From contig MEEW01000004.1 in assembly GCA_001724985.1 (NCBI GenBank), positions 1 through 36,230 on the forward strand: a DNA stretch of 36,230 nucleotides, in the 5' to 3' direction. Below the pieces are notes generated by a model. That model was given only the letters and a program-made list of their open reading frames with translations, had not been told where the DNA came from and ran no database searches. Made by a program: the position numbers and the translations under genes. The stretch comes from Phenylobacterium sp. SCN 69-14 (GTDB taxonomy: Bacteria > Pseudomonadota > Alphaproteobacteria > Caulobacterales > Caulobacteraceae). This document shows, piece by piece, positions 1-36,230 of this stretch (its first letter is position 1; every line of letters begins with the position of its first letter).

Positions 1-556
1 AGGGAACCGTCAGCACCGTCACCTGCCGCGAGCGCCGCAGCCACGGCATCGCCCGCCGCACGGCGCGGGCCGCCTCGCGCCCTCCGTCCCAGGCGATCGC
101 CGCCGGGGCGTCCGGCGGCGGGACGTGGTCGGCGATCAGCGCCGGGCGCTGCTCGTCGATCAGCACCTGCTGGAAGGCGTGCGAGAAGAAGCCGCGGCTG
201 CGCGCGGCGCGCGGCGGCCAAACCACCACGTCGGCCAGACGCGAGGCGATCCGCAGCCCCAGCCAGTCGTCGCCGGTGACGTTGTCGAAGCTCTTGTAGC
301 GGTAGTCGAGCCTCGCCAGGGCCGTGCGCGCATTGGCCTCTCCGACCCGCGTGGCCTGTTCCAGCTCGCCGATCGCCAACGCCGTCGTGCTGACGCCCGC
401 CTCATTGACCCAGGTGATCAGTTCGCTGGCCGGCGTCGAGGTGTAGGCCGCGCTGACCGTCGCGGAGAACGGCTCGGCCAGCGCCCTGGCCACGGCGAGG
501 GTCCGGGGGTCGGCGCCTCCGCCCGACAGCGGGGCGAGAATGCAGGTCCAGTCCAT
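1..556 (-). CDS. Universal stress protein (UspA family), C-terminus truncated by window edge
   Basis: Minus-strand reading from ATG at 556: MDWTCILAPLSGGGADPRTLAVARALAEPFSATVSAAYTS...; Usp-like N-terminal pattern; runs off position 1. Not listed as a complete ORF because it is open at the edge. Confidence 0.7.
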   Translation of the reverse strand, partial: MDWTCILAPLSGGGADPRTLAVARALAEPFSATVSAAYTSTPASELITWVNEAGVSTTALAIGELEQATRVGEANARTALARLDYRYKSFDNVTGDDWLGLRIASRLADVVVWPPRAARSRGFFSHAFQQVLIDEQRPALIADHVPPPDAPAAIAWDGGREAARAVRRAMPWLRRSRQVTVLTVP

Positions 557-700
557 TTCCCGGAAATCTCAGCGACGCATGGTCCTGAAATTCTGGCGCG
601 ATGAAAGGCCAAGGCAAACGAATGCTATTGCTCTTTAAGTACAATTATTTTCACACATGAACCGCCGGGCCGCATGTCACCATGAGGGCGGAGGAAGCGC

Positions 701-1045
701 ATGCCCGTGAAGATCAAGCGCATCTACGAGCCTCCGGCCCAGAGCGACGGCCAGCGCATCCTGGTGGACCGGCTGTGGCCGCGCGGGGTGGCCAAGGCGC
801 AGGCGCGTATCGACCTCTGGCTGAAGGACGTGGCGCCCAGCGCCGACCTGCGCCGCTGGTTCGGCCACAAGCCCGAGCGCTGGGCCGAGTTCCAGAAGCG
901 CTACCTCGCCGAACTGGCCGGCAATCCGGCCTTGGAGGAGTTGCGGCGCTTGGCGCGCGGCAAGCCGACCACGCTGCTCTACGGAGCCAAGGACGAGATT
1001 CACAATCAGGCGAGAGTGCTGGCCGACCGCCTCAACGGGCCTTGA
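701..1045 (+). CDS. DUF488 family protein (YeaO-like)
   Basis: MPVKIKRIYEPPAQSDGQRILVDRLWPRGVAKAQARIDLWLKDVAPS... typical DUF488 N-terminus (RVYEPP..DGxRiLVDRLWPRG). Confidence 0.88.
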   Translation: MPVKIKRIYEPPAQSDGQRILVDRLWPRGVAKAQARIDLWLKDVAPSADLRRWFGHKPERWAEFQKRYLAELAGNPALEELRRLARGKPTTLLYGAKDEIHNQARVLADRLNGP

Positions 1046-1051
1046 ACCCGG

Positions 1052-1333
1052 TCAGCGGTGGAATTCCACATAGAACCGCACCGGGCCCAGCGGTTCGACC
1101 TCGTGCAGGATGGTGGGCTCCACCACGCCCGGCGCGCCAGGCGCCAGCACGCTCTCGTGCGCCAGGCGCCGCGCATCGCGGATGCGATAGGCCAGGCGGC
1201 CCTCCAGCACGTGGATCAGGCCCCAGACCCCGTCCTTGGTGGAATGGCTGCGCCGCAGGGCCGCAGGGACCGTCTCCTCGGTGAAGGTGTCGGTGCGGCG
1301 ATAGGGGCTCACGCCGGCCGGAAGCTGGGCCAA
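1052..1333 (-). CDS. DUF1971 family protein (YeaR/TehB-like cupin), probable TTG start
   Basis: LAQLPAGVSPYRRTDTFTEETVPAALRRSHSTKDGVWGLIHVLEGRLAYRI...ILHEVEPLGPVRFYVEFHR; begins just after the globin stop codon (TGA complement at 1336-1338). Confidence 0.8.
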   Translation of the reverse strand: MAQLPAGVSPYRRTDTFTEETVPAALRRSHSTKDGVWGLIHVLEGRLAYRIRDARRLAHESVLAPGAPGVVEPTILHEVEPLGPVRFYVEFHR

Positions 1334-1335
1334 GG

Positions 1336-1794
1336 TCAGGCCTCGCCCGCCACCGGCCGCCGCTGCGGCGTGAGCGGCGGGAACTCGCCGCGGCTGGCGG
1401 CGATGCCGAGCTGCAGGCTCTGGGCGATCATCTCGGACTTGGCGATGAACAGCTCCGCCGCCGGCGGCGGGCAGACGGCGCGGGCCGTCTGGGCGAACAG
1501 ATGCAGCCAGCGCGCGAAATGCGTCGGCCGGATATCGGGGATGCCCACATGCGCGGCCATGGGCGAGCCCTTGAAGCGTCCGGTCATCAGCAGCACCGAC
1601 GACCAGAAGTCGCACATCTTGTCCAGGTGCGTGTCCCAGTCGTCGATGATCCGGTTGAAGATCGGCCCCAGGGCCGGGTCGCGCCGCACCTGGCCATAGA
1701 AGGTGTGGACCTGCTCGTGGATCATCGCCTCGGTTACCCCGGCCTCGACGCCCGGTCCCACTCTCGGCGGCGTCCCACGCGGCGGCTTGGTCAT
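1336..1794 (-). CDS. Group III truncated hemoglobin
   Basis: MIHEQVHTFYGQVRRDPALGPIFNRIIDDWDTHLDKMCDFWSSVLLMTGRFKGSPMAAH; typical trHb3 pattern. Confidence 0.88.
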   Translation of the reverse strand: MTKPPRGTPPRVGPGVEAGVTEAMIHEQVHTFYGQVRRDPALGPIFNRIIDDWDTHLDKMCDFWSSVLLMTGRFKGSPMAAHVGIPDIRPTHFARWLHLFAQTARAVCPPPAAELFIAKSEMIAQSLQLGIAASRGEFPPLTPQRRPVAGEA

Positions 1795-1809
1795 GGCGAA
1801 CTCCTCTTA

Positions 1810-1836
1810 ATAAGCAGTATCTATAATATTGCTTAT
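1810..1836. promoter_or_regulatory. 27-bp inverted repeat in the divergent globin / cox I promoter; candidate NsrR-type operator
   Basis: ATAAGCAGTAT-ctata-ATATTGCTTAT; arms match 10/11. The centre at 1823 gives an 11-1-11 half-site arrangement (AAGCAGTATCT / AAGCAATATTA). Confidence 0.7.
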
Positions 1837-1887
1837 CGCGAGCGTAAAGGAGTATGAGGAATCCATCTTTATCGAGGAGGCGGTCAG

Positions 1888-3549
1888 ATGGCGGAAGGTT
1901 CAGGGGCGCTGCACGGCGCGGAACAGGCGGGTCGCGATACGCCGTCGTTCATCGCCCGATGGTTCTTCTCGACCAATCACAAGGACATCGGCGTCCTCTA
2001 TCTGATGTTCGCCATCTTCGCCGGCGTGATCGGCGGGGCGCTGTCGGGCCTGATGCGCTGGGAGCTCTACGAGCCGGGCCTGCAGGTGTTCGCCGAGGGT
2101 TCTTGGCTCTCCCAGCTCGGCGCCTTCAACGGCAAGCACGGCTTCAACGTCGCGGTCACCGCCCACGCCCTGGTGATGGTGTTCTTCGTGGTGATGCCGG
2201 CCCAGATGGGCGCGTTCGGCAACTATTTCATCCCGCTGATGATCGGGGCGCCGGACATGGCCTTCCCGCGGCTGAACAACATCTCCTTCTGGCTGCTGAT
2301 GGCCGCCTTCACCCTGCTGATGGTCTCGCTGTTCGTCGATGGCGGGCCGGGGATAGGGTCTGGCACCGGCTGGACGCTCTATCCGCCGCTCTCGACCAGC
2401 GGCCATGCCGGGCCGTCGGTCGACCTGGTGATCCTGTCGATCCACCTGGCCGGCGCCTCCTCGATCCTCGGCGCCATCAACTTCATCACCACCATCTTCA
2501 ACATGCGCGCGCCGGGCATGACGCTCGCCCGCATGCCGCTGTTCGCCTGGTCGGTGCTGATCACCGCCTTCATGCTGCTGACCACCCTGCCGGTGCTGGC
2601 CGGGGCGATCACGATGCTGCTGACCGACCGCAACTTCAACACGCACTTCTTCGACGCGGCCGGCGGCGGCGACCCGATCATGTACCAGCACCTGTTCTGG
2701 TTCTTCGGGCACCCGGAGGTCTACATCATGATCCTGCCGGGCTTCGGCGTGATCAGCCACGTGGTCGCGACCTTCTCGAAGAAGCCGATCTTCGGCTACA
2801 TGGGCATGGTCGCGGCCATGGTCGCCATCGCCTTCCTGGGCTCCATCGTCTGGGCCCACCACATGTTCACCGTCGGGATGAGCCTGCAGCTCACCATCTA
2901 CTTCTCGGCGGCCTCGATGGTCATCGGCGTGCCGACCGGCATCAAGGTCTTCTCGTGGATCGCGACCATGTGGGGCGGCTCCATCGAGTTCAAGGCGCCC
3001 ATGCTGTGGGCGATCGGCTTCATCTTCGTGTTCACCGTCGGCGGCGTCACCGGCATCGCCCTGGCCAGCGCCGGTCTCGATAAGACCTTCCACGACACCT
3101 ATTACGTCGTCGCCCACTTCCATTACGTGCTGTCGCTGGGCGCGATCTTCAGCCTGTTCGCGGCCTTCTACTACTGGTTCGAGAAGATGTCGGGCCGCCG
3201 CTACAACGAGGTGCTGGCCTGCATCCACTTCTGGGTGTTCTTCATCGGGACCAACCTGATCTTCTTCCCGCAGCACTTCCTGGGCCTGCAGGGCATGCCG
3301 CGCCGCTACGCCGACTATCCGGAAGCCTTCGCCCTCTGGAACAAGGTGTCTTCGATCGGCTACGTGGTGATGGCGGCCAGCATGGTGGTGTTCTTCATCC
3401 TGATCGCCGAGGCCTTCCTGCGCGGCCGCCGCGGCCGGGCCAACCCGTGGGGGGAGGGGGCGACCACCCTGGAATGGACCCTGTCCTCGCCGCCGCCCTT
3501 CCACCAGTTCAACGAATTGCCCCGGATCGACTCTTCCCACCAGCATTGA
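1888..3549 (+). CDS. Cytochrome c oxidase subunit I (aa3-type heme-copper oxidase), not accompanied by subunits II/III
   Basis: [34 protein letters not shown]-type [15 protein letters not shown] motifs; D-channel [12 protein letters not shown] and K-channel GIKVFSW motifs retained. Confidence 0.95.
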
Positions 3550-3617
3550 CGCCCTGGCGAGTAGACCAGGCCTGACGCCCGCGGGTAGATGTCGGCGATG
3601 CGATCACAAGGACGATC

Positions 3618-4064
3618 ATGCGTCTGACCGTCTATACCGACTACGCCCTGCGGGTGCTGATGTACGTGGCGGTTCGTCCCGAGCCGCTGCCGACCATCGG
3701 GCAGATCGCCGACGCCTACCAGATCTCGCGCAACCATCTGATGAAGGTGGTCTACGAGCTGGGCCAGGCCGGCTATCTCGAAACCGTCCGGGGCAAGAAC
3801 GGCGGCCTGCGCCTGGCGCGCAAGCCGCAGGAGATCGGCCTTGGCCGGCTGGTGCGCGAGACCGAGCCGGACATGGCGCTGGTGCCGTGCTTCGACCCGA
3901 TCCGCGCCCAGTGCGCCATCACCCCGGCCTGCCGCCTGCGCGGCGCGCTCGCCGAGGCGAGGGCGGCGTTCCTGGCGGTGCTGGACGGCTACACCCTGGC
4001 CGATCTGGTCGGCAATGGCGCTTCGCTCCAGGCCCTGCTCGGCCTCGCCCCGGCCGAGCCTTGA
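3618..4064 (+). CDS. nsrR: Rrf2 family transcriptional regulator, NsrR-like (Fe-S, NO sensor)
   Basis: MRLTVYTDYALRVLMYVA...YQISRNHLMKVVYELGQAGYLETVRGKNGGLRLA...CFDPIRAQCAITPACRL...YTLADLV; three-Cys Rrf2 cluster loop and ITPACRL/YTLADLV as in E. coli NsrR. Confidence 0.85.
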   Translation: MRLTVYTDYALRVLMYVAVRPEPLPTIGQIADAYQISRNHLMKVVYELGQAGYLETVRGKNGGLRLARKPQEIGLGRLVRETEPDMALVPCFDPIRAQCAITPACRLRGALAEARAAFLAVLDGYTLADLVGNGASLQALLGLAPAEP

Positions 4065-4185
4065 GGCGCCCTCCGCAGAACCTGCCGCGGACGTTGCGCC
4101 GCGCGCGCAGGTCTCGCAGTATGATCTGCTCCGGGGCGCTTCGGATACGTCGCCTTCAGGGCCGGGTCGAATACAGGGGGACGAT

Positions 4186-4467
4186 TTGCTGCAAGCTTAT
4201 CAGATCGTCGCGCTCAACCATCTTGGCGAGCCGATCGAGCGGCGCGAGACGGCCGCCGCGTCCCTGAGCGACGTCATGGCCCGGCTTGCCGCGTTCGGGG
4301 CGAACGGACACCGCTTCCAGGTCTGGCGGGAAGGCCGGCTGCTGTGGGAAGGGCCCCGCCCGCGGCGCGACTTCCGCCGCCAGCTTGCGGAGATCTGGCC
4401 GAGCCTGGACTGGCCCGCCTTCGGCGGCATGTCCGGCTGGCGCGGCGAGCGGCCCACCAACGCCTGA
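4186..4467 (+). CDS. Hypothetical protein, probable TTG start
   Basis: Frame of ORF 3841..4467; coding-like from TTG at 4186 (preceded by AGGGGG): LLQAYQIVALNHLGEPIERRETAAASLSDVMARLAAFGANGHRFQVWREGRLLWEG... Confidence 0.55.
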   Translation: MLQAYQIVALNHLGEPIERRETAAASLSDVMARLAAFGANGHRFQVWREGRLLWEGPRPRRDFRRQLAEIWPSLDWPAFGGMSGWRGERPTNA

Positions 4468-4475
4468 CGCGGCGG

Positions 4476-4580
4476 GGCGAAGTATTCGCTCTTGCGCAAA
4501 ATTTGCGGAAGCCTTGCTGTGCAAATTACGCAGGCTTCCCGGCCATCCGCATATTTGCATTGCGCGAGGCGAATATTGGC
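4476..4580. promoter_or_regulatory. Cluster of five AT-cored palindromic motifs downstream of the Phd-PAS gene
   Basis: GCGAAgtaTTCGC (4477-4489), CGCAAAaTTTGCG (4495-4507), TGTGCAAATTACGCA (4518-4532), CGCATATTTGC (4548-4558), GCGAATATTGGC (4569-4580). Confidence 0.5.
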
Positions 4581-4665
4581 TCTCATCTTTTCGGTGCACG
4601 CAGCACCGTCTGCGTGCGCTTGAAGTAGCCTGCCGTCACCCAGCTCTCCGGCAGGTTCGCCCCCG

Positions 4666-4719
4666 ACCGGCTCAGCCGGTGCTCCGAGCGGCCGGGTCGT
4701 CCTGGCGGCCGCTCGGAGC
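4666..4719 (-). terminator. Tandem hairpins 3' of the Phd-PAS gene, probable terminator region
   Basis: GCTCCGAGCGGCCG-N11-CGGCCGCTCGGAGC (4681-4719, 14-bp perfect stem), then ACCGGCT-c-AGCCGGT (4666-4680). No strong U-tract. Confidence 0.5.
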
Positions 4720-4740
4720 TGTCGGGCGCGATGCGCCAGC

Positions 4741-5649
4741 CTAGATTTCGACGCCGACCACGGCGATGGCGATGCACGCCCCATCGCGGCGGATGGGCGC
4801 GCACGACACCTTCAGCCGGCAGGCCCCTTGCGTCCGCATCATCAGGTTGAACACCCCGACATGGCTCTCGGTCGTTCCGCAGACCAGGGTGTTCAGCGTG
4901 CGGGCGGTCTCCTCGCGGTCGGCCTCGGCGCACACGTCGATCAGGCGGATGCGTTCCAGGTCGCTGCGGGAAAAGCCCAGGATGTGACAAAGATAGTCGT
5001 TGGCGTAGCTGAAGAACCCCATAGGGTTCACATGGAAGATCGAGATCTCGCAGAGGTCGTTCAGCGCCCGGTGCTCGGTGCGCCAGACCTCCGAGGCGCG
5101 CCGCAGCTCGTGCAGTTCGGTCTCCTGCAGGAAGGTGTAGGCCAGCCCGCCGCGGAACGGGAAGATGCAGACGCTGTAGAGGCGGCTCGGATCGTTGACG
5201 CCGGTCATCTCGAAGCGGACGGCCTCGGCGGTGCGCAGCACCCGCCGCATCCAGGACACCAGCGTGGCGACGGCCTCGTTTTCCCGGGCCAGGGTCTCGA
5301 AGTCGAGCTGCATGGCCGCGTCGGCGTCCAGGCCCATATTGGCCGCGGCCACCGCGTTCAGGCCGCGGATGCGCAGGTCGCGGTCCAGCCACACGAACCC
5401 TTCGCGCATGTGCGCGGCCAGGGTGGTCACGCCGTCCATGCCCAGGTCGAAGTCGGCGATGTCCGGCGCGACGTCGCCGCGAGCGCTCAAGGCGAAGTAT
5501 TCGCTCGCGGACATCAGGACGACCCGGGGTCGGCCGTGATGGGTCACAAGGACTGGGTGCGACGCAGCCACGTCCTGCCAATGCCCGAAATTTCGACTGA
5601 TCTCGGCCGCCGATATTCTGCCGCCCGGCTGATCGAATCCTTTCGGCAT
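4741..5649 (-). CDS. Phd/YefM antitoxin-like N-terminal domain fused to tandem PAS domains
   Basis: From ATG at 5649: MPKGFDQPGGRISAAEISRNFGHWQDVAASHPVLVTHHGRPRVVLMSASEYFAL (Phd/YefM fold signature), then two PAS-like segments (MREGFVWLDRDLRIRGLNAVAAANMG...; CEISIFHVNPMGFFSYANDYLCHILGFSRSDLERIRLIDVC...). Confidence 0.8.
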   Translation of the reverse strand: MPKGFDQPGGRISAAEISRNFGHWQDVAASHPVLVTHHGRPRVVLMSASEYFALSARGDVAPDIADFDLGMDGVTTLAAHMREGFVWLDRDLRIRGLNAVAAANMGLDADAAMQLDFETLARENEAVATLVSWMRRVLRTAEAVRFEMTGVNDPSRLYSVCIFPFRGGLAYTFLQETELHELRRASEVWRTEHRALNDLCEISIFHVNPMGFFSYANDYLCHILGFSRSDLERIRLIDVCAEADREETARTLNTLVCGTTESHVGVFNLMMRTQGACRLKVSCAPIRRDGACIAIAVVGVEI

Positions 5650-5756
5650 AAATCCCCTTTGGGCCGCTGCGGTTATTAAGCCCGACGGAGCATGCGGCGG
5701 ACCGCCGCACCTGTTCAAGATGATCGGATGATGAATTTTACCTTTCGAGGGGCGGT

Positions 5757-5816
5757 GTGCAAAATGCACGGAAAATTTCTGCGTAAATTGCGTGACTTGT
5801 CGACGCAGGATTTGCG
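5757..5816. promoter_or_regulatory. Array of palindromic motifs in the divergent Phd-PAS / TPR-sulfotransferase promoter
   Basis: GTGCAaaaTGCAC (centre 5763), GAAAaTTTC (5775), GCGTAAATTGCGT (5787), CGCAGGATTTGCG (5810); spacings 12, 12, 23. Confidence 0.55.
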
Positions 5817-5901
5817 CGGCCGCAGACGCGACTGACCTTACGACGATCTTAAGCCTGCTCGGCCAAGCTGGCGCTTCGCGGACCGAACCCAGGGAGATTC
5901 C

Positions 5902-7407
5902 ATGTCCGAGTTCTTCCGATCGGGCCTCGCCGCGGCGCAGGCGCGCCAGCCGGCCGAAGCCCTGGCCTGGTTCGAACGCGCGGTCGCGGCCGATCCGGCC
6001 GACACCCAGGCCCGCGCCTGGCTCGGCCAGTCCCTCTGCGCCGTCGGCCGCCGCCTGGAAGGCGTCGAGGCCCTGCGGCGCGCGGGCGGCGACCTTCTCG
6101 ACCGCGGCGACCTCGACAAGGTCTGCACGGTCATCGGCCAGTTGCACGGCTGGGGCGATTTCCCCGGCGCCCTCGTTCTGGCGCGCTCGGCGGCGGCTAA
6201 GGCCCCGGAGAACCTTCAGGTCCAGCATCTGCTCGCCATCACCTGCGGCCAGCTCAACCTCACGGACGAAGCCTTGGCCGCCGCCGAGGCGGCCGACGCC
6301 CTGGCGCCCGGCAACGTCATGCTGCAGGTCTTCCGCGGCGCCCTGGAGGCCGACGCCCGGCGCTTCGAGGCCGCCCGGCCTCGCCTGGAACAGGTCCTGG
6401 CCGCCAGTCCCGGCCCCCGCGAAGCCCACCGGGCGCACAAGGAGTTGGCGCGGGTCCTCGACGCCCTGGGAGACTATGCGGGCGCCTTTGCGCATCTCGA
6501 CGCCGCCGCGCCGCTGGCCCAGGGTCTGCCCGAATTCCAGAGGCACGATCCGCGGTTCATTCCGGCCATGGTCTCGGCCAACCGGCAAGGGTTCACGCCC
6601 CAGCTCATGGGCCGCTGGCGCGCCCACGCCTTCGACGACCCCGCGCCGGTCTTCCTGCTCGGCTTCTTCCGCTCGGGCACGACCCTGGCTCAGCAGGTGC
6701 TGGACGTGCATCCGGACGTCTTCGTCTCCGACGAGGCGGGCCTGCTGGGGGAGGTCACGCGCGAGTTGCACGCCATGGTCCCCGGCATGGGCAATATTCA
6801 CAGCAAGCTGGACCGCCTGGACGCCGCCGGCGTGGCCGAGCTTCGCCGCGCCTACTGGCGCGCCGCCCAGGGCCGCTACGGCGAGGCGCTGCAGGGGCGC
6901 ATCCTGGTCGACAAGTTCACCCTCAGCACCGTGGACCTCGGCCTCATCAACACCATCTTCCCCGATGGGAAGGTGATCTTCGCCCAGCGCGATCCGCGCG
7001 ACGTCTGCGTCAGTTGCTACATGCAGCTCATGCCGCCGACCCCCGCCACCCGGCACCTTCAGGACTGGGAAGGCGCGGCCCAGTTCTACGCCCTGGTCAT
7101 GGACTGGTGGCTGTTCATACGGCCGCGGCTGACGCTTCCGGTCTTCGAGCTGCGCTATGAAGCGGCGGTCGGCGATTTCGAGGGGACGTTCCAAGCGGCT
7201 TTCGAATTCCTCGGGCTGGATCGGCCCGAGGGCGCCGAGACCTTCTACCGGAATGCGCGCGGCCGCTATGTCGCCAGCCCCAGCCGCAACCAGGTCTCCC
7301 AGCCGATCTATGGCTCTTCGGTGGCCAGATGGCGGCGCTACGAGGCGCCGGTCGCGCGCATCGCCGACCGCCTCGCCCCCTTCGTCCAGGCCTTCGGCTA
7401 CGCCTGA
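5902..7407 (+). CDS. Tetratricopeptide repeat - sulfotransferase fusion protein
   Basis: N-terminal TPR-like repeats; PAPS-binding motifs FLLGFFRSGTTLAQQVL (5'-PSB) and AQRDPRDVCVSCYMQ (3'-PB). Confidence 0.88.
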   Translation: MSEFFRSGLAAAQARQPAEALAWFERAVAADPADTQARAWLGQSLCAVGRRLEGVEALRRAGGDLLDRGDLDKVCTVIGQLHGWGDFPGALVLARSAAAKAPENLQVQHLLAITCGQLNLTDEALAAAEAADALAPGNVMLQVFRGALEADARRFEAARPRLEQVLAASPGPREAHRAHKELARVLDALGDYAGAFAHLDAAAPLAQGLPEFQRHDPRFIPAMVSANRQGFTPQLMGRWRAHAFDDPAPVFLLGFFRSGTTLAQQVLDVHPDVFVSDEAGLLGEVTRELHAMVPGMGNIHSKLDRLDAAGVAELRRAYWRAAQGRYGEALQGRILVDKFTLSTVDLGLINTIFPDGKVIFAQRDPRDVCVSCYMQLMPPTPATRHLQDWEGAAQFYALVMDWWLFIRPRLTLPVFELRYEAAVGDFEGTFQAAFEFLGLDRPEGAETFYRNARGRYVASPSRNQVSQPIYGSSVARWRRYEAPVARIADRLAPFVQAFGYA

Positions 7408-7531
7408 CGCCTTATCTGGTGGGGGGCGGATGCGCCGGACACCACTTTTGGGGCCGGGCTTCTTATGCTTCAGGCTTCGCGCGCGGGTGAGAAAACATCC
7501 GAACACGGACAGTCCGCCGCGAAGTTACTAC

Positions 7532-7598
7532 TGAAATGATATTTCATAACAGCGTTCCAACCTGTCGATATCTCGCAGGATACTACGCCTAATAGGCG
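7532..7598. promoter_or_regulatory. Two short palindromes upstream of the PEP-CTERM gene
   Basis: TGAAAT-gat-ATTTCA (7532-7546) and CGCCTA-a-TAGGCG (7586-7598), both perfect 6-bp arms. Confidence 0.35.
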
Positions 7599-7701
7599 AG
7601 TATGGTTGACTCTTCCTTAAATGGGGCGTTCGTTCGCCGTATTCCTGCCATGGTCGAGGATAGCGATCAGGGTAGGTTGCTCGGAATCAAAGGTGAACTC
7701 T

Positions 7702-8502
7702 ATGAACAAGAGCCTGCTTTTCGGCTCAGTCGCGCTGCTGACATTCGCAGCCGCGTCGAGCGCCGGCGCCGTCGGCTTCATTAACGGCGGCTTCGAAGAT
7801 GGTAACGCCAACGGTTGGACGGAGACCGGCGGCTATCGTGGCAGCATCACTAACGCTGGTCTGAAAACCGCAACCTTCGCTGCTGGCGGTGGTCGGTCCT
7901 CGGTTATCAGCTCGAGCTATGTCGACCCGAATCTCGGTTCGAAGCTCGGCTCCACAGTTGCCAATGGCAATTATGCCTATCGGGTCGAAAACACCTACAA
8001 CGGGGGTTATGCGTCGGTCCTGAGCCAACAGGTGAATGGCTACACGGACTCGCAAATCTATTTCGCTTGGAAGGCGGTGCTTGAAGGCGCGCACGGGACC
8101 AACGATGCGGCGACCCTGATCATCACGCTCAAGGATTTGACGAGCGGGAGTACGCTGATCAGCCGCGAATACAATGCGGCGAGCAGCGGCGGCGGAGTGG
8201 ATAGCCGCTTTACGTACGATAATGCGTCGGGCGCCTTTTACACGGCTAATTGGCAGATCGAGCAGCTCAACATCGACGCATCCTTGAGCGGCCATGACTT
8301 CCTGCTCTCGGTGCTTGCGGCCGACTGCCAACCGACCGGCCACTATGGCTATGCCTATATCGACGGCTTCGGCAACGCTCCGCCTCCGGTGAGCGGCGTG
8401 CCGGAACCGGCGACCTGGGCGATGATGATCCTGGGCTTCGGCGCGGCCGGCGCGGCCATGCGCAACAACCGTCGCCGTCAGGCCGCTCTCGCGGTCGCCT
8501 AA
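7702..8502 (+). CDS. PEPxxWA-CTERM sorting domain-containing secreted protein
   Basis: Signal peptide MNKSLLFGSVALLTFAAASSAGA; C-terminus VPEPATWAMMILGFGAAGAAMRNNRRRQ. Confidence 0.9.
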   Translation: MNKSLLFGSVALLTFAAASSAGAVGFINGGFEDGNANGWTETGGYRGSITNAGLKTATFAAGGGRSSVISSSYVDPNLGSKLGSTVANGNYAYRVENTYNGGYASVLSQQVNGYTDSQIYFAWKAVLEGAHGTNDAATLIITLKDLTSGSTLISREYNAASSGGGVDSRFTYDNASGAFYTANWQIEQLNIDASLSGHDFLLSVLAADCQPTGHYGYAYIDGFGNAPPPVSGVPEPATWAMMILGFGAAGAAMRNNRRRQAALAVA

Positions 8503-8511
8503 ACCCTTGGC

Positions 8512-8540
8512 CCGGTTCGGGTGACGATCACCCGAACCGG
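8512..8540. terminator. Perfect 13-bp stem, 3-nt loop hairpin downstream of the PEP-CTERM gene
   Basis: CCGGTTCGGGTGA-cga-TCACCCGAACCGG. Confidence 0.6.
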
Positions 8541-8565
8541 CTGACAGGGTCTTGCTTCAAGAGTT

Positions 8566-8599
8566 CGGCCGCGGCGTTCAGCGTCGCGGCCGTTCTTTT
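8566..8599 (+). terminator. Rho-independent terminator
   Basis: CGGCCGCG-N11-CGCGGCCG followed by TTCTTTT. Confidence 0.7.
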
Positions 8600-8648
8600 G
8601 CGCCTGCGTCGCGCGCAGGCGCCTTCGCGACTAATCATCGAGGGAATT

Positions 8649-8722
8649 TGGAGGCCTGACCCGGAATCGAACCGGGGTGCACGGATTTGCAGTCCGCTGC
8701 GTCACCACTCCGCCATCAGGCC
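8649..8722 (-). tRNA. tRNA-Cys (anticodon GCA), CCA encoded
   Basis: GGCCTGATGGCGGAGTGGTGACGCAGCGGACTGCAAATCCGTGCACCCCGGTTCGATTCCGGGTCAGGCCTCCA; acceptor GGCCTGA/TCAGGCC, TTCGATTC T-loop. Confidence 0.96.
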
Positions 8723-8886
8723 GCCGCCGGGTCGAACCGGGGAGGGCGGATCGCTAACAGAACCCATCGCCCGCGGCAATCCTCTCTCATGCGCCGATTG
8801 CCTTCATGTCGGGGCCGGACCTATAAGCGCGCGATCGTTTCGCCGCTTCGGCGGCGCCCGCCCTACGTACTGTCCCTCGAGGAAAC

Positions 8887-9459
8887 ATGGCCGCCGATTT
8901 CGCCGCCGCCCGGCTCAACATGGTCGAGAGCCAGGTGCGCACCAACGACGTGACCGACGTGCGCCTGCACGACGCCATGCGCGCCATCCCGCGCGAGGCG
9001 CTGATTCCCGCCGACAAGGCGTTCCAGGCCTATGCCGACGCCGATGTCGAATATGCGCCGGGCCGCTTCCTGCTGCGCCCGCGCGAGGTCTCCAAGCTGC
9101 TCCAGGCCCTGCGCCCGGTGGAGGGCGAGAAGGCCCTGGCCATCGCCGCGCCCTACGCCGCCGCGGTGTTGGAGGCCCTCGGCCTGGACGTCGCCCGCCT
9201 GGAGGGCGAGGACCTGAAGGCCGTGCCGGGCGCAGGCTACGATCTGGTCGTGGTCGAGGGCGCCGTCACCCGCGCGCCGCAGGCCTGGCTCGATGCGCTG
9301 TCGCCGGACGGCCGGCTGGGCGTGATCGAGCGCGACGGGCCGACCGCCAGGGCGGTGATCTATGTCCGCGCCGAGGACGGCTTTGGCCGCCGCGTGCTGT
9401 TCGACGCCATGGCCCCGGTGCTGCCGGGCTTCGAGCCCGAGCCGGGATTCGCTTTCTAG
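8887..9459 (+). CDS. Protein-L-isoaspartate O-methyltransferase-like protein, probably degenerate
   Basis: MAADFAAARLNMVESQVRTNDVTDVRLHDAMRAIPREALIP (PIMT-like N-terminus); SAM motif I replaced by ALAIAAPYAAAVLEALG. Confidence 0.75.
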   Translation: MAADFAAARLNMVESQVRTNDVTDVRLHDAMRAIPREALIPADKAFQAYADADVEYAPGRFLLRPREVSKLLQALRPVEGEKALAIAAPYAAAVLEALGLDVARLEGEDLKAVPGAGYDLVVVEGAVTRAPQAWLDALSPDGRLGVIERDGPTARAVIYVRAEDGFGRRVLFDAMAPVLPGFEPEPGFAF

Positions 9460-9640
9460 GCGAGACCTCCGACGCCGGCGACAGTACAGTCCTCAGGTCG
9501 CCAAAGGCCCGTCCCGAACGGCGCAGATGAAACACCGGCGAAACCTTCGGGTGAAAAAAGCTTAAGGTCGCGCCCTCTAGTCCCGCGTCAATTAGCCGGT
9601 CATATAGGGCCGGGTTCTCTTCGCCGTTTCGAGGATAAGC

Positions 9641-11128
9641 ATGTTCAACAGTCGTCGCGGAGGTTTGTTGGCCGCGGTCTACGGCGCAGGCCTTGCGCTC
9701 GGGCTGGCGGCTTCGGCCTCGGCTGAAACCCTCGCCGACGCCATTGCGCTGGCCTACGATTCCAACCCGACGCTGCAGGCCCAGCGCGCGACTCAGCGCG
9801 CCCTCGACGAGAACTGGGTCCAGGCCAGGGCCGGCTATCGCCCGACCCTCACCGCCCAGGGGCGCCTGGCCTATGACAAGACCAATACGCCCGGCGGGGT
9901 TCGCGTCCTGGGCGTTCTGCAGCCCAACCTGCAGAACGAGACGGAGAACAATGCGCTCAGCGCCACCCTGCAACTGACCCAGCCGATCTACACCGGCGGG
10001 CGGGTGGCCTCGGCCGTCTCGGCCGCGGAGGCCGACATCCTGGCCGGGCGCGAGGGCCTGCGCCGCACCGAGGCGAGTGTGATGCAGGCGGTGGTCCAGG
10101 CCTATGGCGACGTGCGCCGCGACCAGGAGGGCCTGCGCATCCGCGAGGAGAACGTCCGCGTCCTCCAGCGCCAGCTCGACGAATCGAACGCCCGCTTCGA
10201 CGTGGGCGAGATCACCCGCACCGACGTCGCCCAGTCCCAGGCGCGCCTGGCCGCCGCCCAGGCCCAGTTGACCCAGGCCCAGGCCCAGCTCGCCGCCAGC
10301 CGCGCCAGCTACGCCGCCGTGGTCGGCCAGAACCCCGGCGACCTGGCGCCCGAGCCGGACCTCGGCGCCCTGCTGCCGGCCGACGTCGCCCAGGCCTACG
10401 AGGCCGCCGAGATCGACAATCCCCAGATCCGCCAGTCCGAATACGCCCAGCAGGGCAGCCGCGCCCGCCTGGCCGCCGCCCGCGCCGAGCGCATGCCCAC
10501 CCTGGGCGTCAGCGGCACGGTGACCAACAGCGGCCCGGCCGACCCTTATGAGCGCGACATGTTCGGCCGCGGCGTCACCGCCGGCGCCACCCTGACGGTG
10601 CCGCTGTTCACCGGCGGCCTGACCTCCTCGCGGGTGCGCGCCGCCCAGGAGCGCCACAACGCCGACCGCATCGGCGTGGAAGCCTCCCGCCGCGCGGTGA
10701 TGCAGAGCCTGACCCAGGCGTGGAACCAGCACATGGCCAGCAAGGCCAACATCACCTCCACCGAGGAGCAGGTGAGGGCCGCGCGAATCGCCGCCGAAGG
10801 CACCCGCCAGGAGCAGCAGGTCGGCCTGCGCACCACTCTCGACGTGCTGAACGCCGAGCAGGAACTGCGGCAGGCGGAATTGTCGCAGGTCAGCGCCCAG
10901 CGCGACGAGTTCGTGGCCGCGGCCCTGGTGCTGGCCCAGATGGGCCGCCTGGAAGGCCCGATGCTGAACCCCGGCGTCACCCGCTACGACCCGACCACCA
11001 ACTTCCGGAAGAACCGCATCACCTGGGGCTGGGTGCCCTGGGAGGAGCCGATCGCCGTGGTCGACGGCGCCTTTGCGCCCAAGGCGGTCGAAAAGCCGAT
11101 CAAGGGCCCGCCGGCGGACTCGAACTAG
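9641..11128 (+). CDS. tolC: TolC family type I secretion outer membrane protein
   Basis: ETLADAIALAYDSNPTLQAQRATQRALDENWVQARAGYRPTL... and internal TolC repeat (ETTRDVLNAEQELRQAE-like GLRTTLDVLNAEQELRQAELS). Confidence 0.93.
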   Translation: MFNSRRGGLLAAVYGAGLALGLAASASAETLADAIALAYDSNPTLQAQRATQRALDENWVQARAGYRPTLTAQGRLAYDKTNTPGGVRVLGVLQPNLQNETENNALSATLQLTQPIYTGGRVASAVSAAEADILAGREGLRRTEASVMQAVVQAYGDVRRDQEGLRIREENVRVLQRQLDESNARFDVGEITRTDVAQSQARLAAAQAQLTQAQAQLAASRASYAAVVGQNPGDLAPEPDLGALLPADVAQAYEAAEIDNPQIRQSEYAQQGSRARLAAARAERMPTLGVSGTVTNSGPADPYERDMFGRGVTAGATLTVPLFTGGLTSSRVRAAQERHNADRIGVEASRRAVMQSLTQAWNQHMASKANITSTEEQVRAARIAAEGTRQEQQVGLRTTLDVLNAEQELRQAELSQVSAQRDEFVAAALVLAQMGRLEGPMLNPGVTRYDPTTNFRKNRITWGWVPWEEPIAVVDGAFAPKAVEKPIKGPPADSN

Positions 11129-11262
11129 GGTCAGGTTTCCGGGCGCCGTTTCGCCTCATGGGCGAATAGGCGCTTGCACCGACGGCGGACTTTGCAGGAT
11201 CATCCCCTCGCGCCGGTTCCGGCGTGACGGATTCTCTCTACGCACCAGCGGCGACTCTCCAC

Positions 11263-11799
11263 ATGTCCGAACAGACTTCGCAAGAACCGACCATGGAGGA
11301 GATCCTGGCCTCCATCCGGCGGATCATCTCGGAAGATGACGCGCCGGCGGATGGCGCCGCGCCCGAAGCCGAGCCCGAGGCGGAGCCCGCCCAGGCGGCC
11401 GCCCCGGCCTTCGAACCCGAGCCTGAGCCCGAGGCGGAGGACGACGACGGCGCCCTGGAGCTGACCGAGCGGGTCGAGACCCTCGGCGATCTCGACGTCT
11501 ATACGCCCACCGTCAACGAGGAGCCCGAACCGGCCTATGCGCCGCCGCCGCCGCCGGCCGCGCCCGTCGAGGTGGGCGAGGGGCTGGTCGGCGCGGTCGC
11601 CGCCAACGCCGCGGCCACGGCCTTCGGTCAGTTGTCGGCGGCGATCCAGATGCCGGCCGACGGCCGCACGCTCGAGGACGTGGTCCGCGAACTGCTGCGC
11701 CCGCTGCTCAAGCAGTGGCTCGACGACAATCTGCCCCCCATCGTCCAGGCCACCGTCGACAAGGAAGTCGAACGCATCGCCCGCGGCCGAGTACGCTGA
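11263..11799 (+). CDS. popZ: PopZ polar organizing protein (DUF2497)
   Basis: MSEQTSQEPTMEEILASIRRIISEDDAPA..., acidic/Pro-rich linker, C-terminal RTLEDVVRELLRPLLKQWLDDNLPPIVQATVDKEVERIARGR; immediately upstream of valS. Confidence 0.93.
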   Translation: MSEQTSQEPTMEEILASIRRIISEDDAPADGAAPEAEPEAEPAQAAAPAFEPEPEPEAEDDDGALELTERVETLGDLDVYTPTVNEEPEPAYAPPPPPAAPVEVGEGLVGAVAANAAATAFGQLSAAIQMPADGRTLEDVVRELLRPLLKQWLDDNLPPIVQATVDKEVERIARGRVR

Positions 11800-11814
11800 T
11801 CGCGTAAGAAGGCG

Positions 11815-11947
11815 GTCATCCCGGTTTGCGAAGCAAGACCGGGACCCATGGACACCGGTGGGGCAAGATGGGGTTCGAGCCGCGCCCCGTCTCCACGATC
11901 AGGCGACAATGGATCCCGGTCTTCGGCTTCGCCGAAACCGGGACGAC
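11815..11947. repeat. 133-bp REP/MITE-like nested palindromic element, copy 1
   Basis: Begins GTCATCCCGGTTTGCGAAGCAAGACCGGGACC and ends ATGGATCCCGG...CCGGGACGAC; same ends and same length as 26704..26836. Confidence 0.75.
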
Positions 11948-12004
11948 ACGAGTCCGGGTCATCGCGCTTCCACGCGCGGGGCCGAAACGCTATGCAGCCC
12001 CGAC

Positions 12005-14668
12005 ATGCTTGAAAAGACCTTCGACCCCAAGTCCGCCGAACCGCGCCTCTACGCCGCCTGGGAATCCTCGGGCGCCTTCGCGCCGTCGTCCGATCCGTCC
12101 GCGCCGACGTTCTCGATCGTCATCCCGCCGCCGAACGTGACCGGCTCGCTGCACATCGGCCACGCCCTCAACAACACCCTGCAGGACGTGTTGGTCCGCT
12201 TCGAGCGGATGCGCGGCAAGGCGGCCCTTTGGCTGCCCGGCACCGACCACGCCGGCATCGCCACCCAGATGGTGGTCGAGCGCCAGCTCGCCGCCGCCGG
12301 CAATATCGGCCGGCGCGACATGGGCCGCGACGAGTTCATCGCCAAGGTCTGGGAATGGAAGGCCAAGAGCGGCGGGACCATCACCAACCAGCTCCGCCGC
12401 CTTGGCGCCTCCTGCGACTGGAGCCGCGAGCGCTTCACCCTGGACGAAGGGCTGTCGGCCGCCGTCCGCAAGGTCTTCGTCACCCTGCACAAGCAGGGCC
12501 TGATCTATCGCGACAAGCGCCTGGTGAACTGGGACCCGCACTTCCAGACCGCGATCTCGGACATCGAGGTCGAGCAGAAGGAGGTCGAGGGCGCCTTCTA
12601 CCACTTCGCCTATCCGCTGGAGGACGGCTCGGGCGAGATCGTCGTCGCCACCACCCGGCCCGAGACCATGCTGGGCGACACCGGCGTGGCCGTGCATCCG
12701 GGCGACGCGCGCTATGCGGGCATTGTCGGCAAGGACGTGATCCTGCCGATCGTGAACCGCCCGGTCCCGATCATCGCCGACGACTACGCCGACCCGGAAA
12801 AGGGCTCTGGCGCGGTGAAGATCACCCCGGCCCACGACTTCAACGACTACCAGGTCGGCAAGCGCAACAACCTGCCGATGATCAACATCTTCACCGAAGA
12901 GGCGAAGATCAACGAGAACGCCCCGGCCGAATACCGCGGCCTCGACCGCTTCGAGGCCCGCAAGAAGGTGGTCGCCGCCTTCGAGGAGCTGGGCCTGCTG
13001 CGCGAGATCGAAAAGACCCGCCACGCCGTCCCGCATGGCGACCGCTCGGGCGTGGTCATCGAGCCCTATCTGACCGACCAGTGGTACGTCGACGCCAAGG
13101 TCCTGGCCCAGCCGGCGATCAAGGCGGTCGAGGACGGCCGCACTGTCTTCGAGCCCCGCCATTGGGAGAAGACCTATTTCGAATGGATGCGGAACATCGA
13201 GCCCTGGTGCATCTCGCGCCAGCTCTGGTGGGGGCACCGCATCCCGGCCTGGTACGGCCCCGACGGCAAGATCTTCGTCGCCGAGAACGAGGAGGGGGCC
13301 AAGGCCGCCGCCCTGGAGCACTATGGCCACGAGGAATATCTGCGCCAGGACGAGGACGTCCTCGACACCTGGTTCTCCTCGGGCCTCTGGCCGTTCTCGA
13401 CCCTCGGCTGGCCCGAACAGACCGAGGACCTCAAGCGCTTCTACCCGACCAGCACTCTGGTCACCGGCTTCGACATCATCTTCTTCTGGGTCGCCCGGAT
13501 GATGATGATGGGCCTGCACTTCATGGGCGAGGTTCCCTTCGACCGCGTCTTCATCAACGCCCTGGTCCGCGACGCCGAGGGCAAGAAGATGAGCAAGTCC
13601 AAGGGCAACGTCATGGACCCGCTGGAGCTGGTCGACGACTATGGCGCCGACGCCCTGCGTTTCACCTTGACCGCCATGTCGGGCCAGGCGCGCGACATCA
13701 AGCTCTCGCGCCAGCGCATCGAGGGCTATCGCAACTTCGGCACCAAGCTCTGGAACGCCGCCCGCTTCACCCAGGTGAACGGCTGCGCCCGCGCCCAGGG
13801 CTTCGACCCGGCCGGCGTGAAGAACGTCCTCAACCGCTGGATCGTCGGCGAGACGGCCCGCACCGCCCAGGCGGTGACCAAGGCGCTGGAGGACTGCAGC
13901 TTCGATGCGGCCGCCACCGGCCTCTACCGCTTCATCTGGAACACCTTCTGCGACTGGTACGTCGAGCTTTCCAAGCCCATCCTCAATGGCGCGGACGAGG
14001 CGGCCAGGGCCGAGACCCAGGCCACGGCCGCCTGGGCGCTGGACGTGATCCTGAAGCTGCTGCACCCGGTCATGCCGTTCCTGACCGAGGAACTGTGGGT
14101 CCAGACCGCCGACCTGGGCGCGCCGCGCGAGGAGGGGATGCTCATCACCTCCGCCTGGCCCGCCCTGGCCGACAGCCTGATCGACCCCGAGGCCGACGCC
14201 GAGATCGGCCTGATCGTCGCCGCCGTCAGCGAGGGCCGTTCGGTGAAGGCCGAACTGAACGTCCCCCATTCGGCGCGCCCGCCGCTGCTGGTCATCGAGG
14301 CGAGCCAGGCCCAGCGTAAGGTCTTCCAGGCCAACGCCGCGGTCATCGCCCAGACCCTGCGCGTCGAGGGCGTGCAGTTCGTCGACCAGGCGCCGCAAGG
14401 GGCCATCCCCTACGTGGTGAGCGGCGCGACCCTGGCCCTGCCGGTGGCCGAGTTCATCGACCTGGCCGCCGAACGCGCGCGCCTGGCCAAGGAGATCGCC
14501 GGCCACGCCTCGGACATCGCCCACGTGATGAAGAAGCTCGGCAACCCCGCCTTCGTCGCCAACGCCAAGGAAGAGGTGGTCGAGGAGAACCGAGAACGCC
14601 TGGCCGATTCCGAAGCCGCCAAGGCCAAGCTCGAACACGCCCTCTCCCTGCTCGAAGCGGTGGTCTGA
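12005..14668 (+). CDS. valS: Valyl-tRNA synthetase
   Basis: MLEKTFDPKSAEPRLYAAWESSGAF...PPPNVTGSLHIGHALNNTLQD (HIGH), KKMSKSKGNV (KMSKS). Confidence 0.97.
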   Translation: MLEKTFDPKSAEPRLYAAWESSGAFAPSSDPSAPTFSIVIPPPNVTGSLHIGHALNNTLQDVLVRFERMRGKAALWLPGTDHAGIATQMVVERQLAAAGNIGRRDMGRDEFIAKVWEWKAKSGGTITNQLRRLGASCDWSRERFTLDEGLSAAVRKVFVTLHKQGLIYRDKRLVNWDPHFQTAISDIEVEQKEVEGAFYHFAYPLEDGSGEIVVATTRPETMLGDTGVAVHPGDARYAGIVGKDVILPIVNRPVPIIADDYADPEKGSGAVKITPAHDFNDYQVGKRNNLPMINIFTEEAKINENAPAEYRGLDRFEARKKVVAAFEELGLLREIEKTRHAVPHGDRSGVVIEPYLTDQWYVDAKVLAQPAIKAVEDGRTVFEPRHWEKTYFEWMRNIEPWCISRQLWWGHRIPAWYGPDGKIFVAENEEGAKAAALEHYGHEEYLRQDEDVLDTWFSSGLWPFSTLGWPEQTEDLKRFYPTSTLVTGFDIIFFWVARMMMMGLHFMGEVPFDRVFINALVRDAEGKKMSKSKGNVMDPLELVDDYGADALRFTLTAMSGQARDIKLSRQRIEGYRNFGTKLWNAARFTQVNGCARAQGFDPAGVKNVLNRWIVGETARTAQAVTKALEDCSFDAAATGLYRFIWNTFCDWYVELSKPILNGADEAARAETQATAAWALDVILKLLHPVMPFLTEELWVQTADLGAPREEGMLITSAWPALADSLIDPEADAEIGLIVAAVSEGRSVKAELNVPHSARPPLLVIEASQAQRKVFQANAAVIAQTLRVEGVQFVDQAPQGAIPYVVSGATLALPVAEFIDLAAERARLAKEIAGHASDIAHVMKKLGNPAFVANAKEEVVEENRERLADSEAAKAKLEHALSLLEAVV

Positions 14669-14812
14669 CTCCGAAGGTGTCGTCCCAACCGTCCCGGCCG
14701 ATGGATTCCCATCGCCGGGTCGAACGTCCGTTTGCCTCTGACGCTGGGTTATGCTTGTTCACCTACGAGATGCGGGCGCGTGTACGCCCGCGCGAGCATT
14801 AGGAGAACGCCC

Positions 14813-16570
14813 ATGTCCGAGCCCGAGCTGCCTGCCGGTTGGCCTGCCATGTCCATCGCCCAGGCCCATGCGATGATCACGCAGCCCGGCTCTCCCGCAG
14901 AGATCGAGACCATCGAGATCCGCGGCGTTCCCACCAAGGTCTGGAAGAACCTGCCCCCGTCGCTGCGCTCGGTGGTCGAGGCGGCCCGCGCCCACGGCGG
15001 CAAGGACTTCCTGGTCTATGAGGACGAGCGCGTCACCTTCGAGGCCTTCTATCGCGCCGTCTCGGCCTTCGCCCGCAAGCTGCAGGAGGACGGCGTCGGC
15101 AAGGGCGATCGCGTGGCGATCATCATGCGCAACCTGCCCGAATGGGTGGTGGCCTTCTATGCGGCCTCGTCCCTGGGGGCCATCGTCACCCCGCTGAACG
15201 CCTGGTGGACCGGGCCTGAGCTGGAATATGGCCTGACCGACTCCGGAACCAAGGTCGCGATCATGGACGCCGAGCGCTATCAGCGCATGGCCGAGCATTT
15301 CCCCAACTGCCCGGACCTGGTGCGGGTCTATGTCAGCCGCGAGGTCGAGGAGATCGCCCATCCGTGGGTGTCCAAGCTGGAGGACGTGCTGGGCGGCGGC
15401 GCCGGCGACTGGGCGAACCTGCCCGACCAGCCGTTGCCGGAGGCCGAGATCGGCCCCGAGGACGACGCCACCATCTTCTACACCTCCGGCACCACCGGCC
15501 GGCCGAAGGGGGCGCTGGCCACCCAGCGCGCCGTCAATTCCAACATCATCACCGCCGCGGCGGCCGGGGCGCGCAGCTTCCTGCGCCGCGGCGAGGCGCC
15601 GCCCGCGCCCGATCCGAACGCGCCCCAGCGCTCGTCGCTGATCTCGATCCCGTTCTTCCACGTCACCGGCTGCATGGCGGTCCTGAACCCCAGCCTGTTC
15701 TCCGGCGCCAAGCTGGTCATGATGTACAAGTGGGACGTGATCCGCGCCTTCGAGCTGATCGAGCGCGAGAAGATCCAGTCGGCCGGCGGCGTGCCGACCA
15801 TCGCCTGGCAGCTCATCGAGCATCCGGCCCGCGCCAATTACGACCTCTCGTCGCTGGAAAGCGTGGCCTATGGCGGCGCCCCTTCGGCGCCTGAGCTGGT
15901 CCGCCGCCTGCGCGAGGTGTTCCCCAAGTCGCAGCCCGGCCAGGGCTGGGGCATGACCGAGACCTGCGCCACCGTCACCTCCAACGGCGCCGAGGACTAT
16001 CTGAACCGCCCCGATAGCTGCGGCCCGGCCGCCGCTGTCTGCGAGTTGCAGATCCGCGACCCGGGCGACGGCGTCACCATGCTGCCGGCCGGCGAGGTGG
16101 GCGAGCTTTGGTCCTTCGGCCCGATGAACTGCAAGCTCTACTGGAACAAGCCCGAGCCGACCGCCCAGACCTTCGTGGACGGCTGGGTCCGCACCGGCGA
16201 CCTCGCCAAGCTGGACGAGGAGGGCTTCTGCTACATCATCGACCGGGCCAAGGACATGCTGATCCGCGGCGGCGAGAACATCTACTGCGTCGAGGTCGAG
16301 AACGTCTTCTACGACCACCCCGCCGTGATGGACGCGGCCGTCGTCGGCATCCCCCACCGCACCCTGGGCGAGGAGCCGGCCGCGGTCGTCACCCTCAAGC
16401 CGGGCGCCGAGGCCACCGAGGAAGAGCTGCGCGCCCACGTCGCCGAGCATCTGGCCGCCTTCAAGGTGCCGGTGAAGGTCAAGTTCTGGCACGAGACCTT
16501 GCCGCGCAACCCGAACGGCAAGATTCTCAAGAACGAGCTGAAGAAGCTGTTCGTGGAGGAGCAGGCTTAA
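14813..16570 (+). CDS. Class I adenylate-forming enzyme / AMP-dependent acyl-CoA synthetase
   Basis: ATIFYTSGTTGRPKGALATQRA (P-loop), GWGMTETCATVTSN, GWVRTGDLAKLDEEGFCYIIDRAKDMLIRGGENIY, PRNPNGKILKNELK. Confidence 0.93.
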   Translation: MSEPELPAGWPAMSIAQAHAMITQPGSPAEIETIEIRGVPTKVWKNLPPSLRSVVEAARAHGGKDFLVYEDERVTFEAFYRAVSAFARKLQEDGVGKGDRVAIIMRNLPEWVVAFYAASSLGAIVTPLNAWWTGPELEYGLTDSGTKVAIMDAERYQRMAEHFPNCPDLVRVYVSREVEEIAHPWVSKLEDVLGGGAGDWANLPDQPLPEAEIGPEDDATIFYTSGTTGRPKGALATQRAVNSNIITAAAAGARSFLRRGEAPPAPDPNAPQRSSLISIPFFHVTGCMAVLNPSLFSGAKLVMMYKWDVIRAFELIEREKIQSAGGVPTIAWQLIEHPARANYDLSSLESVAYGGAPSAPELVRRLREVFPKSQPGQGWGMTETCATVTSNGAEDYLNRPDSCGPAAAVCELQIRDPGDGVTMLPAGEVGELWSFGPMNCKLYWNKPEPTAQTFVDGWVRTGDLAKLDEEGFCYIIDRAKDMLIRGGENIYCVEVENVFYDHPAVMDAAVVGIPHRTLGEEPAAVVTLKPGAEATEEELRAHVAEHLAAFKVPVKVKFWHETLPRNPNGKILKNELKKLFVEEQA

Positions 16571-16572
16571 GC

Positions 16573-17304
16573 TTGGGCAAGAAGCGCGCGGATGTCGTCC
16601 TGGTCGAACGCGGCCTGTTCGACAGCCGCGCCAAGGCCCGCGCCGCCATCGAGGCCGGCGGGGTCAGCCTCGCCGGCCGCGTTCTCGCCAAGCCGTCCGA
16701 ACTGATCGATGAAGCCGCCGCCCTCGAAGCGGTCGCCGCCCATCCCTATGTCGGCCGCGGGGCGCTGAAGCTGGTCCACGCGTTCGATCTTTGGCCCGTC
16801 GGGGTCGAGGGGCGCACGGTGCTGGACGTCGGCGCCTCGACCGGCGGCTTCACCGAGGTCTGCCTGCAACGCGGCGCGGCCTGCGTCTACGCCGTCGATG
16901 TCGGCCGCGGCCAGTTGCATCCGAAGCTGGCGGCCGATCCGCGCGTGGTCAGCCTGGAAGGCGTGGACGCCCGCAACCTGACCTCCGGCCTGATCCCTCG
17001 GGCGCCGGACCTGATCGTCACCGATGTCAGCTTCATCGGCCTCGCCAAGGCCCTGCCGGCCGCCCTGGCGCTCGCCTCCGCCGGCGCGGACCTCGTCGCC
17101 CTGGTCAAGCCGCAGTTCGAAGTCGGCCGTGAGGCGGTGGGGAAGGGCGGTCTGGTCAAGGACGAGGCCGCGCGCGCCAAGGCCCTGGCGGACGTCGCGG
17201 CCTTTCTGACATCGAGCGGCTGGATCGTCCGCGCCAGCACCGGCAGCCCCATCGCCGGCGGTGACGGCAACCGCGAACATCTGCTCTGGGCGCAGAAGGC
17301 CTGA
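16573..17304 (+). CDS. TlyA family rRNA methyltransferase (S4 + FtsJ), TTG start
   Basis: KKRADVVLVERGLFDSRAKARAAIEAGGVSLAGRVLAKPSE...GRGALKLVHAFD...VLDVGASTGGFTEVCLQRGAACVYAVDVG...LIVTDVSFIGL...VALVKPQFE. Confidence 0.92.
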   Translation: MGKKRADVVLVERGLFDSRAKARAAIEAGGVSLAGRVLAKPSELIDEAAALEAVAAHPYVGRGALKLVHAFDLWPVGVEGRTVLDVGASTGGFTEVCLQRGAACVYAVDVGRGQLHPKLAADPRVVSLEGVDARNLTSGLIPRAPDLIVTDVSFIGLAKALPAALALASAGADLVALVKPQFEVGREAVGKGGLVKDEAARAKALADVAAFLTSSGWIVRASTGSPIAGGDGNREHLLWAQKA

Positions 17305-17308
17305 GGAC

Positions 17309-17350
17309 GAAAAAAAGAAGGCCGCCTGCGTTTCCGCAAGCGACCTTCTC
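17309..17350 (-). terminator. Rho-independent terminator for the minus-strand glycine-zipper gene
   Basis: Minus strand: GAAGGTCGCTTGCG-GAAA-CGCAGGCGGCCTTC-TTTTTTT. Confidence 0.8.
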
Positions 17351-17379
17351 CACCCCAGAGCGGTCTTGAGAGACGTCTG

Positions 17380-17955
17380 TTAGTCGACGACTTGATAGTT
17401 GCCGTTGGCGTCCGGGCAGACGCGCACGAAACGCTTTTGGGTCCGGCCGTCGGGCAGGTAGATCGGGCTTTCGGCCAAGGTGCAGCCGTCGGTCGCCGCC
17501 GGGCGCTCGACCACGCGATAGGGCTCGCCGCGGTCGTAATAGCGGCGCTCGTCGTACGAGCGCGAATAGTAGCCGTCGCTGTACTGCGGCTGGCCGTAGC
17601 TGTTGTCGTAATAGCTGGTGCGCGGCTGGCGATAGGTCGAGCCGCAGGCGGCCGAGTTCTTGCCGACCGTCGCCCCGCCCAGGGCGCCCAGCGCCCCGCC
17701 CAGCAGCGCCCCTTCGGTGCGCGCGTTGCGGGCCGCAGCGTTCGAGCCGATGGCCGCGCCCAGGGCGCCGCCGATCAGAGCCCCGACCGTGCCGCGGTTG
17801 GTCGAATCGCGGCGGCACGGATCGTAGTAGCTATCGCCGTAATAGCCGGCGCTCTGGGCGGCGGCGAAGGTCGGGACGCTGAGCGCCCCGCCCAGGGCCA
17901 TGACGCCGGCCACGCCGGCAAGCGCGCTCTTGGCGAAGGTCGAACGCAAGTTCAT
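17380..17955 (-). CDS. Glycine-zipper domain exported protein (17-kDa surface antigen-like)
   Basis: Signal peptide; YDPCRRDSTNRGTVGALIGGALGAAIGSNAAARNARTEGALLGGALGALGGATVGKNSAACG. Confidence 0.85.
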   Translation of the reverse strand: MNLRSTFAKSALAGVAGVMALGGALSVPTFAAAQSAGYYGDSYYDPCRRDSTNRGTVGALIGGALGAAIGSNAAARNARTEGALLGGALGALGGATVGKNSAACGSTYRQPRTSYYDNSYGQPQYSDGYYSRSYDERRYYDRGEPYRVVERPAATDGCTLAESPIYLPDGRTQKRFVRVCPDANGNYQVVD

Positions 17956-18000
17956 CGGAATTTCCCCTCTGGGACTTGAACCAGTGACGTGGATTTGGGT

Positions 18001-18444
18001 TTAGCCGCGCGGACGCCAGACGCCGTCGCGGTCACGGCACACCTGGAAGCTCTGGGTGCGGCCGTTGTAGCTGTCCTTCACCCAGCGGCAGTTGCTCGAG
18101 GCGGCGTAGTTGCTGCGCTGGACGGTGTTGTTGCGATAGGCCGCGCGCGGCGCGGGGCGATAGCGGTCGCACTTGGCGTTGCGCTTGCCGATCTCGTGGC
18201 CGGCCACCGCGCCCACCGCGCCGCCCAGCAGGGCGCCTTCGGTCTTGGCGCCCTTGGCCGCCACGCCGCCGCCCGCCAGGGCGCCGACCAGGCCGCCGAC
18301 GATGGTGCCCTTGTTGGCCTGCTGGCGGGTCTGCTCGCGGCAGGGATCGTAGGACTGGGCCGACGCCACGCCCGGCAGCGCGACCGTGGCGGGGACGGTC
18401 AGGGCCATCATCCCGGCGGCGGCGAAAGCAAGAGCTCGTTGCAT
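18001..18444 (-). CDS. Glycine-zipper domain exported protein, paralogue of the downstream gene
   Basis: Signal peptide; YDPCREQTRQQANKGTIVGGLVGALAGGGVAAKGAKTEGALLGGAVGAVAGHEIGKRNAKCD. Confidence 0.85.
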   Translation of the reverse strand: MQRALAFAAAGMMALTVPATVALPGVASAQSYDPCREQTRQQANKGTIVGGLVGALAGGGVAAKGAKTEGALLGGAVGAVAGHEIGKRNAKCDRYRPAPRAAYRNNTVQRSNYAASSNCRWVKDSYNGRTQSFQVCRDRDGVWRPRG

Positions 18445-18508
18445 CGGTCATCTCCTTCGTACATTGCGTAGGCGGCGCCGGAGCACCCCCTGCGCTGCGA
18501 AACTTGGC

Positions 18509-18554
18509 TGAACGAACCTGAACGCCGCTTGAGCGGGTCGTTCATCTTCGTTCA
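18509..18554. promoter_or_regulatory. Four-half-site array TGAACG-N4-TGAACG-N14-CGTTCA-N4-CGTTCA between divergent genes
   Basis: Half-site starts at 18509, 18519, 18539 and 18549 (10/20/10 bp); 16-bp arms match 14/16. Confidence 0.65.
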
Positions 18555-18616
18555 TCTTCCTTGACGCCTTGTCCCGCTTGGGATTGCGGCGAGGCAGCCC
18601 CGAAACGAGCCTGACC

Positions 18617-19903
18617 ATGCGACGCCACCGGCCTCAACGGGCCCGCCCCATCGATGTTCCCGCCGGCCCGGCGGTCGAGACGGTGATCGAAGCCGTGGGG
18701 GGCGAAGGCGACGGGATTGCGCCCGGCCCGCTCTATGCGCCCTTCACCCTGCCGGGCGAGCGGGTGCGCCTGGCGCCGGGCCCCCAGCGGCGCGAGGTCG
18801 AGGCGATCCTGGCGCCGAGCCCGCAGCGCGTGACCCCGCCGTGCCCGCATTTCGGGGTCTGCGGCGGCTGCGCCCTGCAGCACTGGGAGCACGGAGCCTA
18901 TCTCGCCTGGAAGGTCGAGCGGCTGGTCCGCACCCTGGCCCGCGAGCGGATCGAGACGCAGATCCTGCCCGCCTTCGCCGCCGCGCCGGGCGCGCGCCGG
19001 CGCCTGGCCCTGCACGCGCGCCAGGGCCGCAAGGACGCCGCGCGCCTGGGCTTCAAGACCCGCAAGTCCTGGGACGTGGTCGATATCGCCGCCTGTCCGA
19101 TCGCCGATCCGGCCCTGGAGGCCGCCTTGCCGGCCATGCGCCGCCTGGCCGCCCCGCTGTTCGAGCATCCGAAGTCGGCCCCGACCCTGCATGTCACCCT
19201 GACCTCGACGGGCCTCGACATCGACATCACCGGGGTGGAGCGCAAGAGCGGCGGCCTCTCGGCCGATGCGCGCATGCGCCTGGCCGAAACCGCCGCGGAG
19301 GCCGACTTCGCCCGCGTCACCCTTGATGGCGAGATCGCCTATCTCGCCCGCCAGCCGACCGTGCGCTTCGGGCCGGCGACCGTGGCCCTGCCGGCGGGCT
19401 CCTTCCTGCAGGCCGTGCCGGAGGCCGAAGCCGTGATGACCGCCATGGCCGTGGAGGCCGCCGCCGGCGCCGAGCGCATCGCCGATCTCTTCTGCGGGGC
19501 GGGGGCCTTCACCTTCCGCCTGGCGGAGGTCGCGCCGGTCCTGGCCGCCGATGGCGCGGCGCCCGCCATCGCGGCCCTGCAGGCGGGAGTCGCCACCGCG
19601 CCGGGCCTGCACGGGATCACGGCCCAGGCCCGCGACCTCGTGCGCCGCCCGGTCCTGGCCGAGGAGATGAAGCGCATCGACACCGTGGTCTTCGACCCGC
19701 CGCGGGCCGGCGCGGCCGAACAGGCCGCCGAGATCGCCCGCTCGGGCGTCTCGCGCGCCATCGGCGTCTCCTGCAACCCCGCCACCTTCGTCCGCGACGC
19801 CCGCACCCTGATCGATGCGGGCTTTCGTCTGGAGCGGCTCAAGCCCGTCGACCAGTTCCTGTGGTCGCCGCACGTCGAGCTGGTCGGCGTGTTCAACCGC
19901 TGA
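18617..19903 (+). CDS. TrmA/RlmD-type RNA 5-methyluridine methyltransferase
   Basis: CPHFGVCGGCALQHW Fe-S type motif, IADLFCGAGAFTFRLAE, DTVVFDPPRAGAAEQ, GVSCNPATFVRDARTL. Confidence 0.93.
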   Translation: MRRHRPQRARPIDVPAGPAVETVIEAVGGEGDGIAPGPLYAPFTLPGERVRLAPGPQRREVEAILAPSPQRVTPPCPHFGVCGGCALQHWEHGAYLAWKVERLVRTLARERIETQILPAFAAAPGARRRLALHARQGRKDAARLGFKTRKSWDVVDIAACPIADPALEAALPAMRRLAAPLFEHPKSAPTLHVTLTSTGLDIDITGVERKSGGLSADARMRLAETAAEADFARVTLDGEIAYLARQPTVRFGPATVALPAGSFLQAVPEAEAVMTAMAVEAAAGAERIADLFCGAGAFTFRLAEVAPVLAADGAAPAIAALQAGVATAPGLHGITAQARDLVRRPVLAEEMKRIDTVVFDPPRAGAAEQAAEIARSGVSRAIGVSCNPATFVRDARTLIDAGFRLERLKPVDQFLWSPHVELVGVFNR

Positions 19904-19915
19904 AGCGCAGCGGGG

Positions 19916-20581
19916 TCAGGCCTCGATCAGGCACGCGGCTCCGCCCGCAGGCCGCAGGTTCAGCGCCTGGGCCTGCGCCTCGGTCACGCCGCGGACCACC
20001 TTGCGCAGCACCAGCACCAGCGGGACGGCGGTCAGGGACGAGGCCAGGGTCAGCATCTCGCCCAGCGCCAGGGCGCCGGGGCTTTCCATCAGGAGACCGA
20101 TGCGCGCGCCCGCCATGGAGAGGAAGTTGGTCAGCAGGAAGAGCCCCCACCACAAGGGCAGCAGGCCAGGCGTGGACAGGTTGCGCCAGTCGGCCGGCGA
20201 CAGGCTGATCCGCCAGGCCTCGCTCATCGCCCGATAGGGCATCACCAGGCTGGCGAACGGTATGAAATACCAGCCGACGGCCCAGCCGGGGCCGGTCGCC
20301 TTGTCCGGGGCCAGCAGCTTGGCGTTCAGATTGACCCGATAGATCCATTTCAGGGTCAGGATGGCGGTCACCACATAGATCGCCAGATAGGCCAGGCCGA
20401 TAAACCCGCCGGCCACGACCGTGCCGGGAGCCTCGGCCCCGCCGCCGCCCAGCCGGCCGATCTCCGCCAGGGACACCAGCCCCATGAACGCCTCGCCCAC
20501 GAGATAAACGATCAAAACCGTCCGCACGGTCCTGGCCAGAGGCCGCGGATCGATCGGCTGACGCTCGCCCTTGTTGTTCAT
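19916..20581 (-). CDS. DUF4328-like integral membrane protein
   Basis: MNNKGERQPIDPRPLARTVRTVLIVYLVGEAFMGLVSL...GWAVGWYFIPFASLVMPYRAMSEAWR...WWGLFLLTNFLS; multiple hydrophobic helices. Confidence 0.75.
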   Translation of the reverse strand: MNNKGERQPIDPRPLARTVRTVLIVYLVGEAFMGLVSLAEIGRLGGGGAEAPGTVVAGGFIGLAYLAIYVVTAILTLKWIYRVNLNAKLLAPDKATGPGWAVGWYFIPFASLVMPYRAMSEAWRISLSPADWRNLSTPGLLPLWWGLFLLTNFLSMAGARIGLLMESPGALALGEMLTLASSLTAVPLVLVLRKVVRGVTEAQAQALNLRPAGGAACLIEA

Positions 20582-20659
20582 TCGCTTTCGCCCCCGCATG
20601 GCCCTTGGCGCGGCCCCTGGACCTTTCCTGAATTCAAATCGACAACGGCGTGCATTTCG

Positions 20660-21748
20660 TTAAGCGCCGTCAAACAGATCGCCTTGATCGCCCGGCTTCG
20701 GCGGGACCTTGAACTGCGTGAGGTCCAAGCCGCCGAACCGCCCCTCCAGGCCGAACCGCTTGCGGGCTGCGGCGAAGCGCCGGGCCAGCAGTTCGGCGAT
20801 CGGGCCTTCGCCGCGCATGCGCGTCCGCCATTCGAAGTCGTAGTCGGCGCCGCCGCGCATCTGGCGCACCAGCGACATCACCCGCGCCGCCCGGTCCGGA
20901 TGGTCGGTGGCCAGCCATTCGCGGAACAGGTCCTTGATCTCCCGCGGCAGGCGCAGCACCACATAGCCTGCGCCGCTGGCCCCGGCCCGCGCCGCCCGTT
21001 CCAGCACCGCCTCCAGCTCGTGATCGTTCAGCGCCGGGATCGCCGGGGCGAACATCACGCTGACCGGCACCCCGGCGCAGCTCAGCGCCTCGATCGCCCC
21101 GATCCGCCGCTCGGGCGTGGCGGCCCGCGGCTCCATGCTGCGCGCCAGCCTGCGGTCCAGGCTGGTCACCGAGATCGCCACCCGCACCAGGTTGCGCGCC
21201 GCCAGCCGCGCCAGCACGTCGAGGTCGCGCAGGATCAGGGCCGATTTGGTGATGATCGAGCAGGAATGGCCGAACCGCTCCATCACCTCCAGCACGCCGC
21301 GGGTGATCCGCGTGTCGCGTTCGACCGGCTGATAGGGGTCGGTGTTGCCGCCGATATGGATCGTCTCGGGCCGGTAGCGGGGGCTCGACAGCTCCTTCTC
21401 CAGCAACCTGGCCGCCTCCGGCTTGAAGAAGAGCTGGCTTTCGAAATCGAGCCCCGGCGACAGCCCCATATAGGCGTGGGCCGGCCGCGCGTAGCAGTAG
21501 ATGCAGCCGTGCTCGCAGCCGCGATAGGGGTTGATCGAGCGCGAGAAGCCGACATCGGGGCTGTCGTTCCTGGCGATGATCGTCCGCGCCGTCTCGGCCG
21601 TCAGGATGGTGCGGATCTGGGCGGGTTCGGGGTCCTGGCTGGTCCAGCCGTCGTCGAACGCCTCGCGGACCTGGCTTTCGAACCGCCCGCTGGCGTTGGA
21701 CCGCGCCCCGCGGCCCCTGACCATGATCTGTCGGCTGAAGTTGCTCAC
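20660..21748 (-). CDS. PA0069/COG1533 family radical SAM protein (start GTG 21748 or ATG 21724)
   Basis: SINPYRGCEHGCIYCYARPAHAYMGLSPGLDFESQLFFKPEAARLLEKEL; CX3CX2C radical SAM motif; IHIGGNTDPYQPVE. Confidence 0.92.
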   Translation of the reverse strand: MSNFSRQIMVRGRGARSNASGRFESQVREAFDDGWTSQDPEPAQIRTILTAETARTIIARNDSPDVGFSRSINPYRGCEHGCIYCYARPAHAYMGLSPGLDFESQLFFKPEAARLLEKELSSPRYRPETIHIGGNTDPYQPVERDTRITRGVLEVMERFGHSCSIITKSALILRDLDVLARLAARNLVRVAISVTSLDRRLARSMEPRAATPERRIGAIEALSCAGVPVSVMFAPAIPALNDHELEAVLERAARAGASGAGYVVLRLPREIKDLFREWLATDHPDRAARVMSLVRQMRGGADYDFEWRTRMRGEGPIAELLARRFAAARKRFGLEGRFGGLDLTQFKVPPKPGDQGDLFDGA

Positions 21749-21771
21749 GGCCCGAGCATAGGGTGCGAAAA

Positions 21772-21786
21772 GAACAAAACAAGAAC
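21772..21786 (-). promoter_or_regulatory. LexA (SOS) box, alphaproteobacterial type GTTC-N7-GTTC
   Basis: Plus strand GAAC-AAAACAA-GAAC; minus strand GTTC-TTGTTTT-GTTC, 24-38 nt upstream of the radical SAM GTG start. Confidence 0.82.
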
Positions 21787-21824
21787 AATCTTGACGTAGC
21801 CCACAGGTCGCGGCCTCTGGCGTG

Positions 21825-22277
21825 ATGATCTCCGTCGTCATTCCCGCCGCCCAGGCCGTCCGCGACCTCGCCGGCCTGCTGCCCGCCCTGGTGCCGGCCG
21901 TCGTGAGCGGGCTGGTGCGCGAGGCGATCCTCGTCGATCCCGCGCCGGACGGCGCCATGCTGGCGATCTGCGAGGATTCGGGCGCCGGCCTCGCCTCCGA
22001 TCTCGCCTCCGCCCTTGAGCGGGCGAGGGGAGAGCTGATCCTGGCCCTGCCGCCGGCCTTGCGCCTGCGTCCCGGTTGGGAGGAGAGCCTGCGCCGTCAT
22101 CTGGAGTCGGGCGGCGGCCCGGCCCTGGTCTGCGCCGCCCCGCCTTCGCTGATCGAGCGCCTGACCGGCCCGCGGCTGGCGGGCGTCCTGCTGCCCGCCG
22201 ATCGGGCGCGCGAGCGGAAGCCGGCCGACCTCGCCGGCCTGCGCCGCCGTCTCGGCCGCGCCGCCCTGCTGACTTGA
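21825..22277 (+). CDS. Short glycosyltransferase family 2-like protein lacking DxD
   Basis: MISVVIPAAQAVRDLAGLLPALVPAVVSGLVREAILVDPAPDGAM...ALERARGELILALPPALRLRPGWEESLRRHLE. Confidence 0.6.
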   Translation: MISVVIPAAQAVRDLAGLLPALVPAVVSGLVREAILVDPAPDGAMLAICEDSGAGLASDLASALERARGELILALPPALRLRPGWEESLRRHLESGGGPALVCAAPPSLIERLTGPRLAGVLLPADRARERKPADLAGLRRRLGRAALLT

Positions 22278-22322
22278 TCCGTTGAACCTGCCCGCTGATC
22301 CGGGCGAAGGCCGGGGTCGGGG

Positions 22323-23924
22323 TTAGCGGTCCAGCCGAGCGTCCACGAACGCCGCGCCCTTGGCCAGGGCGTCGAGCGTGTGGGTGTCCATCCCGAACTT
22401 CTTGCGATAGGTCCAGTAGCCGGCCATCACCTTCTCGACGTAGTTGCGCGTCTCGGCGCTGGGCAGGCATTCGATCAGCAGCAGGCTGTCGGCCTCGTCG
22501 CCCACCATCTTGGCGGTCTTCAGCAGGGTTCCGGGCCCGCCGTTATAGGCCGCGACCGTGCGCAGGATGTCGTAGCCGACCCCCCGCTCCATCAGCCAGG
22601 TCAGATAATCCTGCCCGACCCGCAGGTTGAAGGCCGGGTCGAACATCGGGCTCATGTCGGTCTTCAGCTTGTCGTCGCCGGCCGCCCGAGCGGCCGCCTC
22701 GGGCATGAGCTGCATCAGCCCGACCGCCCCGGCCGACGACACCGCGGCTGGATTGAAACGGCTTTCCTGCCGCACGATGGCGTAGACCAGGGCCTTGTCG
22801 ATGGTGAAGCCGAACTTCGGCGCCAGGTCCGGCGTCGGATAGTCGATCTCCAGCGTGCCGCGCGTCACCGGCAGGGCCTTGGCGATGTCGGCGTCCGAGG
22901 TCAGCGGCGCATTCAGCGCCAGGATCAGCGACATCCACTGCGAACGCTCGGCCTCGCCACGGGCCAGGGTCAGGCCAGCGCGCAGCTCCAGCCCCGCCTC
23001 GACCGGCAGGCCGACCTGGGCCAGCGCCGTGGCGCGGTGGGCGCGGATGTTCTCGCGGATGAACGGCGTCAGGTGCGCGCTGGAGGTCGAGGCCGGCGCG
23101 CTGGGCGCCGCCAGCGTCGGCGCCGAGGCGCTGGAGAACACCGCCGGGGTGAACTCGCCGGTCGGGGCTCCGGCGGCGCGGTCGACGGCCTCCAGCCGCA
23201 CGCGGCGCGCGGCGATCATGCCGTAGAACGTGTCGGGATGGCGCGCGGCCAGCTTCAGGAAGCCCTGGGCGCGGCCGGAGTCGCCTGCCTGCTCCAGCGA
23301 ACGCGCCGCCCAATAGGCCGCGCCCGAGCGCAGCCAGGGGTCTTCCTTGTCGTCGCGCGCCACCTGGCTGAAGAAGCTCTGCGCCAGGTCGTAGTTCTTG
23401 AGCCGGAAGGCCGCCAGGCCGGCGATCCAGCGTTCGCCCGCCGCCGGGGCCAGGTCCAGCGCACGCTTGACGTCGCCCGAATAGAAGGCCTCGCGCGCCT
23501 GGCGGCTGCGATCGGCCGGCGCCTTGCCGGAAATGCCCTGGGCCGTCACCTCGACCCGCCGCCAGTCGGCCCCGGCCAGCACCGGCGCTTTCGGCGCCGC
23601 GCCGCCGACCGGCCGGCGCTTCTGGGCCAGCATGTAGATTCGTTCCGCGCCCGGCAGGTCGCTGTACTGGTCCAGCCACTTGGCCAGGTCCTCGTAGCTG
23701 GCCTGGAAACCGGGGCGCATCAGTTGCCGGAACGCCAGGTGCCCGGCCAGGGATCGATCCTTGATCTCGGCCGTTTGCATCTCGGCGTCGATGAAGTCGC
23801 CGCGGTCCACCGCGTCGAACGCGGCGGCGTAACGCTTCGCGTCCCAGGGGCTCAGGGCCATTGGGGCGGCGTGGCTGTTTCCGGCGATGGCGGCGCAGAT
23901 CATGGTCAAGACCGCGATCCGCAT
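22323..23924 (-). CDS. Soluble lytic murein transglycosylase (SLT domain)
   Basis: Signal peptide MRIAVLTMICAAIAGNSHA; YAIVRQESRFNPAAVSSAGAVGLMQLMPEAA; YDILRTVAAYNGGPG. Confidence 0.93.
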   Translation of the reverse strand: MRIAVLTMICAAIAGNSHAAPMALSPWDAKRYAAAFDAVDRGDFIDAEMQTAEIKDRSLAGHLAFRQLMRPGFQASYEDLAKWLDQYSDLPGAERIYMLAQKRRPVGGAAPKAPVLAGADWRRVEVTAQGISGKAPADRSRQAREAFYSGDVKRALDLAPAAGERWIAGLAAFRLKNYDLAQSFFSQVARDDKEDPWLRSGAAYWAARSLEQAGDSGRAQGFLKLAARHPDTFYGMIAARRVRLEAVDRAAGAPTGEFTPAVFSSASAPTLAAPSAPASTSSAHLTPFIRENIRAHRATALAQVGLPVEAGLELRAGLTLARGEAERSQWMSLILALNAPLTSDADIAKALPVTRGTLEIDYPTPDLAPKFGFTIDKALVYAIVRQESRFNPAAVSSAGAVGLMQLMPEAAARAAGDDKLKTDMSPMFDPAFNLRVGQDYLTWLMERGVGYDILRTVAAYNGGPGTLLKTAKMVGDEADSLLLIECLPSAETRNYVEKVMAGYWTYRKKFGMDTHTLDALAKGAAFVDARLDR

Positions 23925-24011
23925 GCCTTTGCGTCTCCGCATGCGATCCTCACGTCGGCCGCCTCTGCGCGCGGTCTGGACGTGACCCTCAGTTCTCGTG
24001 ACGCGGGAGTC

Positions 24012-24830
24012 TTATGCGCCCCGCTCCGGGCGATCAAGCCGCTCGGTCAGGGTCAGAAGGTCGCTCCACGCCTTCTTCTTCGCGCCCGGTTGCCGCAGAA
24101 GGAATGCGGGGTGCAGGGTCGGCATGGCCGGCAGCTCCAGATTTCCCGCCTCGGAACGCCATTCGAACCAGCGGCCGCGCAGCGACAGAATCCCTTCGCT
24201 GCGCTTCAGCATCGACTTGGTCGACGGCGCCCCGACCAGCAGCAGCATCCTGGGCGAGACCAGTTCGATGGCCCGTTCCAGGAACGGCTGGCAGGTCGCC
24301 TGCTCCTGCGGCGAGGGCGTCCGGTTGCCGGGCGGGCGCCAGAAGACGGTGTTGGTGATGAACACCCGGTCGGTCAGCCCCGCCGCCGCCAGCATCCTGT
24401 CGAGCAGTTGGCCGGCGCGGCCGACGAAGGGCTCGCCGCGCGCGTCCTCCTCGGCGCCGGGGCCTTCGCCGATCACCATCAGCGGCGCATCCGGCGCGCC
24501 GCGGGCGAACACCGCCTGGCGCGCGCCCTCGAACTTCAGCGGGCAGCCGTCGAAGCCGGCGATGGCGGCCTTCAGGGCCTCCAGGTCGGGCGCCTGCGCC
24601 GCCAGCCGCCGCGCCTCCAGCACCGCCGAGGCGACGTCGGCGCCGGGCCCGCGCGGGGCGGCCGGGGGCGGAGGGGGCGCCGGCTTGCGGTCGGCCGGCC
24701 TGGGCGCGACGAACTTCCCGGCCTCGATCCGGTCCAGCGGCTCATCGAGCAGCATGGAGTCGATCCCGGCCTCGGCCCAGAAGGCGAGCAGGCTCTCGGC
24801 GACGCGGTCGAAGGGGGCGGCGGGGCTCAT
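24012..24830 (-). CDS. Uracil-DNA glycosylase, family 4-like
   Basis: LMVIGEGPGAEEDARGEPFVGRAGQLLDRMLAAAGL...ITNTVFWRPPGNRTPSPQEQATCQPFLERAIEL...TLHPAFLLRQPGAKKKAW. Confidence 0.9.
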   Translation of the reverse strand: MSPAAPFDRVAESLLAFWAEAGIDSMLLDEPLDRIEAGKFVAPRPADRKPAPPPPPAAPRGPGADVASAVLEARRLAAQAPDLEALKAAIAGFDGCPLKFEGARQAVFARGAPDAPLMVIGEGPGAEEDARGEPFVGRAGQLLDRMLAAAGLTDRVFITNTVFWRPPGNRTPSPQEQATCQPFLERAIELVSPRMLLLVGAPSTKSMLKRSEGILSLRGRWFEWRSEAGNLELPAMPTLHPAFLLRQPGAKKKAWSDLLTLTERLDRPERGA

Positions 24831-24973
24831 TCGGGCTCTTAAAGGGCGTCCATGGCGGAGTTCGCGCTTGACCGCCCTAATACAAGCTTCGGATAAGTCG
24901 CCGGACGGATCAACGCTGCGACAAACAAGGGGTAGGGGAAATCCCCGGCGCGGCCAACTGGGAGTAGGGGATC

Positions 24974-26656
24974 ATGAGCGACGCCATCGAGACGGTCGAA
25001 CGCGAGGCGATGGAATACGACGTCGTGATCGTCGGGGCCGGCCCTTCGGGCCTGTCGGCGGCCATCCGCCTGAAGCAGCTCGCCGAGGCCGCCGGGACCG
25101 AGGTCTCCGTCGCCGTCCTGGAAAAAGGGTCCGAGGTCGGCGCCCACATCCTCTCCGGTGCGGTCATCGACCCCAAGGGCATCGATGAGCTGCTGCCCAA
25201 CTGGGAGGAGCTCGGCGTTCCGCTGGAGACCAAGGTCACCCGCGACAAGTTCGTGATCCTGGGCCCGCATGGCGACCTCGACATCTCCTGGCTGCCCTTC
25301 CCCAAGTGGATGCTGAACCACGGCAACTACATCGCCTCGCTGGGCAATGTCTGCCGCTCGCTGGCCCAGCACGCCGAGGCGCTCGGCGTCGAGATCTATC
25401 CCGGCATGGCCGCGTCCGAGGTGGTCTATAACGAGGACGGCTCGGTGAAGGGCGTCGTCGCCGGCGTGTTCGGCATCGACAAGGACGGCAATCAGACCGC
25501 CGACTACCAGCCGGGCATCGAACTCCACGCCAAGTACACCTTCATCGGCGAGGGCGTGCGCGGCTCGCTGGCCAAGCAGCTCCAGGCGCGCTTCGGCCTC
25601 ACCAACGGCCGCGAACCGCAGAAGTTCGGCATCGGCATCAAGGAACTCTGGCAGGTGCCGGACGAGAACTTCGAGCCGGGCCTCACCCAGCACAGCTTCG
25701 GCTGGCCGCTCGACAACACCACCGGCGGCGGCTCGTTCATGTACCACTTCGGGGACAACTACGTGGCCATCGGCTTCGTGGTGCACCTGAACTACAAGAA
25801 CCCCTGGCTCTCGCCGTTCGACGAGTTCCAGCGTTTCAAGACCCACCCGGCGATTCGCGGCTATCTGGAAGGCGGCAAGCGTATCGCCTATGGCGCGCGC
25901 GCCATCACCGAGGGCGGCTCGCAGTCTCTGCCCCAGCTCTATTTCCCCGGCGGCGTGCTGCTGGGCTGCTCGGCCGGCATGGTCAACGTCCCGCGCATCA
26001 AGGGCAGCCACAACGCGGTCAAGAGCGGCATGATGGCCGCCGAGGCCGCCTTCGAGGCGATCTCCGCCGGCCGGTCCAGCGACGAGCTCGTCGCCTACGA
26101 GGCCGCCTACAAGAAGTCGTGGATCCACAAGGAGCTGTGGGCCGTCCGCAACTTCAAGCCGCTGTGGTCGAAGTTCGGCACCATTCCGGGCATCGTGCTC
26201 GGCGGCGCCGACGCCATGATCGCCAATCTCCTCGGCGGGTGGTCGCCCTGGGGCACGCTGAAGCACGGCAAGTCGGACGCCGAATCGACGGGCCTGGCCA
26301 AGGACTACAAGCCGATCGTCTATCCGAAGCCGGACAACGAGTTCAGCTTCGACAAGCTGTCCTCGGTCTTCCTGTCCTCGACCAATCACGACGAGAACCA
26401 GCCGGCCCACCTGAAGCTGAAGGACCCCAAGGTTCCGATCGAGGTGAACCTGCCGCGCTACGGCGAACCGGCCCGCCTGTTCTGCCCGGCCGGCGTCTAC
26501 GAGGTGCTCTACGACGAGCAGGGGAACAACCCGCGGTTCCAGATCAACTTCCAGAACTGCGTCCACTGCAAGACCTGCGACATCAAGGACCCGTCCCAGA
26601 ACATCAACTGGACCACCCCCCAAGGCGGCGACGGCCCCAACTACCCGAACATGTAG
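24974..26656 (+). CDS. Electron transfer flavoprotein-ubiquinone oxidoreductase
   Basis: YDVVIVGAGPSGLSAAIRLKQLA...EVGAHILSGAVIDPKGIDELLPNW...; C-terminal CVHCKTCDIKDPSQNINWTTPQGGDGPNYPNM. Confidence 0.96.
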   Translation: MSDAIETVEREAMEYDVVIVGAGPSGLSAAIRLKQLAEAAGTEVSVAVLEKGSEVGAHILSGAVIDPKGIDELLPNWEELGVPLETKVTRDKFVILGPHGDLDISWLPFPKWMLNHGNYIASLGNVCRSLAQHAEALGVEIYPGMAASEVVYNEDGSVKGVVAGVFGIDKDGNQTADYQPGIELHAKYTFIGEGVRGSLAKQLQARFGLTNGREPQKFGIGIKELWQVPDENFEPGLTQHSFGWPLDNTTGGGSFMYHFGDNYVAIGFVVHLNYKNPWLSPFDEFQRFKTHPAIRGYLEGGKRIAYGARAITEGGSQSLPQLYFPGGVLLGCSAGMVNVPRIKGSHNAVKSGMMAAEAAFEAISAGRSSDELVAYEAAYKKSWIHKELWAVRNFKPLWSKFGTIPGIVLGGADAMIANLLGGWSPWGTLKHGKSDAESTGLAKDYKPIVYPKPDNEFSFDKLSSVFLSSTNHDENQPAHLKLKDPKVPIEVNLPRYGEPARLFCPAGVYEVLYDEQGNNPRFQINFQNCVHCKTCDIKDPSQNINWTTPQGGDGPNYPNM

Positions 26657-26703
26657 GTCCCAATCCTTGCCCCTTGCGGGGGAGGAGGATTGCATACGGG
26701 GGT

Positions 26704-26836
26704 GTCATCCCGGTTTGCGAAGCAAGACCGGGACCTATGAACACATGCGGTTCAGAAGCCGTCTCGGTGGTGCAAGAGCCTGAAAGCTCAGGTGTTCATG
26801 GATCCCGGACAAGCGCTGCGCGCTTTCCGGGACGAC
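26704..26836. repeat. 133-bp REP/MITE-like nested palindromic element, copy 2
   Basis: GTCATCCCGGTTTGCGAAGCAAGACCGGGACC...ATGGATCCCGG...CCGGGACGAC; internal GAACAC/GTGTTC inverted repeat. Confidence 0.75.
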
Positions 26837-27023
26837 ATGCGAGGGGGGCTGCCGCCGCTTATCCGCGCCATATGCGACAGCCCTGCGCAGGGCGGCCTGC
26901 AGAGATTGCGGTCCCCTCGGTCAGCCATTCGGCTGACGGCTCTTCCAGCGGGGGAACAACTTAACGCCCCCGCCGGGCCGCTGCCGCCTTGAACTCGCCG
27001 TGGAAAGCCGCAAGGGTCGGCCC

Positions 27024-28730
27024 ATGCGCCGTCTGCTTGTCGCCATCGCCCCGCTTGTCATGCTCTCCGCCTGCGCGACCGCGCCGCGGCAGGAACTGTC
27101 CTGGACCCCGCCGACCCAGCTTGGCATGGGCGGCTCGGCCTATGGGGCCTTCCTTGCCGGCCAGGGGGCGCTGAACGACGGCGCCGGCGCCGAGGCGGCC
27201 GCCTATTTCGCCCGCGCCGAGATCGAGGGCGGGGCCAGCGACATGCTGCGCGACCGCGCCTTCACCGCCGCCGTTCTGGCCGGCGACATCACCAAGGCCG
27301 CGGCCTTGGCGCCCGACGGCCCGGAGGCCTCGGAGGCGACCAAGCGCCTGGGCAAGGTGGTCCAGGCCGTCGAACTCATGGCCGTGAACAAGGGCAAGGA
27401 CGCTCACGCCCTGCTCGCCGGCGATTCGATCGGCTTTCCGCACCGCGGCGTCGCGGCCCTGCTCAGTCCCTGGGCCGCGGCCATGGCCGGCGACCGGGAA
27501 GGCTCCCTGGTGCGGCCCGAAATGCGCGGCGACCGGGTGGTCGACTATTTCGGCCAGCTCGGCCAAGCCTATCTCTACGAGCGCGCGCGCCGCTACGACG
27601 AGGCCGAGACCGATTTCAAGGCCCTAACCGGCGGCGAGACGCCCGGCGATATCGCCGTCCTCGCCTATGGCGGCTTCCTGGAGCGGCGAGGCCGCCGGCC
27701 CGAGGCCATCGCCCTCTACGACCGGGGCCTCGCCGTCCAGCCGCTCAGCGAATCCCTGACCCTGGCCAAGGCGCGCGCCGTCGCCGGCAAGCCCGCCCCG
27801 CCGCCCCCGACCCTGCGCGAGGGCGCCGCCCAGGTGTTGATCGCCCCGGCCGCGGCCATGCTGGCGGCCAAGCAGCAACAGCTCGGCCTGGCCTATCTGC
27901 GCCTGGCCCTGCGCCTCGACCCGGCCCGCAACGAGGCGTGGCTGATGGTCGGGGACATCATGGAGGCGGCCGGCGACGTCGAAGGCGCGCGCCAGGCCTA
28001 TTCGAAGCCCAGGCCCGGCGCGCCGGAGTTCAGCAGCGCCCGCACCAAGCTCGCCTGGAGCTACCAGAACGCCAAGCAGCCGGACGTGGCGCTGAAGATG
28101 GCGCAGGAGGCGGCCGCCACCGGCGATCGCGAGGCCCGCATCACCTATGCCGACCTGCTCCGCGCCAACGACCGCTACGCCGAATCCGCCGAGTTGATGA
28201 GCGGGCTGATCGCCGAGACGCCGTCGCCCGACTGGCGCCTGCTCTACATGCGCGGGGTCGCCTATGAGCGCTCCGGGCGCTGGCCGCAGGCCGAGGCCGA
28301 TTTCCAGGCGGCGCTGAAGATCCGGCCCGACGAGCCCGAACTGCTCAACTATCTCGGCTACACCTGGATCGACCGAGGCGAGCACCTGGCCGAGGCCCTG
28401 GGCATGGTCGAGCGGGCGGTCGCCGCCAATCCGCAGTCGGGGGCCATGGTCGACTCGCTCGGCTGGGCCCACTACCGGCTCGGCGACTACAAGAAGGCCG
28501 TGCAACTGCTCGAACAGGCGGTCGAGCTGGAGGCCGGCGATCCGGAGATCAACAACCACCTGGGCGACGCCTACTGGCGCGTCGGGCGGCGGATCGAGGC
28601 CGAGTATCAGTGGAAGCGCGTCCTGACCCTGGCGCCCGACGCCAAGATCAAGGCCGATGTCGACGAAAAGCTCGCCTCCGGCCAGGGGCCGAAGGGCCCG
28701 TCGGCCGCGCCCAAGGTGGCGGGGAACTAG
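27024..28730 (+). CDS. TPR-repeat lipoprotein
   Basis: Lipobox VMLSACATAP; repeated TPR motifs (RWPQAEADFQAALKIRPDEPELLNYLGYTWIDRG; GDYKKAVQLLEQAVELEAGDPEINNHLGDAYWRVGR). Confidence 0.9.
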   Translation: MRRLLVAIAPLVMLSACATAPRQELSWTPPTQLGMGGSAYGAFLAGQGALNDGAGAEAAAYFARAEIEGGASDMLRDRAFTAAVLAGDITKAAALAPDGPEASEATKRLGKVVQAVELMAVNKGKDAHALLAGDSIGFPHRGVAALLSPWAAAMAGDREGSLVRPEMRGDRVVDYFGQLGQAYLYERARRYDEAETDFKALTGGETPGDIAVLAYGGFLERRGRRPEAIALYDRGLAVQPLSESLTLAKARAVAGKPAPPPPTLREGAAQVLIAPAAAMLAAKQQQLGLAYLRLALRLDPARNEAWLMVGDIMEAAGDVEGARQAYSKPRPGAPEFSSARTKLAWSYQNAKQPDVALKMAQEAAATGDREARITYADLLRANDRYAESAELMSGLIAETPSPDWRLLYMRGVAYERSGRWPQAEADFQAALKIRPDEPELLNYLGYTWIDRGEHLAEALGMVERAVAANPQSGAMVDSLGWAHYRLGDYKKAVQLLEQAVELEAGDPEINNHLGDAYWRVGRRIEAEYQWKRVLTLAPDAKIKADVDEKLASGQGPKGPSAAPKVAGN

Positions 28731-28737
28731 CGGTCCC

Positions 28738-29625
28738 ATGCGCCTGACCGCCTTCGCCCCGGCGAAGATCAACCTCTTCCTGCACGTCGGCGCGCCGGGC
28801 GGCGACGGCTATCATCCGCTGTGCAGCCTGATGGTGTTCGCCGATGTCGGCGACCGCCTGGCCCTGCACGACGCCGACGTCCTGTCGGTCCGCGTCCACG
28901 GCGCCTTCGCCGCCGATCTGGCGGGGGAGGGGGACAACCTCGTCCTGCGCGCGGCCCGCGCGCTGCTGGCCCGCGCCCGCGGCCCCCAGCCGCCGGTCGG
29001 GATCCTGCTGGACAAGGCCCTGCCGGTGGCCGCCGGCCTCGGCGGCGGCTCCAGCGACGCCGGTGCGGCCCTGCGCCTGCTCCGTGACGCCCTCGGCCTG
29101 CCGGTGGACGAGGCGGGGCTTGAGGAGGTCGCCGCCTCGCTGGGCGCCGATGGGGCAGCCTGTTTCCACGCCGCTCCCGTCCTCGCCGAAGGGCGCGGCG
29201 AGCGGCTCTCGCCGGCGCCCGGCCTGCCGCCGATCGAGGCGGTGCTGGTTAATCCCGGGGTCCAGGTCTCGACCCCGGACGTCTATCGCGCCCTCGACGC
29301 CTCGGCCGCGTTCGGCGACGTCGCGCCTCCGCCCATGCCGCCGGCCTTCGAGAGCGTGGAGGAACTGGCCGCCTGGCTCGGTTTCACCCGCAACGACCTG
29401 GAGGCGCCGGCCATCGCCCTGGCCCCGGCCATCGGCGACGTGCTCGCCGTCCTGTGCGCCGAGCCGCAGGTGCTGTTCGCCCGCATGTCCGGTTCGGGGG
29501 CCACCTGTTTCGCCATCTGCCCCGGTGACCTGGAGGCGAGCGCCCTGGCCGAGCAGCTTGGCGCCCTGCGCCCAGACTGGTGGGTCGCCCGCTGCCGCCT
29601 CGGCGGCCCCTGGCCCGAAGCCTGA
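28738..29625 (+). CDS. ispE: 4-diphosphocytidyl-2-C-methyl-D-erythritol kinase
   Basis: FAPAKINLFLHVGAPGGDGYHPLCSLMVFAD...KALPVAAGLGGGSSDAGAALRLL...FARMSGSGATCFAIC. Confidence 0.95.
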   Translation: MRLTAFAPAKINLFLHVGAPGGDGYHPLCSLMVFADVGDRLALHDADVLSVRVHGAFAADLAGEGDNLVLRAARALLARARGPQPPVGILLDKALPVAAGLGGGSSDAGAALRLLRDALGLPVDEAGLEEVAASLGADGAACFHAAPVLAEGRGERLSPAPGLPPIEAVLVNPGVQVSTPDVYRALDASAAFGDVAPPPMPPAFESVEELAAWLGFTRNDLEAPAIALAPAIGDVLAVLCAEPQVLFARMSGSGATCFAICPGDLEASALAEQLGALRPDWWVARCRLGGPWPEA

Positions 29626-29637
29626 TCCCATAAACGA

Positions 29638-29667
29638 GAACAGGGGCCCCGCATGGGACCCCTGTTC
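29638..29667. terminator. Hairpin between convergent ispE and amtB, probable bidirectional terminator
   Basis: GAACAGGGGCCCC-gcat-GGGACCCCTGTTC, 12/13 paired. Confidence 0.6.
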
Positions 29668-29701
29668 CGCTCCCCCCAGAGCGCTCCCCAGAGCGCGGCC
29701 G

Positions 29702-31015
29702 TCAGTCGTGCAGGGCTTCGCCGTGCTGCGACATGTCCAGGCCTTCGACCTCGGCCTCGTCGCCGACCCGCAGGCCGATGGTGTACTTGACGATCATCAG
29801 CAGGATGAAGGTCCCGATCGCCGTGAAGCCGATGGTCACCGCCACGCCGTAGAGCTGGGTGACCAGGTTGGCGCCTTCGCCCAGGCTGTTGACCTTCGGG
29901 TCGGCCAGCACGCCGGTCAGCAGGGCGCCGGCGATCCCGGCCAGGCCGTGCACGCCGAAGGCGTCCAGGCTGTCGTCGTACTTCAGGAGCCGCTTCAGCC
30001 ACACCGCGCCGAAATAGCCCGCTGCGCCGCCGGCGAGGCCGACGATCAGCGCCCCTTGCGGGTTCACGAAGCCGGCGGCCGGGGTGATGGCCACCAGGCC
30101 GGCGACCGCGCCCGAGGCCAGGCCCAGCATGCCGGGCTTCTTGCGCTCGACCCACTCGATCAGCATCCAGGTGACGCCGGCCGCCCCGGTCGCGACCTGG
30201 GTGTTCAGCATCGCCACGCCCGCCAGGGCGTTCGAAGCCACCGCCGAGCCGGCGTTGAAGCCGAACCAGCCGACCCACAGCAGGCTGGCGCCGATCATGG
30301 TCAGCACCAGGTTGTGCGGCGCCATGTTCTCAGAGCCGTAGCCCTTGCGGCGTCCGAGCACGAGCGCGCAGACCAGGCCCGCGACCCCGGCGTTGATGTG
30401 CACCACGGTCCCGCCGGCGAAGTCCAGCACGCCGGCCCCGCCCAGGAAGCCGCCGCCCCACACCGCATGCGCGGTCGGCGCATAGACCAGCAGCGACCAC
30501 AGCACGGTGAAGACCAGCACCGCCGAGAACTTGATGCGCTCGGCATAGGCGCCGGCGATCAGCGCCGGGGTGATGATCGCGAAGGTCATCTGGAACATCA
30601 CAAACACCGATTCCGGGATGGTCGCGGCCAGGCCGTTGGTGCTCTCCATCGTCACCCCGCCCAGGAAGGCGTTGCCCAGGCCGCCGATGACCGCGTTCAG
30701 CCCCTCGTTGGGGTTGGCGCCGAAGGCCAGCGAATAGCCGGCGACCATCCACACCACCGAGATCACGCAGGCGATGGCGAAGGACTGGGCCACCGTGGCG
30801 ATCACGTTCTTGCGGCGCACCATGCCGCCGTAGAACAGGGCCAGGCCCGGAATGGTCATCATCAGCACCAGGGCCGTCGAAGTCAGCACCCAGGCGGTGT
30901 CGCCGCTGTCCAACGCTGGCGCGGCGTCCTGGGCGAAGGCCGCCGGAGCGAGCATCGCCGCCCCGATCGCCAGGCTCGCCAGTCCCGCCAGCTTGGTGAA
31001 TCCCGTTCTTTTCAT
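29702..31015 (-). CDS. amtB: Ammonium transporter
   Basis: Signal peptide; DTAWVLTSTALVLMMTIPGLALFYGGMVRRKNV...FNAGSAVASNALAGVAMLNTQ...FGVHGLAGIAGALLTGV. Confidence 0.96.
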   Translation of the reverse strand: MKRTGFTKLAGLASLAIGAAMLAPAAFAQDAAPALDSGDTAWVLTSTALVLMMTIPGLALFYGGMVRRKNVIATVAQSFAIACVISVVWMVAGYSLAFGANPNEGLNAVIGGLGNAFLGGVTMESTNGLAATIPESVFVMFQMTFAIITPALIAGAYAERIKFSAVLVFTVLWSLLVYAPTAHAVWGGGFLGGAGVLDFAGGTVVHINAGVAGLVCALVLGRRKGYGSENMAPHNLVLTMIGASLLWVGWFGFNAGSAVASNALAGVAMLNTQVATGAAGVTWMLIEWVERKKPGMLGLASGAVAGLVAITPAAGFVNPQGALIVGLAGGAAGYFGAVWLKRLLKYDDSLDAFGVHGLAGIAGALLTGVLADPKVNSLGEGANLVTQLYGVAVTIGFTAIGTFILLMIVKYTIGLRVGDEAEVEGLDMSQHGEALHD

Positions 31016-31053
31016 CTGTCGCAATCCCCTTGATTCTCTATGTCCGGCGCGCG

Positions 31054-31491
<438 letters not shown>

Positions 31492-31548
31492 CTAGGGCGC
31501 TGAGCACGTTCGGCGGGCCGACTGCGCGCAGCCGGCGCTCGAAAAGGC

Positions 31549-31573
31549 GGCGCCCGCGTAATGCGTGGGCGCC
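31549..31573. repeat. Inverted repeat upstream of glnK
   Basis: GGCGCCCGCG-taatg-CGTGGGCGCC, 9/10 arm match. Confidence 0.4.
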
Positions 31574-31724
31574 CGCGGCCCCCGGCGCCCAAAAATCGGG
31601 CGAAATGGCCTGCCACGGCCTTCCGGACCCCGCCTGCGATGGGGAACCAAGCCGCACGCCGGGCGCTTGAACCTCACGCAGCCTGGCTTGCCCGGGCCGC
31701 CTTGAGATTGAGACGAGGACGAAG

Positions 31725-32090
31725 ATGATCAGGACCCTGCTCACCGCCGCCGCGGCGACCGCCTTGCTCGCCGGCGCGGCCTACGCCCAGGATGCTTCCA
31801 CCCAGGAGCAGTCCCCGGCCCAGACCCACAGCGACATGCCCGCGCCGCCGGCGCCGGACACCGCCGTCAATCCGCCGGCCGACTCCATGGCCGCCCCGCC
31901 GCCTCCGGCCGCAGGGATGCAGACCACCGGCCCGGCCAGTCCCGACGCCGTCGCCGCCGGGGTTCCGGCCTCGGCCACCGTCACCACGGCCACCGTGACC
32001 AACGGCCCGGTCGCCGACACGCCGGAGAACCGGGCCAAGTACACGCCCCTGTCCCACGCAGGGAAACGCAGCAAGGCGGCGGGGAACTAG
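31725..32090 (+). CDS. Small exported Ala/Pro-rich hypothetical protein
   Basis: Signal peptide [23 protein letters not shown]; low-complexity body; followed by a terminator. Confidence 0.75.
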
Positions 32091-32118
32091 AGCCAGCCAT
32101 TCCGCCTTGAAGCGAAGG

Positions 32119-32150
32119 TCGGCGGGCCCTATGGTCCGCCGACTTTTTTG
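32119..32150 (+). terminator. Rho-independent terminator directly upstream of glyQ
   Basis: GTCGGCGGGCC-ctat-GGTCCGCCGAC-TTTTTT (10/11 paired). Confidence 0.85.
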
Positions 32151-32169
32151 CGCCTGCGAAACCAGCTCG

Positions 32170-33096
32170 ATGCCATCCGACAAGCCGCTTTCGTTTCAGG
32201 GTCTTATCCTGAAGCTTCATGACTATTGGAGCCGCCAGGGCTGCGTGATTCTGCAGCCTCACGACGTCGAGGTGGGCGCGGGCACCCTTCATCCGGCCAC
32301 GGTGCTTCGCGCCCTGGGCCCCAAGCCGTGGCGCGCGGCCTATGTGCAGCCCTCGCGCCGCCCGGCCGACGGCCGCTATGGCGAGAACCCCAACCGCCTG
32401 CAGCACTATTATCAGTATCAGGTGATCCTGAAGCCGAACCCCGACAACCTGCAGGAGCTCTATCTGGGCAGCCTGGAGGCGATCGGCCTCGACACCCGCC
32501 TGCACGACATCAGGTTTGTCGAGGACGACTGGGAAAACCCGACGGTCGGCGCCTGGGGCCTCGGCTGGGAGGTCTGGTGCGACGGGATGGAAGTCACCCA
32601 GTACACCTACTTCCAGCAGGTGGGCGGCCTGGACGTCTCCCCCGTGGCCGGCGAGCTGACCTATGGCCTGGAGCGCCTGGCCATGTATCTGCAGAACGTC
32701 GATCATTTCACCGACCTGGCCTTCAACGACCCCGACGGCCCGCTGCCCATGACCTATGGCGACGTCTTCCTGGAGAACGAGCGCCAGCAGTCGGAAGCCA
32801 ACTTCCATCTCTATGACGTCGAGACGCTGAAGCGGCAGTTCGCGGACATGGAGCGCCAGGTGCCGCGCCTGCTCGAGGGCAGGGGGCCGCAGGGCCAGCG
32901 CACCGTGTTGCCGGCCTACGACCACGTGCTGAAGGCCAGCCACCTCTTCAATCTCATGGACGCCCGCGGCGCCATCGCCGTGGCCGAGCGCCAGAGCTAT
33001 ATCGGCCGCATCCGCGACCTCACCCGCATGTGCGCCGAGGCCTGGGTGGAGAACGAGGGGGCCAATCACGTCTCCGCCGAGGCGGTGAAGGCCTGA
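32170..33096 (+). CDS. glyQ: Glycyl-tRNA synthetase alpha subunit
   Basis: [83 protein letters not shown]. Confidence 0.97.
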
Positions 33097-33098
33097 CC

Positions 33099-35381
33099 AT
33101 GCCCCAGCTTCTGATCGAACTGTTCTCCGAAGAGATTCCCGCGCGCATGCAGGTCCAGGCCGCGCGCGACCTCGACCGCATGGTGCGCGAGCGCCTGGCC
33201 GAGCAGGGCCTGCTGCCCGAGGGCCTCAAGACCTTCGCCGGCCCCCGTCGCCTGACCCTGGCGGCCGAGGGCCTGCCGGCCGCGCAGGGTGACCGTCACG
33301 AGGAGCGCAAGGGCCCGCGCGTCGGCGCGCCGGACGCCGCCATCGAAGGCTTCCTGCGCTCGACCGGCCTTTCCCGCGACCAGCTCGTGGAGAAGGACGG
33401 CGTCTGGTTCGCCCACATCCACCGCAAGGGCCGCCCGACCCCCGAGATCGTCGCCGAGATCCTCGACCACGTGATCCGCAACTTCCCCTGGCCCAAGTCG
33501 ATGACCTGGGGGACGGGAACCCTGCGCTGGGTGCGGCCGCTGAAGCGGATCGTCTTCCTGTTCGACGGCCAGGTCGTGCCGCTGAACCTCGACGGGATCG
33601 AGGCCGGCGACGTGACCGAGGGCCACCGCTTCATGGGCTCGGGCAAGCCCTTCAAGGTCAAGGATTTCGAGAGCTACCGCGACAAGCTGGCCGCTCACTT
33701 CGTCATCCTCGACGTCGAGGAGCGCAAGGACCGCATCATGGACGGGGCGCGCACCCTCTGCTTTGCGCGCAATCTCGAACTGGTCGATGACGACGGCCTG
33801 CTGGACGAGGTCGCGGGCCTGGCCGAGTGGCCGACCCCGGTGCTGGGCGACATGGACCCGGCCTTCCTCGACCTGCCGCCCGAGGTGATCCGCACCTCCA
33901 TGCGCACCCACCAGAAGTATTTCGCCGTCCGCCCGGCCGGCGAGGCGGGCGGCAAGCTCGCCCCGCACTTCATCACCGTCGCCAATATCGAGGCGCCCGA
34001 CGGCGGCAAGGAGATCGCCCGCGGCAACGCCAAGGTGCTGTCGGCGCGCCTGAACGACGCCCGCTTCTTCTGGGACGAGGATCGCAAGATCACGCTCGAG
34101 GAGCGCCTGGCGAAACTCTCCGGCGTCACCTTCCACGCCAGGCTCGGCACGCTCGCCGAGCGGGTGGAGCGGCTGGAACTGCTCGCCCGCGCCATCGCCC
34201 CGCGCGTCGGCGCGGATCCGGCCAAGGCGGTGCTGGCCGCCCATCTCTGCAAGGCCGACCTCGCCACCGGCATGGTCGGCGAGTTCCCCGAACTCCAGGG
34301 CCTGATGGGCGGCTACTACGCCCGCGAGGAGAAGATCAGCCCGGTCGTCGCCGACGCCATCCGCGATCACTACAAGCCGGTCGGGGCCGGCGACGAGGCG
34401 CCCGATACGCCCGTCACCATGGCGCTGGCCATCGCCGAGAAGCTCGACACCCTGACCGCCTTCTTCGCCATCGACGAAAAGCCGACCGGCTCGCGCGACC
34501 CCTACGCCCTGCGCCGCGCCGCCCTGGGCGTGATCCGCATCCTGCTGGGCTCGGAGGCCCGCGCCCCGATCCGCGAGCTGGTCGCCGACTGGTATCGCTC
34601 GCTGCGCTGCTATGTCGATCCGGGCCGGGCGCTCTACGTCTCGACCCGCCGCACCACCGGCTATCTCGGCCCGGCCTATCGTCGCCCCTCCGAGGTCTTC
34701 CAGACCTATGTCGAGGAGTTCGAGGACGCCCTGCTGGAGGGCGTGCCCTATGTCGTCTCCACCACCGAGGACTTCGACATCCGCTTCGACCGCTCGGCGG
34801 CCGCCGGCGAGGCGCCGGAAGGCGAAGTCCTGTACCAGTTCCGCCCCTATCCGGTGGTCGCCGACGAGGTGCTGGGCTTCATGGCCGATCGCCTGAAGGT
34901 CGCCCTGCGCGACCAGGGCAAGCGCCACGACCTGGTGGATGCGGTGTTCGCGCTCGGCGACGACGACCTGGTGCGGATCGTCGCGCGGGTCGAGGCGCTG
35001 GACGGCTTCCTCTCCGGCGCCGACGGCCAGAACCTGCTGGCCGGCTACAAGCGCGCCGGCAACATCCTCAAGGCCGAGGAGAAGAAGGGCGAGCTGCCCG
35101 CCGGCCCGGCCGTGGCCATGCCTGGCGCGCCGGCCGAGGAGGGGGCGCTGATCGCCGCCCTCGAAGCGGCCGAGCCTTCCGTGGCTCAGGCGTTGCAGCA
35201 GGAAGACTTCGCCGGGGCCATGCGCGCCCTTTCGGGACTGCGCGCGCCGGTTGACGCCTTTTTCGAGGCGGTTTTGGTGAACTCTGAGAACGCGGCGGAA
35301 CGTGATAACCGCCTGCGTCTTCTCGTGCAGGTTCGCGACCTGATGGAACGGGTCGCGGACTTCTCGCAAGTGACGGGCTAA
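33099..35381 (+). CDS. glyS: Glycyl-tRNA synthetase beta subunit
   Basis: MPQLLIELFSEEIPARMQVQAARDLDRMV...; LLVQVRDLMERVADFSQVTG C-terminus; follows glyQ. Confidence 0.96.
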   Translation: MPQLLIELFSEEIPARMQVQAARDLDRMVRERLAEQGLLPEGLKTFAGPRRLTLAAEGLPAAQGDRHEERKGPRVGAPDAAIEGFLRSTGLSRDQLVEKDGVWFAHIHRKGRPTPEIVAEILDHVIRNFPWPKSMTWGTGTLRWVRPLKRIVFLFDGQVVPLNLDGIEAGDVTEGHRFMGSGKPFKVKDFESYRDKLAAHFVILDVEERKDRIMDGARTLCFARNLELVDDDGLLDEVAGLAEWPTPVLGDMDPAFLDLPPEVIRTSMRTHQKYFAVRPAGEAGGKLAPHFITVANIEAPDGGKEIARGNAKVLSARLNDARFFWDEDRKITLEERLAKLSGVTFHARLGTLAERVERLELLARAIAPRVGADPAKAVLAAHLCKADLATGMVGEFPELQGLMGGYYAREEKISPVVADAIRDHYKPVGAGDEAPDTPVTMALAIAEKLDTLTAFFAIDEKPTGSRDPYALRRAALGVIRILLGSEARAPIRELVADWYRSLRCYVDPGRALYVSTRRTTGYLGPAYRRPSEVFQTYVEEFEDALLEGVPYVVSTTEDFDIRFDRSAAAGEAPEGEVLYQFRPYPVVADEVLGFMADRLKVALRDQGKRHDLVDAVFALGDDDLVRIVARVEALDGFLSGADGQNLLAGYKRAGNILKAEEKKGELPAGPAVAMPGAPAEEGALIAALEAAEPSVAQALQQEDFAGAMRALSGLRAPVDAFFEAVLVNSENAAERDNRLRLLVQVRDLMERVADFSQVTG

Positions 35382-35398
35382 AGGAGGCCTAGAAGGAC

Positions 35399-36230
35399 AT
35401 GTCGACCGATACGCTGACCAAGTCGCGCTGGGTCTACGCCTTCGGGGGCGGCGGCGCGGACGGCGACGCCTCGATGAAGAACCTGCTGGGCGGCAAGGGC
35501 GCGAACCTCGCCGAGATGTCGTCGCTCGGCCTGCCGGTGCCCCCCGGCTTCACCATCACCACCGAGGCCTGCGTCCACTACTATTCCAACGAGAAGCAGT
35601 ACCCGGCCGAGCTGAAGGGCCAGGTCGTCGCGGGTCTGGCCAAGGTCGAGCAGATCACCGGCAAGACCTTCGGCGACGCGGCCAATCCGCTGCTGGTCTC
35701 GGTCCGCGCGGGCGCCCGCGCCTCCATGCCGGGCATGATGGACACCGTCCTCAACCTCGGCCTCAACGACGAGACCGTCGCGGGCCTGGCCAAGCTCTCG
35801 GGCGACCGCCGCTTCGCCTTCGACAGCTACCGCCGCTTCATCCAGATGTACTCGAACGTGGTGCTCGACCTCGACCACCACATGTTCGAGGAAATCCTCG
35901 ACGAGCATAAGGAACGCCTCGACGTCACCGTCGACACCGCCCTTTCGGCCGAGGACTGGGAACGCGTCGTCTCCGACTACAAGGCCGCCGTCGAGCAGGA
36001 GCTCGGCAAGCCGTTCCCGCAGGACCCGCACGCCCAGCTCTGGGGCGCCATCGGCGCCGTCTTCGCAAGCTGGATGAACGACCGCGCCAAGTTCTACCGC
36101 CGCATGCACGACATCCCTGAAAGCTGGGGCACGGCCGTCAACGTGCAGTCGATGGTGTTCGGCAACATGGGCGATTCGTCGGCCACCGGCGTCGCCTTCA
36201 CCCGCAACCCGTCCACGGGCGAGGCCCGCC
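35399..36230 (+). CDS. ppdK: Pyruvate, phosphate dikinase, truncated by window end
   Basis: MSTDTLTKSRWVYAFGGGGADGDASMKNLLGGKGANLAEMSSLGLPVPPGFTITTEAC...SVRAGARASMPGMMDTVLNLGLND. Confidence 0.95.
   Translation, partial: MSTDTLTKSRWVYAFGGGGADGDASMKNLLGGKGANLAEMSSLGLPVPPGFTITTEACVHYYSNEKQYPAELKGQVVAGLAKVEQITGKTFGDAANPLLVSVRAGARASMPGMMDTVLNLGLNDETVAGLAKLSGDRRFAFDSYRRFIQMYSNVVLDLDHHMFEEILDEHKERLDVTVDTALSAEDWERVVSDYKAAVEQELGKPFPQDPHAQLWGAIGAVFASWMNDRAKFYRRMHDIPESWGTAVNVQSMVFGNMGDSSATGVAFTRNPSTGEAR

Follow-up and report, generated by a model that had tools for sequence, protein, structure and literature searches.

A Phd/YefM antitoxin fold joined to two PAS domains: a putative toxin-free one-component regulator in Phenylobacterium, with a family tie to Tad pilus genes

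Annotation routinely labels Phd/YefM proteins as antitoxins, and genes in which this domain is joined to PAS domains would therefore pass for orphaned members of toxin-antitoxin systems. One such gene – here called phd-PAS – lies in a 36,230-nucleotide stretch of DNA from Phenylobacterium sp. SCN 69-14, the whole of which was analysed and is referred to as the window. It raises the question of what an antitoxin fold does in a sensor-like protein. A preliminary description had proposed that the fold serves as the DNA-binding output of a one-component PAS sensor. We consider it likely that phd-PAS encodes a toxin-free, self-regulating one-component transcription regulator with an antitoxin fold, and with an ancestral tie to Tad pilus and chemoreceptor genes. 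No description of a Phd/YefM-PAS protein was found in the open-licence literature.

The gene is a single unbroken reading frame with a purine-rich ribosome-binding stretch, AAAGGGGATTT, 5′ of the ATG. It is made up as follows:

4741..5649, minus strand: phd-PAS gene, 302 aa, a Phd/YefM domain and two PAS domains
5485..5616, minus strand: putative Phd/YefM DNA-binding domain, residues 12-55, SAAEISRNFGHWQD...PVLVTHHGRPRVVLMSASEY (Pfam, model, PDB fold matches, conservation)
5122..5409, minus strand: PAS domain 1, residues 81-176 (Pfam and model)
5053..5121, minus strand: helical linker joining the PAS domains, residues 177-199 (model)
4747..5046, minus strand: PAS domain 2, residues 202-301 (Pfam, NCBIfam, model)

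The N-terminal domain matches PhdYeFM_antitox (PF02604) at residues 12-55 (E 1.7e-7; 31.3 bits against a cut-off of 29.8) and exceeds the cut-off of the NCBIfam family phd_fam (TIGR01552), and Pfam places PAS_4 at residues 81-167 (E 6.7e-10) and PAS at residues 204-262 (E 6.7e-7). An AlphaFold model of the whole protein, computed with 24 sequences as input, has a mean pLDDT of 87 and contains two PAS folds connected via the long helix 177-199, with a weakly modelled linker (pLDDT about 60-70) after the N-terminal domain. Modelled alone, this domain forms a beta-alpha-alpha-beta-beta-alpha fold (pLDDT 87) whose 44 top PDB matches are every one Phd/YefM-type antitoxins, including E. coli YefM (2a6q, TM 0.72), operator-bound Phd (4zm2) and DNA-bound YefM-YoeB (6l8e). 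The best E-value is modest (2e-3) because the domain is short, and the ranking is unanimous. A PDB sequence search with the N-terminus returned mainly designed ‘Pizza’ repeat proteins at 4-7 bits per repeat and was discarded as a repeat artefact. Neither Pfam, NCBIfam nor AlphaFold finds a further output domain (kinase, GGDEF or other) in the 302-aa product, which joins a sensor and a putative DNA-binding domain in one soluble protein with neither kinase nor receiver. The earlier reading of the first ~55 residues as a Phd/YefM fold, followed by two PAS segments with no kinase, GGDEF or HTH output, is thus borne out, and both folds are recovered by the AlphaFold check that had been proposed. 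Dozens of relatives share the architecture and the frame is unbroken, so this arrangement is neither a frameshift between two genes nor an assembly artefact.

Full-length relatives, about 24-59% identical to the window protein, occur in 21 of 199 sampled Caulobacteraceae genomes and in a second Caulobacterales family – the outcome of the survey called for in the preliminary description – and are only sporadic elsewhere in the Alphaproteobacteria. A contig search with the single window protein gave nothing, and the relatives were found once an alignment was used. The 36 named phd-PAS loci come from Phenylobacterium, Caulobacter, Sphingomonas quercus, a Sphingomonadaceae MAG, Fulvimarina and unplaced Alphaproteobacteria. 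Conservation is highest in the N-terminal block SRNFGxWQ...THHGRPR, in which Arg19-Asn20-Phe21-Gly22 and His38-Gly39-x-Pro41-Arg42 are invariant in 24/24 aligned relatives, among which whole-protein identity to the window drops to 24-30%. In our own alignment Arg19 aligns with YefM R10 and the THHG loop lies near YefM R31, two residues reported to be essential for DNA binding by YefM (PMC4803016). Two shorter relatives, L057 (185 aa) and L060 (196 aa), keep the Phd block and an upstream palindrome (see below), and may have lost one PAS domain.

The window genome clusters with Phenylobacterium genomes. In a tree of the family, the window gene groups with its nearest relative L025 (59%) and with L026-L028 in a distinct clade (support 100/100) whose members do not adjoin tad genes, and three Phenylobacterium genomes carry one copy of each type, tad-linked and window-clade. 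As part of the explanation given at the outset, we regard the window copy as probably a relocated paralogue that has departed from the tad locus.

Upstream of phd-PAS relatives a palindrome recurs, TgCGtAAaTTaCGcA, often as a series of copies stepped by 9 bp. It was derived by expectation-maximisation on 28 upstream regions, and sites of at least 8 bits occur at 11.2/kb within 250 bp upstream of the relatives versus 0.21/kb in the rest of the same loci (101 sites in 9.0 kb versus 87 in 414.6 kb). Spacings are mostly 9 or 18 bp, near one and two turns of DNA. Because the motif was learned from the same upstream regions that it describes, it was cross-validated between genera, with p-values taken against 205 control upstream regions. 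With Caulobacter as the sole training set, sites are found before 7/7 Phenylobacterium genes of the tad-linked type (p<=0.024), and also before L025 and the window gene (window p=0.010). With Phenylobacterium as the sole training set, sites are found before 8/8 Caulobacter genes (p<=0.034), as well as before the window gene (17.8 bits, exceeding all 205 controls), L025 (19.6 bits), L056 (Sphingomonadaceae) and L057 (Fulvimarina). The palindrome is present without adjoining tad genes at the window, L025, L051, L054 and L057. A clear palindrome is absent upstream of L026-L028, the closest relatives after L025, and of L052, L053, L055 and L058. The second Caulobacterales family has weaker upstream sites, which look like TTCGAA-type variants, and a diverged Phd block (IRNIG, HHGRER), a parallel that is suggestive only. 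Another conserved stretch, TGCGACCCTAGGGCGCAGTGTCAAG (TGCG-N9-CGCA), lies before the gene in L026, L027 and L028, and could be a changed operator or promoter element.

In the window, the palindrome and associated elements are located on both sides of phd-PAS:

5756..5818, unstranded: upstream candidate operator cluster, facing phd-PAS and the divergent sulfotransferase; sites at 5756-5772 (8.6-10.0 bits), 5780-5794 (TGCGTAAATTGCGTG, 17.4 bits) and 5804-5818 (9.5 bits)
5735..5763, minus strand: sigma-70-like promoter of phd-PAS (TTTGCA, 17 bp, TAAAAT; consensus match only)
5902..7407, plus strand: TPR-sulfotransferase, 501 aa, divergent neighbour and possible second target of the upstream candidate operator
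4476..4532, unstranded: second candidate operator cluster, 3′ of phd-PAS in a convergent intergenic region; sites at 4493-4509 (12.4-12.7 bits) and 4518-4532 (TGTGCAAATTACGCA, 16.1 bits)
4681..4719, minus strand: perfect 14-bp inverted repeat just past the stop codon, with no T-run

The sites at 5780-5794 and 4518-4532 are the only ones of at least 16 bits in the 36-kb window, where simulated sequence gives 0.0, and both fall within the regions (5757-5816 and 4476-4580) that the preliminary description had picked for footprinting. A sigma-70-like promoter match was found once, versus 0.2 expected. Its -35 hexamer falls inside the upstream cluster, a candidate palindromic operator at the gene’s own promoter, and because the cluster covers this hexamer its position fits autorepression of phd-PAS. 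Self-regulation is the only supported role for the window copy, and control of the divergent sulfotransferase is possible. The second cluster weakly resembles the upstream one (alignment score 30 versus at most 29 for shuffles), and a hidden small gene sought at 4476-4740 as its target yielded no convincing candidate. The inverted repeat at 4681-4719 is a possible transcription terminator, and a terminator search called none there. An exact 16-bp repeat, GGCGAAGTATTCGCTC, occurs at 4476-4491, on the edge of the downstream cluster, and at 5491-5506, inside the Phd coding region. One other site, at 18456-18470 (14.0 bits), is within chance, with 0.93 expected at 12 bits or more; it lies 12 bp before the gene for a small glycine-zipper-like secreted protein (window 18001-18470).

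Among the 36 named loci, phd-PAS is divergent to a TadE-like and/or TadG-like gene of the Tad/Flp pilus in 23. The pairing is seen in Caulobacter, Phenylobacterium and two Sphingomonadaceae, with the genes on the opposite side varying by clade, and the second Caulobacterales family has a divergent tadE in 6/10 loci, mostly with tadG behind. When two genes stay divergently paired in three families although everything around them has been rearranged, they are usually a local regulator and its target, and the tadE-tadG operon is the probable ancestral neighbour and target of the family at large. Several tad-linked loci have two palindrome arrays, one ~70-90 bp before the tadE start and the other 15-45 bp before the phd-PAS start. 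The window genome, which is 77% complete, yielded no counterpart of the tadG next to phd-PAS in relatives; its one TadG-like gene (C28) is distinct from that phd-linked tadG and lacks a palindrome at the start.

Whole-genome searches used the exact pattern TNCGNAWWWTNCGNA, which is rare, and counts leave out TGCGAATTATTCGCA and the sites before phd-PAS itself. Seven Phenylobacterium genomes with phd-PAS have 29 such non-self sites, 14 of which precede chemoreceptor or MHYT kinase genes. Such sites lie before a PAS chemoreceptor in five genomes, before a protoglobin chemoreceptor in three and before an MHYT histidine kinase in three; another chemoreceptor is likewise preceded. In 21 Phenylobacterium genomes without phd-PAS, 0/37 sites precede chemoreceptor or MHYT genes. 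The difference (Fisher p 1e-6) is one of sites, and may in part reflect whether the chemoreceptor genes themselves are present; the two sets of genomes differ by phylogeny, and the p-value ignores kinship, the sites not being independent because several genomes are close relatives. One further TNCGNAWWWTNCGNA site lies within a cpa/Flp pilus locus (L126), and another is found within a different ORF, ~280 bp ahead of a Flp pilin (L101). Fetching one top site from G822, a site-rich genome of unknown status, revealed phd-PAS there. The window genome has no site matching the exact pattern. Putative targets sharing the candidate operator are seen for the Phenylobacterium relatives, and for the window copy only its own promoter has the sites. 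The palindrome before chemoreceptor and MHYT kinase genes suggests a regulon for surface and oxygen/redox-guided behaviour. That an antitoxin-derived, toxin-free PAS regulator family controls tadE-tadG and PAS/globin-type chemoreceptors in the Caulobacterales, and that this family is previously undescribed, is a joint reading that we place a little on the likely side.

The excluded palindrome TGCGAATTATTCGCA fits the search pattern, yet looks like another regulator’s site, and is probably the operator of one. It is a separate perfect palindrome found in several Phenylobacterium genomes (L097, L109, L111, L120, L121 and L122, position 1501), often before a gene reading like a TonB-dependent receptor.

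The palindrome might instead belong to a different transcription factor, with phd-PAS one of its targets alongside the tad and chemoreceptor genes, and perhaps a co-regulator. The motif was derived from promoters only, and L026-L028 encode the same Phd residues with no clear motif upstream, both of which this explanation would accommodate. We nonetheless think it unlikely, given that the motif tracks phd-PAS across genera despite different neighbours, as at the loci with no adjoining tad genes listed above, that the chemoreceptor and MHYT sites are confined to genomes carrying phd-PAS, and that the seemingly shifted sites of the second Caulobacterales family go with its diverged Phd block.

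In the window, phd-PAS is flanked by a 93-aa ORF with no Pfam match and by the TPR-sulfotransferase, in agreement with the preliminary description. At 19 representative loci, the genes and small ORFs around phd-PAS were searched with Pfam and PADLOC, plus individual checks, and the 25 commonest families listed; no toxin (RelE/ParE, Doc/Fic, PIN or similar) was found beside phd-PAS, nor an adjacent cognate toxin gene of the RelE/YoeB, Doc or VapC type among the neighbours examined. The consistent association of homologues with a toxin, named earlier as evidence that would count against the sensor reading, is therefore not seen among these 19 loci. The C-terminal toxin-binding tail is also absent, with two PAS domains in its place in full-length relatives. 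With no toxin partner among the neighbours examined and no toxin-binding tail, the Phd-PAS protein is, by the tests made, not a type II antitoxin. We think it very improbable that the protein is a true antitoxin paired either with a toxin gene located elsewhere in the genome or with an unrecognised small product of a nearby ORF, the PAS domains modulating neutralisation: most Phd/YefM domains are antitoxins, and some neighbouring small ORFs have no Pfam match, but these ORFs differ between species, the neighbours examined include no toxin family, the tail is replaced, and the conserved partners are pilus genes. Hardly credible, too, is a relic fold used for dimerisation or protein contact only, with PAS as a partner-switching sensor that binds no DNA, for although DNA binding is a deduction, conservation is highest on the DNA-facing Arg-Asn and HHG loop, and the candidate operator is co-conserved with that Phd block.

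The proposal of an antitoxin fold as the predicted DNA-binding output of a one-component PAS sensor has accordingly gained from several sides: the modelled fold, the top conservation of the DNA-facing block, the conserved palindrome, and neighbours that are conserved and are not toxins. We infer DNA binding, the sign of regulation and sensing from sequence, and picture the mechanism as follows. The Phd/YefM domain would dimerise and bind TgCGtAAaTTaCGcA-type palindromes, the dimer sitting on the stepped sites via its Phd domains with cooperative neighbours. The two PAS domains would sense a cytoplasmic signal, and signalling across the linker would alter palindrome occupancy. The protein would control its own promoter, in the family the divergent tadE-tadG operon, and in Phenylobacterium also PAS and protoglobin chemoreceptors and the MHYT histidine kinase. 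Its association with protoglobin, PAS and MHYT sensors hints that the signal may be oxygen or redox; no conserved His or Cys marking a PAS cofactor (heme or LOV-type) occurs in the aligned relatives.

Three known systems offer comparisons. PpsR/CrtJ, to which the phd-PAS protein has weak profile matches, likewise couples several cytoplasmic PAS domains to a DNA-binding domain within a single polypeptide, but its output is a C-terminal helix-turn-helix acting on photosynthesis genes, whereas that of phd-PAS would be the N-terminal Phd/YefM domain. The Phd (phage P1) and YefM (E. coli) antitoxins of PF02604 share the N-terminal beta-alpha-alpha-beta-beta-alpha domain, the conserved Arg in the first helices, and palindromic operators (here candidates) overlapping their own promoter; phd-PAS differs in having two PAS domains and neither toxin gene nor toxin-binding tail, and its palindromes recur every 9 bp around CG steps, whereas the YefM operator has TGTACA cores 12 bp apart (PMC7730913). 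SpoVT of Bacillus joins an AbrB/MazE-type DNA-binding domain to a GAF sensor and is a dedicated regulator with no toxin (PMC5061766). The logic is comparable, an antitoxin-shared DNA-binding fold joined to a sensor-type domain, but the fold (SpoVT/AbrB), the sensor (GAF) and the targets (sporulation) differ from those of phd-PAS, and the sequences are unrelated.

In phd-PAS, the Phd/YefM fold appears to be the part through which a sensor binds DNA and governs a regulon of its own, and would provide a concrete case of how antitoxin autoregulators turn into general transcription factors. It is also a candidate regulator tying together Tad pili, chemoreceptors and a PAS signal in Caulobacter-type bacteria, which serve as a model of surface sensing. 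If so, the Phd/YefM fold would have been recruited as a dedicated regulator that adjusts surface and aerotactic behaviour to the environment.

Adjoining phd-PAS in the window, the segment 1336-4064 reads like genes for a truncated haemoglobin, a cytochrome oxidase subunit I-type protein and an Rrf2-family regulator (Pfam confirmation for Rrf2 only), and is perhaps a nitric-oxide or oxygen response cluster.

Follow-up and report, generated by a model that had tools for sequence, protein, structure and literature searches.

The intergenic region upstream of the phd-pas gene in Phenylobacterium sp. SCN 69-14 carries a row of palindromes, and the question that it raises is which protein reads them and which genes they serve. 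The window analysed here is a stretch of 36,230 nucleotides (contig C4) from a source genome that is incomplete (2.69 Mb, 77% complete). In this window, phd-pas (4741–5649, − strand, stop included) encodes a protein of 302 residues whose N-terminal Phd/YefM DNA-binding domain precedes two PAS domains, and the divergent gene (5902–7407, + strand) encodes a TPR-sulfotransferase (Pfam Sulfotransfer_3, 93.1 bits). A candidate phd-pas promoter was located by consensus match at 5735–5763 (− strand), with a −35 box TTTGCA (5763–5758) and a −10 box TAAAAT (5740–5735), and is the sole sigma-70-like match in a scan of 4400–5960. An Rrf2-family regulator, NsrR-like (an NO sensor) by reading of its translation, is encoded near phd-pas at 3618–4064; this neighbourhood is not kept at L030, the locus of the closest Phd-PAS orthologue.

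Pfam analysis of Phd-PAS gave matches to PF02604 (31.3 bits, cut-off 29.8) and PAS_4 (39.6 bits). The AlphaFold2 model (mean pLDDT 86.8) places the N-terminal Phd/YefM fold of the antitoxin family at residues 11–56, encoded at 5482–5619 (− strand), and the PAS domains at residues 69–175 and 180–301. In a Foldseek search of the PDB with the Phd domain, matches 1–41 are proteins classed as antitoxins, some of them putatively, and almost all belong to the Phd/YefM type; the best is YefM (2a6q, TM 0.68/0.79), and the predicted structure also matches that of P1 Phd in complex with its operator (4zm2). The Phd domain is the most conserved portion of the Phd-PAS family. In place of a disordered C-terminal toxin-binding tail, residues 69–301 form two PAS domains, and no cognate toxin gene was found among the flanking ORFs of phd-pas in the window and in L030. 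Sensor and DNA-binding domain are thus joined in a single chain, as in a one-component regulator. The tandem PAS part resembles MmoS (3ewk), FixL and DosP in fold and, as in these sensors, two PAS domains are predicted to sit on a linking helix, whereas the output is a Phd DNA-binding domain and not a kinase or phosphodiesterase. PDB sequence matches to designed Pizza proteins were discarded, since they repeat a 19-residue match due to chance. The literature searched, whose coverage leaves out most subscription journals, yielded no paper describing a Phd-PAS fusion.

A preliminary description of the locus had listed four palindromes, centred at 5763, 5775, 5787 and 5810, as an array with a phasing of about 12 bp. 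All four strings are present at these centres, but their symmetry is uneven: GTGCA-AAA-TGCAC (5+3+5) and GAAAATTTC (4+1+4) are perfect, while GCGTAAATTGCGT and CGCAGGATTTGCG pair at 4/6 positions only. Palindromicity alone proves nothing, because perfect 13-bp inverted repeats are common both in the window and in shuffled sequence; the 36-kb window holds 109 perfect 5+3+5 repeats, and at least one occurs in 28% of shuffles of the phd-pas intergenic region. Judged from sequence comparison, the significance of the array is that of its conservation, not of its palindromicity.

Phd-PAS relatives were gathered from contigs of the genus, the family and GTDB. A single-protein query against the genome contigs gave no match, and the intergenic DNA as query gave, outside its own genome, only short chance matches; an alignment-based search of the contigs yielded 41 loci. 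A palindromic motif was learned de novo from 27 non-redundant 350-bp upstream regions of relatives, with the window excluded. The resulting motif, TaCGcAaatTgCGtA / TACGCA-WWW-TGCGTA, reached a log-likelihood of 144, against 30–42 for 12 shuffled sets. When the 36-kb window was scanned blind with this matrix, positions 5780–5794 came first, at 19.8 bits. A matrix built from 12 promoters outside Phenylobacterium ranked the centre 5787 first and the centre 4525 second in the window, and a third matrix, from target promoters, again ranked 5787 first, though it is only partly independent because those promoters were picked with a related pattern. The top score of the phd-pas intergenic region with the relatives' motif was matched in 0.03% of shuffles.

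The hexamers of the array start at 5756, at 5780 and 5789, and at 5802 and 5813. The main predicted operator site, TGCGTAAATTGCGTG (5780–5794, centre 5787), consists of two TRCGYA-type hexamers 9 bp apart. The secondary predicted site, TGTGCAAAATGCACG (5756–5770, centre 5763), is the perfect 5+3+5 repeat; it scores 8.9 bits, rank 6 in the window, and overlaps the −35 box of the candidate phd-pas promoter. A weak third site, GACGCAGGATTTGCGCG (5802–5818), has its two hexamers 11 bp apart and scores 3.0 bits (5804–5818). The remaining string of the early list, GAAAATTTC at centre 5775, was rejected as an operator unit, scoring 1.3 bits with the relatives' motif.

The motif is found upstream of nearly all named Phd-PAS relatives, from Phenylobacterium and Caulobacter to Fulvimarina (L059, TACGCAAAATACGCA). 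The centre of the main site lies 138 bp upstream of the phd-pas ATG in the window and 136 bp upstream in L030, whose protein is 59% identical. The preliminary description had named conservation in orthologous intergenic regions as the test of its own reading; the test was run and the motifs are conserved, which, together with a first site placed over the −35 box, bears out its view of the array as the predicted operator of the adjacent phd-pas. The motif was not found upstream of the L031–L033 paralogue group (with L004 and L012–L014), nor upstream of L057 and L058. In L031, L032 and L033, as in L004 and L012–L014, a different inverted repeat, CTGCGACCCTAGGGCGCAG or a close variant of it, stands about 60–90 bp upstream of the GTG. 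The Fulvimarina gene (L059, 2450–3007), which comes from another order, encodes a 185-residue Phd protein that matches the query only over the Phd domain and the first PAS region, and its operator lies 125 bp upstream; this protein is possibly an intermediate form.

The same comparison bears on the divergent sulfotransferase, for which control by the array had also been suggested. An array governing the sulfotransferase as well as phd-pas would be compatible with a Phd-PAS operator, and the array lies about 85–145 bp before the start codon of the sulfotransferase. Such control is unsupported, however, because the site keeps its distance to phd-pas, and not to the divergent gene, where the latter differs: in L030 it is an alpha/beta-hydrolase-like ORF. 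None of the motif-bearing genes that were examined elsewhere encodes a sulfotransferase, and no sigma-70-like promoter was found on the + strand in the scan of 4400–5960. We regard joint control as possible but rather unlikely.

Returning to the array as the predicted operator of phd-pas, a second array was found on the other side of the gene, at 4493–4532, in the gap that separates the 3′ end of phd-pas (stop at 4741) from that of a small ORF on the + strand (ending at 4467). This array had not been foreseen in the preliminary description. It comprises TGCGCAAAATTTGCG (4493–4507; 11.6 bits, rank 4) and TGTGCAAATTACGCA (4518–4532; 18.4 bits, rank 2), hexamers at 4546 and 4561 may extend it, and its top score was matched in 0.07% of shuffles. 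No credible start codon was found within its reach. The site at 4518–4532 lies inside a GGAAGCC/GGCTTCC inverted repeat (about 4507–4540), and an Rfam search for an RNA under the array returned nothing beyond an F6 match below threshold (− strand, 4676–4725). The second array is possibly a looping site, part of an unannotated small RNA or a remnant.

The spacing of the hexamers distinguishes these arrays from the operator type to which they had been likened. Across 30 upstream regions, TRCGYA pairs occur 27 times at a distance of 9 bp (1.6 expected) and 16 times at 18 bp (1.7 expected), whereas none occurs at 12 bp; the spacing z-scores are inflated because the 30 upstream sequences are related, and the contrast between 9 and 12 bp is plain. 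Each array in the window has one exact 9-bp pair (5780/5789; 4518/4527) and an adjoining 11-bp pair (5802/5813; 4493/4504). The 24-bp site repeat of the first array and its third site are weak, and neither is matched in relatives. Periodicities of 12 and 24 bp are ruled out as a general rule by the hexamer spacing in relatives, so the proposed 12-bp phasing is not borne out. The spacing rule of YefM/Phd-type regulators, on which that phasing had drawn, stands for E. coli YefM, where the YefM-YoeB operator has TGTACA cores in S and L palindromes spaced by 12 bp (PMC4803016), but does not extend to the Phd-PAS sites, with their TRCGYA core and 9-bp period. Both systems combine a Phd/YefM fold with several adjacent 6-bp palindromic cores overlapping their own promoter; unlike YefM-YoeB, Phd-PAS has no toxin partner, two PAS domains and unlinked sites at chemosensory genes.

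The 9-bp period is found instead at alphaproteobacterial modules of the PHD-PemK type, described by Makarova et al. 2009 (PMC2701414). Here TNCGNA hexamers recur every 9 bp near the phd start codon or promoter, and the window pair 5780/5789 follows this pattern. PAS-less Phd antitoxin ORFs were found in two Phenylobacterium genomes: L222 (G090) has TACGTATTTTGCGTAAGTTACGTA just before its start codon and is followed, by reading of the translation, by a PemK-like ORF, and L224 (G018) has the near copy TTCGTATTTTACGTAAGTTACGTA in the same place. A Sinorhizobium plasmid Phd antitoxin, annotated beside a PemK-like toxin, has TGCGGAAATTACGGAGAATCCGTATATTCCGGA immediately before its start codon, and its copies in Agrobacterium and Rhizobium carry a shorter form, CCCGTATATTCCGGA. 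The Phd domain of the window protein is 39–48% identical to these antitoxins, of which L222 and L269 have a different tail where Phd-PAS has its PAS domains. Phd-PAS thus shares with the PHD/SMa0917 (PemK/MazF-like) systems both the Phd domain and the 9-bp-phased TNCGNA operator (L222, L224, L269); unlike these systems, whose antitoxins have about 80–95 residues and a toxin gene downstream, it is toxin-less and has two PAS domains.

Because toxin-paired Phd antitoxins share the 9-bp CG-core operator, and given this level of identity and the structural match to YefM and P1 Phd, it is very probably the Phd domain that reads the array; we infer that Phd-PAS binds it directly. The array itself is very probably an ancestral antitoxin operator, kept after the loss of the toxin. 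SpoVT/AbrB-type regulators, such as Bacillus SpoVT, likewise join an antitoxin-type DNA-binding domain to a sensor-type domain in an ordinary regulator; SpoVT, as a possible parallel, would differ from Phd-PAS in its AbrB/MazE DNA-binding fold and in carrying a GAF rather than a PAS domain.

We consider it quite likely that the array is the operator of Phd-PAS, an antidote turned regulator in which tandem PAS domains have replaced toxin and tail, and which would repress itself and act on chemoreceptor and signalling genes. The unit read would be the palindromic hexamer TRCGYA; a pair of these at a 9-bp step would make up the 15-bp site TRCGYA-WWW-TRCGYA, which further units would extend. The Phd/YefM fold would bind DNA, with two PAS domains where the toxin and toxin-binding tail have gone, and the PAS pair would most likely sense a redox, gas or small-molecule signal that alters the side-by-side binding of Phd units. 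Phd-PAS would repress its own promoter via the site over the −35 box; autorepression is likely because 5756–5770 overlaps the sole promoter-like −35 box. At chemoreceptor and related signalling genes it would act via sites upstream of a CtrA-like box. Oxygen, NO or redox is our preferred guess for the signal, given that the tandem PAS part looks in fold like known redox and gas sensors and that several of the targets themselves sense gases. The sequence comparison itself establishes the conserved sites, their 9-bp period, their tie to Phd-PAS and the like layout at PAS-less Phd antitoxins; repression and the signal are our inference, as is the direction of control at the remaining genes, which might be up or down.

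Like the second array, the additional genes for chemosensing and gas sensing had not been foreseen. Counted with up to one mismatch, the pattern TRCGYAWWWTRCGYA averages 4.9 copies per genome in the 12 genomes with Phd-PAS vs 1.2 in the 89 without it (p = 1.7e-6, a value that ignores shared ancestry), and the contrast holds with the sites of the phd-pas locus removed (p = 5.9e-6); the reversed pattern, used as a control, likewise turns up slightly more often where Phd-PAS is present (1.4 vs 0.66, p = 0.10). In the source genome, scanned by pattern, strong sites stand at just one locus other than the window. A protoglobin chemoreceptor in this genome has three sites (C6:8970–9070), and sites also accompany it in G021, G028 and G072. 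PAS chemoreceptors lie beside sites in G071, G022, G086, G021, G083 and G072, with related ones in G017 and G035. Sites also occur beside MHYT-kinases (G022, G083, G021), hybrid or HAMP kinases and, in G072, an H-NOX protein with a GGDEF-EAL neighbour.

At PAS-chemoreceptor promoters (orthologues of 78–100% identity), the site is present in 6/6 Phd-PAS genomes, with 16.6–23.1 bits, vs none of three equally close orthologues (79%) from genomes without Phd-PAS (1.6–4.6 bits). Protoglobin-chemoreceptor promoters have it in all four Phd-PAS genomes with a close orthologue (18.0–23.3 bits), while 0/22 homologues in Phd-PAS-free genomes exceed 8 bits, a weaker contrast because these homologues are more distant. 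The 13 aligned promoters all share an element TTA-N8-TT[AT]AC, which we take to be a CtrA box (consensus TTAA-N7-TTAA) and of which neither strand of the 36-kb window holds a copy. The Phd sites are found on the upstream side of this CtrA-like box, at varying distances. In G072 the PAS-chemoreceptor site stands at another position than in the remaining PAS-chemoreceptor promoters, and this difference points to an independent gain of the site.

These promoters weigh against pure autoregulation, by which Phd-PAS would control itself only and the other motif copies would be fortuitous or belong to solo Phd antitoxins. In Caulobacter the strong sites are indeed mostly at phd-pas itself, and the source genome has its single other locus; yet all four protoglobin-chemoreceptor promoters have sites, at differing positions, as do six PAS-chemoreceptor promoters, and such scores arise in fewer than 2% of random 420-bp stretches (12/640, taken from loci that include true sites). 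We therefore hold self-control alone to be improbable. Even less weight goes to another, unlinked transcription factor that reads the sites and counts phd-pas as one member of its regulon. The presence of the motif at many promoters besides phd-pas and its absence from some Phd-PAS paralogues would suit such a factor, but the motif follows Phd-PAS across 101 genomes, orthologous chemoreceptor promoters do not have it where Phd-PAS is missing, and toxin-paired, PAS-less Phd antitoxins have the same operator at the classical autoregulatory place. Chance palindromes in an AT-richer intergenic region, already disfavoured, are scarcely credible however common perfect 13-bp repeats may be (at least one in 28% of shuffles), given the blind first rank in 36 kb, a shuffle frequency of 3e-4 and the conserved distance to phd-pas.

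With the array as the operator of Phd-PAS, we lean slightly towards a fuller evolutionary account, in which a Phd antitoxin became a sensory switch. It would have kept the ancestral 9-bp operator, exchanged its toxin for tandem PAS domains and, by repeated gain of sites upstream of CtrA-box promoters, been wired onto O2/NO-chemoreceptor, H-NOX/cyclic-di-GMP and kinase genes in Phenylobacterium. This addresses the open question of how addiction modules turn into ordinary regulators, and the steps can be aligned among present-day species: first a Phd that still has its toxin and operator, then a Phd-PAS that shares this operator, and finally target promoters that have the sites where Phd-PAS is present and are without them in close relatives that do not have it. 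The analysis yields a defined predicted binding site, along with some twelve target promoters that can be tested, and hints at a regulatory layer, so far unrecognised, above the CtrA-controlled chemosensory genes of Caulobacteraceae.

Some further sites were noted in the course of the scans. G090 and G107, as candidate counter-examples with a PAS-chemoreceptor site and Phd-PAS absent, were set aside since their site belongs to a different, long palindrome, ACTCAATT-N5-AATTGAGT in G090 (L206) and with one mismatch in G107 (L207), about 222 bp upstream of the PAS chemoreceptor. In the window, TTCGTACATTGCGTA (18456–18470, 14.5 bits) lies about 19 bp upstream of a small glycine-zipper-like ORF (18001–18444, − strand) and is possibly a further site, or chance. 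Finally, several genomes of Phenylobacterium and Caulobacter (L148 at 1951, L153 at 2021, L157 at 1985, L168 at 1508 and L186 at 1508) keep TGCGCAATTCACGTA at the start of a gene for a PLP-type (lysine/ornithine) decarboxylase; this sequence may be an independent element.
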